From the NCBI GenBank assembly GCA_005223185.1, contig NJBN01000007.1, forward strand, positions 1-64,000: a DNA stretch of 64,000 nt, given 5' to 3'. Position numbers and translations under genes: made by a program. The notes under the pieces are model-generated. The model did no database searches. It was not told the origin of the DNA and saw only the letters and a list, made by a program, of their open reading frames with translations. The number at the start of each line of letters is the position of its first letter. Position 1 is the first letter of the stretch. This DNA comes from a candidate division LCP-89 bacterium B3_LCP. Its GTDB lineage: Bacteria; Electryoneota; B3-LCP. Below are positions 1-64,000 of this stretch, piece by piece.

Positions 1-174
1 ACATAGGGATACCTGATTAAAATTGGCTTGTTTATTATACGATTGAATTTGCCGAAGGCTCCCTATTGTTTTCAAAGAACTTACAAAATATCTATTGTTT
101 TTAATAGAATTATTCTCGGACAGACTCCTTGACCCGGAATCCAGTTGCTTATTGATTTGTCAGAGATTTCGAAA

Positions 175-939
175 ATGTACATAGACACCCACGCTCACCT
201 CGATTTCCCCGAGTTGAAACCGCACTTAGGTTCAGTCTTATCGAACGCCCAGAAAGCGGACGTGCAGAAAATTATCACTATCGGTATCGATGCACCTACC
301 AACCAAAATGCGCTTGCCATTGCCGTTCAAAATGAGGGTATTTACGCCTCAGCCGGCTGGCATCCTCATGAAGCACAGCGCGCTGATGATTCTTTGGAGA
401 GCCACATATCGCTCTTGGCACAATCACCGCAGGTGGTTGCCATCGGTGAAATCGGTTTGGACTTTTATCGCAACCGTTCACCTCACGACGTGCAGCAGCA
501 GGTCTTCAGGCGTATGATAAGAATCGCTGCAGATTTAGACCTTCCGGTTATCGTCCATTGCCGAGATGCTTTCGAAGACACAATCTCCATCCTGAAAACA
601 GAAATATCCGATAATACCAGGGGAGTTTTCCATTGCTTTGCAGGCGATGTGAACGAATTACAACAGGTCCTGGATTTGGGTTTCCACATCTCCTATACTG
701 GCAATATCACCTACAAAAACACCAGCCTCCTCCCCACCGTTATAGCAACTCCCTTGGATCGAGTCATGTTGGAAACGGATTGCCCCTTTCTGACGCCTCA
801 TCCTCACCGGGGTAAACGCAACGAACCTGCCTTCATCCCCTTAATCGCGGAAAGAATAGCTGAAATCAAGAAAATCAGCAAGTCGGAAGTAGCTGAAATA
901 ACGACCGCTACCGCCTGCGAGTTTTTCGGTATTAAATAA
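175..939 (+). CDS. tatD: TatD family metal-dependent hydrolase (DNase)
   Basis: A 254-residue TIM-barrel metallohydrolase of the TatD/YcfH family, whose members are cytoplasmic metal-dependent nucleases. The metal ligands expected for the family are visible: H6-x-H8 in THAHLD, E92 in AIGEIGLDFY, H128 in VIVHCRD, H153 in VFHCFAGD and D202 in LETDCPF. The length is normal (about 255-265). The frame is open further upstream from a TTG at 145, but the family begins with M-x-x-D-T-H, so I chose the ATG at 175. It stands alone on the plus strand, facing the flagellin gene. Confidence 0.93.
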   Translation: MYIDTHAHLDFPELKPHLGSVLSNAQKADVQKIITIGIDAPTNQNALAIAVQNEGIYASAGWHPHEAQRADDSLESHISLLAQSPQVVAIGEIGLDFYRNRSPHDVQQQVFRRMIRIAADLDLPVIVHCRDAFEDTISILKTEISDNTRGVFHCFAGDVNELQQVLDLGFHISYTGNITYKNTSLLPTVIATPLDRVMLETDCPFLTPHPHRGKRNEPAFIPLIAERIAEIKKISKSEVAEITTATACEFFGIK

Positions 940-951
940 CATGTATCTATA

Positions 952-1064
952 GGGGGGGACAGACATTCTTACCTGTCGGCTTTAACTGCTTATTCTACAG
1001 TCAGGCAGGAATGCCTAACCTCCCCAGTAGCAATGCGGGGAGGACGGACATTCTTGTCTGTCAA
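952..1064. repeat. Intergenic repeat, GACATTCTTGTCTGTC type
   Basis: This stretch holds two degenerate copies of a unit reading roughly GGACATTCTTGTCTGTC, plus a short inverted segment CAGGCAGGAATGCCT followed by AACCTCCCC. A closely related unit lies at 41564-41637 (GGACATCCTTGTCTGTC, then CAGATAGGAATATCTG and ACCTCCCC). The inner arms differ (AGGCA/TGCCT versus AGATA/TATCT) but stay complementary. The region codes for nothing visible. Confidence 0.6.
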
Positions 1065-1096
1065 CTCTAACATAAAGACATTCAGTTAATATCCCC

Positions 1097-1131
1097 AAAA
1101 AAAGACGCTGATCTTTCGACCAGCGTCTTTT
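1097..1131 (-). terminator. Rho-independent terminator of the flagellin gene
   Basis: A perfect 10-bp inverted repeat (AAAGACGCTG at 1101-1110, CAGCGTCTTT at 1121-1130) with a 10-nt loop. Read on the minus strand it is followed by a T run and lies about 43 nt past the flagellin stop codon. Confidence 0.88.
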
Positions 1132-1173
1132 GCAGGGTTTGCGTGAGTACACGCATCTTTGTGGTATGTGTGC

Positions 1174-2007
1174 TTATCCGACTAAACCCGCAATCATCTG
1201 CGGAATCATATTCGCCTGTGCTAACATTGCAACGCCTGACTGCATTAGTATCTGTGAACGGACAAATTCGGACATTTCTTGAGCAAAGTCAGCATCACGG
1301 ATCTGAGATTCAGAGGCGACAGCTCTCTCTCGTGCCGTCAATAACTGGCTGATGGTCCCTTGCAGCCGATTGACGTAGGATCCAAGGCGGGTGCGTTCGT
1401 TGTCCTTTCTATCTATGGCGATATCTATTGATCCTATGGCGTTCTGTGCACTGGTGGTAGTAGTCAAACCTGTGCCGGTCAGTCCCAGTGATGATATAGT
1501 CATGGAATTGAAATTAACGTAGTAGTAATCCTCGCTCTGGGCGTTGTAGGTTCCTATGTGGAACTTGATACCAGTAGCAGAGAAACTGCCATCAAGCAGG
1601 TACAGACCGTTATAGTTGGTCACCTGTGATATCCTGTTGACCTCTGATAGCAGCTGTTGATATTCAACATCCAGCGCCTGTCGGTCTGAATCGGTTAAAG
1701 ATCCATTCGATGATTCAATCGCCAATGCTCTCATGCGGGTCAAGGTCTCATCAAGGACGGATAAGGCTCCTTCTGCCGTCTGCATGAGGTTGATATTATT
1801 GTTAGCATTACGCTCGGCTTCTTCCATGGAAGCAATCTGCGCACGGAACCGTTCGGAAATAGCTAAACCGGCAGGATCATCCCAGGCGTTGTTAATGCGC
1901 AGTCCGGATGACAGGCGTTGAACCGCTCTATCCAGAACTAACTGTGTTGACCATAAATTCCTCTGAGCAGTCATCGACAGTATGTTATGGTTGATCCGTG
2001 TGCTCAT
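1174..2007 (-). CDS. fliC: Flagellin, short form
   Basis: A 277-residue flagellin, the subunit of the flagellar filament exported through the flagellar type III apparatus. The N-terminal D0/D1 region is clear (RINHNILSMTAQRNL, then SSGLRINNAWDDPAGLAIS), as is the C-terminal D1/D0 region ending in the hydrophobic IPQMIAGLVG. The variable D2/D3 domains are almost absent: only about 80 residues separate the conserved halves, so the filament surface should be simple. The ATG is preceded by AGAGAGG. A sigma-28-like promoter lies 42-69 bp upstream and a strong terminator follows, so this is a monocistronic unit. No other flagellar gene is in the window. Confidence 0.95.
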   Translation of the reverse strand: MSTRINHNILSMTAQRNLWSTQLVLDRAVQRLSSGLRINNAWDDPAGLAISERFRAQIASMEEAERNANNNINLMQTAEGALSVLDETLTRMRALAIESSNGSLTDSDRQALDVEYQQLLSEVNRISQVTNYNGLYLLDGSFSATGIKFHIGTYNAQSEDYYYVNFNSMTISSLGLTGTGLTTTTSAQNAIGSIDIAIDRKDNERTRLGSYVNRLQGTISQLLTARERAVASESQIRDADFAQEMSEFVRSQILMQSGVAMLAQANMIPQMIAGLVG

Positions 2008-2048
2008 TTAAAACCTCTCTTAATGATTCCATTTTGCCTTCAGCTATT

Positions 2049-2076
2049 CTATCGGCTTCTTTATAAAAGAACTTTA
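2049..2076 (-). promoter_or_regulatory. Sigma-28 (FliA)-type promoter of flagellin
   Basis: On the minus strand the sequence is TAAAGTTC, 12 nt, GCCGATAG, against the FliA consensus TAAAGTTT-N11-GCCGATAA. The -10 element matches at 7 of 8 positions. The start ATG is about 40 nt downstream of the -10 box, giving a leader of roughly 35 nt with an AGAGAGG ribosome site. Confidence 0.82.
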
Positions 2077-2189
2077 ACCTTTTTTACAAATATTTTCAAA
2101 TAACACGACTATAGTGTTGTTATTGCAACAGTTAAAAACTTATGAATACTTAAAGTATCACCTGAAATAAACTACAACTGCACGTTTAA

Positions 2190-2220
2190 GTAAAAAATAT
2201 ATCCGCCGTTGGGCGGATTT
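2190..2220 (-). terminator. Possible terminator for the 2428-3132 gene
   Basis: A 7-bp stem (ATCCGCC at 2201-2207, GGCGGAT at 2212-2218, loop GTTG). Read on the minus strand it is followed by ATATTTTTTA. It lies about 200 nt past the stop codon of the exported-protein gene, beyond a repeat array, so the assignment is only likely. Confidence 0.5.
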
Positions 2221-2224
2221 GTTG

Positions 2225-2354
2225 TCCTGGTTTTTTCCTGACAGCGTCAGGTCACATCCGTCGGCTGACGGACAGGACCTGACGCAACGGGAACTTTTTG
2301 AGCGTCCCACTTGAGTGGGACAGCATAAATTAGCCCGGAAATTTATTTCCGGGC
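2225..2354 (+). repeat. Modular palindromic intergenic repeat, copy 1
   Basis: The 420-nt gap between flagellin and the next gene holds a run of short palindromes: an outer pair CCTGACAGCGTCAGG / GACCTGACGC, CCGTCGGCTGACGG, GTCCCAC-TTGA-GTGGGAC followed by AGCAT, and arms GCCCGG/CCGGGC around AAATTTATTT (2333-2354). The related unit TCCGAAGGAGTCCTATG follows at about 2391-2407. The same modules in the same order occur near 14.3, 19.7, 34.1 and 55.3 kb. No coding sequence is seen. Confidence 0.75.
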
Positions 2355-2427
2355 GTTGTGAGGCTGTTTAGACAAATGATTCTCATTCTATCCGAAGGAG
2401 TCCTATGAACAGAGTGACATTAACAAA

Positions 2428-3132
2428 TCACCCCCCCACGAGAATACTGAACTGGAAGAAGGGCTGTGTCAAATCAAGTGAAGGAGCGTCATAGATATTA
2501 TCGCCGTTTATTGACCAACCAGATGAACTCAGATTTAATATGGGAACGTCAATTGATCCTCCCACTGCCAGCCAATCGAGCAGGTAATATTTCACCCCAA
2601 CCCGAGGCTGGATCATGAAGAAGGAATGGCTCAATTCTGATGAGATGCTATCCCCAGAACCGGTTTGTGAAGTGTAATTATTCCATATTTCACCCCAACT
2701 GACCGGGCTGTCGGTTTTTCTTAAACTTACGGACACGCTGCCCCAGCCCAGTGTGCCACCGGTGAAAAGCTCGAAATTCGACACTTCCAGCATCAGGTAT
2801 TCTATCAATATACCTCCCCAACCCATGCTGAATATGGCTTCGCGGGCGTAGCCGTTCTCGATGTCATTGACGCTCACAGAGCCGCCAAATCCCATACCGC
2901 CAATACGCAGACTGTTGGATACGTAACCGAATCCCTGACCACCATAGAGGAACATGTAGCCATCAAATTGAGGCATCCCCAACGCTTTCAATTCGGTATT
3001 AAGAGGTCCTAAATCAGGTTTAACGATATAGAAGCTGAAACCTCCCGCTCCCCCCTGAAATGAATTCCAGGCTGCTCCGACAGGCGAGCTAATTACTATG
3101 ATTGTCAGAGTAATAATCAGAATCGTTTTCAT
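2428..3132 (-). CDS. Exported glycine-rich beta-strand protein (hypothetical)
   Basis: I do not recognise a named family. The 234-residue product has a signal peptide (MKTILIITLTIIVISSPVGAA), then alternating aromatic/glycine-rich strands of the type seen in small outer-membrane beta barrels or surface-associated repeat folds (GFGYVSNSLRIGGMGFGG, YLMLEVSNFELFTGG). It ends in a hydrophobic strand, FQFSILVGG. The open frame runs 13 codons further upstream, but GGAGAGGAG lies just before the ATG at 3132, which fixes the start ahead of the signal peptide. An outer-membrane or periplasmic location is inferred only from the signal peptide and strand pattern. Confidence 0.72.
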   Translation of the reverse strand: MKTILIITLTIIVISSPVGAAWNSFQGGAGGFSFYIVKPDLGPLNTELKALGMPQFDGYMFLYGGQGFGYVSNSLRIGGMGFGGSVSVNDIENGYAREAIFSMGWGGILIEYLMLEVSNFELFTGGTLGWGSVSVSLRKTDSPVSWGEIWNNYTSQTGSGDSISSELSHSFFMIQPRVGVKYYLLDWLAVGGSIDVPILNLSSSGWSINGDNIYDAPSLDLTQPFFQFSILVGG

Positions 3133-3216
3133 CTCTCCTCTCCCTTTTATAGAAGTCCTATATTGATACACATTTTGTTTAATTGACTCTGCTTTATGTG
3201 GGAAAGTTACAGAATA

Positions 3217-3957
3217 TCAGGAAAGTTCTTCTTTTAAAGCCTTCAATTCATCATCGGTGAGGTCCCTCCATTCACCCGCCTTCAGGTTTTTCAGTATTAA
3301 CCCGGACACGCTTACTCGGTGCAGTTTAGATACGTTAAGGTTTATCGTTTGCAGAGTCCTGCGTATCTGCCGCTTTTTTCCTTCAGTTAATATTACCTTT
3401 ATCTCATTGCTTCCCCGCAGTTCGATTTCCTTGAATTTGCTGGTCCCGTCATCAAGCTGAACTCCACTGCGAAGTTTTACCAGATGTGCCTCTTCGATTG
3501 CTTCATCTGTCTCTACCAGATACTCTTTTTCTTTCTGATAGGATGGGTGAGTCAATTTCTGGGCAAATTCACCATCATTGGTCAATAAAAGCAGCCCGGA
3601 AGTGTCCTTATCAAGTCTGCCAACTGGGAAGACTCTTTCAGGGACTTTCACCAGGTCCAGGATGATTTCCCCCTTTTCTCTGCCCGGGTTACAGGTGCAA
3701 AGCACGCCGGCAGGTTTGTTGAAGATTATGTAGCGTAAAATCTTCGGCGGGGAAACAAATTTCCCGCGTACTTTGACGCGGGAAATCTGTGAATCAATCC
3801 GTGTTTGGGGAGTCAGAACGATCTCCGAGTCAACTGTCACCCATCCGGCTTTGACATACTCCTCGCATTTCCTCCGGGAGGCAACACCGCAACGAGCCAG
3901 GTATTTGGCAATTTTCTCACCATCAGGCTGTTCGCTACGGTCGTCGGATCTTACCAA
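3217..3957 (-). CDS. rluB: Pseudouridine synthase, RsuA/RluB family
   Basis: A 246-residue rRNA pseudouridine synthase. An N-terminal S4 RNA-binding domain (KIAKYLARCGVASRRKCEEY, residues about 15-75) precedes the catalytic domain with the family motif GRLDKDTSGLLLLTNDG, where the aspartate is the nucleophile. The C-terminal part has the GKKRQIRR motif typical of RsuA/RluB/RluF. RluB (23S U2605) is the likeliest assignment, but RluE/RsuA cannot be excluded by eye. The start is TTG, directly abutting the TAG of the slipin gene, with GGAAGG 8 nt upstream, so the two genes are probably translationally coupled. Confidence 0.88.
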   Translation of the reverse strand: MVRSDDRSEQPDGEKIAKYLARCGVASRRKCEEYVKAGWVTVDSEIVLTPQTRIDSQISRVKVRGKFVSPPKILRYIIFNKPAGVLCTCNPGREKGEIILDLVKVPERVFPVGRLDKDTSGLLLLTNDGEFAQKLTHPSYQKEKEYLVETDEAIEEAHLVKLRSGVQLDDGTSKFKEIELRGSNEIKVILTEGKKRQIRRTLQTINLNVSKLHRVSVSGLILKNLKAGEWRDLTDDELKALKEELS

Positions 3958-4707
3958 CTACTTACCTTCCTGGTTCTTCATAAAAACCTGAAAGAGGTCT
4001 ATGGGAACCGGGAATACCACGGTGGAATTATTCTCTGACGCCACTTCTGACAGAGTCTGCAGGAACCTCAGTTGTAAAGCCATGGGGTGATCGCCTATTA
4101 TCGAAGCTGCTTCAGCCAACTTTGTGGAAGCCTGGAACTCACCCTCAGCGTGGATAACTTTGGCACGTCTCTCACGTTCCGCCTCGGCTTGTTTCGCCAT
4201 GGCGCGCTGCATTTCAGCAGGGAGATCCACATGTTTCACTTCCACTAAAGTCACCTTGATTCCCCAGGGGTCAGTATGAGCGTCCACTATTTCCTGCAAC
4301 GTCTTGTTGATCTTCTCCCTTGCAGATAGCAGATCATCGAGTTCGAATTGTCCCAGAACACTTCGCAGAGTCGTTTGTGCTAATTGACCTGTGGCGTACA
4401 GGTAATTTTCAACTTCCACGACAGCTTTGTTCGGTTCCATCACCCTGAAGTTGATAACTGCATTTACTTTGACTGAAACGTTGTCCTTGGTGATGATGTC
4501 CTGCGGGGGTACGTCCGTCACGATGGTTCTCAAGGAAATCTTACGCACACGATCGATGATGGGAATGATGATAATTAAGCCGGGACCTCTTGATCCTATC
4601 AACCTTCCCAATCGAAATATTACCGCACGTTCATATTCATTCAGCACCTTAATCGCTGAAATGAGCAGCAGCACTACCAAACCTATGAGTATAGCGAAAC
4701 CAGGCAT
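3958..4707 (-). CDS. Slipin/stomatin-like SPFH (band 7) membrane protein
   Basis: A 249-residue SPFH-domain protein with one N-terminal membrane segment ([18 protein letters not shown]). The band-7 core follows ([21 protein letters not shown], then residues about 40-190), then the [17 protein letters not shown] helical region typical of slipins. Slipins form membrane ring assemblies and in prokaryotes are usually paired with an NfeD protease, which also lies in this gene cluster (5470-6786). GGAGGA precedes the ATG. Role in membrane quality control is from the family, not from the sequence. Confidence 0.9.
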
Positions 4708-4746
4708 ATCTCCTCCATCTGTTTTTGTTTTTATTGCAGATTTATA

Positions 4747-5043
4747 TTAAATGCGTTTATCGATAATCAACCATGCTCCCAGGACTATAAGCGCCGCTGG
4801 CAGAAATGGTACGTTTAGATTGAACCAATCGAAATATTCACCCAATAGTACAAAACCAGCTATGACCAACACTATTCCCCAGAAAGGGGTATCATGCTTC
4901 TTAGTCACTTTAGCTGTAAATTTAGGTCCACTGGAATTCAATGAGGATAACTTTCCTTCAATTTTATCAGACAGCTCCTTGAACCGCTCTTCAACTTTAC
5001 TGCTCAGCTCTTCCAGCTTTTTTTCTAGATCACCCATTGTCAC
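4747..5043 (-). CDS. Small coiled-coil membrane protein, DUF5668/LiaI-like
   Basis: A 98-residue protein. Residues 1-35 form a charged coiled coil (LEKKLEELSSKVEERFKEL). Two hydrophobic helices follow (WGIVLVIAGFVLLGEYF and FLPAALIVLGAWLIIDK), the arrangement of the LiaI/DUF5668 transmembrane region found in small envelope proteins. The start is GTG at 5043 with GGAG 7 nt upstream; an ATG two codons on is the alternative. It sits 39 nt before the slipin gene, so a shared membrane role is plausible but unproven. Confidence 0.7.
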   Translation of the reverse strand: MTMGDLEKKLEELSSKVEERFKELSDKIEGKLSSLNSSGPKFTAKVTKKHDTPFWGIVLVIAGFVLLGEYFDWFNLNVPFLPAALIVLGAWLIIDKRI

Positions 5044-5098
5044 GATTATTCTCCACTTAATACAATGACAGAAAGCACTTCATCACTATGAGGCTGTA

Positions 5099-5416
5099 TC
5101 AGGATTTCTTCGCAGCCCGAGCGGCTTTGGCTTTAGCTACACGCCGTTTTCTGTACCATTCACGCTGATATTTCAGGCGAGCTTCCCTGTGAGTCTGGTA
5201 GTAGTTCTTTAGATAGGGACGCCTCTTCTTGTATTGTCGCCGCTGTTTCTTCAGCAACTCTTCACGGTTATCCCAATAGTAGTCCCTGGTGACGGCACGA
5301 TAGCATTCCTTACATCTGGAACGATAAACCATCGATCCAGTTGCGGTTTTCTGAGTGTAGAAATTTCGAACTGGCAGCGTCCTGCCACAGAGATTACAAA
5401 CTTTTTCCTTTTTCAT
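5099..5416 (-). CDS. Small basic zinc-finger protein with tandem YYxxxRE repeats
   Basis: A 105-residue, very basic protein. It opens with a four-cysteine knuckle (CNLCGRTLP...CKECY), probably binding zinc. Two related helical units follow (YYWDNREELLKKQRRQY and YYQTHREARLKYQREWY), and the tail is lysine/alanine-rich (KAKAARAAKKS). Similar cysteine-knuckle plus basic-helix proteins are common in phages and near HNH nucleases, but no HNH catalytic motif is visible. Nucleic-acid binding is an inference from charge. AAGGT lies 8 nt before the ATG. It sits between nfeD and the coiled-coil membrane gene. Confidence 0.72.
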   Translation of the reverse strand: MKKEKVCNLCGRTLPVRNFYTQKTATGSMVYRSRCKECYRAVTRDYYWDNREELLKKQRRQYKKRRPYLKNYYQTHREARLKYQREWYRKRRVAKAKAARAAKKS

Positions 5417-5469
5417 GATCGGTACCTTATGCGTTTATTTATATTGATGATCTTCGTTATACGCTTTTC

Positions 5470-6786
5470 TTATTCCTTGAATTCTTCGACAATTAATAAG
5501 TTTCTCTCAGCCTTCTGGACTCTAATCTGAGATCCTTTTGGCAATTTCCCGACAGTTGATTTTGCATTCCATATTTCCCCCCTGACTTTTACTTTCCCCA
5601 CAGGATCAAGTTTCTCGATCACCTCGCCGGTTTCTTCAATCATGCCCTCTAAACCTGTGGTGGGACGCCGCTTCTGTGCTTTTATCGAAAGGGAGATCGC
5701 CACGAGGAAGAAGAGGACTGTGCCGATAACCCCTGGCAGGATGACTCCCCAGGATATCTCCACACCCGGAATTGGTGATTCAATAAGCATAACTGATCCT
5801 AAGATGAGTGATATGGTTCCCCCGATGGCGAGAACTCCGTAACTGACCACTTTTATCTCCAGAAGAAAGAGAATGATTGCCAAAACTATAAGCAATAAGC
5901 CCGCGACATTTATAGGCAGAGTCTGAAAAGCGAAGAAGGCTAAAATTAAGCATATACCACCTATAACGCCCGGCACTACAGTTCCCGGGTTGTACAGTTC
6001 GAAGAATAACCCGTACATGCCCAGCATCATCAGCACGTAAGCGATGTTGGGATCGCTGATTACTTCCAAAAACTGATCGCGCCATGTCCGGGAAATTTCC
6101 TCTAAGACGACGCCTGTTAATTCCAGTTTGCGATTTCCCAGCGGGAGCGCCACTTCACGTCCGTCCAGCATCACCAATAAACTGTCAACTGATGGCGCTA
6201 TCACGTCAATTACGCCTAATTCCAACGCTTCCGTTTCCGTGATGGACGCCGATTCACGCACTGCGCTTTCCGCCCAGTCAGCATTTCTGCCCTGCTTTTC
6301 GGCAATGGAGCGAATAAAAGCCACAGCATCATTGAGGACCTTCTCTTCCATCACTCCAGTTGTGTCATCTTCCTGCCCCATCCCCAGTGATACAGGGTGA
6401 GCAGCACCGATGTTAGTTCCCGGTGCCATAGCCGCAACATGAGCAGAAAGCGTAATAAAAACTCCCGCTGAACCCGCACGGGATCCGGAAGGAGACACAT
6501 AGACGATAACAGGAACGTCACTTGCTAAGATTGATTTGATGATGTCCCGCATCGATTCCATCAAACCTCCGGGTGTATCCAGTTGAATCAGAAGCGCTTC
6601 AGCTTCGCTATCGTTCGCTTCATCGATAGCTCTCTGGATGAACCGGGAACTGGCAGGATGGATAACGCCGTCTATTTCGATGTATTTCACCTGCTTGGCG
6701 CTGACGTCCTGCATAAAGATAATAATGGCAGCGAATAACGCAAGTGAAGATAGTAACTTCCTGCTGATGTTGATCACCATCATCAA
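5470..6786 (-). CDS. nfeD: NfeD-type membrane serine protease (ClpP class)
   Basis: A 438-residue long-form NfeD. After an N-terminal signal/anchor, residues about 30-220 form a ClpP/crotonase-fold protease domain: LDTPGGLMESMRDI (oxyanion region) and SPSGSRAGSAGVFI, which carries the nucleophilic serine. Four to five membrane helices follow (about 255-370), then a soluble OB-fold domain at the C-terminus (EETGEVIEKLDPVGKVKVRGEIWNA). NfeD proteases cleave stomatin-family partners, and the slipin gene lies 0.8 kb downstream in the same direction. The start is uncertain: TTG-ATG-ATG-GTG codons are adjacent and no clear ribosome site is seen. Confidence 0.9.
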   Translation of the reverse strand: MMMVINISRKLLSSLALFAAIIIFMQDVSAKQVKYIEIDGVIHPASSRFIQRAIDEANDSEAEALLIQLDTPGGLMESMRDIIKSILASDVPVIVYVSPSGSRAGSAGVFITLSAHVAAMAPGTNIGAAHPVSLGMGQEDDTTGVMEEKVLNDAVAFIRSIAEKQGRNADWAESAVRESASITETEALELGVIDVIAPSVDSLLVMLDGREVALPLGNRKLELTGVVLEEISRTWRDQFLEVISDPNIAYVLMMLGMYGLFFELYNPGTVVPGVIGGICLILAFFAFQTLPINVAGLLLIVLAIILFLLEIKVVSYGVLAIGGTISLILGSVMLIESPIPGVEISWGVILPGVIGTVLFFLVAISLSIKAQKRRPTTGLEGMIEETGEVIEKLDPVGKVKVRGEIWNAKSTVGKLPKGSQIRVQKAERNLLIVEEFKE

Positions 6787-6874
6787 TTTACTAATGATTA
6801 GCTACAGCGTTAAAATAAGCATAAATTACCTTCAGTTCAAGAATAAAATGAAGAAATTGTCAAGAATATCATCA

Positions 6875-8281
6875 TTAATAAATACGCAATATCTGGCTTA
6901 TTGTGTGAGCAGTTTCGGCAATGTCCTCATCCATAACAGCCTTTACATCCAGAAATAGGTAATCCCGACGCACGTACCCGATTATCGGTAATTCGGCTGT
7001 GCGCAACTCAGCAGCCAATTTTGAAACGGGGATTCCTCTGACCTTAATCTTTAGGGCAGCCGAAGGAAATTCATGCAGAGGTAACGCTCCTGATCCCAAT
7101 TGTCCGGTTGATTCGGTCAACAGAATCCGTACTTTTTCTGACAATTCAACCTGAGAAATTAAATCATATAACTGTTTTGCACGCCTCATCGCTTCACTCT
7201 GATCTTCAGATAACCTTTTCAACACCGGGTGTCTGCTGATAAACTTGTCTGGTTCAAGATAAATTCTCAGGGTTTCTTCCAGCAATGCCAGCGTAAACTT
7301 ATCTGGACGCAGAGCACGCATCATAGGATTCTTGCAGATTTTCCCAATCGTACCCGAATCTCCTACCAAAATACCGCATTGCGGACCACCCAGTACCTTA
7401 TCTCCGCTGAAAGTGGCAACGTGCACTCCACTTTTAACGCTTTCCTGCACAACCGGTTCATGAGGTAAACCTGACTTCTCCAAATCAATCAAGACACCAC
7501 CACCCAGATCGTGAATAACGAAAACACCCCGCTCTCTACACGCGGGTGCAATTTCCTCAATTTCCGCTTCGTGCACAAAACCTTTCACTCTGTAGTTACT
7601 GGAATGAGCTACTAGCACCGCTCTGGTTTTCGGCGTTATCGCTTCTGTATAATCTTCCAAATAGGTCCTGTTCGTTGTCCCCACCTCTACAAGTTTGGTG
7701 CCTGATTTTCGCATTATTTCCGGCAGGCGAAAGGAGCCGCCAATTTCAATCAATTGGCCTCGTGAAACGATGGTCTCCTTGCGGTACGCCAGCGTGTTAA
7801 GTGATAGCATCACCGCAGCGGCGTTATTGTTTACAACTGCAGCAGCATCAGCCCCGGTTAAGAAAGTGATCAGGTCTTCTAAAACGCACTGTCTATCGCC
7901 GCGCTTTCCAGTGAGCATATCAAGTTCGAGCGAACAGGCAGCTTTTACTCTGTCGAAGGCACGCTGATAAATATCTTCAACGAGTGGCGCTCGCCCCAAC
8001 CCTGTATGAAGAATTATACCTGTAGCGTTTATCACCCGCTTCAGGCGTGGTTTTAAGAAGACAGCTACCCGATCCTGCACAGATTGCACAAATTCATCCA
8101 GCGAAGGTGGATCTTCTCCCCTATCAAGAATCGCCTCCCGTGCTGCCTTGATGACGTCATTGCAGCACTTCTTCACTAAATCGTGCGAATACTCTATCGA
8201 GAGGTTCTGTAATGCCTGTGTCTCTAAGAGGCTGCCAACTTGCGGCAAGAATTTTAGTTTTTCATGTTGTTTCTTGTTCAT
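6875..8281 (-). CDS. selA: L-seryl-tRNA(Sec) selenium transferase
   Basis: A 468-residue PLP enzyme that converts seryl-tRNA(Sec) to selenocysteinyl-tRNA(Sec). The family N-terminal domain (LPQVGSLLE) is followed by the aminotransferase fold I core. The lysine expected to hold PLP is K295 in FSGDKVLGGPQCG, and the INATGIILHTGLGRAPL block is diagnostic. Length is normal. AAGG lies just before the ATG, and a TTGCTT-N17-TATTTT promoter is upstream. Neither selB, selD nor a tRNA(Sec) gene is visible in the window, so the partners must be elsewhere. Confidence 0.94.
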   Translation of the reverse strand: MNKKQHEKLKFLPQVGSLLETQALQNLSIEYSHDLVKKCCNDVIKAAREAILDRGEDPPSLDEFVQSVQDRVAVFLKPRLKRVINATGIILHTGLGRAPLVEDIYQRAFDRVKAACSLELDMLTGKRGDRQCVLEDLITFLTGADAAAVVNNNAAAVMLSLNTLAYRKETIVSRGQLIEIGGSFRLPEIMRKSGTKLVEVGTTNRTYLEDYTEAITPKTRAVLVAHSSNYRVKGFVHEAEIEEIAPACRERGVFVIHDLGGGVLIDLEKSGLPHEPVVQESVKSGVHVATFSGDKVLGGPQCGILVGDSGTIGKICKNPMMRALRPDKFTLALLEETLRIYLEPDKFISRHPVLKRLSEDQSEAMRRAKQLYDLISQVELSEKVRILLTESTGQLGSGALPLHEFPSAALKIKVRGIPVSKLAAELRTAELPIIGYVRRDYLFLDVKAVMDEDIAETAHTISQILRIY

Positions 8282-8327
8282 CCTGCCTTCAGGATCAAAC
8301 CGACAATTGTTCTAAGATGCATAGTGT

Positions 8328-8356
8328 AAAATACAACCATCATCAGTAAAAAGCAA
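8328..8356 (-). promoter_or_regulatory. Sigma-70-type promoter of selA
   Basis: Minus strand TTGCTT, 17 nt, TATTTT, ending 47 nt before the selA ATG. The spacing matches the other housekeeping promoters in this window. Confidence 0.55.
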
Positions 8357-8431
8357 GCAATTCAGGAGAGAAATGTTATTGATTGCGCGCATTCAGGCAA
8401 GTAGTACGGCTGTGGTCAAATAATGGAAATA

Positions 8432-8448
8432 CCCGGAGACTATCCGGG
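8432..8448 (-). terminator. Weak hairpin after the thioredoxin lipoprotein gene
   Basis: A 6-bp stem CCCGGA/TCCGGG with a 5-nt loop, 36 nt past the stop codon. On the minus strand it is followed by TATTTCC, a poor T tract, so it may be a terminator or only a processing hairpin. Confidence 0.35.
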
Positions 8449-8483
8449 CATTTGACTGTCTTGACACAAGTTGCTGCACTTCC

Positions 8484-9680
8484 TCATCTCTTCAGTTCTG
8501 CAATCTGTAAATCCAGGATTTCTATTATATCGGGTCGAAATCCAATATGTTTGTACTGTATGTTTCCGTGCGCATCGATCACATACAAGGTGGGAATCCC
8601 CGCCACACCATAATCCTTACCCGTGCCATTATTGAAAAGCACCGGAAAGGTGTATTCATTTTCAGTGATAAACGGCTCCACCTTATCTTTTTCTTTATCG
8701 GTGGATATTGCCAGAAATTCCACGTCTTCTGACCTCCAGTGTGAGTAAGCTTCCTGCAGATGCGGCAGTTCTTTTCTGCAGGGAGGACACCAGGTAGCCC
8801 AGAAATCCAGAATGACGATCTTTCCATCGTAATCTGAGAGGCTGATTTCACCCCCTGTAAGTGATTCCAATTCGAATATTGGCGCTGGTCTATTGATTTT
8901 TTCCTCTATCAGTTTCTCATATTCGACACTTTTAAGCTGAAGTAGCCTGCCTTCAACGTAATTATCGATATATTTATTACTTCCATGGACTCCTGTGTAG
9001 GACTGGTTGATCAGTTCCTGCAGTTCATCATTAGCTTCACCAGTGAGGTAACGAACTCTTATGGCGTTCTCCAGCGATTTCTCCGCATCGCCAGTTTGTA
9101 AATAGGCTTGGGCCAGGTGCAGGTTTATATCGGGATCTTCAGCTTTTTCACGCGCTTGCAGGAGTATCTCCAGAGCTTTTTCCGGCTCTCCCAACTTCAG
9201 GTGGACGAAGCCGTTGGTATCAAGGTAATATCCCATCAGCATCTGCTGGCGCTCTTTCCAGGCATCTTCGGATTTGTCTGCTGGCGGAGGCAGCATGGTA
9301 TTCTGGCGTTGAGCAGATACAGCCAACTGGCTGAAAAGCAGGGCTTTCTCTAACGATTTATCGTTCTTAGCCAAAGCCCAGGCCATAGTGTTCATGGGGC
9401 TGGCTGGAGGGGGTTTTAACTCCGAGAGATAATCACCTAAAGCCACCATGTCATCGAACCTGTCGTTTTTCGCTAAGAGACTGGCAAACCGTCCGGCAGC
9501 ATCGGGGAAATCCCTATCACTGCGCGCCTCTCTCACGTATTTCCAGTACAGTTCAACAGCTTTTTCCACGTTCTCCTCTGATGAAGCCTTTGTATAGAGA
9601 GGATGCGTATTTCCCCCTTTTTTCTGACAAGCAGAAAGCATCAAGGCGGCCATCACCGCGAAGACTATTATTCTCTTCAT
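8484..9680 (-). CDS. TPR lipoprotein with C-terminal TlpA/ResA-like thioredoxin domain
   Basis: A 398-residue lipoprotein. The signal ends in a lipobox (LSAC, with C18 as the lipidated residue). Residues about 30-230 look like TPR helices (LHLAQAYLQTGDAEKSLENA). Residues about 255-395 are a TlpA/ResA-like thioredoxin domain with FWATWCPPCRKE as active site and the cis-proline region AGIPTLYVID. Such proteins act in the periplasm as thiol reductants, often in cytochrome maturation. GGAG lies 7 nt before the ATG. It begins 20 nt after the SppA-fusion gene and probably shares its transcript. Confidence 0.9.
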   Translation of the reverse strand: MKRIIVFAVMAALMLSACQKKGGNTHPLYTKASSEENVEKAVELYWKYVREARSDRDFPDAAGRFASLLAKNDRFDDMVALGDYLSELKPPPASPMNTMAWALAKNDKSLEKALLFSQLAVSAQRQNTMLPPPADKSEDAWKERQQMLMGYYLDTNGFVHLKLGEPEKALEILLQAREKAEDPDINLHLAQAYLQTGDAEKSLENAIRVRYLTGEANDELQELINQSYTGVHGSNKYIDNYVEGRLLQLKSVEYEKLIEEKINRPAPIFELESLTGGEISLSDYDGKIVILDFWATWCPPCRKELPHLQEAYSHWRSEDVEFLAISTDKEKDKVEPFITENEYTFPVLFNNGTGKDYGVAGIPTLYVIDAHGNIQYKHIGFRPDIIEILDLQIAELKR

Positions 9681-9700
9681 TGTATTTCTCCAGCTTTATA

Positions 9701-12118
9701 TTATTTCACTTCAATTTGATAAGGCATGAACATCAAAGGTTCACCGTTGTACAATTCCGCCATCAGCGACAGCGGTTCCACTGCGTCTGATAGAACGTCC
9801 GGGAGAGCTTGACCTCGCATGTTGAATAGTTCCTGTGTCATCAGATTGAAGAACGGCTTCCGTTTCGGATAGAATTCCACCTCCAGGGGCACTGTCTCCT
9901 CTAAGCCCAAACGGCTGCGAGTTACGGCTAAAGCCACGTCCATCCCACCGATTAAGTCAACCAGACCTCTTTCCACCGCCTGTCTTCCTGTCCACACTCG
10001 ACCTTCGCCAATAGCATCGACGTCTGCAATATCCATGTCTCTTGACTCAGCAACTCTTTCGACGAAATCCTGGTAAAACTGCTCAACTACCTGCTGAAGC
10101 ATCGCCATCTCTTCATCGCTGAAAGGTCTGGTGGAGGACGTGGCGTCTGCATGTTCACCACGTTTGAATGTATGTGTATTTAAGTAAATCTTCTCGTACA
10201 AACCGGCAAGACAGAATTTTCCCCCTAAAACCCCGATGGAACCAGTAACCGTGCTTTCCTCAGCAATGATGGTGTCCGCTGCGCAGGCTATGTAATAACC
10301 ACCGGAACCCGCCACATTACCCATGGAAACGATGAAGGGCTTCCTGTTTTTCTCATCAGTAACAGATCGCCGCACTTCTCTATATATAGCTTCCGAGGGA
10401 AACGCGGAACCACCGGGCGAGTTCACCCGCATGATTATAGCGTCGATGCTCTTATCTTCGCGAGCGTGCCGGATCGCTTCTGTAATTGTTTTTGAACCGA
10501 TACGCTTGTCACCGAAGAAACTGCTACCACTCTCACCTGAAAATATCGGTCCCTCTGCGTAGATTATAGCCACTCTAGGAATCCGCTGGTCGTGCCACTC
10601 TTCCGCGTAGATTGGTGATCTCCAGTATGCCCCTTCACTCACAGGTCGGAATTGCTGAGCTTTTAAGTTATCCCTTATCTGGTCATAGTAAAGCAGATCG
10701 TCGACCAGGCCGTTGTCTAAAGCACGGTGGCAGTTATACGGTCCACCATCGACAATGGTTTTCACTTCATCCAGTTGCCAGCCTCGCCCTTCGCCAACTT
10801 GCGTGCAAAGCTGATCATAGATATCATCCAGTAGCCAGTTAATCATCTCCGCTTCAGCGTTAGTTGCATCTTCCTGGGTCAGCATATTTGCAGCGGTTTT
10901 GTATTCTCCTGCCTGAACCACCTGGAAGTTGATACCCAATTTATCTAAAGTCCCCTTCCAGTAACCCATCACAGCCGCCAGACCGCGCAGATCCACAAAT
11001 CCCACAGGCATCAGATACAATTCATCGCAAACTGAGGCCAAATAATATTCCTTCTGAGAATAGAACTCAGCGTAACCCACCAACTTCTTCCCGTTTGCTT
11101 TGCATTCTTCCAGAGCGCGCCTGATCTGCTGTGCTTGCGCTAAACCGTATTTCGGCGCTTCGAAGGTAATCAGCAGACCACTGACTTTGGGATCATCGGC
11201 GTATTGAGCAATTTCCTGGCGCAATTGCCGCAGAGTTTTACCCCTCTTCGTAAATGGGAAAACAAATCCAGGATCAGCCTCCAAAATTTCGCCTCCTATC
11301 GTTATCTCCACCATCTGGCGTTTCGGCTCTGTGAAGATATTTCTGTGTTTAGCAGAAGATAGGCTCACATAGGAAACGTTGCTCACCGGTTCACCTGCTT
11401 CGTCCATACTATTGAAATTTCCAACGGTGAGATTTCCCAACGAAAGACCTACCCCAAAACTCAACATAGCACTTTCAGTTCGATATTCACCTAAAAGCCG
11501 AATGCCATCAAATGGTATAGCTTCAAAGCGAATGCGCGGATCCAATTCTTCGCCATAGCTGTGATTGGTGCTTTCCGTTAAGAGGACGTCCCCTGATAAA
11601 GTCCAGCGGTAACCGAAGGGGCGCAATGCTAAGGCAAGATTATAGGAGGCATTCGATCTCATGCCGTTCCAGGTTGGCTCATTAACGTCAAACGCTACTG
11701 CGCCAGCACTCAAAAACGGAAACGGTCGATATCCAATTCCGATGTCCCAGCTTCCCGGGCGGTCGATGGCACGATACCAGTGATGAGCCATACCGGCGTA
11801 TAACCCTCCACCCAAGTCGAATCCATGCGCCAGCGTATAGCGGTTGTACAGTTCGATATCATTCTTCACAAATTCCCCGGCGAAACCTAACTGTCCCAAT
11901 TTAACTAACACAGCACGATCGCGGCTGGTAGTGGCGTCATTGTAAGGCATGAGTGCGGATAATTCCATCCCGGAACGAACACCCAACCAGGCGGGATTGC
12001 TAAAAATGGAAACTGCATTGTCCGTCACTGCAGCTGAATTCGACGGCAGTGTAACACTCTGCCCTGACACACTTACGATCAGAAGCATTATACTTAAGAT
12101 GGTGATTATCTTCTTCAT
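9701..12118 (-). CDS. sppA: Beta-barrel-like domain fused to signal peptide peptidase SppA
   Basis: An 805-residue protein. A signal peptide (to about residue 19) is followed by about 240 residues of beta-rich sequence resembling outer-membrane proteins of the PorV/fatty-acid-transporter type (IFSNPAWLGVRSGMELSALMP, DLGGGLYAGMAHHWY). Two tandem SppA protease domains fill residues about 270-800. Both halves of the SppA dyad are seen: K407 in GEYKTAANML and S605 in GNVAGSGGYYIA. Classical SppA is anchored in the inner membrane; here no membrane helix is obvious after the signal peptide, so a periplasmic or outer-membrane site is inferred. The gene follows the DUF58 gene by 32 nt. Confidence 0.88.
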   Translation of the reverse strand: MKKIITILSIMLLIVSVSGQSVTLPSNSAAVTDNAVSIFSNPAWLGVRSGMELSALMPYNDATTSRDRAVLVKLGQLGFAGEFVKNDIELYNRYTLAHGFDLGGGLYAGMAHHWYRAIDRPGSWDIGIGYRPFPFLSAGAVAFDVNEPTWNGMRSNASYNLALALRPFGYRWTLSGDVLLTESTNHSYGEELDPRIRFEAIPFDGIRLLGEYRTESAMLSFGVGLSLGNLTVGNFNSMDEAGEPVSNVSYVSLSSAKHRNIFTEPKRQMVEITIGGEILEADPGFVFPFTKRGKTLRQLRQEIAQYADDPKVSGLLITFEAPKYGLAQAQQIRRALEECKANGKKLVGYAEFYSQKEYYLASVCDELYLMPVGFVDLRGLAAVMGYWKGTLDKLGINFQVVQAGEYKTAANMLTQEDATNAEAEMINWLLDDIYDQLCTQVGEGRGWQLDEVKTIVDGGPYNCHRALDNGLVDDLLYYDQIRDNLKAQQFRPVSEGAYWRSPIYAEEWHDQRIPRVAIIYAEGPIFSGESGSSFFGDKRIGSKTITEAIRHAREDKSIDAIIMRVNSPGGSAFPSEAIYREVRRSVTDEKNRKPFIVSMGNVAGSGGYYIACAADTIIAEESTVTGSIGVLGGKFCLAGLYEKIYLNTHTFKRGEHADATSSTRPFSDEEMAMLQQVVEQFYQDFVERVAESRDMDIADVDAIGEGRVWTGRQAVERGLVDLIGGMDVALAVTRSRLGLEETVPLEVEFYPKRKPFFNLMTQELFNMRGQALPDVLSDAVEPLSLMAELYNGEPLMFMPYQIEVK

Positions 12119-12150
12119 ATCAACCTCTAGTTCATTTAAAGCTATTGCCG

Positions 12151-13041
12151 TTAGTACAACCGTTTTCGTTTATTTAGATATTCCATTAGAGCGAAATCAA
12201 AAGGTTGGCTAGTATCGAACAACGCATAGTCCACCCTATTCTCCCGGCAGCCACTTTTCAGTTCATCCAGGAACCCCTTCATCTCCTTCTGATAGGCGTC
12301 CTTAAGGTGCCACGGCTGGGAAATTATCCGTTCATCCGTTTCCAAATCCCGGAAACGGGCATCTCGGGGAAAGGCGAAGCTCCTTTCCAGTGGATCGATC
12401 ACCTGCAGCACTATCACTTCATGACCGTCATAGCGGAAGTGCCGCAATCCGGAAATGATCTCTTCAGGTTCGTCCAGCAGGTCAGATATCAGGATCACCA
12501 GACCTCTGCGCTGCATACGTTCAGCTACACGATGGAGAGTTTCGGCTATTCCGGTTTTCCCTGACGGTTCTAAATTCACCAGTTCTGAAAATATCTGGCT
12601 CAAATAGCTGCGTACCGAACGCGGTGGAAGCAGTCTCTTTATCTTCTGATCGAAGATTGCCAGTCCCACCGCATCACGCTGTTCGATCATCAGGTGTGAT
12701 AATGCTGCAGTTAACTGTATTCCATACTGCAACTTGCTGAGACTGCCTGAACCGAACGCCATGGAAGCGGAACTATCCAGCAAAATGTAACCCTTAAGAT
12801 TGGTCTCCTCCTCGAACCGTTTGATCACAAAACGGTCTGTCCGAGCATATACTTTCCAATCGATATTGCGTATGGAATCACCAGGCAAGTAGGGGCGGTG
12901 TTCGGCAAATTCCACCGAAAAACCGTGATAGGGACTCTGGTGCAGACCGGTGATGAATCCTTCCACAACCCGGCGTGCCAGCAATTGCAGATTAGACAGG
13001 CGTGCTAATTCTTGAGGTTTTAGGAGCTGAGCTTGCGGCAT
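12151..13041 (-). CDS. DUF58 domain protein (vWA-like), partner of MoxR
   Basis: A 296-residue DUF58 protein. The diagnostic block is present (HRPYLPGDSIRNIDWKVYAR), followed by a von Willebrand A-like fold with a MIDAS-like DSSASM motif near residue 92. No membrane helix is visible. DUF58 proteins are almost always encoded next to a MoxR AAA ATPase and are thought to act with it in assembling or remodelling other complexes. The gene begins 3 nt after the MoxR stop. The BatA/BatB genes that often follow are missing, and SppA takes their place. Confidence 0.9.
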   Translation of the reverse strand: MPQAQLLKPQELARLSNLQLLARRVVEGFITGLHQSPYHGFSVEFAEHRPYLPGDSIRNIDWKVYARTDRFVIKRFEEETNLKGYILLDSSASMAFGSGSLSKLQYGIQLTAALSHLMIEQRDAVGLAIFDQKIKRLLPPRSVRSYLSQIFSELVNLEPSGKTGIAETLHRVAERMQRRGLVILISDLLDEPEEIISGLRHFRYDGHEVIVLQVIDPLERSFAFPRDARFRDLETDERIISQPWHLKDAYQKEMKGFLDELKSGCRENRVDYALFDTSQPFDFALMEYLNKRKRLY

Positions 13042-13044
13042 CCT

Positions 13045-14028
13045 TTAGCTATCTCCGGCGAGTAATTTGTCTATGACGTCAAAAGCGTCGATGCCTTCAG
13101 CTTCTGCATTGAAGCTTAACACCAGGCGGTGCCTCAAGACCGCTATTGCGGAAGCGTTGACGTCTTCAATGTCCGGCGTGGGTCGCCCGTTTAAAGCGGC
13201 TCGGGCTTTGGCGCCTAAAATGAGATACTGTCCTGCTCTTGGACCGGCTCCCCAACGAATCCACTTCGAGGCAAAGTCTGGTGCATCAGGGTCTTCCGGC
13301 CGGGTCCTGCGAGCTAACTTAACTGCATATTGGACAACGTGATCTGATACCGGCACTCGTCTGATCAAGTCCTGCAGGTGAATTATCTCTTCACCGCGTA
13401 GTACCGGCTCGATACTGGCGACTTCATCGCTGGTGGTAGCCTTCACCATAGTCAGTTCATCCTCTTTGGACGGGTAATCCACCCAGAGGCTGAACATGAA
13501 TCTGTCTAATTGGGCTTCAGGCAGCGGATAGGTTCCTTCCTGTTCTATGGGATTCTGCGTTGCTAAGACAAAGAAAGGTTCTTCCAAATTATGTGTCGTT
13601 CCTCCGGCGGAAACCTGGTGTTCCTGCATAGCTTGCAGGAGTGCCGCTTGCGTCTTGGGTGGCGTTCTGTTGATCTCATCGGCGAGCACTATATTGGCAA
13701 AGACCGGCCCTCGCACGAACTTGAAACCCTTCTGCCCGGTAGCGCGATCCTCTTCGATGATTTCGGTTCCGGTGATGTCGGAAGGCATCAGATCGGGTGT
13801 GAACTGTATGCGCGAAAAAGATAGATCCAGAGCCTGTGCCAGGGTGCTGATCATCAAGGTCTTCGCCAGTCCGGGAACGCCTATCAACAGACAGTGCCCG
13901 CGAGCAAGCAAACTGATTAATAGCCCCTCAATTATTTCCTTCTGCCCAACTATTACCTTCGCAAGCTCACTTTCAATCTTCTGGCGAGCGTCCGTCAGTT
14001 TTTTCAAGGTTTCAATATCGTCAGCCAC
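13045..14028 (-). CDS. MoxR family AAA+ ATPase
   Basis: About 327 residues. Walker A is GVPGLAKT, Walker B/DExx is [20 protein letters not shown], and sensor 1 is [20 protein letters not shown], all typical of the MoxR branch. MoxR ATPases work as chaperones for metal insertion or complex assembly together with vWA proteins. I chose the GTG at 14028 because GGAG lies 5 nt upstream; a TTG six codons earlier also opens the frame but has a weaker site. First gene of the moxR-DUF58-sppA-thioredoxin cluster. Confidence 0.93.
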
Positions 14029-14078
14029 GTTTTCTCCATTTGACAAACCTGTATTGTAGTTACTTCATTAAAGAGTAA

Positions 14079-14107
14079 AAAGTGTTAATTGTTCCACCGA
14101 TTGTCAA
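14079..14107 (-). promoter_or_regulatory. Possible sigma-70 promoter of the moxR cluster
   Basis: Minus strand TTGACA, 17 nt, CACTTT. The -35 box is perfect, the -10 box weak. It lies 51 nt upstream of the chosen GTG. Confidence 0.45.
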
Positions 14108-14182
14108 TAAATTCTCTTGCATTCTTTTTAAAGTTGATCTAAATTTGGTTTCGTAAAGATTATTCACTATTTGGAGAGGTAG

Positions 14183-14432
14183 CGCGGGGGCTTGCTCCCG
14201 CCATGTAAATTCGTGCCGCTGACTCCCCGCAGTCAGCGGCTATAACAACCGCAGAGTACGGGGACTCTGCGGCACTGGAATAGCCTCTCACCGCCCGGAA
14301 ATGTCCGAAGGACTCCTATGGAGAATTTCCAGGCTAGTCTTATGCTGTCCCGCTAAAGCGGGACGCTTAAAAACCTTTACGTCCGTCAGATGACGGACAG
14401 AAATTGAATAGCCCGGGAATTCATTCCCGGGT
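14183..14432 (+). repeat. Modular palindromic intergenic repeat, copy 2 (longest)
   Basis: This array fills most of the 0.5-kb gap between moxR and rlmN. In order it contains a GCGGGGG-CTTG-CTCCCGC hairpin, GCTGACT...AGTCAGC, GCAGAGT...ACTCTGC, the unit TCCGAAGGACTCCTATGG with AATTTCCAGGCTA, TGTCCCGC-TAAA-GCGGGACG, CCGTCAGATGACGG, and arms GCCCGG/CCGGGT around GAATTCATTC. Every element is a hairpin or near-palindrome, and each has a counterpart at another site in the window. Nothing coding is seen. Confidence 0.78.
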
Positions 14433-14524
14433 AGGGGATTGGTAACAGAACCTTCAGTCCGGTACTGATTATCGGATGACTCGAGCCCAGGGTATGTTAC
14501 GAAATCACAAGGAGTAATCTAACC

Positions 14525-15547
14525 ATCAACCTGAAAAACCTGAACAAAACCGAACTACAAGACCTGATGGAGAGCTGGGGTGAGAAACGCTTTCACGGCC
14601 GGCAGATATTCGCTGCTCTACACCGGAGGGGTGTGAAATCTGTGGGTGAAATGATGGATCTAACCCTCAAACTCAGAGAGCGCCTGGCAGATTTCGAACC
14701 GCTGGATTCTCTCTTCCCCGTTCAAGAACTAAAAGGTGAGGACGGCACTATCAAGATCCTTTTCCGCCTGAGGGACGGTGAACATATCGAATCTGTCTGG
14801 ATTCCGAAGGGGGACCATGCCACGCTCTGTATTTCCACGCAGGCAGGCTGCCCGTTGGACTGCACCTTCTGTGCTACCGGGAAAATCGCTTTCAAACGCA
14901 ACCTCAGCGTGGCAGAAATTGTTGACCAGGTGATTTATTTCCGTAGATTGAAAAGCGATCTACTGTTGCGCAACCTGGTTTTCATGGGGATGGGTGAACC
15001 GCTGTTGAATTACGATAACTTAGTGCGTTCGATACGGACGTTATACGCCGCTGATGGGTCAGCGATTTCACAGAGGCGCATGACTGTTTCAACTGCTGGT
15101 ATAGTACCCAAAATCGAACAATTAAGGGATGAGGGTCTGAAGATAAAGCTGGCGGTTTCTCTGAATGCTCCGACGGATGAATTGCGTGATCGTATCATGC
15201 CTATAAATAAGAAGTATCCATTGAATGTTCTGTTTAAGGCTTTGGACGAATTTTGCCTGAAATCTGGTGACCGCATCACATTCGAGTATACTCTTATGCC
15301 CGGACTGAATGACACTGATGAGATGATTCATGCTCTGCGGAAGTGGCTGATCAAGATGCCCTGCAAGTTGAACCTGATTCCGCTCAATCCCCTTGATCGG
15401 AGGAGAAGAAAGCAAACTGATTGGGACGGGATATTCGATCGCTTTTATGAGGTTTTCGCAAAGGATAAGATAACACTGACCCTGCGCCGCAGCCGCGGTG
15501 CAGAAATACGAGCTGCCTGCGGGCAGTTAGCTGGGAAAACACTTTAA
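14525..15547 (+). CDS. rlmN: 23S rRNA/tRNA (adenine-C2)-methyltransferase RlmN
   Basis: A radical-SAM methyltransferase making m2A2503 in 23S rRNA and m2A37 in tRNA. The SAM cluster motif CPLDCTFC is present, as are FMGMGEPLLNYDN and the C-terminal AACGQL cysteine that carries the methyl group. Homology reaches upstream of the first ATG (14567): INLKNLNKTELQDLMESWGEK matches the usual RlmN N-terminus. Yet no ATG, GTG or TTG lies in frame between the TGA at 14477 and 14567. AAGGAG at 14509-14514 is 10 nt before an ATC at 14525, which I take as the likely rare start. About 340 residues, normal length. Confidence 0.92.
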   Translation: MNLKNLNKTELQDLMESWGEKRFHGRQIFAALHRRGVKSVGEMMDLTLKLRERLADFEPLDSLFPVQELKGEDGTIKILFRLRDGEHIESVWIPKGDHATLCISTQAGCPLDCTFCATGKIAFKRNLSVAEIVDQVIYFRRLKSDLLLRNLVFMGMGEPLLNYDNLVRSIRTLYAADGSAISQRRMTVSTAGIVPKIEQLRDEGLKIKLAVSLNAPTDELRDRIMPINKKYPLNVLFKALDEFCLKSGDRITFEYTLMPGLNDTDEMIHALRKWLIKMPCKLNLIPLNPLDRRRRKQTDWDGIFDRFYEVFAKDKITLTLRRSRGAEIRAACGQLAGKTL

Positions 15548-15568
15548 TGTAAATGTTTTGTTAAATGA

Positions 15569-15595
15569 AAAAGCCCCCAGTTCGGGGGCTTTTCT
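15569..15595. terminator. Bidirectional terminator between rlmN and the minus-strand gene
   Basis: The stem AGCCCCC/GGGGGCT has A and T runs on both sides, so it can serve rlmN on the plus strand and the converging exported-protein gene on the minus strand. Confidence 0.88.
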
Positions 15596-15615
15596 ATTTT
15601 CTTTCTGTCAGGGAA

Positions 15616-16947
15616 TTATTTCACCAACAACAGTTTTTGAGTTAACGAACCATGGGTTGAATTGAGGTTCGCAAAGTAGATACCACTGGGAAGATTATGA
15701 GCGTCGAAAGTGGCATCGTAGGTTCCAGCTACCTTATAGCCATCCGCCAATCTTGCGACTTCACAGCCCTGGGTATCATAGATAATCAGCGTTACATAAC
15801 CTTCATCTGGTAGGCTGAAACTCAGGCTGGTTTGTGGATTGAATGGGTTGGGGTAATTCTGCATCAGTTGAAACTTATTAGCAATCCCGATGGTAACTGT
15901 AACCTCATCGGAGTAGGAGGTCGCACCGCTGATGTCAGTTTGCATAAGCTTGTAGGTGTAAGTGCCGTTCCCAACTTCATCCAGATAGCTATAAGATTGA
16001 GGTTCTTCTGTAGTTCCAGCGCCGGGGAGTGTCGCGATTTCAATGTTATTGCGCAGGATAGTCCAACTGTAACATTCGTTTTCGCTGGCAGTATTCCAGG
16101 TTAACAGCACCCCGCTCTCAGCGACGTTAGCATTAAATGCGGTTAATTCTACAGGTGTAGGTGCGCCAAGATCATAGTAGTTCAGGTTTTCATTGTCATA
16201 ATCCACGTTCCAGAGATAACCGCCCTCAACCGTTACTCCAGCGAGCCACGCAGGGACATAGGTAGGTGAGGAGTCCACGATTGTCCCTGTCATGGTGATC
16301 TGGTATAATGTGAATGTTTGTGAATCAGAATAGTACAAATGTCCATCGTAGTAAGTCAGTCCGCTGATATCCTGCGAAGGAACGGAAATTGTACCAACCT
16401 GAGCTCCAGTGTTGGGATCAATTTTGTAAATGGTATGTGAGCCTGGCGAACCTGTGTTCGTTCCGTAGTACAGATACTGACCATCCCAGGCAACTCCAGC
16501 CCAATAGGAAGAGTAGACGATTGGGAATGAAGTAACAACTGCTCCTGTCATCGGATCGACTTTACATATTACCGGTCCGCCAACATAGTCCGTAACCCAC
16601 AAATGACTGCCATCCCAGGTAATACCTCCCGGCCAAAGTGCAGGTGAATTTATGTGACCAACTATATTCCCGGTCATATCAACCTTATAGATGTACGGAT
16701 CACCTACTCCAGCGCTCCATCTCGGTATCCAGAAATATTGACCATCGAAGGCCAACCCCGTTGGATTAGCAATGAGGAGAGGGCAAAATCCTACCCAGGG
16801 CCAATCGCATGGTTGTGGATTAGAGGGTTGTACGACACGTTCTTCCACCGCAAAGTACTGTCCGGCAGGTGGGACGCTAAGATTTTGTGCCAGCGCGCAT
16901 GATGTGAGAAAGATGAGTGTACACAAAATTACTACAAATTTCTTCAT
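15616..16947 (-). CDS. Secreted beta-propeller-like protein with type IX-type sorting domain
   Basis: A 443-residue exported protein. A signal peptide (FVVILCTLIFLTSCALAQ) could be cut by signal peptidase I after ALA or, less likely, as a lipoprotein at LTSC. Residues about 30-270 hold repeated strand units of the NHL/propeller kind (LAFDGQYFWIPRWS, ITWDGSHLWVTDYV, VAWDGQYLYYGT). An Ig-like stretch follows, then the sorting domain NYPNPFNPQTSLSFSLP to KLLLVK. The second of two nearby ATGs (16947) lies 7 nt after GGAGG, which decides the start. The ligand or substrate is unknown. Confidence 0.82.
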   Translation of the reverse strand: MKKFVVILCTLIFLTSCALAQNLSVPPAGQYFAVEERVVQPSNPQPCDWPWVGFCPLLIANPTGLAFDGQYFWIPRWSAGVGDPYIYKVDMTGNIVGHINSPALWPGGITWDGSHLWVTDYVGGPVICKVDPMTGAVVTSFPIVYSSYWAGVAWDGQYLYYGTNTGSPGSHTIYKIDPNTGAQVGTISVPSQDISGLTYYDGHLYYSDSQTFTLYQITMTGTIVDSSPTYVPAWLAGVTVEGGYLWNVDYDNENLNYYDLGAPTPVELTAFNANVAESGVLLTWNTASENECYSWTILRNNIEIATLPGAGTTEEPQSYSYLDEVGNGTYTYKLMQTDISGATSYSDEVTVTIGIANKFQLMQNYPNPFNPQTSLSFSLPDEGYVTLIIYDTQGCEVARLADGYKVAGTYDATFDAHNLPSGIYFANLNSTHGSLTQKLLLVK

Positions 16948-16994
16948 TTTCATACCTCCGATTTTATTTCTTACCATAAAGATCGTTATCACGC

Positions 16995-17023
16995 AATATA
17001 TAAAGAATATCGGTAAGAGTCAA
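16995..17023 (-). promoter_or_regulatory. Sigma-70 promoter of the propeller protein gene
   Basis: Minus strand TTGACT, 17 nt, TATATT, 48 nt upstream of the ATG. The upstream flank AAAAAGTGC matches the flank of the nrdJ promoter (AAAAAGTAC). Confidence 0.75.
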
Positions 17024-17095
17024 GCACTTTTTAAAAAGTCAGTAATTCCTATTATATCAATTACTTATAGCATGATATAAGTAACTCTTTTTATT

Positions 17096-17126
17096 AAAAA
17101 AGGCTGTCCCCAAAGAGGAACAGCCC
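17096..17126 (-). terminator. Rho-independent terminator of the 17150-18184 gene
   Basis: A GGCTGT/ACAGCC stem extended by C-G pairs, followed on the minus strand by a six-T run, 24 nt past the stop codon. Confidence 0.82.
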
Positions 17127-17149
17127 CTATTTCTCTATTGACCACAAGG

Positions 17150-18184
17150 TCATTTAACCAATGTAATCTTCTGCGTCTGCTGAACGTTGCCAACGGTTAA
17201 CCTGGCAAAGTAATTACCACTGGAAAGACTGGCAGCATCGAAAGCAGCCCGATAGGAACCAGGCATCATCCAGCCATCCTGCAAATTAGCAATCATACTC
17301 CCCTGAGCATCATAAATTACCAGAGACACATTGCCTGCTTTGGGCAGATCGAAATCGAAGTTCGTATTTGGATTGAAGGGATTGGGATACGCGGGTGCCA
17401 ACGAGATTTCAACTGGCAAATTGATCTGACCTGGCAATTCCTGAATTCCTGTCATACCAGTAGTTCTGTGGAAGTAACCAGTAGTAAAATTGGGATTTGT
17501 CTCATCTATATTAGAGATAAGGAAGACCTGCCCCTCGCCATTCTGTGTGAGATAAATATATTGCCAGGTCTCAAGGGAACTCAATGGAATCCCGCTCACG
17601 ACAGTCCAGCTCATTATATGCATCTGTAGCCTCAGGCAGCTATAGGAGCCCATTGCATCTGTCACTGTGCCCCAGGCATCCACAACCCCCCAAGTTGTGT
17701 CAACTTGAGAATTTCCGGGAATGCCAAAATCGAGTTCGGTAACTCCCCACCACTCATCGTTGTAGGTCATGGGGAAACTATTGGGCAATTCCAGTATTGT
17801 GATATTTACAGCGGTTCCACCAGCTGCACTCCCTAAATATTGGTGATTACTTGCCGTTGTCTCATAATACTGGTAAAAGTCTGGCGTACCAGAATACCAA
17901 GTTGCATGGTTGGCATTAGGATAGCTTGCAGCGTATGGAGTACTGGCTGGTGTGACCCAGTTTTCATCCCATGAGTCGGGAGCTGACATGCTGGTAAAAT
18001 TCCAGCTTTGGTTTGGTCCAGAAGCTCCAGGATCAACCGTAACAGGATTATAAGTGTTTCCTGCCCGGTGAATAGTTGTCCCTGGATCAATTGGCAAATC
18101 TGATGTGTTAACGGTTATCTGTCCCAAAGATACTGATGCAATCAGCAGTGATAGGATGATCGTAATTCTTAAACGATTTAACAT
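17150..18184 (-). CDS. Secreted protein with type IX-type sorting domain (hypothetical)
   Basis: A 344-residue exported protein of unknown function. The signal peptide is LRITIILSLLIASVSLGQ. The middle (about 20-240) is tryptophan-, proline- and tyrosine-rich with no motif I can name. The C-terminal sorting domain is plain: AYPNPFNPNTNFDFDLP, LVIYDAQGSMIANLQDGW and SSGNYFARL, ending KITLVK. GGAGG stands 5 nt before the ATG at 18184; an in-frame GTG two codons earlier overlaps the ribosome site and is rejected. It has its own promoter and terminator. Confidence 0.78.
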   Translation of the reverse strand: MLNRLRITIILSLLIASVSLGQITVNTSDLPIDPGTTIHRAGNTYNPVTVDPGASGPNQSWNFTSMSAPDSWDENWVTPASTPYAASYPNANHATWYSGTPDFYQYYETTASNHQYLGSAAGGTAVNITILELPNSFPMTYNDEWWGVTELDFGIPGNSQVDTTWGVVDAWGTVTDAMGSYSCLRLQMHIMSWTVVSGIPLSSLETWQYIYLTQNGEGQVFLISNIDETNPNFTTGYFHRTTGMTGIQELPGQINLPVEISLAPAYPNPFNPNTNFDFDLPKAGNVSLVIYDAQGSMIANLQDGWMMPGSYRAAFDAASLSSGNYFARLTVGNVQQTQKITLVK

Positions 18185-18234
18185 TTCCACCTCCGTGAGT
18201 TGTACGCATTTTCAGTATATTTCATGTATTTAGA

Positions 18235-18263
18235 AAGCTACATAATAACAATGATAATGTCAA
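18235..18263 (-). promoter_or_regulatory. Sigma-70-type promoter of the 17150-18184 gene
   Basis: Minus strand TTGACA, 17 nt, TAGCTT, about 50 nt before the ATG. Confidence 0.55.
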
Positions 18264-18319
18264 GAGAATTCTATGGGATTCCCTGCAAATGATTTAGCAG
18301 GTTTATTACAACGACTCAA

Positions 18320-19534
18320 TCAGGTTATGCTCAAAGCAGGGATTTTATGCTTTTTACCGATTTCGGCAGCCTCCTCTCCTATATGAACGATAGCTGTGAT
18401 GTCGTTTTTATCGAGTTTATTCAATTCAATATTGCCATGTACACGCCACTCTCTCTCCTTTGTCCAGTCCTGTTTTCCCGAACCAGCCATCTGAAAGAAG
18501 GAGCGGTCGCCTTCACTTAAGGAATCATACTTAGCAATGTCGCCGTATAGCGCTGGTCTAGCGCCCAACGCCTCCAGTCTCGACCTCTTGATGGCTATAC
18601 CATAAGGCTCAAATGTCCAGCGTCTTAAGCCCACTCGCCACCTGATCAATTTCGACAGATCTTCCGGTGGCCTGGCAGTGAAAGGGACCACGGCATATCC
18701 ACCGCGTATCATTCTGGTGGAAGCGCGAATTACTTTTTCTGAAAAGATGCGCATGAGCGTTTCCATTCCTTGATTGTCAGATGGTTTACTCTCCATCATA
18801 CGCCCGAAATGTTCACATCTCTTCTCATCGGGCCAGGGACCTACGCAGGAACGCGTCCAATGGATCAGATACTCCTCTGGCTTGTACCATTCTGGTAACG
18901 CAATTCTCTCAGGTAGTTTAGGCCTTCTGTTTGGAGGGGATTTCTTATATTGAACTTCGAGTTCCCTGGAAATATCAGTTTCTGGCAGTTCCTCATGAGA
19001 AAGATATCTTTCGAAATTGCCCCCCGGTCGTATGGAGTTTTTGATAAGTCGCTGGCTTAAGGCGAAAACCCAGTTATCCCGCAGAGCATTGGTCTCGGTA
19101 TGCTTCATACTTCTCCTTATAACCAAAGGACGAATTGCTAAGGTTTTAGCATCTTCCAGACCTAGACCAATTATAGCTTTGGTGCGCAGAACGTTGAAAT
19201 TCTGAGCACTACCCGGAGGGAATATCAGAATTATGGGAAGACCGATTCTATTTCCCGCCCATGTCAGGAAATCCCAGGAAGTTGTGCCTAAGCTTGTTAC
19301 CAGGACGTTATTGCGCAAATCCTCGCTGCGAAGAGAGTTGAGTGTGTTGGCTATCCACTCATCGTGTTTATTCATGCGCGGTGACTGGCGGGAATTCAAG
19401 ATGGTAAATCGGCTTTTTTTAAGAAGATCAGTGGGACCGCAGAGGACGATAGGTGAGGATTCTTGAAGGAAAAAAGGGTGTGGTATTACAGCAGGGAAGT
19501 CATTCTGACTCATGCAGAACGCAAGCTTGTGCAT
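18320..19534 (-). CDS. Two-domain protein: SLOG/DprA-like N-terminus, AbiGi/DUF2971-like C-terminus
   Basis: A 404-residue cytoplasmic protein without signal peptide or membrane helices. Residues about 25-130 resemble a SLOG/DprA Rossmann domain (IVLCGPTDLLKKSRFTILNS, then NNVLVTSLGTTSWDFLTWAG and GLPIILIFPPG). The last 120 residues resemble the AbiGi/DUF2971 group (FEPYGIAIKRSRLEALGARP and the EREWRV motif). SLOG domains bind nucleotides or DNA; AbiGi-type proteins come from phage-abortive systems. Both assignments are by eye. The gene stands alone between a sorted exported-protein gene and tmRNA. The ATG at 19534 has AGGA 11 nt upstream. Confidence 0.68.
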   Translation of the reverse strand: MHKLAFCMSQNDFPAVIPHPFFLQESSPIVLCGPTDLLKKSRFTILNSRQSPRMNKHDEWIANTLNSLRSEDLRNNVLVTSLGTTSWDFLTWAGNRIGLPIILIFPPGSAQNFNVLRTKAIIGLGLEDAKTLAIRPLVIRRSMKHTETNALRDNWVFALSQRLIKNSIRPGGNFERYLSHEELPETDISRELEVQYKKSPPNRRPKLPERIALPEWYKPEEYLIHWTRSCVGPWPDEKRCEHFGRMMESKPSDNQGMETLMRIFSEKVIRASTRMIRGGYAVVPFTARPPEDLSKLIRWRVGLRRWTFEPYGIAIKRSRLEALGARPALYGDIAKYDSLSEGDRSFFQMAGSGKQDWTKEREWRVHGNIELNKLDKNDITAIVHIGEEAAEIGKKHKIPALSIT

Positions 19535-19606
19535 GAACTTAGTTTCCTAAGAAAGCAAAATAATGCAGGAAAGTATAGCACCGAAGGTAGGTATTTTCAT
19601 TAGTTA

Positions 19607-19746
19607 TGCTGCCAACTCCCTGCAGTTGGCAGCACTGCCTCAGAATCAATTCTGAGGCTTAAACTGATTCAAGAACACTGAAGTGATCTTCTTAGCGTCC
19701 TACTTTAGTGGGACAGCATTTTTATAGCTCGGGAATTCATTCCCAT
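19607..19746 (+). repeat. Modular palindromic intergenic repeat, copy 3
   Basis: Modules in order: TGCCAACT...AGTTGGCA, GCCTCAGAATCAATTCTGAGGC, GTCCTAC-TTTA-GTGGGAC then AGCAT, and a decayed last unit TCGGGAATTCATTCCCATG whose right arm no longer pairs. It ends 11 nt before the 3' end of the tmRNA gene. Confidence 0.72.
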
Positions 19747-19757
19747 GTCTAACTTTG

Positions 19758-20114
19758 TGGAGACGGCGGGAATCGAACCCGCGTCCGAAATAGTGACCGA
19801 AGGACCCGCTACAGGCTTAGTCGCTGTTTAGTTCTCGCTAACCATCAAATCCAGCGACAGATCAGATGGGAAGCCAGCCTCGGAATTCTCACGTCAGGCA
19901 TTGAGGCGCTGCTTGACGCCAGCCCATCATTATGACGCCCGCATCCCAACTCGATGGGCAAGAATCGGGTCGGACGTAGCCGCTTCTTTATTAAGCAGCT
20001 AAGGCATAGCCGTGATTATCGGCATTTGTGATTGTGGCGGGTTTATACGGGGTCACGCCATCCCCGACCTGCTGATCCAGCTTCCTCCTATCCCGTCGAA
20101 ACCAAGTCGTCCCC
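19758..20114 (-). ncRNA. ssrA: Transfer-messenger RNA (tmRNA)
   Basis: The 5' end reads GGGGACGACTTGGTTTCGAC and the 3' end GCGGGTTCGATTCCCGCCGT followed by CTCCA, the two halves of the tRNA-like domain. GGGGACG pairs with CGTCTCC as the acceptor stem. The CCA tail is not encoded (CAA follows the discriminator A). The mRNA part ends in TTA GCT GCT TAA TAA. Read back in frame, the tag is probably ATITNADNHGYALAA, ending in the ALAA degron recognised by ClpXP-type proteases. The resume codon (GCC) is inferred. tmRNA with SmpB rescues stalled ribosomes. Length 357 nt is normal. Confidence 0.95.
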
Positions 20115-20142
20115 AGATTACTGTATGTTATGTTACGTAGTT

Positions 20143-20148
20143 ATTATA
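20143..20148 (-). promoter_or_regulatory. -10 box for tmRNA
   Basis: A TATAAT on the minus strand about 29 nt upstream of the mature 5' end, leaving a short leader to be removed by RNase P. No good -35 box is seen 17 nt upstream. Confidence 0.4.
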
Positions 20149-20245
20149 GAAATGTTCCTCTTGCCCCAATTCCAACAATCCTATTGGGTGTAACTTAATT
20201 GCCTTTTTAGTACACAATATTTCTTAAGTTTTTTCTCTCCCCCTA

Positions 20246-20274
20246 TTGCTTTTGATAATATAATTTCTTATATT
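20246..20274 (+). promoter_or_regulatory. Sigma-70 promoter of the Omp28-like gene
   Basis: TTGCTT, 17 nt, TATATT, 38 nt before the ATG at 20313. Confidence 0.65.
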
Positions 20275-20312
20275 ATAGAAGTCAACCCCTAATAACACTA
20301 AAAGGAGTTACC

Positions 20313-21731
20313 ATGCACATTAGAAACAGAATGATCACAGTGATCATAGGTTGCTGCCTGTTATTGGCAGCGGGGATCCCGTTGCAGACAGGTTACGCTT
20401 ACACCCACACAGTTTTAGTGGAAGAAGCAACTGCTACCTGGTGCGGCTACTGCCCCAGTCATGTATCGGCTCTTGATGAGATGTACTCTTCGGGGCTCTA
20501 TGATTTCTACTATGTTACGCTTGTAACCGACATGAATACTTATGCTTACAATCGAGTTATCGGTGAATTAGGTGTAGGTGGCTATCCGACTTCTTTGGGC
20601 GACGGTGGATACCAGCAGGTCGTCGGTTGGGTACCGAACAGTTCATCCATGATCAACATGGTCAACAATTGTGGCAATCGTGCAGTCGCAGATATCGATC
20701 TTAATCTGGGCGTCACCTGGGATGGAAATGCACAGATCAGTATAGATCTCGATGTGATCAATAACGATCCATCCATGTACTTAGGACATCTGCACGCGTA
20801 TGTAACAGAAAAAGATTCCCGCTGGTACGTCTCAGGCAATCAGTATCACTTTGCCATGATCGGCGATTATGCCTTAAATGAAGATATCTTCGTTGCCGCA
20901 GGCGGCACTGCACAATATTCAACCACCTGGAACGGTAACACCTATGGATTCGGCGATATCGTTCCCGAAAATATCACAGTCATCGTTGCAGTGTTCAGTG
21001 GTGGAAATGTCTGGACAGATGAAACAGTAGCTATGCAGCCCGGTCTTCCGGTTGGCGACGTAACTGTTACTCTGACACCTTACGGCACACCTATCGTAAT
21101 TCCGGCTAACGGTGGTGCTTTCGATTTCAACATTGCGGTAACCAACAATGAAACTTCACCCTGGTCATTTGCAGTCTGGACGGACGTTACTCTGCCAAAC
21201 TCATCCATCTTCGGTCCCATTATCGGGCCGTTGACAATTACCATACCGGCAACAACCACCATCAATCGTGACCGTTCTCAGAGCATTCCTGGTGGAGCTC
21301 CTGCAGGTACTTATTCCTACAACGCCTATGTAGGCAACTACCCGGATGATATCTGGAACTCTGATACCTTCACTTTTGAAAAATCTACTGTTGGCGATGG
21401 GTCTGATTTCATTGGGGAATGGATAACTTCCGGTGATTCATTCACTACTGGAAATGTAGCATCTGTAGAAGATATTACTTTACTACAAAACTACCCCAAT
21501 CCCTTCAACCCAGAAACAACTATCAGCTACATCATACCGGAAGCAACTGATGTAAACCTCACTGTTTATGACGTAAGCGGTCGGCAGGTCGCAGAATTAG
21601 TTAGCGGCTACCGGAATGCCGGTCATCACGACGTAACCTGGGATGCTTCTTCCCTATCGGCTGGTGTTTACATATATCGTCTATCGGCTGGTGAGTTCAA
21701 CGCCAGTGGAAAGATGGTGCTTCTCAAGTAA
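20313..21731 (+). CDS. Secreted thioredoxin-like Omp28-type protein with sorting domain
   Basis: A 472-residue exported protein. After the signal peptide (to about residue 29) comes a thioredoxin-like fold with the redox motif ATWCGYCPSH, as in Omp28-related outer-membrane lipoproteins of Bacteroidetes. Here there is no lipobox; the protein instead ends in the sorting domain NYPNPFNPETTISYIIP to KMVLLK. The middle (about 200-370) is beta-rich and may be Ig-like. AAAGGAG stands 7 nt before the ATG. A strong promoter and terminator frame it as a single-gene unit. Redox activity is inferred from the CxxC only. Confidence 0.84.
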   Translation: MHIRNRMITVIIGCCLLLAAGIPLQTGYAYTHTVLVEEATATWCGYCPSHVSALDEMYSSGLYDFYYVTLVTDMNTYAYNRVIGELGVGGYPTSLGDGGYQQVVGWVPNSSSMINMVNNCGNRAVADIDLNLGVTWDGNAQISIDLDVINNDPSMYLGHLHAYVTEKDSRWYVSGNQYHFAMIGDYALNEDIFVAAGGTAQYSTTWNGNTYGFGDIVPENITVIVAVFSGGNVWTDETVAMQPGLPVGDVTVTLTPYGTPIVIPANGGAFDFNIAVTNNETSPWSFAVWTDVTLPNSSIFGPIIGPLTITIPATTTINRDRSQSIPGGAPAGTYSYNAYVGNYPDDIWNSDTFTFEKSTVGDGSDFIGEWITSGDSFTTGNVASVEDITLLQNYPNPFNPETTISYIIPEATDVNLTVYDVSGRQVAELVSGYRNAGHHDVTWDASSLSAGVYIYRLSAGEFNASGKMVLLK

Positions 21732-21758
21732 AAGGGAAAATGTTAAAAAGATAATGTA

Positions 21759-21786
21759 GGGGCGGACCTGTGTGTCCGCCCTTTTT
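21759..21786 (+). terminator. Rho-independent terminator of the Omp28-like gene
   Basis: A perfect 8-bp stem (GGGCGGAC/GTCCGCCC, loop CTGTGT) followed by TTTTT, 28 nt past the stop codon. Confidence 0.9.
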
Positions 21787-21794
21787 ATGTAAAG

Positions 21795-21975
21795 TCATTC
21801 CGGACAAGACACATGAATAAATTCATGAGCCCAATTTTTAGGTAAAGTCACTGAAGCGACTGGTGAAGTTACAAGATATCAGCATTGGTTTCAACCAATT
21901 AACGCAAAGTTTGGGCATAGGATTTTCCCGAAGGGACTCCCATGGAGTAATCCTATGGCAATTGACGCAGTCCAC
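21795..21975. repeat. Decayed palindromic intergenic repeat region
   Basis: The gap contains CATGAATAAATTCATG, TTGGTTTCAACCAA and the unit CCCGAAGGGACTCCCATGG with GGATT/AATCC arms on either side, all related to modules in the larger arrays but more degenerate. No coding sequence is visible. Confidence 0.5.
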
Positions 21976-22005
21976 CTTATAATCTGCGGTTCAGCTATTT
22001 TACCC

Positions 22006-22302
22006 TCACATCACAGGCTTAGATAAAGTCTTTATCAGACCGACAATCCAACAGACCGCAGAGGCAATTTCAACTATTCTAAAAATCACAATTGATAGTG
22101 AAGGAAATACCAAGAAGATAATAACATCGAGCAGGTAGATACCTCCCGCTGCACGAAACCAGTCGTTCTCCATGAGTATAGGTTTGGTGGAGGTCGGCCG
22201 GGCACGCATGGTGAAGATGGGTTTACCGGTTATGAGCAAATAGACGGCATATACACCGGTAAGGGCTATAACGCCGCAGGGAAGGACATCTAGTGCTTCC
22301 AT
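22006..22302 (-). CDS. Small membrane protein (hypothetical)
   Basis: A 98-residue protein with three predicted hydrophobic helices (VLPCGVIALTGVYAVYLLIT, GIYLLDVIIFLVFPSLSIVI, VEIASAVCWIVGLIKTL). A short polar stretch (MRARPTSTKPILMEND) separates the first two. I do not recognise the family. TAGGAAA lies before the ATG. It begins 8 nt after the ferredoxin-tail mini-ORF and may be translated from the same mRNA as the methyltransferase remnant. Confidence 0.6.
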   Translation of the reverse strand: MEALDVLPCGVIALTGVYAVYLLITGKPIFTMRARPTSTKPILMENDWFRAAGGIYLLDVIIFLVFPSLSIVIFRIVEIASAVCWIVGLIKTLSKPVM

Positions 22303-22310
22303 TTTTCCTA

Positions 22311-22400
22311 CTATCCCCTCCCCACCATCTCAATCGCTCCTTCCGGGAAGACGTCCACACAAACGCCGCAGCCGCGTTTTCCTTTGCCTAATCCTGACAT
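22311..22400 (-). pseudogene. Ferredoxin C-terminal fragment (29 codons), duplicate of the 23152-23700 gene end
   Basis: The reading frame starts at an ATG overlapping the methyltransferase stop region and encodes RGCGVCVDVFPEGAIEMVGR before a TAG. The full ferredoxin gene 0.8 kb upstream ends YGCGVCVDVCPEGAIDMVGR. The DNA is likewise nearly identical over about 55 bp. The copy keeps only two cysteines (CGVC) and has phenylalanine where the cluster cysteine should be, so it cannot bind a full 4Fe-4S cluster. I read it as a leftover of a duplication, although it could still be translated. Confidence 0.72.
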
Positions 22401-23118
22401 TTTCGCACGATAAAGGTTGAATCTGTTCTGCGCCGGATACCAGCAAGGCGCATGAGTGTTCCGATACGTTTCTCTTTAATTCCTCTATCCACTAAGTGGC
22501 ATCGTGTCATGCCAGAGATCATGTCTTCAAGCTGCTCATTCGTGAAATATGATACAACAGGTGCGCCGATGTTATTCCATTTGCCTAGAATCTGGATCCG
22601 GTTGGATGTAACTTTTGTCACGAACCTCTTAACATAAAACACGACTCCCATCATGAAGACAGGATAGAAGACAGGCTCTATAATAATCAGATGACCACCG
22701 GGTTTTAACAAATTCAAGGCATGAGTGACGGCTAATGATGCATTGTCCCGAGATTGCCTTCGCGTTTTACCTACCAAGTGATGGAGAACCGCTGCCAAGA
22801 TGGCAAAATCAAATTTTCAGTAATACTCGCCGCGAAATCATAATCCAGTATGGATCCCCGGAGGGTATGGCACGTGAGTTTTTGTTGCATTATTTCGAGG
22901 TAATTTTCGCTTATGTCGATTCCAGAGAAACACTCCATAGGAGTGTTATCCTTGAAATATTTGAGGATATTACCTGTGCCGCAACCGATATCGATGAGAG
23001 AACTATCCGGCTGGCAGTGTCCATTGATAAATTTGCAAGCGTACTCAAGCCGTTCCACGGAATATTCCGGTGTAAGCACATCGAAATAATTTTTTGAAGC
23101 TCTGTCAAATGTTTCCAT
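22388..23118 (-). pseudogene. Class I SAM-dependent methyltransferase, frameshifted
   Basis: The N-terminal half (starting METFDRASKNYFDVLTPEYS, with the SAM motif LIDIGCGTGNILKYF) and the C-terminal half (AAVLHHLVGKTRRQS, then LLKPGGHLIIIEPVF) lie in adjacent frames. Adding one A to the A run at about 22813-22818 restores a continuous protein through SITEKFDFAILAAVLHHL, a typical motif IV region. So one base has been lost, either in the genome or in the assembly. Restored length is about 243 residues. The substrate is unknown; the phrase KPGGHLIIIEP is common in small-molecule methyltransferases. It begins 33 nt after the ferredoxin stop codon. Confidence 0.8.
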
Positions 23119-23151
23119 AAAAATATAACTACTTTATAAGAAGATCGTTTA

Positions 23152-23700
23152 TCACCGCCCCACCATATCAATCGCTCCTTCCGGGCAGACGTCAACGCAG
23201 ACACCGCAGCCGTAACATTCATCTGCAACAACCGTCAACTCTTCTCCATCCCACTCCCGCGCTTTGAAGAAACAGAATTCCTCACATTCGCCGCAATGCG
23301 TACACAATTCCTCATCTGTCCGTTCTATGTACACTCCTTTGTCACAGGGGCTGGGTACATCGTCCGTGAAGAAATCACAGCAGCAGTCACAGCAGAAACA
23401 TATACCTTCCGTAACTGTCTTGATGTCGTTATCTCTGAACGGCCGCGGCACCAGGTGAGTTTCTTCAGATTCCTTCAAAATCTTCAGCACTTCATCTTTG
23501 GATACCGGTCGCAAACCCGTTCCCGTTGCCGCCGTCTTCTCCTTAAACTGAAGGCATAGAAATATTCCCGATCTTTTGCAGGAGCCGCGTTCTTCCCGGC
23601 ATTCACAATTAGAAACCCAGTAAAGATCGTGTCCATCCACAATCTCACGTGCTTCAGCGATAGTGCATACAAAATGGAAGTTTGGCTCTGATGTGGACAT
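23152..23700 (-). CDS. Ferredoxin-type 4Fe-4S protein with N-terminal cysteine-rich domain
   Basis: A 182-residue soluble protein. The C-terminal third has two cysteine sets for 4Fe-4S clusters (CTHCGECEEFC and CYGCGVCVDVCP). Upstream is an extra cysteine-rich segment (ICFCCDCCCDFF), and further up CECREERGSC, the arrangement of ferredoxin-like proteins that often serve corrinoid or methyltransferase systems. That link is only an association. The frame opens earlier, but GAGGA lies 7 nt before the ATG at 23700. Its 3' end is duplicated at 22311-22370. Confidence 0.82.
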   Translation of the reverse strand: MSTSEPNFHFVCTIAEAREIVDGHDLYWVSNCECREERGSCKRSGIFLCLQFKEKTAATGTGLRPVSKDEVLKILKESEETHLVPRPFRDNDIKTVTEGICFCCDCCCDFFTDDVPSPCDKGVYIERTDEELCTHCGECEEFCFFKAREWDGEELTVVADECYGCGVCVDVCPEGAIDMVGR

Positions 23701-23713
23701 TTTGTTCCTCAAA

Positions 23714-23750
23714 CACAACAGCCGAGGAGTATCCCCCTCGACTGTGCTGG
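23714..23750 (-). terminator. Imperfect hairpin between nrdJ and the ferredoxin gene
   Basis: CACAACAGCCGAGG pairs with CCTCGACTGTG with two bulges. No T run follows, so it may only attenuate or process the transcript. Confidence 0.3.
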
Positions 23751-23772
23751 AAAATTAGTATTTTAACTCAGC

Positions 23773-26136
23773 TTATCCACATTTGGTAAAACCACATGAA
23801 CGGCACACCAGACAGCCATCCTCATGCGCGATCGGCCCGCCGCAATCCGGACACTGATCGGGGATTTCCAGCAGGTTAGTATCCTTTTCAAACTTCGGTT
23901 CCTTTACTTTTATGGGAGGCTTATTGTTGGAATTGGCTTCCTGACGCTGTATGTATCGTTCCAGGGCTTTGGCGATGGCATCAGGCGCTGAAGTTATCAG
24001 AGTGCCGTTTTCCCACACGGGATTGGGCCCTGAGATTCCTTTCAACTGTTTTACGATGTTATCTGGTGCGATTCCCGATTTCAGACAGAGTGAAATCAGG
24101 CGGGAAATCGCCTCGGATTGAGCCGCTAAATTTCCCCCCGCTTTACCGATGGAGGTAAACACTTCGCAAGGACCGTGTTCATCCGAATTGATGGTTACGT
24201 AGGAAGGACCATCACCGGTATTGACTCTTTCGGTCATGCCGTAGGTAACTGCCGGTCTCTTCCTCGGTGAAAGTTTCGGTCTGCTGATTTCCTTTTTTGT
24301 TTCCTGTTTTTTAGCGCTATCACCCCTGTGCATGACCTGTTCGCTCCGTGAACCATCCCGATATACGGTCAATCCTTTGCAGCCCAAATCATAAGCCAGC
24401 ATGTAAGCACGCCTGACGTCTGTGGTAGTGGCGTTGTGAGGAAAATTAATTGTTTTGGATACGGCATTGTCAGTATGTTTCTGGAAAGCTCCCTGCATGC
24501 GCACATGCCAATCGGAAGCGATTTCATGCGAGGTTACAAAAGTGCGCTTTAGAGGTTCAGGAATCTCTTCGATTTCTTCCAAGGATTTGCACGCAGATAT
24601 TTTCTTAATCAGTTCTTCGCTGTATATTCCAGCTTTTTGCAACGCCTTCTCGAAATGGTGATTTACGTAGAGTAATTCCTGACCATCCATAACTTTTTTC
24701 ACGTAAACCAGGCTGAACACGGGTTCAACACCTCCGGAACAGTCAGCGATCATGGATAACGTGCCGGTAGGCGCTATCGTGGTGATGGTGGCGTTGCGGA
24801 TGGGCGTATCGTAAATTGATTTATCAAAATTAGGAAAAGTCCCTCTAACTGACGTCAGTTCTTTTGATGCTTCGCGTGCTTTTCCTAAGATGAACTCCAT
24901 TACCTCCTCACCTAACTTGATTCCTTCCGCCGAGTTGTAAGGTATGTCAAGCTGGTAGAGCAGATCTGCGAAACCCATCACCCCCAGTCCAATCTTGCGG
25001 TTGGCTCTGGTTATTTCAGCGATTTCCGGCAAGGGATACTTATTAACTTCAATCACATCATCCAGGAAGCGCACAGACAGCTTAATTATCTGCGCTAACT
25101 TCTCCCAATCGATGGCGTCATCGACTACCAGGTGGTCTAAGTTTATAGAGCCTAAATTGCACGATTCATAAGGCAGCAACGGCTGTTCACCACAGGGATT
25201 GGTGGATTCAATTCTTCCCACCGATGGCGTGGGGTTGTCCCGGTTGATCTGATCTAAAAATACTATCCCCGGTTCGCCGTTACTCCAGGCATTATCCACA
25301 ATTTTATCGAAGAGTTTCTTAGCTGATACATCTCGGACAAATTCACCGGAACGGGGTTCTTTTAGTTTAAATTTCAGGTTATTCTTCACCGCATCCATAA
25401 ACTCATCGGTAACCGCAACAGAAATGTTAAAATTGTTAAGCGAGTGTTCACCTTTTTTGCAGTCAATGAATTCTTCAATATCGGGATGATCTACATGCAG
25501 AATAGCCATATTAGCGCCGCGTCTGGTCCCCCCCTGTTTTATCGTCTCGGTCGCGGCATTGAAGACGGTCATGAATGAAACCGGTCCCGAAGCCGTTCCC
25601 GCCGTGGATTTAACCACGCTGTTTTTCTCACGCAGTTTGGAGAAGGAAAATCCCGTTCCTCCCCCACTTTTGTGAATCAAAGCAGTGTATTTTATGGCGT
25701 TAAAAATGCCCTCCATGCTATCTTCAATAGGCAGGACAAAACAAGCGGAAAGTTGCCCCAGTTCCCGGCCGGCATTCATCAAAGTTGGGGAATTGGGAAT
25801 AAAATCAAGTGAAGCCATGAGGTGGTAAAAGGCATCTTCAATGTCCTGGCAGTCTTTATCACTCAAATTCTTGTTAAATACCTTCTCCGCGGAGGCAACA
25901 TGCTTAGCAACCCTTCTGAACATCTCTTCAGCAGTTTCGATAATCTCGCCTGTATCATTCTTAGCCAGATAACGGCGTTTGAGAACTGCCAGACTGTTAT
26001 CGGAATAGCTGTACTTCTCCTGTCTTTTTATTTTCGGCAGAGTGATTTTATCTGTTTTCTCGTCTTTGCGTTGTACCGTAGAGGACGTGAAAAGATCATT
26101 TTCTCTCTTGCCGACAGAAGACGTTCTGGCTAACAT
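23773..26136 (-). CDS. nrdJ: Adenosylcobalamin-dependent (class II) ribonucleotide reductase
   Basis: A 787-residue vitamin B12-dependent reductase making deoxyribonucleotides without oxygen. The family core is clear: SPTLMNAGRELGQLSACFVLP (first redox cysteine), SGGGTGFSFSKLR, and the active-site block STNPCGEQPLLPYESCNLGS. The C-terminus has a TSCPD-like region (about 640-720) and a zinc-ribbon tail CPDCGGPIAHEDGCLVCRSC ending in the CG that carries electrons. AAGGTGG precedes the ATG. The gene has a near-consensus promoter but no cobalamin riboswitch that I can see. Confidence 0.96.
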   Translation of the reverse strand: MLARTSSVGKRENDLFTSSTVQRKDEKTDKITLPKIKRQEKYSYSDNSLAVLKRRYLAKNDTGEIIETAEEMFRRVAKHVASAEKVFNKNLSDKDCQDIEDAFYHLMASLDFIPNSPTLMNAGRELGQLSACFVLPIEDSMEGIFNAIKYTALIHKSGGGTGFSFSKLREKNSVVKSTAGTASGPVSFMTVFNAATETIKQGGTRRGANMAILHVDHPDIEEFIDCKKGEHSLNNFNISVAVTDEFMDAVKNNLKFKLKEPRSGEFVRDVSAKKLFDKIVDNAWSNGEPGIVFLDQINRDNPTPSVGRIESTNPCGEQPLLPYESCNLGSINLDHLVVDDAIDWEKLAQIIKLSVRFLDDVIEVNKYPLPEIAEITRANRKIGLGVMGFADLLYQLDIPYNSAEGIKLGEEVMEFILGKAREASKELTSVRGTFPNFDKSIYDTPIRNATITTIAPTGTLSMIADCSGGVEPVFSLVYVKKVMDGQELLYVNHHFEKALQKAGIYSEELIKKISACKSLEEIEEIPEPLKRTFVTSHEIASDWHVRMQGAFQKHTDNAVSKTINFPHNATTTDVRRAYMLAYDLGCKGLTVYRDGSRSEQVMHRGDSAKKQETKKEISRPKLSPRKRPAVTYGMTERVNTGDGPSYVTINSDEHGPCEVFTSIGKAGGNLAAQSEAISRLISLCLKSGIAPDNIVKQLKGISGPNPVWENGTLITSAPDAIAKALERYIQRQEANSNNKPPIKVKEPKFEKDTNLLEIPDQCPDCGGPIAHEDGCLVCRSCGFTKCG

Positions 26137-26177
26137 TTTCGCACCACCTTACTTAAGATTATTTTTGAGTGAAAATT

Positions 26178-26206
26178 AATATACTGCTTTTCCAAGTTCG
26201 AGTCAA
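26178..26206 (-). promoter_or_regulatory. Sigma-70 promoter of nrdJ
   Basis: Minus strand TTGACT, 17 nt, TATATT, 41 nt before the ATG, with AAAAAGTAC just upstream of the -35 box. Confidence 0.78.
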
Positions 26207-26355
26207 GTACTTTTTAAAACGCTATACATTGATGAATGAACATATGTGTACACAATATAAAGCCAATAGGTGCGAAATAAATGTAAAATCTTGTAGCGAA
26301 GCTTTAAGAATTTCTAACCTTTGGTGAAAGATATGACAGGGAGTAATTGTGGTAT

Positions 26356-27096
26356 TTACTCTTCTATAAGTTTAGGGAGAACTTCTCCTGCTTTTTCGTG
26401 AACGATCCATTTCGCTAGATGATCCACTGGCGTGGGATCGACGTTGATGATGGCAAGCTCGGCCCCCGCTTCCACGGCGACCACAGGCGCCTGCGCGGCG
26501 GGATAAACGACCAATGAACTTCCTACAACCAGGAATAAAGAACATTGACGAGCCAGGTCAAAAGCTTTTTCAATCGCGCCTGGCGGGAGCATTTCACCGA
26601 AAAACACAATGTCCGGACGCAAAATACCTCCACAATCTGTGCAGATCGGGGGATTTGCCTTTTCCACAGCTTCCTCAGCTTCAGGTAAGTTATATCCTTT
26701 ACGGCATTTCATGCAGTGAAATGCGCGGGATGATCCGTGCAATTCAATTACATTTTGCGAACCAGCCACTTGATGAAGACCATCGATATTCTGGGTTATG
26801 ACAGCGTTTACCTTGCTCTTCTCTTCAAGTTCTGCCAGAGCAATATGAGCTGAGTTTGGCTTAGCATCATGCAGCAACGGTCCCCGCGTGTCCTTGAAGA
26901 AAGACCAATAGTAAGAAGGATCTTTCTCAAAATATGCTATCGAGGCATACTTATCAGGATCGTATTTTGTCCAGAATCCATCTGTGCCCCGGTAGGTGGG
27001 TATTCCGGATTCTTCGGATACTCCCGCTCCGGTAAAGGCAACTACATTGCCCTTGGCAATAGCTTCACACAAGCCTGATAAATCATCTGATGGCAT
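26356..27096 (-). CDS. cobB: NAD-dependent protein deacylase, Sir2 family
   Basis: A 246-residue sirtuin that removes acyl groups from lysines using NAD. The motifs are complete: AFTGAGVSEESGIPTYRG (NAD loop), TQNIDGLHQVAG, the catalytic histidine in IELHGSSRAFHC, and zinc cysteines CMKC...CTDCGG. GSSLVVYPAA completes the Rossmann part. No clear ribosome site is seen; the ATG at 27096 fits the family N-terminus and the promoter 52 nt upstream. Confidence 0.94.
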   Translation of the reverse strand: MPSDDLSGLCEAIAKGNVVAFTGAGVSEESGIPTYRGTDGFWTKYDPDKYASIAYFEKDPSYYWSFFKDTRGPLLHDAKPNSAHIALAELEEKSKVNAVITQNIDGLHQVAGSQNVIELHGSSRAFHCMKCRKGYNLPEAEEAVEKANPPICTDCGGILRPDIVFFGEMLPPGAIEKAFDLARQCSLFLVVGSSLVVYPAAQAPVVAVEAGAELAIINVDPTPVDHLAKWIVHEKAGEVLPKLIEE

Positions 27097-27147
27097 TGAT
27101 ATATATGAAGTTATAGTTGTGTTCTATGAGAAATAGTGCTTACTTTG

Positions 27148-27176
27148 AGTATAAGTAATATTCAATCCAATTACAA
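27148..27176 (-). promoter_or_regulatory. Sigma-70 promoter of the sirtuin gene
   Basis: Minus strand TTGTAA, 17 nt, TATACT. It lies back to back with the plus-strand promoter at 27240. Confidence 0.62.
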
Positions 27177-27239
27177 GTATTTTTCCTGTTATCCGGTAAA
27201 CATCATTCACTTCTGCGTTCCTCATTTGCACATTAATAG

Positions 27240-27268
27240 TTGACTTTGTGCAGAAGTAATTTTATCTT
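27240..27268 (+). promoter_or_regulatory. Sigma-70 promoter of the patatin gene
   Basis: TTGACT, 17 nt, TATCTT, 27 nt before the ATG at 27296. Confidence 0.62.
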
Positions 27269-27295
27269 ATTGTTTTAACATAATTCTAATTGCTG

Positions 27296-28270
27296 ATGTT
27301 CACCAGAATAAAGCCCAAAGTTGGATTAGCCTTAGGCGGCGGCGGAGCCCGGGGATTCGCTCACTTAGGAATTTTGAATATTCTTGAGAAAGAAGGCTTT
27401 CCGGTTGACCTCATCGTGGGCACAAGCATGGGCGCAATCGTCGGTTCACTATACGCTCGCCTGAATTCCGCTAAAGTCGCCACAGAACATTTTCAGCAGA
27501 TTTTAAATGAAAACAAATCTGACGTACACGAACTGAACGTCTATCAGAATGATGGCAAGGGCGATCATCTGTTCGATCATATCGCTCGGGAGATTAAACA
27601 GCGGATCACCATCAACCTGTCAATTTCAAGGCAATCGCTCTTTTCATCTGAGCGATTGCAACGAGCGGTACACTGCCTGTTTGATGACTGCCAGATAGAG
27701 GAATTGCCCATAAAATTCGCTGCTGCCGCTTCAGATCTTATTTCCGGTAAGGGAGTTATAATAAATAAGGGTTCTTTGAGAAATGCCGTGATTGCCAGTT
27801 CTTCTATTCCGGGCTTTTTCCCACCGGTAAGTATTAAGGATTATCTTTTGGTCGATGGTGAGGTAACCGACTTAATTCCAGTGGAAGCATGTTACGCTTT
27901 AGGTGCGGATATGGTAATAGCCGTTGACGTCCGCAGAACATCCCAGACAACGCAAAAGTTTCAGCACACGATCGATATTTTCATGCGTTCCGCTCAGGTA
28001 ACTGGTTACCGCTACACCGACACGTTGTTGAAAAATGCGGATTTTGTCATTCGCCCGACTCTGTTGGACGTCCATTGGTCAGATTTTGATCGCTTCAGAG
28101 AGATGGTTAATTCCGGTGAAGAGGCTGCAGCTAACTGCTTATCAGATTTACAAGCAATATTCACTTCCAGACAAAGCGGTGGTATTCTCAACAAACTAAA
28201 GAAGAAACATAAGAACCGTGATAACGTATCACACTTAGAACATATAGACCTGATCGAATTTCCGCCTTAA
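27296..28270 (+). CDS. Patatin-like phospholipase (RssA/YchK type)
   Basis: A 324-residue patatin-fold lipid acyl hydrolase with a Ser-Asp dyad. The oxyanion loop is GGGGARGFAHLG, the nucleophile is in GTSMGAIVGSLYA, and the aspartate is in LLVDGEVTDLIPV. There is no signal peptide, so it is probably cytoplasmic like RssA. TTG-CTG-ATG codons open the frame; I take the ATG at 27296. Transcription may continue into the GH172-like gene 45 nt downstream, which has no promoter of its own that I can see. Confidence 0.9.
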   Translation: MFTRIKPKVGLALGGGGARGFAHLGILNILEKEGFPVDLIVGTSMGAIVGSLYARLNSAKVATEHFQQILNENKSDVHELNVYQNDGKGDHLFDHIAREIKQRITINLSISRQSLFSSERLQRAVHCLFDDCQIEELPIKFAAAASDLISGKGVIINKGSLRNAVIASSSIPGFFPPVSIKDYLLVDGEVTDLIPVEACYALGADMVIAVDVRRTSQTTQKFQHTIDIFMRSAQVTGYRYTDTLLKNADFVIRPTLLDVHWSDFDRFREMVNSGEEAAANCLSDLQAIFTSRQSGGILNKLKKKHKNRDNVSHLEHIDLIEFPP

Positions 28271-28315
28271 TAGGCAGGGAGATCACTAAAGACCCGAATA
28301 GCTTCAGGAATAGCG

Positions 28316-31276
28316 ATGAACATAAAACATCCTAAAGTTCAAATGAACATGACATGTTTCATTTGGATTCTTATAGCCCTATTCACAGTTCTAACCCGAC
28401 CTACGGACGCACAGCCGTCGATCGGTCTTGATGCTATCGAAGCGATAGATGAATTGCCTCTCTACATACAGGGGATAACTGCTGACCAGGTCTCCAGCTC
28501 GGATCAAACCGGCGGAAACAGCGACCGCAGTGGTTACCTCTACCAGAATGATTCGTTGTACGTCATTTTCGATAAAGAAGGACCGGGGTGTATTTACCGG
28601 ATGTGGGTTCGCGGCACTACTACTTCTGCAAACCGAAGGATGGTCTTCTATTTCGATGGTGAAGAAGAACCGACCATAGATGCTACCGTGCAACAGCTTT
28701 TTTCAGGGCTATACAGCCCAATGTTAGAACCTCTGGCTGGCGGGATCAATGTTTCCGAGGGTGGAAACTACTGTTATTATCCGATAAAATATGCAGAACA
28801 TTTAAAGGTCGCATTTATAGATGACGTCGAACCTCACCAGATCTGTTACAAAACCTACCCATCAGCAACAGCTTTGACGTCGTACGATCCTGCCGAATTG
28901 CCCACCAACGTTTTATCGCAGTGGCAGAATACAGGTACAGATCCTAAAGACCCAACCGGTAATAATTATTCCAACGGTTCGCTGACAGTTGGGATCAGTT
29001 CAACTGAGACTATATTTACCTATTCCGGCAGCGGCAGCATAACCGGCATTCATTTCACACCTTCGCCTTTAACTTCCAGCATGCTGGGAAGCCTCAGGCT
29101 GCGTTTTTATTGGGACGACAGTATCGATCCACAGGTGGAATGTAGCTTTGGAAGCTTCTTCGGAAATTCATTGAGTACTTCTAATGTTGACGGTCTGTTA
29201 GTCGGTGTCACCGGCGACGTTTATTACTGCTACTTTCCCATGCCTTTCTGGGATAACGCCCACCTTGACGTATATAATTCTTCCCTGAATCAAGCTGTCG
29301 ATATAGATTATGAGATCTCCTACAAGGCGGATATTCCTCCAGAAGACCATGGTTACTTTACCGCCAAGCTGCTTGAATTCACACAATCTGTTCCCGGGCA
29401 GGATATGTTGTTTGGCGAACTGTTCGGTCATGGTAATTTTGTAGGTATGGTCGTTACAATCAGCTCTTCACAATGGCCGGATTTTTTAGGCGGTGATATG
29501 CGCATCTACCTGGATGGTCAAGCCAGTCCTTTTTTCCAGGGCACCGATTTTGACGGTGATTTCAACGCAGGAGATTATTTCGCTTCAGGGATCTTCTCGC
29601 TGCCCATTCACGGAGCACCAGCTATACAAACTGGTTTTGAAAGAAAGATATGCACCTATCGCTTCATGCTTGGTGATCTGATACCGTACGGCAACTCCAT
29701 TCGCATTCTGGCTGAACACGGTCATGATAATCTGGAATTGATAGAATATGCAGCTACGATTTATTCCTATAACCACAGCGAAGTCGCGCTAATTCTGTCC
29801 GATCATCTGGACGTGGGCGACCCGGCAGAAGAAGCGACACACAGTTATGTTAACCAGGGAACAGTTTCGCAGGAAACGCATTACTACGCCTACCCCGGCA
29901 CCTACGATGATGAGTACTTCAGTGATACTGGATATATTATAGAAGGCGCCGCATCCTTCACCGCAACCATAGATCCTTATAATGAAGGCGTTCGCTTGGT
30001 GCGCAGGAGAGATGCTCTTCATTTCCCGCAATATGCGCAGGTTATAGTAAACGGCGATACTGTCGGCACCTGGTGGGATATGGAGAATAACTACTACAAA
30101 CGTTGGGCTCTATCTTCATTTGAAATACCGCCACAATATACACAGTCCCTTTCTGAGATTGACATTTCTATAGCCTCCGGCGATAGCGCTGACTGGACGG
30201 AATATTTCTACTGGATTTATTCGCATATTCCACCCCGAGAAGACCTGCTACCACCGAATCAGGTAACAAGCGTATCCATCGAGGCACTGGAAAATGGATC
30301 GGAGCTATTCCTGCAGTGGGATATCCCCTTTGATAATTCCGGCGTCTCCGGATATAGAATATATAGGGACGTTACCACCGGAGTACAAGCAACTGAAGAA
30401 TTCTTAGTCGGGCAAACGGTGATGACGACATACACTGACACCGGCTTGATACCTGGAACCCAGTATTTCTACTTAGTGAGCGCTGTTGATTACAGCAGCA
30501 ATGAAGGTGAAGCTTCAGTTATCACAACTCAGATTACCGCAATAAATTTTATTTACGAGGCAGAAGAAATTGAGAGATTCTTGGGGAATTCCGGTGATCC
30601 TTACATTGTCGAAAACATGATGCAATACGGTGAAAACTGGAGTAATCAGCATCAATTGCTCTACTATTCTAACAATGTGGGTGATTACTTCAACATTCCC
30701 ATAGAAGCAGCTACGGCTGACACCTATCTCATCTCAGGCTATTGCACTATGGGATCGTTCTACGGTAATTTCAGACTGTGGGTAAATGAGGAACAAGTCA
30801 GCGACTACATATACCTTTACGACCCAAATACCATACGAAGTCCGCTGATTGAATTCGGATCGCACTATCTTGAAGAAGGTGAAAATGAATTCTCCTTCCA
30901 GGTTACCGGAAAAAACGTTGCCAGCACTGATTATTGCATCGGAGTTGACAACTTATTGATCACGCCATATTCGCTATTATCCGTGCCACCCTCTGCGCCG
31001 AACTCAACTCCTAATGAGTTCGGATTATCGCAGAATTTCCCCAACCCATTCAACGCCAGTACCCGCATCGCCTTCACTCTGCCCGTAGCAGGAAAAGTTC
31101 GCTTGACTATCTATGATATAGGAGGCCGTCTGGTAAGCAGGCTTCTGGATGGACGATTAACAGCAGGACAACAGAACATCACCTGGAATGCACAGGATTT
31201 TGCTTCTGGTATATACTTTGTCAGGTTAGAACAAGAAAGCAGAAAAACCACGCGTAAGATGGTGCTGATGAAATAG
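28316..31276 (+). CDS. Secreted GH172 (DUF2961)-like protein with FN3 and sorting domains
   Basis: A 986-residue exported protein. After the signal peptide (to about residue 33) comes a DUF2961 domain, now glycoside hydrolase family 172: SSSDQTGGNSDRSGYLY, VIFDKEGPGCIYRMWVRG, FYFDGEEEPTIDA, LFSGLYSPMLEPL. Known GH172 enzymes act on fructan- and arabinofuranose-type glycans. A fibronectin-III domain (about 650-745) and a CBM-like beta domain (about 750-885) follow. The sorting domain NFPNPFNASTRIAFTLP to KMVLMK ends it. Hydrolase activity on a surface or extracellular glycan is inferred from the family. AGGA precedes the ATG. Confidence 0.84.
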   Translation: MNIKHPKVQMNMTCFIWILIALFTVLTRPTDAQPSIGLDAIEAIDELPLYIQGITADQVSSSDQTGGNSDRSGYLYQNDSLYVIFDKEGPGCIYRMWVRGTTTSANRRMVFYFDGEEEPTIDATVQQLFSGLYSPMLEPLAGGINVSEGGNYCYYPIKYAEHLKVAFIDDVEPHQICYKTYPSATALTSYDPAELPTNVLSQWQNTGTDPKDPTGNNYSNGSLTVGISSTETIFTYSGSGSITGIHFTPSPLTSSMLGSLRLRFYWDDSIDPQVECSFGSFFGNSLSTSNVDGLLVGVTGDVYYCYFPMPFWDNAHLDVYNSSLNQAVDIDYEISYKADIPPEDHGYFTAKLLEFTQSVPGQDMLFGELFGHGNFVGMVVTISSSQWPDFLGGDMRIYLDGQASPFFQGTDFDGDFNAGDYFASGIFSLPIHGAPAIQTGFERKICTYRFMLGDLIPYGNSIRILAEHGHDNLELIEYAATIYSYNHSEVALILSDHLDVGDPAEEATHSYVNQGTVSQETHYYAYPGTYDDEYFSDTGYIIEGAASFTATIDPYNEGVRLVRRRDALHFPQYAQVIVNGDTVGTWWDMENNYYKRWALSSFEIPPQYTQSLSEIDISIASGDSADWTEYFYWIYSHIPPREDLLPPNQVTSVSIEALENGSELFLQWDIPFDNSGVSGYRIYRDVTTGVQATEEFLVGQTVMTTYTDTGLIPGTQYFYLVSAVDYSSNEGEASVITTQITAINFIYEAEEIERFLGNSGDPYIVENMMQYGENWSNQHQLLYYSNNVGDYFNIPIEAATADTYLISGYCTMGSFYGNFRLWVNEEQVSDYIYLYDPNTIRSPLIEFGSHYLEEGENEFSFQVTGKNVASTDYCIGVDNLLITPYSLLSVPPSAPNSTPNEFGLSQNFPNPFNASTRIAFTLPVAGKVRLTIYDIGGRLVSRLLDGRLTAGQQNITWNAQDFASGIYFVRLEQESRKTTRKMVLMK

Positions 31277-31302
31277 TATTTTCCATATATGATAAAAGTT
31301 AA

Positions 31303-32706
31303 ATGACTAAACAATCAAAATATGACCTCACTATAATCGGATCAGGACCCGGCGGTTATGTCGCCGCTATCCGCGCTGCGCAATTAGGAATGAAAGTCGC
31401 CGTAATTGAGCGTGAAAAGGTTGGTGGCGTCTGCCTGAACTGGGGCTGCATCCCTACCAAAGCGCTATTAAAATCAGCCGAAGTTGTGCGTATAGCTAAA
31501 AAATCCCGCGAATTCGGCGTGCATTGCGAGAATGTAACGGTGGATTTCCCCGCGGTAATTAAACGCAGCCGCCAGGTGGCTAATCGGCTTTCCAAGGGTG
31601 TAGGATATCTTCTAAAACAGAACAACGTGGAAATTATCCATGGCACCGGATCTTTTTTAGATCCACACGAATTAGCTATCACCGATGCAGCAGGGAAAGA
31701 ACTGCAATCAATTGAATCACAGTATTATCTGATATCGACCGGCGCCCGCCCTCGCAATCTGCCCGGACTTGAACTTGACGAAAAGAAACTGATTTCCTAT
31801 CGCCGCGCCATGACGCTGGAAGAAATGCCATCTTCCATGATAATTATCGGCGCGGGCGCAATAGGCGTTGAATTTGCCTATTTTTATAACTCAATGGGTA
31901 CGGACGTTACCCTGATAGAAATGCTTCCGCAAATATTACCCTTAGAAGATGCGGAAATCGTCGAACCTCTGCATAGAGCTTTAAAAAAGTCAGGCCTTAA
32001 GATCGCTGTAGATACCAGGATCGAAAAAGTTGATAGATTGGCTGCAGGCGTTACAGTTCATGGTACTACACCTGATGGCGAACAGAAATGGCAGGCGGAA
32101 GTCTGTCTGGTTGCCGTAGGCGTTCAGGCTAATTCTGACGGAATGGGCCTGGAAACTTTGGGAATTCAAACGGAAAATGGATTTATTATAACGGACGACG
32201 CTTATCGCACCTCTGTCCCCCATATCAGTGCTATAGGCGATGTCATTGGTGCGCCCATGTTAGCGCACGCAGCCTCCCATGAAGGAATCGCAGCAGTAGA
32301 AGCCATGGCAGGTTCACATGTGCATAGGATCGAACCGGATAGGATACCATCCTGTACTTACTGCCACCCCCAGGTTGCTTCTATCGGTTTGACTGAAAGC
32401 CAGGCGGTAGAAAAGGGCTACGAGGTGAATATCGGCAGGTTTCCCTTTGTGGCAGCCGGCAAGGCGGTCGCTTATGGCGAGAGAGATGGTTTGGTGAAGC
32501 TTATCTTCAACAAGGAAGACCAAAAACTATTGGGAGCTCACATCGTCGGTCTTGAAGCAACCGAACTGATAGCTGAGTTAGGTTTGGCACAGGCAATGGG
32601 GGCTTCTCCCGAAAGCATCGCCTGGGCTGTGCATGCGCATCCCACATTATCAGAAGCAGTATCCGAAGCAGCGCTGGATGCGCTGGGACGAGCTATACAT
32701 AAATAG
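31303..32706 (+). CDS. lpdA: Dihydrolipoyl dehydrogenase
   Basis: A 467-residue E3 flavoprotein that reoxidises dihydrolipoamide for 2-oxoacid dehydrogenase complexes or the glycine cleavage system. FAD-binding GSGPGGYVAAIRAAQLG, the redox disulfide GGVCLNWGCIPTK, NAD-binding GAGAIGVEFAYF and the C-terminal HAHPTLSE histidine motif are all present. No E1, E2 or gcv genes are nearby. It lies 26 nt after the GH172-like gene. Confidence 0.95.
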   Translation: MTKQSKYDLTIIGSGPGGYVAAIRAAQLGMKVAVIEREKVGGVCLNWGCIPTKALLKSAEVVRIAKKSREFGVHCENVTVDFPAVIKRSRQVANRLSKGVGYLLKQNNVEIIHGTGSFLDPHELAITDAAGKELQSIESQYYLISTGARPRNLPGLELDEKKLISYRRAMTLEEMPSSMIIIGAGAIGVEFAYFYNSMGTDVTLIEMLPQILPLEDAEIVEPLHRALKKSGLKIAVDTRIEKVDRLAAGVTVHGTTPDGEQKWQAEVCLVAVGVQANSDGMGLETLGIQTENGFIITDDAYRTSVPHISAIGDVIGAPMLAHAASHEGIAAVEAMAGSHVHRIEPDRIPSCTYCHPQVASIGLTESQAVEKGYEVNIGRFPFVAAGKAVAYGERDGLVKLIFNKEDQKLLGAHIVGLEATELIAELGLAQAMGASPESIAWAVHAHPTLSEAVSEAALDALGRAIHK

Positions 32707-32712
32707 GAATTC

Positions 32713-33051
32713 ATGAAAACAGATCGACCCAACAAATCCGAAGAGAGTAAATCCCAATACACCTGGCCGGTTATTGCGGTTTTATCAGTACTGCCCCCGC
32801 TGCTCTTCTGGCTTACCATCAAATCCGGTTTCTCAGGAGGGATTGATCTCATATTCCGCTTCTGGCAATACCTGCCTGACTTTCTTCTTAACGTTATAAT
32901 AGTTCTCCTGCCAATTCCCCCTTTATTACTGGGTGTATATTCTCTTTGGCAGATATGGAAACGGAAGGCTAAGGGCATCTATTTCGGGTTGCTGAGCATC
33001 ATCGCCAGCGTTTTATTGATAATCTTCTGCACTATGACAATTATCCGATGA
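32713..33051 (+). CDS. Small membrane protein (hypothetical)
   Basis: A 112-residue protein with three hydrophobic helices (VIAVLSVLPPLLFWLTI, LLNVIIVLLPIPPLLLGVY, GLLSIIASVLLIIFCTM) after a polar, lysine-rich N-terminus. It starts 6 nt after lpdA, so it is probably cotranscribed. I do not recognise the family. Confidence 0.62.
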   Translation: MKTDRPNKSEESKSQYTWPVIAVLSVLPPLLFWLTIKSGFSGGIDLIFRFWQYLPDFLLNVIIVLLPIPPLLLGVYSLWQIWKRKAKGIYFGLLSIIASVLLIIFCTMTIIR

Positions 33052-33098
33052 TGCGGTGCGTATTTCTAAATATTGAGATTGCTGTAGGAGTCCCCTCT

Positions 33099-33746
33099 TC
33101 ACCAAATAAACCTGTACCCAATCCTGAACGTACCCAAAGTCTGTCCCGGTTTGCCCAGTTCAAGCACAGAGTTACCGGGATAAAACCACTGCTTATATCC
33201 TACCACGAAATTACCAATACCGATTAGCACACCTGGCGTTAAATATAAGTCGGTTCTGTACTTGTTTGTTGAACGCGACGTGTACTGTAACATGTCAATA
33301 ATATTATCCTGCGCATCCACCTCAAACTGAGTGATGTAAACAATACCAGAGCTCGATTGGATAATAACGCCACTGTTTAAAGTTAACCATCCCTTCCAAT
33401 GTGCATCCTCAGAATGCCCGAAGAACTTCAAGCGACCTTCCAAAAAGAAATCGAAGTTCACCAATTCAACTAACCTCTCCTCAAATTCCCACCAATCACT
33501 AAAACCGGGGATCGAATCAGCCGGAGTGGTCTCGTAATTGAACCTGTTGGATATGTTCAAAGCCAGCCCCGCGCCCAGGGAAAGCCATTTCCCCTCTAAG
33601 TATTCAGGTGTGAACGATCCGCAGAATCCCGGCGCCAGTCTGTCATATGGATCTATAAATCCAATGCTTATCTCACCCGTGATCTCGTGCGCCGAAGCGC
33701 TGTACGCTATTACAAACAGTGATAGTAGTATAATTGCTTTCTTCAT
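33099..33746 (-). CDS. Exported beta-barrel-like protein (hypothetical)
   Basis: A 215-residue protein with a signal peptide (AIILLSLFVIAYSASA) and alternating beta strands (WLSLGAGLALNISNRF, DLYLTPGVLIGIGNFVVGYK). It ends in the aromatic strand GTFRIGYRFIW, the typical C-terminal signature of outer-membrane barrels. I cannot name a family. It has its own promoter and converges on the lpdA operon. Confidence 0.7.
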   Translation of the reverse strand: MKKAIILLSLFVIAYSASAHEITGEISIGFIDPYDRLAPGFCGSFTPEYLEGKWLSLGAGLALNISNRFNYETTPADSIPGFSDWWEFEERLVELVNFDFFLEGRLKFFGHSEDAHWKGWLTLNSGVIIQSSSGIVYITQFEVDAQDNIIDMLQYTSRSTNKYRTDLYLTPGVLIGIGNFVVGYKQWFYPGNSVLELGKPGQTLGTFRIGYRFIW

Positions 33747-33780
33747 CTGTCCTGTACCTCATTTTCAGGTTATACGCTAC

Positions 33781-33809
33781 AAAGTAAAGCTATTCTCCTT
33801 AAAAGTCAA
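33781..33809 (-). promoter_or_regulatory. Sigma-70-type promoter of the 33099-33746 gene
   Basis: Minus strand TTGACT, 17 nt, TACTTT, 35 nt before the ATG. Confidence 0.55.
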
Positions 33810-33863
33810 GCGCAATTTATTCATAAGCAAAACCCGTTCCTCTTCGGTTAACTTCGTTTTTTG

Positions 33864-34190
33864 TGCTGCTGACTCCCTGTAGTCAGTAGCTAATATCGCA
33901 GCCGAGTGCAGGGACTCTACGGCACGGATAGTAACAAAAAAGACTCTCATTGACTTTAGTCAATTGAATTTAAAGCGTGAGCACTGGAACTTCAGTCCAG
34001 TGCCGAAAGCGCAGAGTTCTCCCCCAATCTCATTTTCATTCATGAAGCGTTGCTTTGAAAGAAGAGATTTCGTAGATTGTAAGGGTAAACAGATTTTTAC
34101 GGAGCAGTCCGTCGGCTGACGGACGAAAACTCATTAAGCGTCCCACTTCAGTGGGACAGCATTAATTAGCGAGGAAATTCATTTCCTCGC
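33864..34190 (+). repeat. Modular palindromic intergenic repeat, copy 4
   Basis: This array fills the 470-nt gap before uvrA. Modules in order: GCTGACT...AGTCAGTAGC, a GCA...GACTCTACGGC unit, GCACTGG-AACTTCAGT-CCAGTGC (33981-34003), CCGTCGGCTGACGG, GTCCCAC-TTCA-GTGGGAC then AGCAT, and arms GCGAGG/CCTCGC around AAATTCATTT. The same order is found in copy 2. No coding sequence seen. Confidence 0.76.
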
Positions 34191-34216
34191 GGTATAAGAT
34201 TACTATAATCTACACC

Positions 34217-37084
34217 ATGACCAATCCACCTTTTTCCGACTCCATAGTAATCAAGGGCGCTCGAGAGCATAACCTGAAAAACATAGATCTGACTCTCCCC
34301 CGTAATAAGCTGATAGTTATTACCGGCATTTCCGGTTCAGGGAAGTCGTCGTTAGCCTTTGATACTCTATACGCCGAAGGTCAACGCCGCTACGTGGAAT
34401 CGCTATCCGCCTATGCCCGCCAATTCTTAGGTCTAATGGAAAAACCGGACGTAGATTTCATAGAGGGTCTTTCACCTGCTATTTCCATAGAACAGAAATC
34501 CACTCACAGAAATCCCCGTTCCACAGTAGCAACCGTTACGGAAATTTATGACTATTTGCGTCTTCTCTATGCTCGTATAGGCAAAGCATACTGCTACGAG
34601 TGCGGTCGCCCTATAGAGAAACAATCCGTACAAAACATCGTTGATCGAGTGTTAGAATTGGAATCCGGTACTCGTTTCGTAGTATTGGCTCCCATAGTTC
34701 GAGGGAGAAAAGGCGAATATCGCGAAATTTTAAGCGGGCTGAAGCGGGACGGTTACTTAAGGGTACGGATTGATGGTAAAACTCGTTCGCTGGATGAAAC
34801 GATCTCTCTGGACAAAAACAAGAAGCATAATATAGATGTAGTGATTGACCGCCTGGCAGTAGAGGGCGATCTGCGCATACGCTTGACCGATTCAGTGGAA
34901 ACCGCTCTTCGCCTGTCGTCAGGATTGGTTATCGTGGACGTCCAGGGGGGTTCAGAAATACTATTTTCCGAGCATTACAACTGCCCTGATTGCGGCATCA
35001 GTTATGAAGAATTAGAACCCCGCAGTTTCTCTTTCAACAGCCCCTATGGCGCTTGTTCCACCTGTTCCGGTTTGGGATTTACCCTGGAAATTGATCCCCA
35101 GAGGATTGTTCCCGATCCTTTCATCTCGGTCAGAAATGGAGCTATCGCTACTTTAAGCAACTGGAACGAAACCATGTGGCTCCGCATGCTGGAAACCGTA
35201 GCGGATCATTTCAACTTCTCACTGAGCGGTCCTTTTTCTAAGCTTGCCAAAAAAGATCAGGATATCTGTCTTTACGGTTCCGGAAAAGAAGAGATACGTT
35301 TTAAACTGATACACAAAGGCGGACGCGGTTCCTGGGAACACACAGGCGTGTGGGAAGGGGTTATTCCTAACCTGAAAAGGCGCTACCGCCAGACAACTTC
35401 CACCGGCATTCGGGAATGGATAGAAGGCTTCATGAGCGCTCTCCCCTGCCCTGGATGCAAAGGCGGGCGTCTGAAACCCGAAGCCCTCTCTGTGAAGGTC
35501 GCTGATTATAATATCTCAAACCTTACTGAACTCTCCATAAAGGATTCATTACGCTTTTTCCAGAACATAAAGCTTAGTTCAATAGAGCAGAAGATCTCCC
35601 AGCAGATTTTAAAAGAGATCAACGCCCGCTTGCAGTTCTTAGTTGACGTCGGTTTGGATTATTTAACCTTGGACCGTTCCGCTGGCACGATTTCCGGTGG
35701 AGAAGCACAGCGCATTCGTTTAGCCACTCAAATCGGTTCACAACTAGTCGGTGTGCTATACATCTTAGATGAGCCATCCATCGGCTTGCACCAGCGTGAT
35801 AACAAGCGCCTGATCGAAACTCTGAAACATCTTCGCGATCAGGGTAATACCATCATCGTGGTGGAACACGACCACGAAATGATTAATTCCGCGGATATTA
35901 TCGTTGACTTAGGACCAGGCGCTGGCAGACATGGTGGACAAGTGGTATCTTTCGGAAGACCCTCAGAGGTAGCAGCAGATGACAAATCCATAACAGGGCG
36001 CTTTCTATCAGGAAAGGAACAGATAGAGATCCCACCAAAACGCCGCAAGGGAAATAAGAAGAGGCTTTCCCTGTTCGGAGCAACCGGAAATAACCTGAAA
36101 TCCGTGAATCTGCATCTATCTTTGGGCAGTTTCGTATGCGTCACCGGTGTCTCCGGGTCAGGGAAGTCCACACTACTGAACGAAACGTTGTACAAAGCCC
36201 TCTGTCGAAATATATATAAATCCAAGGATAAACCGCTGCCTTTCAAACGCCTGACTGGCGTGGAATTCGTTGATAAGGTGATCAACATTGACCAATCACC
36301 CATCGGGCGTACCCCTCGTTCTAACCCTGCAACTTACACCGGCCTCTTCACTCCTATCCGAGACCTCTTTTCAGAGTTGAAAGAATCCAAAAAACGCGGT
36401 TATAAACCCGGACGGTTCAGCTTCAATGTTAAAGGTGGTCGCTGCGAAGCCTGCCATGGTGACGGTATCATAAAGATTGAAATGCACTTCTTGCCCGATG
36501 TGTACATCCCCTGTGAAGTATGCAAAAGCAAGCGCTACAACCGCGAAACTCTAGAGATTAAATATCGCGGCAAATCCATCGCCGACGTCCTGGATATGAC
36601 GGCGGAAGAGGCGCTGGAGTTCTTCCATGCTCATCCGGTCATACGAAGGAAATTAGAGACTATCGTCAGAGTGGGTCTGGGGTACATTCATTTAGGTCAG
36701 CAGGCAACGACTTTATCTGGCGGTGAGGCTCAGCGGGTCAAATTGTCAACTGAGCTATCAAAAATCCAGACCGGCAACACGCTCTACCTGCTGGACGAAC
36801 CGACAACCGGTCTCCACTTTGCTGATATAAGACTTCTGTTGTCAGTCCTCCATGAATTGGTGGAAAAGGGTAATACCGTATTAGTGATAGAACACAACTT
36901 AGATGTGATAAAGACTGCTGATTATATCGTAGATCTGGGTCCGGAAGGTGGCGATGAAGGTGGTCGTATAATTGCACGGGGAACGCCTGAAAGTTTAGCT
37001 AAGTCTGAGCTTTCATATACGGGCAGGTTCCTTCGTCAGCAGCTTCACATTGGAAAACCTGCTGAAGAGGAATTGATAAATTAA
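34217..37084 (+). CDS. uvrA: Excinuclease ABC subunit A
   Basis: A 955-residue nucleotide-excision-repair ATPase that finds DNA lesions with UvrB. Two ABC modules are present: Walker [15 protein letters not shown] and [14 protein letters not shown], signatures [15 protein letters not shown] and [14 protein letters not shown], Walker [14 protein letters not shown] and [13 protein letters not shown]. Zinc cysteine pairs CPDCG and CSTC plus CEACHGDG...[10 protein letters not shown] are seen. Full length, with normal UvrA architecture. The ATG has no clear ribosome site. It sits directly downstream of repeat copy 4. Confidence 0.97.
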
Positions 37085-37218
37085 TAAACACGGCAATTAA
37101 CGCTATTTGAAAAGAGCTTTTCATCGTATTTGAAACAGGCTAACCGACTGAATTTACTATATATTTAAATATCAGTGAGTTATAAATAATAAAATTCTGT
37201 AAATACTGAAATTTTTAC

Positions 37219-37247
37219 TTGCATAAAATAATTGCCTTGGCTATATT
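37219..37247 (+). promoter_or_regulatory. Sigma-70 promoter of the DUF5679 gene
   Basis: TTGCAT, 17 nt, TATATT, followed about 45 nt later by AGGAGGT and the ATG at 37299. Confidence 0.75.
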
Positions 37248-37298
37248 ACCCGCCAAAGCCAACAAAAAACACTAATTTCGACACAGGAGGTACGAATT

Positions 37299-37454
37299 AT
37301 GGCCGACGGTACAACAGGTTATTGTGTTAAATGCAAAGCCAAGGTCGAGCTGAAAGACGCACAGAAAATCACTATGAAGAACGGACGTCCTGCCATGAAG
37401 GGCAAGTGCTCCACATGTGGCACATCTGTTTTTCGCATTCTCCCCAGTAAGTAG
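37299..37454 (+). CDS. DUF5679 zinc-ribbon mini-protein
   Basis: A 51-residue protein, below most gene-finder limits. It has two CxxC knuckles (YCVKCKAK and CSTCGTSVFRI) separated by KITMKNGRPAMKG, the hallmark of the DUF5679 family of small zinc ribbons found across bacteria and archaea. Function of the family is unknown. AGGAGGT stands 7 nt before the ATG. A strong promoter and a long hairpin terminator show a dedicated, probably abundant transcript. Confidence 0.88.
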   Translation: MADGTTGYCVKCKAKVELKDAQKITMKNGRPAMKGKCSTCGTSVFRILPSK

Positions 37455-37500
37455 AATCAGCGAAATTCTAAAGAAGCACTTAGCAGCTTAAATGACATTA

Positions 37501-37537
37501 GTGTCTCATACTCACCTGAGTATTGAGGCACTTTTTT
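37501..37537 (+). terminator. Rho-independent terminator of the DUF5679 gene
   Basis: A long hairpin (arms GTGTCTCATACTCA and TGAGTATTGAGGCAC, one bulge and one G-T pair) followed by TTTTTT. Confidence 0.88.
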
Positions 37538-37642
37538 ATGGAACCGTTCTTGCATTAACGAAGACAATGCGGCTTCATGGAAACTTTTGCTCACCGAAAT
37601 ATCTTTAAATAAAGACCGGGGTTTAATTCCCATTACTGAATA

Positions 37643-40090
37643 ATGATTTCAACAAGATACATACGTTTTCTGTTCCTTGCTCTCACTTTTACGGTTGGGA
37701 TGATCAGCATAATCGCTGTTTTTGACGGTATGACCTCCAAACCGACCGACGGTCTGATCTGGCGTTTAGGCCTCGACCATGTAATTGTAGAATCGATAGT
37801 TACCGCCGGTCCCGGGGAAAAAGCCGGCTTAAAAGTGGGAGACCAGATATTAGGAATAAACCACGTTCTGGTCAGGAACCCCGGGGAAGCCGCTTCCATC
37901 TTGATGGGACTCCAGATTGGATTCAGAATTCCCTACCTGATTCAGCGCGGTGATGAGATTATCACTTTAGAATTAACGCCGCATCCTTACCGCACGGGTG
38001 ACAACACCCTGCTCTACAGTGCCTTAGTCGGCTTTGTTTTCTTGGGTGTCGGCTTGTACACCTGCCTGAAGCAGCCAAATTCCCCGCCTGCGCGCATATT
38101 CCTGTTGATGAATCTCTGCTTTCTGCTGGTTCTCACCTGTAGTTTCCGAGGCAGCCCTTACTACTGGATCGATCTCTTGGTACAGAATGCAGCAAGTTGG
38201 GGGTTAACATTTTTAGGACCCCTGTTTCTTCATTTCTTTCTATTGTTTCCCAAGCGTAAACCGATTTTAAACCGCTTCAAGGCACTGATTCCAGCGCTGT
38301 ATCTGATCCCCTGGATCAGGCATTTTGCCTATACGCTATCACAATATTTTGGTGGCGGTCTCTGGGAACAGGAACTGTTCGGCGTTCAGATTGAATTATG
38401 GGCAATTTTAGGGATCTATCTGATAGCTGGTTTGTGGGCGTTAATGCACTCCTACTTAAGTACAACCGATCCCTTGGAACGCAGGCAGATCAAGCTTGTT
38501 CTCTGGGGTACCTTCATCGGCTTGTCTCCTTTCATGATATTCTCAGTCTTAGGCGCTGGCATTTTCGAACAGCGCAATCTGTTCTCTATAGGGGTGGTTC
38601 CTCTGGCTGTAATTCCACTTTCGTTTGCTTACTCTATCATTCGTTATAGATTGTTGCGAATACAGGTAATAATCAAACGAAGCATCCTCTATTCTCTGCT
38701 GACGGGCTTATTCATCGGCGTTTATATGGTTATAGTCCACGTTTTGGGTGGCTGGGTGGAACGGGTTACTCCCTTTGGTGGCGGTTTCTTCGGAGTATTA
38801 TTCGTGCTGGTATTCGCCATAAGTTTCGAACCGGTTCGTTCGCGCTTACAACAGGTAATCAACCGCCTCTTCTTTCGCTCGGATTATCACCGTCAGAGTA
38901 CTCTGGATAAATTATCCAGATCATTCCGCAATATCGAGGAAATGGGCAAACTGGCTCGTGCCACACTCCATGCAGTTGATGAGATATTCCAACCGGAAAA
39001 ATCGAGTCTTTCCATCATTACAGACCGCCCTGGCGCCATCGAAGTCAATCAGTTCACACTGCAGAAGGGTAAAACCGACGAGAGGATCTACAAGCTGAAT
39101 GAAGATGAACCCGTAGATTTCGCCGCTGAATTTATCCAGTGCAACGGTAAAAATATAACCACTGATAACATTCATATTGGCGGTGTTCAGGGCGTGCAGT
39201 TAGAGCGTTCACCCGACCATCTGAAGCTCCCCATATTCAGCCATGACAAAATTGTCGGACTCCTGTCTTTAGACGCCAAACGATCCGGCGAGAAGTACGC
39301 AATCAACGAACTTGAAGCACTTGAAGCTTTCTGCGGACAGGCTGGTTTAGCTATAGAGAACATACAGTTACTAAAGTCAATCTTTGAAGCAAACCAAAGG
39401 CTTTTTGAGGCTGAGAAGCTGGTGAGTTTAGGGCAATTGGCGAGCGGCGTAGCGCATGAAATTCGCAACCCTCTCTCTTCCATTAAGCTTAACATTCAGG
39501 GATTGGCGCGCAACATGCGACCTGATCAGATGAATAAACGCAGGTTGGATATTATCCAGCGGGAGATAGATCATCTTGATCATATCGTCCATGACGTGCT
39601 GATCTATGCCCGACCATCCGGCTTGAAAATAGAACCGGTACAACCGGAAGAGGTGATCTACCGAACGGCAGAGTTGTTATCACCTGACTTAAAGGCAGCC
39701 GAGCATAAGATTGTTTTAAATTTCCCGGAGAACTTTCCTAAGGTCGCCGCTGACCGTGAAAAGCTCCACCAAATTTGCAAAAATCTGATTGTGAATGCAG
39801 CAGATGCGATGGGGACAAAGGGGCGGCTGGAAATCACGGGAAGAGTCTTTTCAGGGAAAGTTGATCTGATTTTCAACGATAACGGCCCGGGCATTGCTGA
39901 AGAGGACGTAAGTTCCATATTCAATCCCTTCTTCACTACCAAGGCAGATGGAACTGGCCTGGGTCTTGCGAATGCTCAGAAGTTCATCCAGGAGATGAAT
40001 GGTGAAATTACGGTGAAGTCCACTCTGAAGGAGGGAGCTGAATTCACCATCACGTTGCCTGTTTATCAAGAGAAGAAACTGGAGAAATAG
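37643..40090 (+). CDS. Membrane sensor histidine kinase with PDZ, multi-TM, GAF and kinase domains
   Basis: An 815-residue sensor kinase. TM1 (residues about 8-28) precedes a PDZ domain (about 45-115; GPGEKAGLKVGDQILGIN). Seven or so membrane helices follow (about 125-385), then a GAF-like domain (about 420-570), a HisKA dimer with SGVAHEIRNPLSSIKLN (phospho-histidine in HEIRNP), and an HATPase with NDNGPGIAEED and GTGLGLANAQK. The PDZ lies between TM1 and TM2, hence probably outside the membrane, where it could sense unfolded envelope proteins. That is an inference. Its stop codon abuts the ATG of the response regulator. Confidence 0.9.
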   Translation: MISTRYIRFLFLALTFTVGMISIIAVFDGMTSKPTDGLIWRLGLDHVIVESIVTAGPGEKAGLKVGDQILGINHVLVRNPGEAASILMGLQIGFRIPYLIQRGDEIITLELTPHPYRTGDNTLLYSALVGFVFLGVGLYTCLKQPNSPPARIFLLMNLCFLLVLTCSFRGSPYYWIDLLVQNAASWGLTFLGPLFLHFFLLFPKRKPILNRFKALIPALYLIPWIRHFAYTLSQYFGGGLWEQELFGVQIELWAILGIYLIAGLWALMHSYLSTTDPLERRQIKLVLWGTFIGLSPFMIFSVLGAGIFEQRNLFSIGVVPLAVIPLSFAYSIIRYRLLRIQVIIKRSILYSLLTGLFIGVYMVIVHVLGGWVERVTPFGGGFFGVLFVLVFAISFEPVRSRLQQVINRLFFRSDYHRQSTLDKLSRSFRNIEEMGKLARATLHAVDEIFQPEKSSLSIITDRPGAIEVNQFTLQKGKTDERIYKLNEDEPVDFAAEFIQCNGKNITTDNIHIGGVQGVQLERSPDHLKLPIFSHDKIVGLLSLDAKRSGEKYAINELEALEAFCGQAGLAIENIQLLKSIFEANQRLFEAEKLVSLGQLASGVAHEIRNPLSSIKLNIQGLARNMRPDQMNKRRLDIIQREIDHLDHIVHDVLIYARPSGLKIEPVQPEEVIYRTAELLSPDLKAAEHKIVLNFPENFPKVAADREKLHQICKNLIVNAADAMGTKGRLEITGRVFSGKVDLIFNDNGPGIAEEDVSSIFNPFFTTKADGTGLGLANAQKFIQEMNGEITVKSTLKEGAEFTITLPVYQEKKLEK

Positions 40091-41458
40091 ATGAAGCAGA
40101 TATTAATAGTAGATGACGACGCTTCCAGCCGAGAATCCATTATGCTGAACTTGCACAGGGATGGCTGGCAATTCTCAGAAGCCGCTGACGGGCAGGAAGC
40201 TCTAAATATCGTCAATGCTGAACATCCGGATTTAGTGATCTGTGACATCCGCATGCCCCGCATGGACGGCCTGGAATTCCTGAAACTTGCCAGAAAGCAG
40301 AATCCCGACCTCCAGGTAATCATGATCACTGCTTATGATGATATGCAGACTACGGTTAAAGCCATTCAATCGGGCGCTTATGAATACGTGCGCAAACCGA
40401 TCGATCTGATCGATCTTGAGATCACCATACAGCGAGCGCTCGAGACACAGGATATGAGCAGACGCCTCGATGGATTTGCCAATACGATCGGCAAGGATTT
40501 TCGTATCGACAACATAATCGGTAAATCATCCGGTATGCTGGAAGTCTTCAAAATAATCGGCGCAGTGTCCAAATCTAATGTAACAGTATTAATCAGGGGA
40601 GATTCCGGCACTGGAAAAGAGCTGATCGCTAAAGCCATCCATTATAACAGCCCCTACAGAGATCATCCCTTTATCCCTATCAACTGCACGGCTATCCCGG
40701 AAAACCTGATTGAATCGGAACTTTTCGGACATGAGAAAGGATCATTCACCGGAGCGGTAACACAGAGCAAAGGAAAATTTGAGTTGGCTGGTGAAGGAAC
40801 CATCTTTTTAGATGAAATCGGTGATATGCCCCTGCAGCTACAAACCAAGCTGTTACGAGTTATCCAGGAAAGGACCTTCGAACGTGTCGGCGGCAACCGT
40901 TTACTACGTTCTGAAGCACGAATTATAGCGGCTACACATCAGGATTTGGAGAGACTTCTCGAATTGGAAAATTTCCGGGAAGATCTGTACTACCGCCTCC
41001 GTGTGGTTGAATTAAACGTTCCACCGCTACGAAACCGACGGGAGGATATTCCCCTATTGATTGAATACTTAATTGAGAAGATCAACAGGGATTTGGGCAC
41101 CAACGTGCGCAAAGTATCGCCTAGCTTAATCAACATGCTGACCGGTATGACCTGGAGAGGCAACGTACGGGAACTCGAAAACCGGCTGCGCCGAGCGATC
41201 GTCCTGTGCAGAGGAGAAGTTCTCATACCGGACGATTTTGAAGAAACTGCTGAGACCGCCGCCACACCCTCTGATACTGTATCCCTCATGCCGTTTAGCA
41301 CTCTGGCTGAAGCAGAACGCGATTACATTCTCAAGGTCTTGCAACACAATAACTGGAATAAGAAGAGAACCTGCGAAGTCTTAAGCATAGCCCGCACTAC
41401 CCTCGACAGAAAGATAGAACAATATCAGCTTAAAGCGGAAAACAAATCGGAAGAATGA
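40091..41458 (+). CDS. Sigma-54-dependent response regulator (NtrC/AtoC type)
   Basis: A 455-residue activator, partner of the kinase just upstream. The receiver domain (about 1-120) has the acidic pair DDD and the phospho-acceptor in VICDIRMPRMDG. The AAA+ domain has Walker A GDSGTGKELIAKAIH, the sigma-54 contact loop as GHEKGSFTGAV (GSFTGA rather than the usual GAFTGA), and Walker B GTIFLDEIGDMPL. A Fis-type helix-turn-helix (NNWNKKRTCEVLSIARTTL) ends it. A -24/-12 promoter lies 230 nt downstream, before the TPR gene, a likely target. Confidence 0.95.
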   Translation: MKQILIVDDDASSRESIMLNLHRDGWQFSEAADGQEALNIVNAEHPDLVICDIRMPRMDGLEFLKLARKQNPDLQVIMITAYDDMQTTVKAIQSGAYEYVRKPIDLIDLEITIQRALETQDMSRRLDGFANTIGKDFRIDNIIGKSSGMLEVFKIIGAVSKSNVTVLIRGDSGTGKELIAKAIHYNSPYRDHPFIPINCTAIPENLIESELFGHEKGSFTGAVTQSKGKFELAGEGTIFLDEIGDMPLQLQTKLLRVIQERTFERVGGNRLLRSEARIIAATHQDLERLLELENFREDLYYRLRVVELNVPPLRNRREDIPLLIEYLIEKINRDLGTNVRKVSPSLINMLTGMTWRGNVRELENRLRRAIVLCRGEVLIPDDFEETAETAATPSDTVSLMPFSTLAEAERDYILKVLQHNNWNKKRTCEVLSIARTTLDRKIEQYQLKAENKSEE

Positions 41459-41563
41459 TTGTTGCTAAATGCTACTCATTCTCATAAATCTGTAGCAAAT
41501 TGAACAGGGTGGAAAGAAAATCTCTCTTACATCGAGCTAACCCGAGTGCCCTACAACTAAAAT

Positions 41564-41637
41564 GGGGAGACAGGGGATGGCGGACATCCTTGTCTGTCTA
41601 TTAAGCCACCTGTCAGATAGGAATATCTGACCTCCCC
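41564..41637. repeat. Intergenic repeat, GACATCCTTGTCTGTC type
   Basis: Counterpart of the repeat at 952-1064. The inner hairpin CAGATAGGAATATCTG replaces the CAGGCAGGAATGCCT of the other copy, and CCTCCCC ends both. It lies between the response regulator and the sigma-54 promoter. Confidence 0.6.
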
Positions 41638-41688
41638 GTATGTATCTTGACAGACGTTGTAATACCTTTTTCTAATAACTCCTCCATT

Positions 41689-41705
41689 CTGGCACCTATC
41701 TTGCG
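41689..41705 (+). promoter_or_regulatory. Sigma-54 (-24/-12) promoter of the TPR gene
   Basis: CTGGCACCTATCTTGC matches the RpoN consensus YTGGCACRNNNNTTGC at every fixed position except position 8. The GG and GC elements have exact spacing. It lies 46 nt before the ATG at 41751. Confidence 0.85.
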
Positions 41706-41750
41706 ATAACATCCCTTGATTATCCCCTAATTTAAGGTAATTCTACTCTT

Positions 41751-43301
41751 ATGAGAGTAAAAGTGATCATTGGTCTGCTGGCGCTGATAGTGATAATCTC
41801 TCTGGCGCTATCATTACAGACCGACCGTAAGGTAACGACCAAATCCGATCAAGCCTATAATTACTTCTTAGCTGGCATCGAGGACGCCAACCGCCTCTAC
41901 AACAACGAGGCGCTGGAGAACTTAGAAGCGGCTGTAATGCTGGATAGCTCTTTCGCTTCCGCCTGGGCTTACCTGAGTAAGTACTATGCGATATTAGGGC
42001 AAAAGGAAGAAGCCTCAATCGCCGCTGATTTAGCCTTCGACTTATCACAAGACCTGCCTGAAAGAGAACGCCTGAATATTCACCTGGTCACCTGTGGATT
42101 GCGCGATGATTGCGACAATTTCGACGAAATCCTGGACTATATGCTAAAGGAATTTCCGGAAGAATTAGACCCTCATCTATATAAAGCTGGCATCTATTGG
42201 AAGGAAAACAAGATTGTTGAGGCGATTGAAGAATACGAGACCGCCTATCAAATCAACCCCAACTATGCTTTAATTTACAATGAGTTGGGTTATCTGCATG
42301 CTACCATTGGGGATCTAAAAAAAGCCATTGAATACATGAAGAAATACGTATTCATTGCACCCGATCAGGCAAATCCTCATGATTCTTTGGGCGACATTCT
42401 CATCAGAGTGGGTCGCTATAGAGAGGCGATCGATCACCTTCGCAGCGCTCTCTCCGTAAAACCGAATTTAGCGGCAGAACCTAACAACTTAGGACACGCT
42501 ATTTATCTGCACCTGGCTACAGCTAATCTACGATTGGGTCGCTTAAAACAAACTGAACAGCATTTAAATCGTGCCATTGAATTAGCTCCGAATGAATGGA
42601 TGAAGAATCAGGTAATAACGGCAACGACAGAACTGTTCAGAACGCAAAGAAAATATGCAGAAGGCATAGAATCATTGAAGCGCGTTCACAGTCCGGAGAA
42701 GTTTTACAAGAACATGGTTCTCGAACATTTGGCCTATCTATATTCGGATATCAACAGGGACGCTGAGATCATGGAATTGATTGACAAACTTGAAAGATAT
42801 CTCTTTGAGATTATCCGGGAAGCTGGTGGGGATTCTATTGAAGTAACGTCTGAGAACTATAAAGAGTATATTAGCATGTCCTGCAAGAGCGAAGGAATCA
42901 ATCGTAGATTGGAGATGCTTCGAGTTTTCCACGATCGTGCCAGTGGAAAACTTATCCAGGCAAAAGAGCAAACTGCTGCCCTTATCGAACATGAAAAGAA
43001 CTTCGAAGCGAAGATGTTCTGGACATTTTTCAAGGCGGGTTTGGAACATGATCTGGGGGATTATCAGGCCGCCTTGCTGACATTGGAACCATTCATAGAA
43101 ACGAATCCCAACGATCCTGACGTTACCATTCTTCAGGCAAAAGTCTTAATGAAAAGCGATCAGTATGACCAGGCGAAGGATCTGCTAAAAGCATTTCTAA
43201 TATCTACTGATGGCGCTGATGAAGATTGGATCCCAGCCCACGAAGCCAGGGAGTTGCTAAAACGTCTAGAAGAGACAACTTTAACACTTACTGATCATTA
43301 G
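41751..43301 (+). CDS. Membrane-anchored TPR protein
   Basis: A 516-residue protein with one N-terminal membrane helix (VIIGLLALIVIISLALSL) and about ten TPR units in an otherwise soluble body, for example IYNELGYLHATIGDLKKAIEYMKKY and HDSLGDILIRVGRYREAIDHLRSAL. No catalytic domain is seen. The body is probably periplasmic, acting as a scaffold. A near-perfect sigma-54 promoter precedes it, and an NtrC-type two-component pair is just upstream, which suggests that it belongs to their regulon. Its specific partner is unknown. Confidence 0.86.
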   Translation: MRVKVIIGLLALIVIISLALSLQTDRKVTTKSDQAYNYFLAGIEDANRLYNNEALENLEAAVMLDSSFASAWAYLSKYYAILGQKEEASIAADLAFDLSQDLPERERLNIHLVTCGLRDDCDNFDEILDYMLKEFPEELDPHLYKAGIYWKENKIVEAIEEYETAYQINPNYALIYNELGYLHATIGDLKKAIEYMKKYVFIAPDQANPHDSLGDILIRVGRYREAIDHLRSALSVKPNLAAEPNNLGHAIYLHLATANLRLGRLKQTEQHLNRAIELAPNEWMKNQVITATTELFRTQRKYAEGIESLKRVHSPEKFYKNMVLEHLAYLYSDINRDAEIMELIDKLERYLFEIIREAGGDSIEVTSENYKEYISMSCKSEGINRRLEMLRVFHDRASGKLIQAKEQTAALIEHEKNFEAKMFWTFFKAGLEHDLGDYQAALLTLEPFIETNPNDPDVTILQAKVLMKSDQYDQAKDLLKAFLISTDGADEDWIPAHEARELLKRLEETTLTLTDH

Positions 43302-43313
43302 TTAATATAGAAT

Positions 43314-43414
43314 TGCGGAGACCGGCCGGTGTAACTGCCGGACAGATGGGGTGGTTGCAGTCTGCCCACGGTCGGTAATTCCGCTTGATCACCCCCGCCC
43401 TGAAGGGCGGGGGT
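43314..43414 (+). other. Structured intergenic region with strong hairpin
   Basis: Arms GCGGAGACCGGCCG (43315-43328) and CGGTCGGTAATTCCGC (43369-43384) pair imperfectly around inner hairpins (CCGG...CCGG, CAGA...TCTG). A perfect 10-bp hairpin follows (ACCCCCGCCC-TGAA-GGGCGGGGGT, 43391-43414) before a weak T-rich tract. It may be the terminator of the TPR gene, a small RNA, or a remnant of an IS200/IS605-type end, whose hairpins look similar. I cannot decide between these. Confidence 0.4.
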
Positions 43415-43498
43415 TCTCTGTTATTATACTTGATTTTGCTCGTATATATTATTACATTAATGCAGTTATTTATAGCAATACGATAAAGTGAGTTCACT

Positions 43499-43945
43499 AT
43501 TACTACAATAATAGAAAAACCTGACGAGCAGTCGTTCTTAAGTGGACATGCCAACCGCTTTTTCCGCTTTGGCATAGTGGGACTAATTGGCGTCCTCGTC
43601 AATCTGGGATTCTATACTCTCCTGCACGACGTTGTCGGTATCTATGATATTATAGCTGGCGCCATCGCTATCGAACTGTCCATTCTCAATAATTTCATTT
43701 TGAACGATCGCTGGACTTTCAGAGATCGCTCGACGGGTGGTCGAAAGCAGTGGTTCAAACGATTCTTAGCTTTCCACCTATCCAGTGGACTGGTAGCCAT
43801 GCTGGCGCAATTGTTGATGCTGTTTGTTTTAACAAGGTTTATGGGCTTCTGGGATAAATTGGCTTACGCAATCGGTATCGGTTTCGGTGCTCTGGCTAAC
43901 TATCTAATCTGTAACCTCTGGATATTTAAAGCATCTAATAAATAA
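43499..43945 (+). CDS. GtrA family membrane protein
   Basis: A four-helix membrane protein of the GtrA/DPMS group, which moves or flips polyprenyl-linked sugars for glycosylation of surface polymers. The diagnostic motifs are FGIVGLIGVLVNLGFYTLL, NFILNDRWTFRDR and GALANYLICNLWIF. The first canonical start, GTG at 43577, would cut off the basic residues RFFRF that normally precede helix 1. Between the TAA at 43484 and that GTG there is no ATG, GTG or TTG in frame. I give the ATT at 43499 as the possible start, with low certainty; ATA codons at 43508 and 43511 are alternatives. Confidence 0.8.
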   Translation: MTTIIEKPDEQSFLSGHANRFFRFGIVGLIGVLVNLGFYTLLHDVVGIYDIIAGAIAIELSILNNFILNDRWTFRDRSTGGRKQWFKRFLAFHLSSGLVAMLAQLLMLFVLTRFMGFWDKLAYAIGIGFGALANYLICNLWIFKASNK

Positions 43946-44018
43946 GTCGCCCAACTTCACTTTATTTTTATCCTGAATCGAAAATCCTACAGAAAAAGTT
44001 TCATTATCCTGCAATTTA

Positions 44019-44035
44019 ATGGCAGTATTCTTGCT
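44019..44035 (+). promoter_or_regulatory. Sigma-54 (-24/-12) promoter of the C25 protease gene
   Basis: ATGGCAGTATTCTTGCT has GG and GC at exact -24/-12 spacing with TTGCT at the -12 element. It lies 45 nt before the ATG at 44080. Confidence 0.7.
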
Positions 44036-44079
44036 ACCATCTTTATAAATCTGTGAATTAAAACCTCGAGGTAAACAAA

Positions 44080-47000
44080 ATGTGTATCCCCCGTATGACC
44101 TTCCTTCATATCGTTGTAGCAGTTGTTACCTGCAGTTTTCTAACATCAGTTTCAAACGCTCTGGTGCCGATCCCCAAAGAAATGGTTGAGATGCGTATCA
44201 GCGGCAACCCAGCAAACGGTTCCATCATCCATCTGGATTTTGCAGAATACTGGCAATCTGCCGGTGAAATTACCGGTGATGAAGCGCTCAGTTTCTGGGT
44301 GACACTGCCCGACCTGGGTCAACCTTCGGCCAAAGTACGTGTTTTTACTTCTGATGGCATTTTACATACAATTTCAGAGTGCGCCCAAATAGGGGAACCT
44401 GCAATCATTCGGGGAGTCCGCGTTGCCTCTGTGACGATACACCCCGTCATACAGGGAGATTCCGGTTCAGAAGCAGTCGAAGAAATGGATATAATGATAT
44501 CCGCTTCCGGCACCGGAATAAACGAAGTTTATCAGGATAGACGATCACAGGCTTTCGATGGAATAATCAGCTCCTTTGTAGTGAATCCACCAGGTGTAAA
44601 CGCCACGGATGATTTTGAACAGGAACACATGCTGATAATATGCCCGGATTTTGCCCAGGAGATAATCACGCCTTTCGCAGAATGGAAGCGCCGCAAGGGG
44701 CTGGAAGTAACGCTCTCGACATTGACGGAAATTGGCATCACAGCCGACGATTTTGAAGGGATGAAGGATTACATCCAGGAAGCGTACGACACCTGGCTAA
44801 ACCCACCCGATTTCGTCCTGCTTGCGGGCGATGAAACCGTACTCCCAGTCAGAGCGGACTGGACTGACGATCCCCACACGATGTTTTCAACCGCTTCCGT
44901 TCCGGGTACCTACTTAGATGATAACTACTTCGCCTGCGTTGATGGATCGGATTTCTTCCCGGATATTATCTTAGCGCGTTGGCCTTTACCCAATGAAGGC
45001 TATTCCTATGCCTATGTGTCCGCAAAGACTATGCGTTATGAAATGGCTCCAACTTTGGACCAAACAGATTGGTATCAGCACTCTGCGGTTACTGCTCAGG
45101 GCCCACTATATGATCCCACAAACCTGACTCAACGTGAAACTAAACTTTACACTAAGGATCTTATGTTGAACTTCGGATTTGCCGAGGTCGATACGCTCTT
45201 CGATCCTTATTCACCAGACCAACTTGTGCAGTGGGTAAATGACGGTTTGAGTTATGTTAACCACCGCGGCGCAGGTTGGAGTTTCGGTTGGGCTGGGAAT
45301 AATTTCTATATAGATCATGTACTGGAATTACAGAATTCCTTCATGCTTCCCGTTGTGACCGGTATCGGTTGTGGTGTGGGACTCTTCGGTGATCCCGGCA
45401 TCTGCTTCGGAGAAGCCTGGATGTGGGTTGTTGGCACTATGACCAACCATCGCGGTGCTATTGCGTTTATAGGTCCAGGTTGGAACACGCATACCTTTTA
45501 CAATGATTCCCTTGATATTGGACTCTATGAATCGATCTTCGTAGAATCAGAACCACGAATAGGAGCATCCCTAATTGACAGCAAGCTGTTCATGTATGAT
45601 GCCTTCGATGATTACATTCCTCTTGATCCGGACATAGAGGAAATACTGCGAGTGGCATTCAACCAGTATTATCTCTTCTCCGATCCAGAACTGAAACCCT
45701 ACAACAACGTCCCTGCTGGATTGCAGACAGCAGAAACAATTCCCGTAGCACTGGGACAGGGTAGCTTTTCCCTGACTTTTACCATTCAAGACGGCGCTGG
45801 CTTGCCCTTTGAAGGTGCCCAGGTCTGCCTCTACCACCCGGAAGATTTTCAATCTGTTGATCTCACCGATGCCAACGGCGAGGTAGAGCTGGATTGGGAT
45901 ACCAACACTGAATCTTCCTTCGTTTATTTCACGGTTACTGCACACAATCACGCCCCTATAGTTGATAGCATAGCAGTAATAGGTGATCAGGCTTATGTGC
46001 TACACTATGACTTCGAACTTGATGATTCTATGGGTGGAAACGGAGATGGAGGCATATCCCCGGGCGAATCAGCCGACTGGATCGAGACAGTTAGAAACTG
46101 GGGATTGAATGATGCATCAGAAGTTAATGCCATCTTGACCAGCCTGAGTCCGACAGCAATCGTAATACAGAACAGCTCATACTTCGGTGACATTCCTGCA
46201 GAAGCCACCATGATGGGAACTCCGAATTTCGTAATTTCAGTCGATCCGGAAAACTATACAGTTGGGGATTCTCTGGAGTTCCAGATAGACGTCTCCGATG
46301 CATTGGATTCCTGCTGGACCTCTTATGTGGACGTACCCCTGGTAACACCTATATTAAGCTACATTTATGCAGCGCCTGACATTTATACCAATGGACTGAT
46401 AGACCGAGGTGAAACTTGCGAAATGTTCATCGGTGTTTATAACAACGGTTTCGTTGACATAGATGATGCCGTCCTAGAACTTCACACTGATGATCCTTAC
46501 ATCGAAATAATAGACGGCACGATTGACATAGGTCCTTTTAATGCGGGTTCAATGTACCTGAGCTACTATGCTTCTCCGCAGGATTCCTTCATAGTGAGTG
46601 CCAGCTTGTACGCGCCTATGTACTATGAGGCTGAATTCTGGATGAAGATCAGTTCAGAACAGGCAACCTACTTCTATGAAGATTCGGTTTCCTTTGTTCT
46701 TCCCATAGGGCAAATCTTTGAAGGCGACCCCACATTCGATTCCCTGGAAACCTACTTCGGTTATGAATCGCTGGATACCTTATACGAAGAATGCCCAACC
46801 TACGAATGGTTCGAGATCGATCCTGATTCGGGTGGTCCGGGATATGTCCTCCCATTCTCCTATGAAACACAAACATTGAAGATCGAACTTCCCTTCACGT
46901 TCACGTATTGGGGTGAAGATTTCGATAGCTTGACTGTGAGCGCCGACGGTTGGATCATGCCGGGGGTAACATCTGCAGTCGCACCTGATTACCAGCACTT

Positions 47001-47718
47001 TCCCTATGAGGATGAAATTACAGGAATAATCGCTCCTATGTGGCTTGATTTATGGAATCCCACATCAGAAACCGGGAAGATATGCAGTTATTACGATGAT
47101 GTTAATGGAAAGCTCTACATAGAATATAACGGTGTCTCAAATGACTTCTCGCCCATCTTCAAGGAAACGTTCCAGATTGTACTCTTCGACCCAACAGAAC
47201 AACCAACCCTGACCGGCGATAGTGAATTCATGTTCTACTATCGAAGTCTATCCATCTTTGGCCTTCAGTACTGTTCTGTTGGTCTAGAGAGTCCAGATCA
47301 AAACATTGGCATCGAGTACTCATATGGTATGACTTTCGCATTCACAGTAAATGGGATTGAAGACAGCTTAGCCATCAAGTGGACCACCGATCCACCACCC
47401 AGTTTCCTGTACGTACCACCGCTACCTGATCCCGGAACGGTGATGCAGATACCTGATGAGTTCACCTTCGCAGAGCCTTACCCCAATCCGTTCAATCCAA
47501 CAACAATGCTGAGGTTCGCTATTCCGGTTGCAGGAAAGGTGGAACTGGAGATATTCAACGTCAGGGGACAGCGCGTAGCAGAACTTTACAGCGGTAAAGT
47601 AAACGCTGGCTGGCACCGCTTCGAATTTGACGGATCAAACCTGGGATCCGGAATCTACTTCGCCCGTTTAATTTATCAGGATCAACCCACGGTGCATAAA
47701 TTACTCCTGGTCAAGTAA
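44080..47718 (+). CDS. Secreted C25 (gingipain-like) cysteine protease with sorting domain
   Basis: A 1212-residue exported protease. A signal peptide and propeptide-like region (about 1-170) are followed by the C25 caspase-like fold (about 180-560). The dyad is visible as H395 in SYVNHRGAGW and C431 in VTGIGCGVGLFGD. Several Ig-like/beta domains follow (about 575-1110). The sorting domain PYPNPFNPTTMLRFAIP to KLLLVK ends the protein, so it is cargo of, not part of, a type IX-like system. PorU-type sortases share the C25 fold but lack a typical sorting domain of this kind. GAGGT precedes the ATG. Substrate unknown. Confidence 0.87.
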   Translation: MCIPRMTFLHIVVAVVTCSFLTSVSNALVPIPKEMVEMRISGNPANGSIIHLDFAEYWQSAGEITGDEALSFWVTLPDLGQPSAKVRVFTSDGILHTISECAQIGEPAIIRGVRVASVTIHPVIQGDSGSEAVEEMDIMISASGTGINEVYQDRRSQAFDGIISSFVVNPPGVNATDDFEQEHMLIICPDFAQEIITPFAEWKRRKGLEVTLSTLTEIGITADDFEGMKDYIQEAYDTWLNPPDFVLLAGDETVLPVRADWTDDPHTMFSTASVPGTYLDDNYFACVDGSDFFPDIILARWPLPNEGYSYAYVSAKTMRYEMAPTLDQTDWYQHSAVTAQGPLYDPTNLTQRETKLYTKDLMLNFGFAEVDTLFDPYSPDQLVQWVNDGLSYVNHRGAGWSFGWAGNNFYIDHVLELQNSFMLPVVTGIGCGVGLFGDPGICFGEAWMWVVGTMTNHRGAIAFIGPGWNTHTFYNDSLDIGLYESIFVESEPRIGASLIDSKLFMYDAFDDYIPLDPDIEEILRVAFNQYYLFSDPELKPYNNVPAGLQTAETIPVALGQGSFSLTFTIQDGAGLPFEGAQVCLYHPEDFQSVDLTDANGEVELDWDTNTESSFVYFTVTAHNHAPIVDSIAVIGDQAYVLHYDFELDDSMGGNGDGGISPGESADWIETVRNWGLNDASEVNAILTSLSPTAIVIQNSSYFGDIPAEATMMGTPNFVISVDPENYTVGDSLEFQIDVSDALDSCWTSYVDVPLVTPILSYIYAAPDIYTNGLIDRGETCEMFIGVYNNGFVDIDDAVLELHTDDPYIEIIDGTIDIGPFNAGSMYLSYYASPQDSFIVSASLYAPMYYEAEFWMKISSEQATYFYEDSVSFVLPIGQIFEGDPTFDSLETYFGYESLDTLYEECPTYEWFEIDPDSGGPGYVLPFSYETQTLKIELPFTFTYWGEDFDSLTVSADGWIMPGVTSAVAPDYQHFPYEDEITGIIAPMWLDLWNPTSETGKICSYYDDVNGKLYIEYNGVSNDFSPIFKETFQIVLFDPTEQPTLTGDSEFMFYYRSLSIFGLQYCSVGLESPDQNIGIEYSYGMTFAFTVNGIEDSLAIKWTTDPPPSFLYVPPLPDPGTVMQIPDEFTFAEPYPNPFNPTTMLRFAIPVAGKVELEIFNVRGQRVAELYSGKVNAGWHRFEFDGSNLGSGIYFARLIYQDQPTVHKLLLVK

Positions 47719-47734
47719 ACGAAACGAAGGGATT

Positions 47735-49561
47735 TTGAAACACGCAACCGGACACACCAGGTATTCTCACGGAAGAAGATCAACCGCATCTGCGGATAGT
47801 GAACCCCATGACAACTGGACAATTCGGGACACTATCCGCAGACTTATTCCCTATATGAAGCCCTACCGGAAAGGATATTCGGTAGGGTTTCTCTGTATCG
47901 TCTTCACCAATCTCTTTGCAGTGATCACACCTCTGGTGCTGAAGTTCGGAATCGAAGACTTGCAGCAGGGCGTAACCGCCTCCAAGATTGCCTATTATTC
48001 AGGTATCATAGTAATTATCGCTCTTTTTGCGGGAATATTTCGTTATTTCATGCGCCGCGTAATCGTTTCCGTTTCCCGCAGAATTGAGTTCGACATGCGC
48101 ATCCGCTACTTTGCCCACCTGCAGGTACTATCACCGTCCTTTTACAATCGCCAGCAGACTGGCGACTTGATGACACGCGCTACCTCTGACATAGAAGCTG
48201 TTCGCATGGTGTTCGGTCCCGCCGTCATGTATTCGGTCGATACCTTGCTGACTGCGGCATTTGCCTTGAGCGTGATGTTTGCGCTGTCCGTCCCGCTTAC
48301 TTTAACGGTACTGACGCTAGCACCCATTTTGTCCACTCTAATATACTTTTTAGCCAAGAATATTCTTCGGTTTTCCCTGCAAGTCCAGGAACGTTACAGC
48401 GATTTAAATGCCATGATTCAAGAGCATTTATCCGGCGTCAGAGTAGTACGCAGCTACTGCCAGGAAGACCCGGAGAAGGAGCTTTTTCACAGCTTGAATA
48501 ACAAGTATTTCAAAGCTAACATGAAACTGGTCAAGATTCAGGCTATGCTGTTCCCGTTGTTCTATTCTATTTTCGGAGTGGGTATGGCTCTGATTTTATA
48601 CATGGGCGGGCGTGCCATCATATCTGGAACGATATCATTAGGCGATTTTGTGGCTTACAGCGCCTACGTATCCATGTTAGCCTGGCCCGTGATGGCTATC
48701 GGATGGATACTGAATATGATTCAACGCGGGTCAGCTTCCATGCGTAGAATCGTTCGTATTATGGATATAAAGCCGGAAATATCTGATCAGGTTGCAGGTG
48801 GACAATTGCGGGATATTATTGGCAATATACGCTTTGAAAACGTCACTTTTTCCTATCCCGACACCGATACTGACGTGCTTGAGAAAATAGACCTGGATAT
48901 ACCAGCAGGATCTTCTCTGGGCATTGTTGGCTATGTGGGTTCAGGTAAAACAACTCTGCTGTCTTTGATACCACGGCTCTATGAAGTATCATCGGGCAAA
49001 ATCTTGATAGATGACGTTCCGGTAGAAGAGATCCCGCTGGACGTTCTGAGAAAAGAGCTCGCCATAGTTCCTCAGGACAGCTTCCTGTTCAGTGATAAAC
49101 TGGAAAGGAACGTTCTCTTCGCTGATAGAGAGTATGAAGAAGGCGATCTGCTGAAATATGCATCAGCTTCCGGTATCGATGAAGACGTGAAGGAATTTCC
49201 CGACGGTTACGACGTCTGGGTGGGTGAAAGAGGCATCACGCTCTCCGGAGGTCAGAAACAGCGCACCAGTCTAGCGCGAGCATTGTCAGCTGAACCGAAA
49301 ATACTCCTGTTAGATGACTGTTTTTCAGCGGTTGACACCAGCACGGAAGCTGACGTCATCAACAACATCTCAAGCCTCCTGAAGGGCAAGACGATCCTTA
49401 TCGTCGCTCACCGGATTTCCACCTTGCAATGGGCGGATCAAATTATCGTGCTTCATGAAGGGAAAATAACGGAAAGAGGCAACCATGATAAGTTGCTGAA
49501 GATAAAAGGTAAGTACGCTGAACTTTACCACAAGCAACTTTTAGAAGCGGAACTAAGGTGA
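47735..49561 (+). CDS. ABC exporter, MsbA/MdlB-like half transporter
   Basis: A 608-residue half transporter with six membrane helices (about 40-320) fused to an ATPase (about 350-605). Walker A is GYVGSGKTTLLSL, the Q loop is AIVPQDSFLF, the signature is LSGGQKQRTSLARAL and Walker B is ILLLDDCFSAVD. It resembles MdlA/MsbA-type lipid or drug exporters and should act as a homodimer. The start is TTG with GAAGGGA upstream, 16 nt after the C25 protease stop, so both are probably on the sigma-54 transcript. Confidence 0.9.
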   Translation: MKHATGHTRYSHGRRSTASADSEPHDNWTIRDTIRRLIPYMKPYRKGYSVGFLCIVFTNLFAVITPLVLKFGIEDLQQGVTASKIAYYSGIIVIIALFAGIFRYFMRRVIVSVSRRIEFDMRIRYFAHLQVLSPSFYNRQQTGDLMTRATSDIEAVRMVFGPAVMYSVDTLLTAAFALSVMFALSVPLTLTVLTLAPILSTLIYFLAKNILRFSLQVQERYSDLNAMIQEHLSGVRVVRSYCQEDPEKELFHSLNNKYFKANMKLVKIQAMLFPLFYSIFGVGMALILYMGGRAIISGTISLGDFVAYSAYVSMLAWPVMAIGWILNMIQRGSASMRRIVRIMDIKPEISDQVAGGQLRDIIGNIRFENVTFSYPDTDTDVLEKIDLDIPAGSSLGIVGYVGSGKTTLLSLIPRLYEVSSGKILIDDVPVEEIPLDVLRKELAIVPQDSFLFSDKLERNVLFADREYEEGDLLKYASASGIDEDVKEFPDGYDVWVGERGITLSGGQKQRTSLARALSAEPKILLLDDCFSAVDTSTEADVINNISSLLKGKTILIVAHRISTLQWADQIIVLHEGKITERGNHDKLLKIKGKYAELYHKQLLEAELR

Positions 49562-49627
49562 CTGAATAGTTGATCGAATAGGTCAATCAAAAAGGGGGCT
49601 GTCCCAAAAATCGACTAGTCATCCTGT

Positions 49628-49740
49628 CCATAGGACTCCTTCGGAGAGCTCGCTGAAAGCGAAGCGAAGAATCTCTTGTTCTTCTGTGAATCCCGTAGTC
49701 GGGGTCGCCTGCGACCATGGTGTCCCTGACCCCGACGAGA
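49628..49740. repeat. Intergenic repeat with CGTAGTCGGGGTCGCCTGC unit
   Basis: Contains GTCCATAGGACTCCTTCGG (reverse orientation of the CCGAAGGA unit), a GCTCGCTGAAAGCGAAGC segment with AAGAATCTC, then CGTAGTCGGGGTCGCCTGC ... TGGTGTCCCTGACCCCGAC (49694-49736), itself an imperfect hairpin. The last unit recurs at 54513-54555 (inside a gene) and 55056-55097. Confidence 0.72.
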
Positions 49741-49752
49741 TACATTCCAGTA

Positions 49753-49797
49753 CAAAAAAAAGCACCCTTCTCTGGGCGCTTTTTTTATAAAAGTATC
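49753..49797. terminator. Bidirectional terminator between the ABC exporter and tonB
   Basis: The stem AAAGC-CCC/GGG-GCTTT (one mismatch) lies between long A and T runs, so it can stop both converging transcripts. Confidence 0.82.
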
Positions 49798-49804
49798 TTT
49801 ATCC

Positions 49805-50461
49805 TTAGTAATTCTTCACTTCAAATCGGATTACCTGCTGCATAGGGACTTTCACGAAACGGTCGCGCTGGCGCCCCGGCTTAAATTTCATGGCTGATAT
49901 GGCTTTAGTACCTGCTTCACCGAAGCCTAACCCCTGCGGTCTTTCCTGAAAGACCTTGATGTTGGTCGGCTTACCAGTTTCATCGACTATGAACTGAATG
50001 ATACACACTCCACCAACACCAGCATTAGCAGCCATTTCAGGAAATAGATTATTCCTCTGGATGTAATCGTAGATAGCTTGCGAACCACCGATTAACTCCG
50101 GTTTCTGTTCCACCGCGAAGAAATCAACAATATCGCCACCTTCTGGCGGCGGTGGTGGCGGTTCATCGCCCAGGTCCCAGTCGGTGTCATCGATGGTCAT
50201 ATCATCTTCAATGTCCGCATCATCGGACTCAATGGGTATGGTCGGTCTGGCAGGAGGCGGTGGTCGCTTTATCTGGTGGGTGATGGGTATGTCTTCTACT
50301 TTGATGATTACTTCTTCGACTTTTGCCTTTTTGGCCGTAATCGCCATCTGTTTGGATGATATGAATGTCAGCGTCATCAGCAGGAGGACAACAACTAAAG
50401 ACGCCTCTATGATCTTGGGATACTGCAGACGCAGATCCACTTGCGGATATTTCTTTACCAT
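49805..50461 (-). CDS. tonB: TonB energy-transducing protein
   Basis: A 218-residue protein that passes proton-motive force from ExbB/ExbD to outer-membrane receptors. One N-terminal membrane helix (ASLVVVLLLMTLTFISS) is followed by a proline-rich spacer (KRPPPPARP and EPPPPPPEGG). The C-terminal TonB domain (VGGVCIIQFIVDETGKPTN to RFEVKNY) is complete. It is last in an exbB-exbD-exbD-tonB cluster and starts 9 nt after the previous gene. No receptor gene is nearby. Confidence 0.93.
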   Translation of the reverse strand: MVKKYPQVDLRLQYPKIIEASLVVVLLLMTLTFISSKQMAITAKKAKVEEVIIKVEDIPITHQIKRPPPPARPTIPIESDDADIEDDMTIDDTDWDLGDEPPPPPPEGGDIVDFFAVEQKPELIGGSQAIYDYIQRNNLFPEMAANAGVGGVCIIQFIVDETGKPTNIKVFQERPQGLGFGEAGTKAISAMKFKPGRQRDRFVKVPMQQVIRFEVKNY

Positions 50462-50470
50462 TTCTTCGCG

Positions 50471-50875
50471 TTATTTGAAGCGAGTTGAATAGTTAATACG
50501 GAGTGCGTACGCGTCTCGTAACTGCTCCTGTATGTCGCTGACCAGCCCCATTTTCACTTCCTTATCTATCTTCAATGAGACGATCAGCCGCAGGTTAGCC
50601 GCGTATTTCTCACCGACGATCTGCGAGATGGAACTGACCGGCACGATCTTATCATCAATGGAAATACGGCTGTTCTTATCCGTCCAAACGTATGTGATGT
50701 TGCGTTTGGCTTCTACTTTTTCCGTGGATCGAGCCGCTGGAGTAAGTATGGGAAGACCGCGGAATTCCTTGAATACCGTTGTGACCATGAAGAAGATAAT
50801 CAGCATGAAGATGATATCCGGCATCGAAGCGGTCGGAATAGAAGCGTCGGCTCCTTGTTTCTTTTCGAATTTCAT
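50471..50875 (-). CDS. exbD: Biopolymer transport protein ExbD, second copy
   Basis: A 134-residue ExbD/TolR protein with one membrane helix (MPDIIFMLIIFFMVTTV), in which the conserved aspartate (D19) carries protons, and a periplasmic domain (SLKIDKEVKMGLVSDIQEQL). It differs clearly from the upstream ExbD in its periplasmic part. Tandem ExbD genes are common in Bacteroidetes-type TonB clusters and probably make a hetero-dimer. Confidence 0.9.
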   Translation of the reverse strand: MKFEKKQGADASIPTASMPDIIFMLIIFFMVTTVFKEFRGLPILTPAARSTEKVEAKRNITYVWTDKNSRISIDDKIVPVSSISQIVGEKYAANLRLIVSLKIDKEVKMGLVSDIQEQLRDAYALRINYSTRFK

Positions 50876-50881
50876 AACTGA

Positions 50882-51307
50882 TTACTTCTCCGGTTCAGCA
50901 ATGGATATCTTGGTGGCACCAGCAACCTTTACGTTATCCAGAACCTGTATATAGGTATTGTAATCTGTATCGCGAGCAGTCTGTATGGAAACAATCAATA
51001 TCGGTTTGCCATCCTTGTCATAACCCTTCTCTTCGATCTTCTGCTTAATTAGCTCCTGGATCTGGGTAACGTCAATGGGCTCATTGTCGAGTAAAATCTG
51101 ACCTGCAGCGTTTACTAACAGGTTGGCAATGTTGCCTTTCTTGATCTTCACCTGTTCTCCGCCCTTCTCCGGCAGAGTCAGGTTTATACCTTTATCCATG
51201 TCTATTGTCGTCGTCACGAGAAAGAAGATCATCAAGAGGAAAGCAATATCCGCCATCGATGAGGTGAAGATTTCGGTAGTACCTTTTTTTCTTTTTTTAA
51301 TCAGCAT
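50882..51307 (-). CDS. exbD: Biopolymer transport protein ExbD, first copy
   Basis: A 141-residue ExbD/TolR protein: a basic N-terminus (MLIKKRKKGTTEIFTSS), a membrane helix with the proton-carrying aspartate (MADIAFLLMIFFLVTTTI), and a periplasmic domain with QTARDTDYNTYIQVLDNVK. The gene lies 32 nt after exbB. Confidence 0.92.
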   Translation of the reverse strand: MLIKKRKKGTTEIFTSSMADIAFLLMIFFLVTTTIDMDKGINLTLPEKGGEQVKIKKGNIANLLVNAAGQILLDNEPIDVTQIQELIKQKIEEKGYDKDGKPILIVSIQTARDTDYNTYIQVLDNVKVAGATKISIAEPEK

Positions 51308-51339
51308 GCTTTTTTTCGATTTGCACGGATTATTTCTAA

Positions 51340-51972
51340 TTAGCCGGCATTTGCCTGAGTGTCGCCGCGTTGCGTCTCATCAATGTAATCAACCAATTCG
51401 ACAGTAGCTTCTTCCATATCAATGACGAGCTTGTCAACACGCGAGACGAAGTAGTTGTGGAATACCTGGATAATCATCGCCACAATCAGACCGAAAAGCG
51501 TAGTCAACAAGGCTTCGGAAATGCCGCTCGCCACGATGGACGGGGATATGTCATTGGCTTTAGCGATGTCTTCGAAAGATTTGATCATCCCGGAAACTGT
51601 ACCGGTAAACCCTAACATAGGTGCAATGGCGATGACCGTGGAGAGCCAAACTAGATTTTTCTCCAGAAACGCCATTTCTATAGAACCTGAAGTCATTATC
51701 GCCTTTTCGACGTGGTCCAGACCGCGATCAAACCTCATTAGTCCAGCGTGCAATACCGAAGCTACCGGTCCACGAGTGTTGGCGCAGACCTCCAATGCAG
51801 CATCAACTCCGCCATCAGTCATGGCTTGACGAATATTGAGCACGAACTTGCGTGTATTGACAGTTGCCCTGGTCAAAGTCCACAATCTTTCCAATGTGAA
51901 CATCAGACCAAAAATAAAGAGAGCGAGAATGGGCCACATAAATGGACCACCATTTAGGAAAAGCTCAACCAT
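51340..51972 (-). CDS. exbB: MotA/TolQ/ExbB proton channel protein
   Basis: A 210-residue ExbB with three membrane helices (FMWPILALFIFGLMFTLERL, LSTVIAIAPMLGFTGTVSGM, ALLTTLFGLIVAMIIQVF). The GFTGTVSGMI block is diagnostic. With ExbD it forms the motor that drives TonB. First gene of the cluster, with its own TTGACA promoter and a strong GGAGGAAGG ribosome site. Confidence 0.94.
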   Translation of the reverse strand: MVELFLNGGPFMWPILALFIFGLMFTLERLWTLTRATVNTRKFVLNIRQAMTDGGVDAALEVCANTRGPVASVLHAGLMRFDRGLDHVEKAIMTSGSIEMAFLEKNLVWLSTVIAIAPMLGFTGTVSGMIKSFEDIAKANDISPSIVASGISEALLTTLFGLIVAMIIQVFHNYFVSRVDKLVIDMEEATVELVDYIDETQRGDTQANAG

Positions 51973-52027
51973 GTTATACCCTTCCTCCTTATATTTCGAC
52001 TTGTGGGAAATTTATAATTCAGACCCT

Positions 52028-52056
52028 AACTTAACAAATTTTCACCTTATTGTCAA
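52028..52056 (-). promoter_or_regulatory. Sigma-70 promoter of the exbB-tonB cluster
   Basis: Minus strand TTGACA, 17 nt, TAAGTT, 56 nt before the exbB ATG. Confidence 0.65.
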
Positions 52057-52104
52057 ATTCTTTTTTGAAGAGTTTCGTTGATCACTTCAGCGCCAAATTA
52101 GCCG

Positions 52105-53676
52105 CTAGAGCCCGGCAACTTCCCTGGCCTGGTCAAATAAATTCAAGGACGTCTGAATCTGTTTGTCATTCAGAGCGCGCACCCGATAGTAGTAAACTCG
52201 GTTATTCCAGTAGATCTGAGCCATCTCCGCTTTTAACAAGAGAGCTAAAAACTGCCGATCCCTGTTGAATCCATCTTCATCGTACTCTATTTCGTGCTCA
52301 GCACCTTTAGCAATCAAGCCCTGAAGCATCTCTTCTGTAGGTTGGTAATCTTTTAGAAAATCTTCAAAATCCCCGTTGATTTCAGGGTGCTCTGCGCAAT
52401 ATTCGTTGGCGTATTCGAAGAATATACGCTGCCTCATCAATCGCCCGCCATAAGCGCTGAAATAATCAGTTGACGCCTTCACATCCGGAGTTATTCCTCC
52501 CCCGCCATAGACATTTCTGCCCTTGGAAGTAACAAAAACTTCTTTCAGGCTATCCGGCTGTTCGTTAGGATCTTCTTCGTCATAGGCATCTGAAATGTAT
52601 TCAGCAAGTCCGTCTTCGTAAGCTCGCTGTATTAATCTACCGCTGGGAGTATAATAGCGTTCGGTAGTTATGCGCACTACCGCACCGTCGCCCAGTGGGA
52701 ACCCCTGCTGAACCAGTCCCTTTCCGAAGGTGGTCTGCCCCACTACTAAACCCCTGTCCAAATCCTGCACGGCGCCTGCCACAATTTCCGAAGCTGAAGC
52801 GCTTCCGTGACTAACCAGAACAATTAAGGGCAGATCGTAAAACGGCGCTTCTTCTGGCGCGAAGAACGATCGCTCGGAATCACTCTCCCGACCCATCGTG
52901 TAGACTAACCTCTGCTTATCACCAATAAATTCCCCTAAAACTGCTATCGCCTGCTGTAGATATCCTCCGGCGTTATTGCGCAGGTCGAACAGAAGCTGCT
53001 TCATGCCGTTTTGGTACATGTTTTCCAGCGCCTGCTTTATCTCCTCGTTGGTCGTGGAAGTAAACTGGTTTAAAAGGATATAACCAGTTTCAGCGTCCAG
53101 CATGAACGAGGTTTCCACGCTGTTGATGGGGATTTTATCGCGGGTAATTGTATAATCAAGAGTTTCTTTCATGCCGGGACGCCGCACGGTAACGTCCACC
53201 TGCGTTCCCTTGGGCCCACGTAGTTTTTCGAAGACCCCTTCGTTGGTGATTCCGAAAGTGGATACGTCATTTATCTTGATTATCTGGTCTCCTGAACGAA
53301 TGCCCAAAAGATCCGCCGGTGTACCGGGTATGGGACTAATTACCGTCAGGATGCTGTTCTGTATGTCAAAGCGGATGCCGATGCCCTCAAATTCACCGGC
53401 GAACTGCTCTGCAATCCGCTGCTGGTCTTCAGGACTGATGTAAACCGAATGAGGATCCAATGAAGCTAACATGCCGTCTATGGCGCCTTCCAATAAAACG
53501 TTCATGTCCGGCTCTTCCACGTAATGGTCGCGAATCAACTGCATGACGTAGTTGAAGCGGCTTATCTGTTCATAGACGCTCTCACCCGCCGCCCAGAGGT
53601 TCTCGGTAAACTTCATCCCGCCAATAAAGGCGATAATTATCACCAGGGAACCCATCACAAACATTTTCTTTTTCAC
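52105..53676 (-). CDS. ctpA: C-terminal processing serine protease (S41 family)
   Basis: A 523-residue periplasmic protease. An N-terminal anchor (VMGSLVIIIAFIGGMKF) is followed by a PDZ domain (PADLLGIRSGDQIIKINDVS) and the S41 core. The catalytic serine is in VSHGSASASEIVAGA and the lysine in GQTTFGKGLVQQ. A helical C-terminal extension of about 120 residues follows. CtpA-type proteases trim C-termini of envelope proteins. Its start is 23 nt from the stop of the GlmU-like gene. Confidence 0.94.
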   Translation of the reverse strand: MKKKMFVMGSLVIIIAFIGGMKFTENLWAAGESVYEQISRFNYVMQLIRDHYVEEPDMNVLLEGAIDGMLASLDPHSVYISPEDQQRIAEQFAGEFEGIGIRFDIQNSILTVISPIPGTPADLLGIRSGDQIIKINDVSTFGITNEGVFEKLRGPKGTQVDVTVRRPGMKETLDYTITRDKIPINSVETSFMLDAETGYILLNQFTSTTNEEIKQALENMYQNGMKQLLFDLRNNAGGYLQQAIAVLGEFIGDKQRLVYTMGRESDSERSFFAPEEAPFYDLPLIVLVSHGSASASEIVAGAVQDLDRGLVVGQTTFGKGLVQQGFPLGDGAVVRITTERYYTPSGRLIQRAYEDGLAEYISDAYDEEDPNEQPDSLKEVFVTSKGRNVYGGGGITPDVKASTDYFSAYGGRLMRQRIFFEYANEYCAEHPEINGDFEDFLKDYQPTEEMLQGLIAKGAEHEIEYDEDGFNRDRQFLALLLKAEMAQIYWNNRVYYYRVRALNDKQIQTSLNLFDQAREVAGL

Positions 53677-53699
53677 TATAACACCGTAATTCGTTTGAT

Positions 53700-54962
53700 T
53701 TATGACGTCCTATTCTCGTGAATCCAGGTCAATATTTTTATTTCCCCATCAGTCAATTCCTTCTGGCGGCGCCTCATCACGGATCGAGCGGTCTCCAGAG
53801 TTGGTTTTAAGGGATACTTAGTGAGTTTTTCCGCGCCGCCCCAGTTGAATGAAGGCACGTAACGAGGCGGAAAACCGGCTCCGAATATCATGCTTCCCAC
53901 ACCCATTACAGTTCCTGTATTGAAGACAGACCCGATGGCGCTCTTGGAATGATCCCCCATCATCAAACCAACGAAAAGCTGTCCGGTATCCACTAACTTA
54001 GATCCTACCTGAACTTTGACGGGAGTATAATTGTTTTTAAGGTTGGACGTTTCCGTTCCCGACCCCAAATTGCACCAGGATCCTATATACGAATGCCCTA
54101 AAAAGCCACCGTGCTGTTTGTTGGAATAATCCTGTATTATCGAAACCGACACTTCGCCGCCCATGCGGCTCTGTTCGCCGAAGCAGCTACCCCTGATGTG
54201 CGACAGCGGTTTCACCTGAGATCCTGCACCTAAATACACGGGACCTTCTATAATTGAGTTATAACCAATGATGACTCCTTCATCCGCTACAATCGGCCCG
54301 TTTGAGGCGTCAAGCACCACGCCGGACATTATATCTGATCCATCAGCTAAATAGATGTCTTCTTCGGAAACCAGCGATGCATTCTTATGAACATTTCCGT
54401 CTAATTGCCCCAGCGAGCGCAATTCACGAGCTTCAATATCGATCTGCTCGTTCATTGCACCGATGGCCTCCCAGATGTAGGTTACCAAAACACCAATATT
54501 GGTCAGCGCTTCCGTAGTCGGGGTCGCCTGCACGCCTGGTGTCCCTGACCCAGACAGTTTCACTGCCTCTATTGAATTAAACTCATGCAGATCAAGTGCC
54601 GTTCCTGCTTCCCATCCTGAAGGTGGATTACCACAGAAAGCGATAACTCTACCGTCAGAAACTAACGCATCACCTGGCGCGAGATCGAGAACACGCTTGA
54701 AATTCACACCCGGTATCAAACAGCCGTTAATCCATAGCAGATCTATTCCTTTTTCAGGAGAAGGCTTCGCACCGGGATAATTCCCGGAAAGATACGGCCT
54801 GGTAAAATGATACTCTGCCGCCTGTGGAAAATACGCCAGTATTTTTTCCCGCAGAGTACGAATACCACAACGCAAATCCCATACCGGCCGTGTCAATGAT
54901 AGCGGCTCGGTGGTTATGGCAGCTTGATCTTCAAATAAGACGATAGCTCCAGGTGATTTCAC
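53700..54962 (-). CDS. GlmU-like putative sugar nucleotidyltransferase with left-handed beta-helix
   Basis: A GlmU-family protein common in FCB bacteria. The N-terminal part (IVLFEDQAAITTEPLSLTRPVWDLRCGIRTLREKI) is a reduced nucleotidyltransferase-like fold without the usual GGxGTR loop. The C-terminal part is hexapeptide repeats (EGVIIGYNSIIEGPVYLGAG, GHSYIGSWCNLGSGTETSNL). The frame opens at 55016, but the first codons lie in an intergenic repeat and lack a ribosome site; GTG at 54962 has AAGGA 9 nt upstream. Residues about 136-150 (GTPGVQATPT region) are encoded by a copy of that same repeat. Activity uncertain. Confidence 0.8.
   Translation of the reverse strand: MKSPGAIVLFEDQAAITTEPLSLTRPVWDLRCGIRTLREKILAYFPQAAEYHFTRPYLSGNYPGAKPSPEKGIDLLWINGCLIPGVNFKRVLDLAPGDALVSDGRVIAFCGNPPSGWEAGTALDLHEFNSIEAVKLSGSGTPGVQATPTTEALTNIGVLVTYIWEAIGAMNEQIDIEARELRSLGQLDGNVHKNASLVSEEDIYLADGSDIMSGVVLDASNGPIVADEGVIIGYNSIIEGPVYLGAGSQVKPLSHIRGSCFGEQSRMGGEVSVSIIQDYSNKQHGGFLGHSYIGSWCNLGSGTETSNLKNNYTPVKVQVGSKLVDTGQLFVGLMMGDHSKSAIGSVFNTGTVMGVGSMIFGAGFPPRYVPSFNWGGAEKLTKYPLKPTLETARSVMRRRQKELTDGEIKILTWIHENRTS
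54513..54555. repeat. Repeat unit inside the GlmU-like coding region
   Basis: CGTAGTCGGGGTCGCCTGC, four to six variable bases, then TGGTGTCCCTGACCCAGAC. It matches the intergenic units at 49694-49736 and 55056-55097 almost base for base and lies in frame in the minus-strand gene, where it encodes a Gly/Pro/Thr-rich linker. Confidence 0.82.
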
Positions 54963-55001
54963 CAAAGTTGATCCTTGAATTGTATATGATCGTGTAATTG
55001 T

Positions 55002-55128
55002 CATTCTGAGCCCCAATTTATTGGGGTGAAGAATCTCTTTCTATCACGCGAATCCCGTAGTCGGGGTCGCCTGCGCCTATGGTGCCCCTGACCCCGATAT
55101 GAGACTCTTCGCTTCGCTCAGAGTGACA
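55002..55128. repeat. Intergenic repeat with TCATTCTGAG and CGTAGTCGGGGTC units
   Basis: Starts at the TCATTCTGAG border, holds the hairpin CCCCAATTTATTGGGG, AAGAATCTCTTTC, the CGTAGTCGGGGTCGCCTGC unit (55056-55097), then ACTCTTCGCTTCGCTCAGAG. Its order of units parallels 49628-49740. Confidence 0.72.
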
Positions 55129-55228
55129 CTCTCTGCATATACTCATATTGCCCTTTTTTTCAAGGGGGAGTAAGAGGGATAAGAATAATCCCCTAAAAAC
55201 CAACCACTACGAATAATATGAAAGACAC

Positions 55229-55367
55229 CGCCCGAAAATGTCCGATGGACTCCTATGGAAAATTTCCAGGCTAATTTTATGCTGTCCCGCAAAGCGGGAC
55301 GAAAATAACTTGGAGCGTTCTACTTCAGTAGGACTGCATTGCATTAGTCCGGGAATTTATTCCCGGA
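55229..55367 (+). repeat. Modular palindromic intergenic repeat, copy 5
   Basis: Modules: TGTCCGATGGACTCCTATGG with AATTTCCAGGCTA, TGTCCCGC-AAA-GCGGGACG, GTTCTAC-TTCA-GTAGGAC then TGCAT, and arms TCCGGG/CCCGGA around AATTTATT. It lies between the 3' end of the DUF362 gene and the preceding repeat; no coding sequence is seen in 55129-55375. Confidence 0.75.
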
Positions 55368-55375
55368 TGACACCC

Positions 55376-56524
55376 CTACGCCAACAACTTAGCCAACAGA
55401 CTCATTTCCTGATAGATAGCACCATCCTGACAGACTTCATCACAGCAGCCGCATTTTATGCACTTATCGTAGTCTATCCGCGGTATTTCATGATTCATTT
55501 CCATGGCTTTTTCAGGACAGTTATCTACACAAAGCTCACAAGCGGTGCATAATTTGGGTTCTGCTTTGGGTCTGATCCATACCAATCGGCTCAGGCTCTT
55601 CTGCACGAATTTCGGCAGTCTCTCAATGCGGCTGACGTCCGGCTGAACAAAGTCATCGATAGTAAAATCGGATAACTCACCTCCAATAAAAAGATTATCT
55701 TCAGCGCCATCCCAGAGTCCAGCCTCTTCCGCTGCTTGAAAGATCGGCAGGTCAGACTTATTCATGTTCATAATTCTGGCGGCAGCGTTATCTATCGCAA
55801 AGGCATCTTGCGATACCAATATGGTACCTACATGCTTTGGTTTCCCTGCTGAGGGACCGTTGCCTTCCATGCCGATAACTGCATCCATAATATTAAGATC
55901 AGGCTTAACATGCTGATAAACTGCAACGATATATCTTGAGAACGGCAACGCTGCCGGAGCTAAACTGTGAATGTGCCCCTTGCGGAATCCAGGTACCGTT
56001 CCGAACATGTTCTTCACCGCGCCGGTCATTCTGGTCAGCGTATGAGTTTTCAATTTCGGCAAATTAATGATCCCATCCGCTTCCAAAGCAATGCAGGAAA
56101 TATTAACATGGCCTGCCAAAGTTGAAAAGCTTTTAGTCCTCCCCGATTCGAATGATACCAGCTCTATTCCTAAGCGCTTTGCTGCTTCTGCCATGCCGGT
56201 TTTCTGCCAGTATTTTTCGAGACTTTTGGGTTGTCCAGCCGGACTATCCCCTAAAATCACCTTGCCGCCGCAATCTAAGACGATTTCCCCCACGGCAGTA
56301 ATAACTTCTGGATGGGTCGTTACTGCCTTTTCCGGCTCCTTGGCAGAAAGCATGTTTGGCTTCAGCAGGATTCTATCGCCTGACTTAATGAATTGCTCCG
56401 GGTGTCCCGCCAGTTCCAAAGCCTGCCGGATGGCACTGCGAACGTTTGCAGGATCATAATCCTGGCAACGAACCAGGGCAGTTCCATGCCGCGAAGTCGA
56501 AGATATATGTTCGGATACAGCCAA
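55376..56524 (-). CDS. DUF362 protein with C-terminal double 4Fe-4S ferredoxin domain
   Basis: A 382-residue protein. The DUF362 domain (about 15-300) has RILLKPNMLSA, INLPKLKTHTLTRMTGAVKN and VISQDAFAID-like blocks (here VGTILVSQDAFAIDNAAARI). The tail carries two 4Fe-4S clusters (CTACELCVDNCPEKAM and CIKCGCCDEVCQDGAI). Proteins of this type are widespread in anaerobes and their role is not settled, although a redox function is likely. The start is TTG without a clear ribosome site, so the N-terminus is provisional. Confidence 0.88.
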   Translation of the reverse strand: MAVSEHISSTSRHGTALVRCQDYDPANVRSAIRQALELAGHPEQFIKSGDRILLKPNMLSAKEPEKAVTTHPEVITAVGEIVLDCGGKVILGDSPAGQPKSLEKYWQKTGMAEAAKRLGIELVSFESGRTKSFSTLAGHVNISCIALEADGIINLPKLKTHTLTRMTGAVKNMFGTVPGFRKGHIHSLAPAALPFSRYIVAVYQHVKPDLNIMDAVIGMEGNGPSAGKPKHVGTILVSQDAFAIDNAAARIMNMNKSDLPIFQAAEEAGLWDGAEDNLFIGGELSDFTIDDFVQPDVSRIERLPKFVQKSLSRLVWIRPKAEPKLCTACELCVDNCPEKAMEMNHEIPRIDYDKCIKCGCCDEVCQDGAIYQEMSLLAKLLA

Positions 56525-56545
56525 GTTAGAGATTATAAAGTAACG

Positions 56546-57697
56546 TCAGTTTTTCTTGATAGCAAACATTTTACCGGGTAGTTGAACCACCCAGCCTTTC
56601 ATTTCCAATCCTAAAAGGTCAGCCAGAACGGAATTAACCGGTATATCCATCTCTCTGGTCAACTGATCTATATGAATCGGATCAAACGATAGATACTTCG
56701 CAACTGCTTCTTCAGATGCGTTCAACTTAGGCAGCGGTGTAGAGACGTCCTTCCCTGCTTCACCGATGGCGGAAAGATTTATCTCCTGCAGGATATCATC
56801 TGCGCAGGTGACCAGACCGGCTCCCTCTTTTATCAACATGTGCGGTCCCACCGAACGCCTGTCTTCGACGTTTCCCGGCAGAGCGAAAACGTCCCGGTTC
56901 TGATCCAGTGCAAATTTTGCCGTAATCAAAGCCCCGGAATCCCTTCCGCCCTGAACCACTAACACAGCCTCACTTAAACCACTGATGATTCGGTTTCTTC
57001 GGGGAAAGAAGCGCGCATCCGGCTTGACGCCGGGTAGAAATTCAGAAATTAAAGCGCCGTTTGATTCGATTTTTTCTGCAAGCGATTTATTTTCAGTGGG
57101 GTATATGCGGTCAATGCCGCAACCGAACACTGCATAGGTTCTGCCGTTTGCCTGAAGTGCGCCCCCATGCGCTGAAGAATCGATTCCCCTTGCCATGCCA
57201 CTGACTACACCCACTCCACGTGCCGCTAACTGTTCCGCTATGCTATGCCCCTGAGAAATGCCGTAAGCGGTGGGAGTTCTGGTCCCCACTATGGCAATGC
57301 ACTTTTCGGCAACATCCGGTAGACTACCCCGTACGAAAAGCAGCGCTGGCGGGTCATGTATCTCCTTGAGACGATGAGGATACCGTTCATCCCAGATGGA
57401 CACCACGGAAGCGCCACAGGATTGCAGCTTCTCCAGCAGTTTTTCTCCAGTTCCATCTGGTGAAGTTTGTGAAATCGCAGCGGCCGTGTTGGTATCGACT
57501 CCAGGCACGCTGCAAATAGATTTCTCTGTGGCTTTAAAAACATCAACAGGACCGCCAAAGGCTTTCAGCAGAGCCCGAAAACGAGCTGATCCAACTCCTT
57601 CAACGCTCCATAGAGCCAAAGTTCCCGGAAGATCTTCTTCAATCGCCTTACCCGGGGAGACCCCATGACTGAAGAGTGAAGATTGATCTCTACTCAT
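56546..57697 (-). CDS. dprA: DNA processing protein DprA
   Basis: A 383-residue DprA/Smf that loads RecA on incoming single-stranded DNA during transformation. Helical N-terminus (WSVEGVGSARFRALLKAFGG, a HhH-like segment), then the Rossmann core: AIVGTRTPTAYGISQGHSIA, VVSGMARGIDSSAHGGAL, FPRRNRIISGLSEAVLVVQG. A C-terminal winged helix (IHIDQLTREMDIPVNSVLAD) completes the long form. Its ATG overlaps the obg stop codon by 4 nt, so translation is coupled. Confidence 0.95.
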   Translation of the reverse strand: MSRDQSSLFSHGVSPGKAIEEDLPGTLALWSVEGVGSARFRALLKAFGGPVDVFKATEKSICSVPGVDTNTAAAISQTSPDGTGEKLLEKLQSCGASVVSIWDERYPHRLKEIHDPPALLFVRGSLPDVAEKCIAIVGTRTPTAYGISQGHSIAEQLAARGVGVVSGMARGIDSSAHGGALQANGRTYAVFGCGIDRIYPTENKSLAEKIESNGALISEFLPGVKPDARFFPRRNRIISGLSEAVLVVQGGRDSGALITAKFALDQNRDVFALPGNVEDRRSVGPHMLIKEGAGLVTCADDILQEINLSAIGEAGKDVSTPLPKLNASEEAVAKYLSFDPIHIDQLTREMDIPVNSVLADLLGLEMKGWVVQLPGKMFAIKKN

Positions 57698-58662
57698 TCC
57701 GGCAGTTCCTGGAGTTTATTCCAGAGGTCATTTATCAGTTCTGTAATGCCTTCCCCGGTCACTGAAGATATTTTGCAATCATAATCGAGTTTCTCTGAAT
57801 CAATATCCACCTTTAGGTCCGACTTAGATAGCGCCACGACGCGAGGACGGCGCAGTAAATCAGAATTAAACTGGGCCAACTCATCTTCTAAAGTTTGTAC
57901 AGCATCCGCTGTCTCTGGGATGCTTGAATCTATCAGGAAAAGCAGGATTCTGGTTCTCTCGATATGCTTCAGAAATCTGTGTCCTAAACCCTTTCCCTGG
58001 TGAGCGCCCTCGATTAAACCGGGCAAGTCAGCCATGACGAAACTGCGGTATTCACCGGCAGATACAATTCCTAAGTATGGTTCCAAAGTGGTAAAGGGGT
58101 AATCGGCTATCTTCGGCCGGGCGTTGGATACGCGGGAAAGCAAAGTGGATTTACCGGCATTAGGCAGGCCTACAAGACCCACATCCGCGATCAGTTTTAA
58201 TTCCAGCTCGACCTTTAATTCGTCCCCGGGTTTTCCAGTCTCAAATTTGCGCGGAGCGCGATTAGTCGAAGTTGCAAAACGCGCATTTCCGCGACCGCCG
58301 CGTCCCCCTTCTGCGACCAGGAAAATCTGACCATCATCCACAAGGTCAGCCAGGATCTTCCCAGAATCAAGTTGCTTGACGATAGTCCCCGGTGGCACGG
58401 GGATGTAGAGGTCTTCCCCACTCCTGCCGGTTTTGTTGGAACCCAGACCGTGCCGTCCGCTTTGTCCCTTGAAGTGCTGGCGATAGCGAAAATCCATCAA
58501 AGTATGCACAGAGGGATCTACCCTGAAATAGATACAACCACCATGCCCGCCATCACCGCCATCCGGTCCACCCTTGGGAACGAACTTCTCCCTCCGGAAA
58601 CTCAGAGCTCCAGCGCCCCCGTCTCCAGCCTTCAAATAGATTTTAACCTGGTCGATAAACAT
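57694..58662 (-). CDS. obg: GTPase Obg/CgtA
   Basis: A 322-residue ribosome-associated GTPase needed for 50S maturation and stress control. The glycine-rich Obg domain (1-158; GGDGGHGGCIYFRVDPSVHT) precedes the G domain with GLPNAGKSTLLSRV, DLPGLIEGAHQGKGLGHRFL and SKSDL. The optional OCT domain is absent, which is normal for many phyla. Confidence 0.96.
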   Translation of the reverse strand: MFIDQVKIYLKAGDGGAGALSFRREKFVPKGGPDGGDGGHGGCIYFRVDPSVHTLMDFRYRQHFKGQSGRHGLGSNKTGRSGEDLYIPVPPGTIVKQLDSGKILADLVDDGQIFLVAEGGRGGRGNARFATSTNRAPRKFETGKPGDELKVELELKLIADVGLVGLPNAGKSTLLSRVSNARPKIADYPFTTLEPYLGIVSAGEYRSFVMADLPGLIEGAHQGKGLGHRFLKHIERTRILLFLIDSSIPETADAVQTLEDELAQFNSDLLRRPRVVALSKSDLKVDIDSEKLDYDCKISSVTGEGITELINDLWNKLQELPE

Positions 58663-58763
58663 ATCTATTAACAGCGCAGTAATCCAACCATAAAATATAC
58701 ATGAAAAAATGATTTAAAGCAACGCATTTTAGCTGTAATACCAACAAATACCGACAACGGAAC

Positions 58764-58792
58764 TTGACATTTGCCGTAATATTGCTTAACTT
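58764..58792 (+). promoter_or_regulatory. Sigma-70 promoter of the ACT-domain gene
   Basis: TTGACA, 17 nt, TAACTT, 28 nt before the ATG at 58821. Confidence 0.6.
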
Positions 58793-58820
58793 AATAGTGT
58801 ATAGTTTTCTGGAATAGAAT

Positions 58821-59288
58821 ATGCTCTCAGAAGAAATCAACATCGTCCTCCATAAGGAAGTGGTGAAGTTTACCCTTCACGACGTCCCCGACCGACCCGG
58901 CATGGCTGCTGAAATATTCGACAGCCTGAGCCGAAAAGACATTAATGTGGAGCTAGTGGTTCAAACCGCACGTGAAGGTGGTACAGCGGATATCTGCCTG
59001 GCTGTCTCCTGGGATGATGCCCAAAAAACTCTCGCCGAGTTAAAAATAGTTGAAGCGCAAAACCGAGCAGAAGGAATATCACAGGAAGAAGACATTGCAA
59101 TAATTACCATCGCTAAACAGGGTTTATCGCGGACACCGGGGCTGGCAGCAGGAATGTTTCGTGCTCTGGCGTGCAGTGGTATAAATATTGATCTAATATC
59201 GACCAGTCTCAACAGCATAACCTGCCTTATCAATCGCGAGAATGCAGATACTGCCCGCGAAGCAATAATCACTGAATTTGAGAAATAA
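58821..59288 (+). CDS. Double ACT-domain protein, aspartokinase regulatory-like
   Basis: A 155-residue protein with two ACT domains (FTLHDVPDRPGMAAEIFDSL and IAKQGLSRTPGLAAGMFRAL), each followed by the INVELV/INIDLIS strand. This is the pattern of the aspartokinase C-terminal regulatory part without a kinase domain. It could bind an amino acid as a stand-alone regulator. Its target is unknown; the neighbours give no hint. Confidence 0.85.
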   Translation: MLSEEINIVLHKEVVKFTLHDVPDRPGMAAEIFDSLSRKDINVELVVQTAREGGTADICLAVSWDDAQKTLAELKIVEAQNRAEGISQEEDIAIITIAKQGLSRTPGLAAGMFRALACSGINIDLISTSLNSITCLINRENADTAREAIITEFEK

Positions 59289-59437
59289 TCACATCTGCAA
59301 CTATTCCTACCGAAGAAGTTCCACGACCTGACTTTCCATTTCACCCCTTCAACCCTCAAATTATCATTTATCACTTTAAGATTTCAGGATAATGTGACGA
59401 TAAGAGAAACGGTAAACTGTTATCTTCAGGTTGTTCT

Positions 59438-60847
59438 ATGCGCCGTGCGCGAATCTTAATAGTAGATGACGAAGCGGATATTTGCATTCTCTTAGCAGAA
59501 GCATTAGCTTCAGAGGAATGGATAGTTGAGTGGACCACGCGTCCTCTGCAAGCTTTGGACAGCATAAAATCCGAGCCCTTCGATCTCGTACTATTGGACA
59601 TCAAAATGCCGGAGATTTCCGGTCTGGAACTACTCCCACAGATTAAACAGGCTTCTCCTGAAACTGCGGTTACAATGATGAGCGCCTACGGCAATGTCGC
59701 CATGGCAGTGGAAGCCATGAAGGAAGGTGCTGAAGATTATTTAGAGAAGCCTTTTCAGGATTTCGAACAAGTGCGTTTAGCCATCAGCAGATTGGTAGCG
59801 ACTGCCAGAATGCGCATGGAAAACCGCATTCTCAAACAGCAGCTAGAAGAGAAATTCAGCCTGGATGGATTAGTAAGCGCCAGCCCCAGGATGCAGGAAG
59901 TTTTCGCTTTAGTGCGCAAAGTTGCGCCCATAAACACTACAACCCTTATATACGGTGAAACAGGCACCGGAAAAGAACTCATAGCCAGGACGCTGCACAG
60001 AAACAGCAAACGTTCCGAAGGTCCATTTGTCAGCGTAAACTGCGGAGGGTTACCAGAAGGACTTTTAGAATCACTGCTTTTTGGTCACGAAAAGGGTGCT
60101 TTTACCGGCGCCATAAGACGATCCAGAGGCTATTTCGAAGAGGCTGAAGGAGGTACATTATTTTTAGATGAAGTTGGCGAGACTCCTGCCTCTCTACAAG
60201 TTAAGCTTTTGCGTGTACTGCAGGAAAGAACATTCCAGCGGGTTGGTGGCGCCGAAGAGATCACCGCAGAAGTCCGCCTCATAGCTGCAACTAACAAAGA
60301 TTTAGAAAGTGAAGTAGTGAACAACAAATTCAGACAGGATCTGTTTTATAGATTAAATGTAATAACAATCGCCTTACCATCCCTTCGTGAGAGAAAGGAA
60401 GACATTCCCTTTCTGACGAAGTTCTTCATAGATAAGTATGCCAAGGCTTTCGAACGATCGGTGCATAATATCACTTCAAAAGCGGTTCATCACCTTTGTT
60501 CTTTCGACTGGCCCGGAAACGTAAGACAGTTAGAAAATACCATAGAGAGAGCCGTTGCGTTATCAGATAGTGAACAACTCGATCTTTCTGATCTGACAGC
60601 CGAATTGCAGGATCAAACCGGAGATTGGATTTCAGCTATCATCAACCTGCCTTTAAAACAGGCAAAACAAGAATTTGAACGGCGCTATCTGATTGAAAAC
60701 CTGAGACTCCACAACGGTAGAGTCACAGATGCGGCGCGGACTGCCGGTCTGCCCCGCCAGAACTACCACAGAAAGATGAAACAATTGGGTTTACCTTCCT
60801 CACGTGAGCTCGCCGATATGGCAAATCTTCAATTAGAACACTCTTGA
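59438..60847 (+). CDS. Sigma-54-dependent response regulator, PilR-like
   Basis: A 469-residue NtrC-type activator. The receiver domain has DDEADI and the phospho-acceptor in LVLLDIKMPEISG. The AAA+ domain has GETGTGKELIARTLH, the intact sigma-54 loop GHEKGAFTGAI and GGTLFLDEVGETPA. A Fis-type helix-turn-helix (NGRVTDAARTAGLPRQNYH) ends it. No kinase gene is adjacent. It lies directly upstream of palindromic sites, a -24/-12 promoter and a pilin-like gene, so a PilR role is likely. Confidence 0.94.
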   Translation: MRRARILIVDDEADICILLAEALASEEWIVEWTTRPLQALDSIKSEPFDLVLLDIKMPEISGLELLPQIKQASPETAVTMMSAYGNVAMAVEAMKEGAEDYLEKPFQDFEQVRLAISRLVATARMRMENRILKQQLEEKFSLDGLVSASPRMQEVFALVRKVAPINTTTLIYGETGTGKELIARTLHRNSKRSEGPFVSVNCGGLPEGLLESLLFGHEKGAFTGAIRRSRGYFEEAEGGTLFLDEVGETPASLQVKLLRVLQERTFQRVGGAEEITAEVRLIAATNKDLESEVVNNKFRQDLFYRLNVITIALPSLRERKEDIPFLTKFFIDKYAKAFERSVHNITSKAVHHLCSFDWPGNVRQLENTIERAVALSDSEQLDLSDLTAELQDQTGDWISAIINLPLKQAKQEFERRYLIENLRLHNGRVTDAARTAGLPRQNYHRKMKQLGLPSSRELADMANLQLEHS

Positions 60848-60869
60848 ATTTCATTCCAACTGCCACTAA

Positions 60870-60888
60870 ATGCGCATAATTGCGACAT
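60870..60888. promoter_or_regulatory. Putative activator site 1 upstream of the pilin gene
   Basis: ATGCGCATAATTGCGACAT, an imperfect palindrome sharing the CGCAT/TGCGAC half sites with site 2, about 190 nt upstream of the -24/-12 promoter. Confidence 0.5.
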
Positions 60889-60959
60889 CAGCACAATTTT
60901 ATGACAAGTACGTAACACTTGAATTATTAAGTACTAACTATTACTTTATGGGATTTATC

Positions 60960-60975
60960 GTCGCATTAATGCGAC
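60960..60975. promoter_or_regulatory. Putative activator site 2 (perfect palindrome)
   Basis: GTCGCATTAATGCGAC is a perfect 16-bp palindrome about 92 nt upstream of the -24 element, the usual distance for an NtrC-type enhancer. A lone half site TCGCAT follows at 60991. Confidence 0.62.
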
Positions 60976-61066
60976 ACTTTTATCCCATTTTCGCATTTTG
61001 ACTTCTGTTTCTTTGAGAAGCATAAAAATGATATTCTATGATCTTTATTATCATAATGTTACAAAA

Positions 61067-61083
61067 TTGGCATAATGATTGTT
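61067..61083 (+). promoter_or_regulatory. Sigma-54 (-24/-12) promoter of the pilin-like gene
   Basis: TTGGCATAATGATTGTT aligns with TTGGCACRNNNNTTGCW at exact spacing, with C-to-T changes at positions 7 and 16. A leader of about 65 nt with GGAGG precedes the ATG at 61160. Confidence 0.75.
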
Positions 61084-61159
61084 TATTACAGTAAAAATTT
61101 CGAACTCAGACAAACAAATCAATAACTAATCAATCCAATTCAATGCTTAAGGAGGTATC

Positions 61160-61573
61160 ATGGGTCAGCAACAACTCCTACTCATCGTTCTATCTGTAAT
61201 CATCGTTGGAATCGCGGTAATAGTAGGTATCAACATGTTCGCCGATCAGGCAGCTTCATCGAATCTTGATGCGGTCACTGCCGATCTTATTAACCTGGCT
61301 TCACGTGCACAGCAGCATTTTCGCCGCCCCACAGCTATGGGTGGTGGTGGTGGCACATTCACTCTCTTGTCTGCTGATGCCGCAGGGATGGCATATCTCA
61401 CCTCTCAGCCCACCAATGAGAACGGAGCTTATACGATTACCTCTGCAGGAAATGGCACAAGCGTTTCAGTCAAAGGAATTGGCTCAGAAGATGGTGACAA
61501 GGACGGAACCAACTGTACGGCGACTATTCAGGTTTGGTCAGACAGCATAGCGGTTGTAATTTCGAACCGTTAG
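61160..61573 (+). CDS. Minimal type IV pilin-like protein
   Basis: A 137-residue protein whose first residues MGQQQLLLIVLSVIIVGIAV form a pilin-like hydrophobic helix. The leader would be only M-G, cut after glycine, and the usual glutamate at mature position 5 is leucine. The rest resembles a small pilin head with a glycine-rich loop (MGGGGGTFTLL) and alternating strands. GGAGG stands before the ATG; a sigma-54 promoter and a strong hairpin frame a one-gene, probably abundant transcript. PilC- and PilB-like genes follow, so assembly as a pilin or pseudopilin is the best guess. Confidence 0.78.
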   Translation: MGQQQLLLIVLSVIIVGIAVIVGINMFADQAASSNLDAVTADLINLASRAQQHFRRPTAMGGGGGTFTLLSADAAGMAYLTSQPTNENGAYTITSAGNGTSVSVKGIGSEDGDKDGTNCTATIQVWSDSIAVVISNR

Positions 61574-61630
61574 GTTCAACAATGAAAACTATCACGGACT
61601 TTCAGCCTCTACCGACGTCCGTTGATAGCA

Positions 61631-61674
61631 GCCGGCGGATCATTACAACGATCCGCCGGCTGGTGAATATTTTT
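61631..61674 (+). terminator. Strong hairpin after the pilin-like gene
   Basis: A perfect 11-bp stem (GCCGGCGGATC/GATCCGCCGGC, loop ATTACAAC). The T run begins about 8 nt after the stem, so it may act mainly as a 3' stabiliser with partial read-through to pilC. Confidence 0.68.
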
Positions 61675-61815
61675 TAGTACAATAACCGGTAGAATTATTT
61701 CTACAAACAATAATCAAGGTCAGAAATATTCAATTAAGGATTTTATGTCATAAGCAAAGTTCACTAAATAGTAAGATCTACTATCTGATTGGTGTATCTA
61801 CAGGACGGGTTTACC

Positions 61816-63159
61816 ATGGCGGAATTTCGTTACCAGGGGATTGGGTTATCCGGTCGTATGATCCAGGGGATCATTTCGGCGAATAACAAACGTGATGCCA
61901 ACAGACGAGCTGAAGAGATAGCGCAAAGCAGGCGGTTCAAGCTTAGAAACCTGAATCGCAAAGCCACTTTTTTATACAAAGTAAGAAAAGGTCGTGAGGC
62001 TGCAATAAGTGGTCAGCAGAAGGCATTCAGTTCTGATGAAGTTCGCCGCGCTCTGGAAAAAATGGGCTATACGGTAGTTACCATTCAGAAGAAGCTAATT
62101 GACCTCAAATTAAAACCGCCCACCAAAGATGTAGTTATGTTCATCCGGCTTTCAGCCGACCTTCTGCGAGAAAAACTTCCCTACGATGAAATATTAAATC
62201 TTCTGTCCAACGATATGGACAACAAAAGCCTCAAGCAGACTCTGAAGGAAATTCATCAGGATCTGAAAGACGGCAAGGATGGCGTGGAAGTTTTCGGGAA
62301 ACAAGCTGATGCTATCGGAAAGTTCCCTGCCCACATGTTGGGAGTCGCTTCAAAATCAGGAAACATGGTCGAAATATACGAAGCGACAGCTAAGGTTTTA
62401 GAACGCAACGAAGAATTCAAGAAGAACTTGAAGAGCGCTCTGATTATGCCCAGTGTAGTGGTGCTGGCTTTGTTAGGCGCAGTCCTCTTCTACGTAGCCT
62501 ACATCTTTCCGGAAACTGCCAACATGTTCTTAAAGTTCGATATCGAGCTGCCCCCCATGACAGCAGCTACATTGCAAATGTCTGAATGGCTGCAAGACAA
62601 AGCTCTGCTTATTTTAGGAACGATTGTAGGCGCTGGAATATTTTTAGGTAGATTCTTTACAACACAAAAAGGACGTTTCTTCCTTTCAAGATACTTGATA
62701 AAAGTCCCGGTAATAGGAACTTTGATGCATAAGACGTCCATTGAAATATGGTGTCGAGTGTTCTATTCGCTCTATTCAGGATCTGGTGAAAATGTGGAAG
62801 CCATCAGAGTAGCGGCAGAAGCGTGCAGGAGCCCCTATATGGAACACAGGATAAAGGCAGTCGCTTTACCTTTAATGCTGAAGGAAGGGCAGGGGTTGGT
62901 CGAGGCGCTCGAAAAGACGGGAGTTTTTACGAAAAACGCTCTCTCCAGGTTGCATTCCGGCGCCGAAACCGGCACTATCAGGGAAACAGCCCTTCAAGTA
63001 GCAAATTACTACGAGAAAGAAACAACGCACAAACTCAGAAACATTATAGATTTAATTCAAGTTTTCATTGCCATGGCAATCATGATAGTCATGACAGCAA
63101 TAACCATAATAAGTTCAGAAACTGCCGTGATAAAGCCAAAAATGCCGGGTGTAGGTTAG
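61816..63159 (+). CDS. pilC: Type IV pilus/type II secretion platform protein PilC/GspF
   Basis: A 447-residue inner-membrane platform protein. An N-terminal PilC-specific segment (AEFRYQGIGLSGRMIQGIISA) precedes two T2SS-F domains. The first has FIRLSADLLREKLPYDEILNLL and helix VVVLALLGAVLFYVAYIF. The second has EIWCRVFYSLYSGSGENVEA and helix FIAMAIMIVMTAITIISS. It couples the assembly ATPase to pilin polymerisation. The frame opens at a TTG nine codons earlier; the ATG at 61816 fits the family start. Confidence 0.92.
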   Translation: MAEFRYQGIGLSGRMIQGIISANNKRDANRRAEEIAQSRRFKLRNLNRKATFLYKVRKGREAAISGQQKAFSSDEVRRALEKMGYTVVTIQKKLIDLKLKPPTKDVVMFIRLSADLLREKLPYDEILNLLSNDMDNKSLKQTLKEIHQDLKDGKDGVEVFGKQADAIGKFPAHMLGVASKSGNMVEIYEATAKVLERNEEFKKNLKSALIMPSVVVLALLGAVLFYVAYIFPETANMFLKFDIELPPMTAATLQMSEWLQDKALLILGTIVGAGIFLGRFFTTQKGRFFLSRYLIKVPVIGTLMHKTSIEIWCRVFYSLYSGSGENVEAIRVAAEACRSPYMEHRIKAVALPLMLKEGQGLVEALEKTGVFTKNALSRLHSGAETGTIRETALQVANYYEKETTHKLRNIIDLIQVFIAMAIMIVMTAITIISSETAVIKPKMPGVG

Positions 63160-63162
63160 TTG

Positions 63163-64000
63163 ATGGCTGTAAAGGAAGACATAAAAAGAGGTACTCGCAG
63201 CGGCGAACTCCTGATAGATAGCGGTGTTATTGATCAGGACCTGTTGGATAAGGCGATTCTGATTCAATTGGCGGAAACCGGTTCTCACAGGAAATTAGGC
63301 GAGATACTTATAGAAGATCTTAACTGTGACCGGCATGAGATCTACAGAGAGTTGGCGCGAATATATGCATTTTCGGAAGTAGATTTAGAGAGGGAAGAAT
63401 TAACAGATCAGCGGAGTCAGTGGATTAAGAACATCTATGAGTCCGTTGATAAGGAACATCGAGATAAGTTAATAAATAACAATATACTTCCGTTCCGTTT
63501 AGATGGTAAAGAAAAAAATACCTTACTGATACTTACAGATGACCCTACTGATCGCGAACGTTTCAAAATAGCACAGAAGATCGGTTTTCGCCGCCTGGAG
63601 CTGGCTTACGCACGCAAGGAACTTGTTAAAAAGTGGATAGAGACAATCTATCCAACGACGAATGAATTTCTGCGGATCATTGAAGAGGTTTCTGGAACAG
63701 TTGAAAATCTTGATGACGGTGGTGGAGAAGAATGTGTTGATGAAGATGTTTTAGATCAGGAGATCAATCAATCATTACTTACAAATTTAATAGAGGGGTG
63801 TCTCGTTGAAGCAGTGCGAAGAGGGGTGTCGGATATTCACATAGTCCCTGGTGCAGGTGGATCTTCAGATTTTCTCTTTCGCGTAGATGGTAAACTGGAA
63901 AAATGGCATACTCAGGATAGCATTAAACCGGAAGCCATCTCAGCAGTTGTCAAGGACCGTTCCAGAAACGTGGATCGTTTTGAGAGAGAGGCTGCTCAGG
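63163..64000 (+). CDS. pilB: Type IV pilus assembly ATPase PilB/GspE, N-terminal part (cut by window end)
   Basis: The frame is open to the window end (279 codons). Residues about 10-160 form an MshEN-type GspE N-terminal domain (SGELLIDSGVIDQDLLDKAI, LGEILIEDLNCDRHEIYREL). The ATPase N-lobe starts near residue 205 with LIEGCLVEAVRRGVSDIHIV. The Walker motifs lie beyond the window. It starts 3 nt after the pilC stop, with a TTG immediately before the ATG as an alternative. Together with pilC and the pilin gene it forms a pilus assembly cluster. Confidence 0.92.
   Translation, partial: MAVKEDIKRGTRSGELLIDSGVIDQDLLDKAILIQLAETGSHRKLGEILIEDLNCDRHEIYRELARIYAFSEVDLEREELTDQRSQWIKNIYESVDKEHRDKLINNNILPFRLDGKEKNTLLILTDDPTDRERFKIAQKIGFRRLELAYARKELVKKWIETIYPTTNEFLRIIEEVSGTVENLDDGGGEECVDEDVLDQEINQSLLTNLIEGCLVEAVRRGVSDIHIVPGAGGSSDFLFRVDGKLEKWHTQDSIKPEAISAVVKDRSRNVDRFEREAAQ

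Follow-up and report, generated by a model that had tools for sequence, protein, structure and literature searches.

The five hairpin arrays found in a 64,000-nucleotide stretch of DNA from the candidate division LCP-89 bacterium B3_LCP (the whole stretch analysed, referred to as the window) are very probably accumulated non-autonomous elements of the REP/REPIN type, mobilised in single-stranded form by Y1 (HUH-tyrosine) transposases whose genes are located in other parts of the genome. The main family, named U, is apparently moved by a TnpA of subclass 1.2, a movement that we infer from the sequences. An earlier note on this DNA could name no repeat class with such modules. The arrays do belong to a known class, the architecture being that of the REP/REPIN-RAYT systems. 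The system is of a known kind, and what is new is the subclass pairing together with the two-hairpin end: the specific pairing of two-hairpin ends with TnpA subclass 1.2 appears to be undescribed in the literature searched.

Hairpin Arrays and Conservation of Pairing

All the stems that had been quoted for the five arrays were found at or near their claimed positions when the sequences were checked. The five arrays (986 nt), all of them located between ORFs as determined from the ORF list, include 16 non-overlapping perfect hairpins with stems of at least 7 bp. Markov shuffles (n = 500) had 0.39 on average and never more than 3. Outside the arrays, the window has 0.65 such hairpins per kb. Table 1 shows the parts of the arrays. 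The earlier note had treated them as one repeat family with the same hairpins in the same order and orientation. Instead, at least four unrelated hairpin families contribute to these mosaic arrays. The common orientation holds for the right-hand U unit, which is always on the + strand in the window, but genome-wide both orientations are found, with an inverted pair as the basic object. Whole U inverted pairs are present at 14292-14433 and 55230-55369; three arrays kept the right U unit, and two of them retain the inner hairpin of the left unit too. The REP-A pair at 14213..14275 folds into two hairpins (z -6.35). A kissing loop between these hairpins was considered and rejected as trivial, because the second is an inverted copy of the first, which makes their loops necessarily complementary.

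Table 1. Location and composition of the elements identified in the window. R2, covariance model of U.
Feature	Position	Strand	Composition and evidence
Inner hairpin TCCGTC/GACGGA, truncated left U unit	2257..2272	-	Sequence; same hairpin in left units L010 and L013
U unit	2301..2355	+	Inner GTCCCAC/GTGGGAC, linker, TAG foot, outer GCCCGGAAAT/ATTTCCGGGC; R2 match, 69.0 bits
REP-B (GTAG + GCGGGGGCTTGCTCCCGC hairpin)	14179..14201	+	Same hairpin flanks RAYT gene G000:C4:172793-173107
REP-A inverted pair (GTGCCG...CTCCCCG... + inverted copy)	14213..14275		Flanks RAYT gene G000:C4:145979-146212
Left U unit of inverted pair	14292..14367	-	R2, 62.3 bits; 76 nt (56 + 20), tip insert in outer hairpin
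20-bp tip insert TCCGAAGGACTCCTATGGAG	14304..14323	+	Between AATG and AATT; pattern match, reversed-pattern control 0
Right U unit of inverted pair	14378..14433	+	10 bp from left unit; R2, 71.7 bits
REP-A-like hairpin TGCTGCCAACT/AGTTGGCAGCA	19607..19634	+	Sequence, hairpin count
Another two-hairpin unit	19637..19690	-	Outer GCCTCAGAAT/ATTCTGAGGC, inner around CACTGAAGTG; second copy in L034
U unit	19694..19749	+	R2, 67.7 bits; end 5 bp from 3' end of tmRNA gene (19755-20114, -)
REP-A inverted pair	33863..33925		Sequence
Two-hairpin unit (ATTGACTTTAGTCAAT + GTGA foot + GCACTGGAACTTCAGTCCAGTGC)	33949..34003	+	Also flanks third subclass-1.2-like tnpA (L022/L236, G000:C12:418317)
Inner hairpin, truncated left U unit	34107..34124	-	Sequence, hairpin count
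U unit	34137..34191	+	R2, 65.4 bits; followed after about 26 bp by a 955-aa ORF at 34217, the N-terminus of which may be UvrA-like
Left U unit with tip-insert variant	55230..55301	-	Insert pattern at 55241-55259, one mismatch
Right U unit of inverted pair	55314..55369	+	R2, 69.9 bits
Other tip inserts in the window	21926-21947, 49627-49646		With those at 14304-14323 and 55241-55259, mostly within hairpin tips
Decayed tip insert	2391-2409		

The compensatory stem changes that had been proposed were borne out for both hairpins of U. In the outer hairpin (26 distinct sequences from this genome and relatives) 95.4% of the cells are paired, two-sided changes occur at 9 of the 10 pairs, and the covariation score is 0.539 versus 0.203 +/- 0.021 when shuffled. 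In the inner hairpin (21 sequences) 98.6% of the cells are paired and the score is 0.490 versus 0.156. None of 500 shuffles reached either score, a tally that is not a P-value, the sequences being related by descent. As a control, pairing in slid registers falls to 21-50%. The TAG and the TY centre are kept across genomes while the outer hairpins covary. The idea that base pairing is selected, in RNA or in single-stranded DNA, is consistent with pairing that is kept as the stems change, in many copies throughout the genome and in related genera; between the two options the evidence favours single-stranded DNA as the paired state, because the hairpins are linked to a TnpA-Y1 gene.

The U Unit and Its Distribution

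U begins with an inner hairpin GTCCnnn/nnnGGAC and a linker of about 12 nt, after which the NTAG foot leads into an outer hairpin of 10 bp with a 2-nt loop, TY. The covariance model R2 was built with both hairpins given as structure, and 150 candidates per genome were scored, which makes all copy counts lower bounds. R2 recovered at least 64 copies in this genome (3.79 Mb), with scores up to 82.8 bits, and at least 12-68 copies per genus in five further genera of the family. Outside the family, at least one copy was found in another family of the phylum and at least four in another phylum. No U copy was found among the 150 candidates scored in each of two control genomes. In the 50 matches listed for this genome, all 13 pairs of close neighbours have the minus unit first and the plus unit second, 8-10 bp apart. 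Since every such pair is divergent at this distance, the actual object is an inverted pair of 120-140 bp with the arrangement outer'-inner'-spacer-inner-outer. Although ORF coverage is 87%, 26 of 28 sampled outer hairpins are located outside ORFs.

The foot in this genome is NTAG, mostly TTAG, ATAG or CTAG, while GTAG is found in part of the relatives. The GT[AG]G foot directly 5' of the hairpin that characterizes REPs is thus not strictly kept by U in this genome, and U is REP-like rather than a canonical GTAG REP. A tail near GGTGTAAGGCTATTTA is common to about half of the GCAT-type U units beyond the outer hairpin (e.g., window 2356-2380, L007, L008, L010, L012 and L016), and may mark a subfamily or belong to the element. 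In another genus, the inner hairpin loops of U units (L271 G002:C81, L272 G002:C8 and L273 G002:C19) include a pair of mini-hairpins side by side, unrelated in sequence, such as CCACGAAGTGG CCACTGCGTGG, the tip being three-armed.

Transposase Genes Flanked by the Same Hairpins

A profile search of the genome produced ten Y1_Tnp matches, and comparison of their flanks assigned most hairpin families to a gene; a cognate gene was identified for four hairpin families of the arrays. The intact, IS200-like tnpA gene at G000:C16:80732-81169 is bracketed by U(-) at 80664-80719 and U(+) at 81174-81229, 4-12 bp away, and tnpA C15:70738-71160 has U on either side in inverted orientation. The two U-associated proteins score 82.3 and 86.0 bits and pass the NCBIfam IS200 cut-off of 55, and the C16 protein matches the IS608 TnpA by sequence. 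Both, as well as most homologues, carry DHVH, WQ and Y-x-x-x-Q-x-x-HH; a third gene of this genome (L236) has EHVH where others have DHVH. A survey of the transposases gives Y-x-x-x-Q-x-x-HH, DH[IV]H and WQ for TnpA-Y1 subclass 1.2 (Quentin et al. 2018, PMC6006769), and the U-associated TnpA proteins fit this subclass as judged by motifs. The three tnpA genes of this genome are divergent (100, 56 and 32% identity to the query), and the multiple near-identical full-length copies that characterize an IS were not found in it.

The proteins encoded at C4:145979 (REP-A) and C4:172793 (REP-B) score 99.7 and 104.5 bits against the REP_Tyr_transpos cut-off of 80. A cognate transposase of the two-hairpin unit at 19637..19690 was sought in this genome and not found. 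Other Y1 genes that have palindromes of their own (GTAGTCGGGGTC..., GGCCGGGACAGCTT...) were observed at G000:C18:283068-285358 (L025, L028) and C14:106453 (L026); copies of the first are present in the window at 49695 and 55057.

Homologues of tnpA were identified in 15 of the 99 genomes searched, this one included. Their flanks have the same plan with other stems, such as TAGCCCAGCCTT-TC-AAGGCTGGG and TAGCCCACGAAT-TT-ATTCGTGGG. The 200-bp flanks of 25 genes from 14 genomes include 103 hairpins versus 17.1 in shuffles. Hairpins are found on both sides in 19 of the 25 genes, with at least two per side in 13, and the remaining 6 are without hairpins on one or both sides. In 13 of the 25, the inverted repeat that spans the gene exceeds all 40 shuffles in length. 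The hairpin sequence varies between genera along with the transposase.

A Short Insert in Hairpin Tips

A 20-bp insert, TCCRNAGGACTCCTNYGGAG, was found in the tips of U and of unrelated hairpins, between TG and A (TG/A). At least seven U hairpins of this genome and several unrelated hairpin families are interrupted by TCCGAAGGACTCCTATGGAG or its variants. Its form, 20-22 bp in length, is TCC-RNA-GGA-C-TCC-TNY-GGA-G, with two TCC...GGA mini-hairpins. The insert alone folds poorly (z -0.54), and in context one quasi-palindrome, TCCNNAGG-ACT-CCTNNGGA, is preferred; as modelled, the fold could be either the two mini-hairpins or the single quasi-palindrome. Related 22-nt forms with 4-bp stems are located at similar sites, e.g., ATTGACTG|TCCCATAGGGATCCCTTCGGGA|AAGTCAAT. 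The pattern TCCRNAGGACTCCTNYGGAG has 24 matches in this genome and 26 in one member of the family, with 0 matches to the reversed-pattern control throughout, and none of the 37 other genomes tested from the phylum has it. In Pedobacter borealis it is present in 83 copies. When 84,980 species genomes were scanned, at least 111 stretches with the pattern were detected and, among the matches listed, all are titled Bacteroidota, Ignavibacteria, Chlorobi or candidate division LCP-89. In 109 distinct contexts, the insert is preceded by G in 94% and followed by A or G in 92%, and pairing between its two flanks is more extensive than in any of 500 partner shuffles (mean run 2.44, shuffle maximum 2.17). 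No description of the insert was found in the literature searched.

The possibility that the insert is the scar of a larger element was rejected: among the matches listed, with about 0.86 Mb sampled, broken outer half-sites had the short insert only or unrelated sequence. It is conceivable, if rather doubtful, that the insert is itself a mobile element with a preference for TG/A sites in single-stranded hairpin tips, that an enzyme acting on single-stranded DNA moves it in trans, and that it has spread across Bacteroidota and relatives. This mobility is offered as a hypothesis because many Pedobacter copies may have multiplied simply along with their REP. If mobile, the insert would rank among the smallest mobile elements known, and it needs an explanation either way. 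In L119, a broken tRNA-Ser-like fragment (2399-2472) has the insert at the anticodon-loop position and another copy at the 5' end. This copy is a broken fragment, whereas the intact tRNA-Ser found by ARAGORN starts at 2638, and it does not point to a functional intron.

Proposed Mechanism and Alternative Explanations

The U inverted pair would derive by internal deletion from an IS200-like unit with a subclass 1.2 tnpA between the same two ends. TnpA would most likely recognise the hairpin together with its NTAG foot on one strand of a region exposed as single-stranded DNA, such as the lagging-strand template, and would then cut and rejoin near the foot. This mode of recognition is proposed by analogy with tested REP systems, in which TnpA, assisted by the foot, cleaves the single-stranded REP at a dinucleotide next to the hairpin (PMC8266576). 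Because fold, foot and loop would be read and not the letters of the stem, the stems could drift with compensatory changes and each transposase lineage would have its own. Present-day mobility, cleavage and the choice of strand are parts of the model that we infer. No empty site or recent insertion of U was found in the genomes compared, which belong to other genera.

Structured RNA elements such as terminators, 3'-UTR stabilisers or regulatory RNAs, selected at the level of the transcript, could also have covarying stems and intergenic copies, and one U copy is located 5 bp past the 3' terminus of tmRNA, while another follows the end of an ORF by a few bp. This explanation is nonetheless very unlikely. 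The arrays at 14183-14432 and 33864-34190 lie between divergent genes, a location not predicted by a terminator or 3'-UTR role. In addition, the copies are inverted pairs at a fixed spacing of 8-10 bp, a U pair also brackets tnpA, and the Rfam search of the window matched tmRNA alone, with no catalogued RNA family at the arrays. That every family is specific to its own Y1 gene, which it flanks within tens of bases, and that the hairpins change between genera together with the transposase make it very improbable that the arrays are DNA sites maintained by the host (for gyrase, a nucleoid protein or recombination) with no transposon origin. The copies are intergenic, numerous and structured, as such sites could be, and REPs in other bacteria are bound by host proteins (PMC2817692). 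Finally, some array modules are single or truncated, but the idea that hairpins formed by chance, or unrelated repeats in decay, were lumped together by eye has next to no likelihood and is refuted by the hairpin count (16 versus 0.39 expected) and by the R2 genome search, with matches up to 82.8 bits in this genome and none among the candidates scored in the two control genomes.

Comparison with Known Systems

As REP/REPIN-type elements, the arrays share with the REP/REPIN-RAYT systems of E. coli, Pseudomonas and Stenotrophomonas the short intergenic palindromes with a foot tetranucleotide, the inverted pairs, a cognate Y1 transposase flanked by its own palindromes, and several families per genome. 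U differs in that each end has two hairpins, in the 2-nt loop and perfect 10-bp stem of the outer one, and in its NTAG foot; its TnpA is of the IS200-like subclass 1.2 instead of a class 2 RAYT. Motifs, length (about 146-151 aa) and low copy number are as described for subclass 1.2, for which the survey lists no REPs and generally no terminal hairpins; here, in contrast, most genes are flanked by hairpins on both sides and the family in this genome has dispersed copies (PMC6006769). TIRtrons are Y1 transposase genes between long inverted repeats, with double palindromic TIRs, and in two Pseudomonas these TIRs have a degenerate GTAG unit joined to another stem-loop and occur in hundreds of copies (Di Nocera et al. 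2013, PMC3733652). The long inverted repeats that flank a Y1 gene are a common feature with U, but TIRYTs were later tentatively equated with subclass 2.1, and both their sequences and the host group are different. The IS200/IS605 elements IS608 and ISDra2 also have an HUH-Y1 TnpA, to which the U-associated proteins are related through the IS608 enzyme, and subterminal hairpins at either end. Unlike them, U has two hairpins per end, its ends are inverted repeats of each other, and its non-autonomous copies far outnumber the gene.

The role of subclass 1.2 had been left open, as no repeats had been found with it, and the subclass now gains candidate substrates. The two-hairpin ends accompany it in several genera and in more than one phylum, and these candidate substrates make recognition testable with short oligonucleotides. 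The approximately ten Y1 genes in one genome, most of them with their own palindrome family, are a natural set for the study of co-evolution between transposase and stem.
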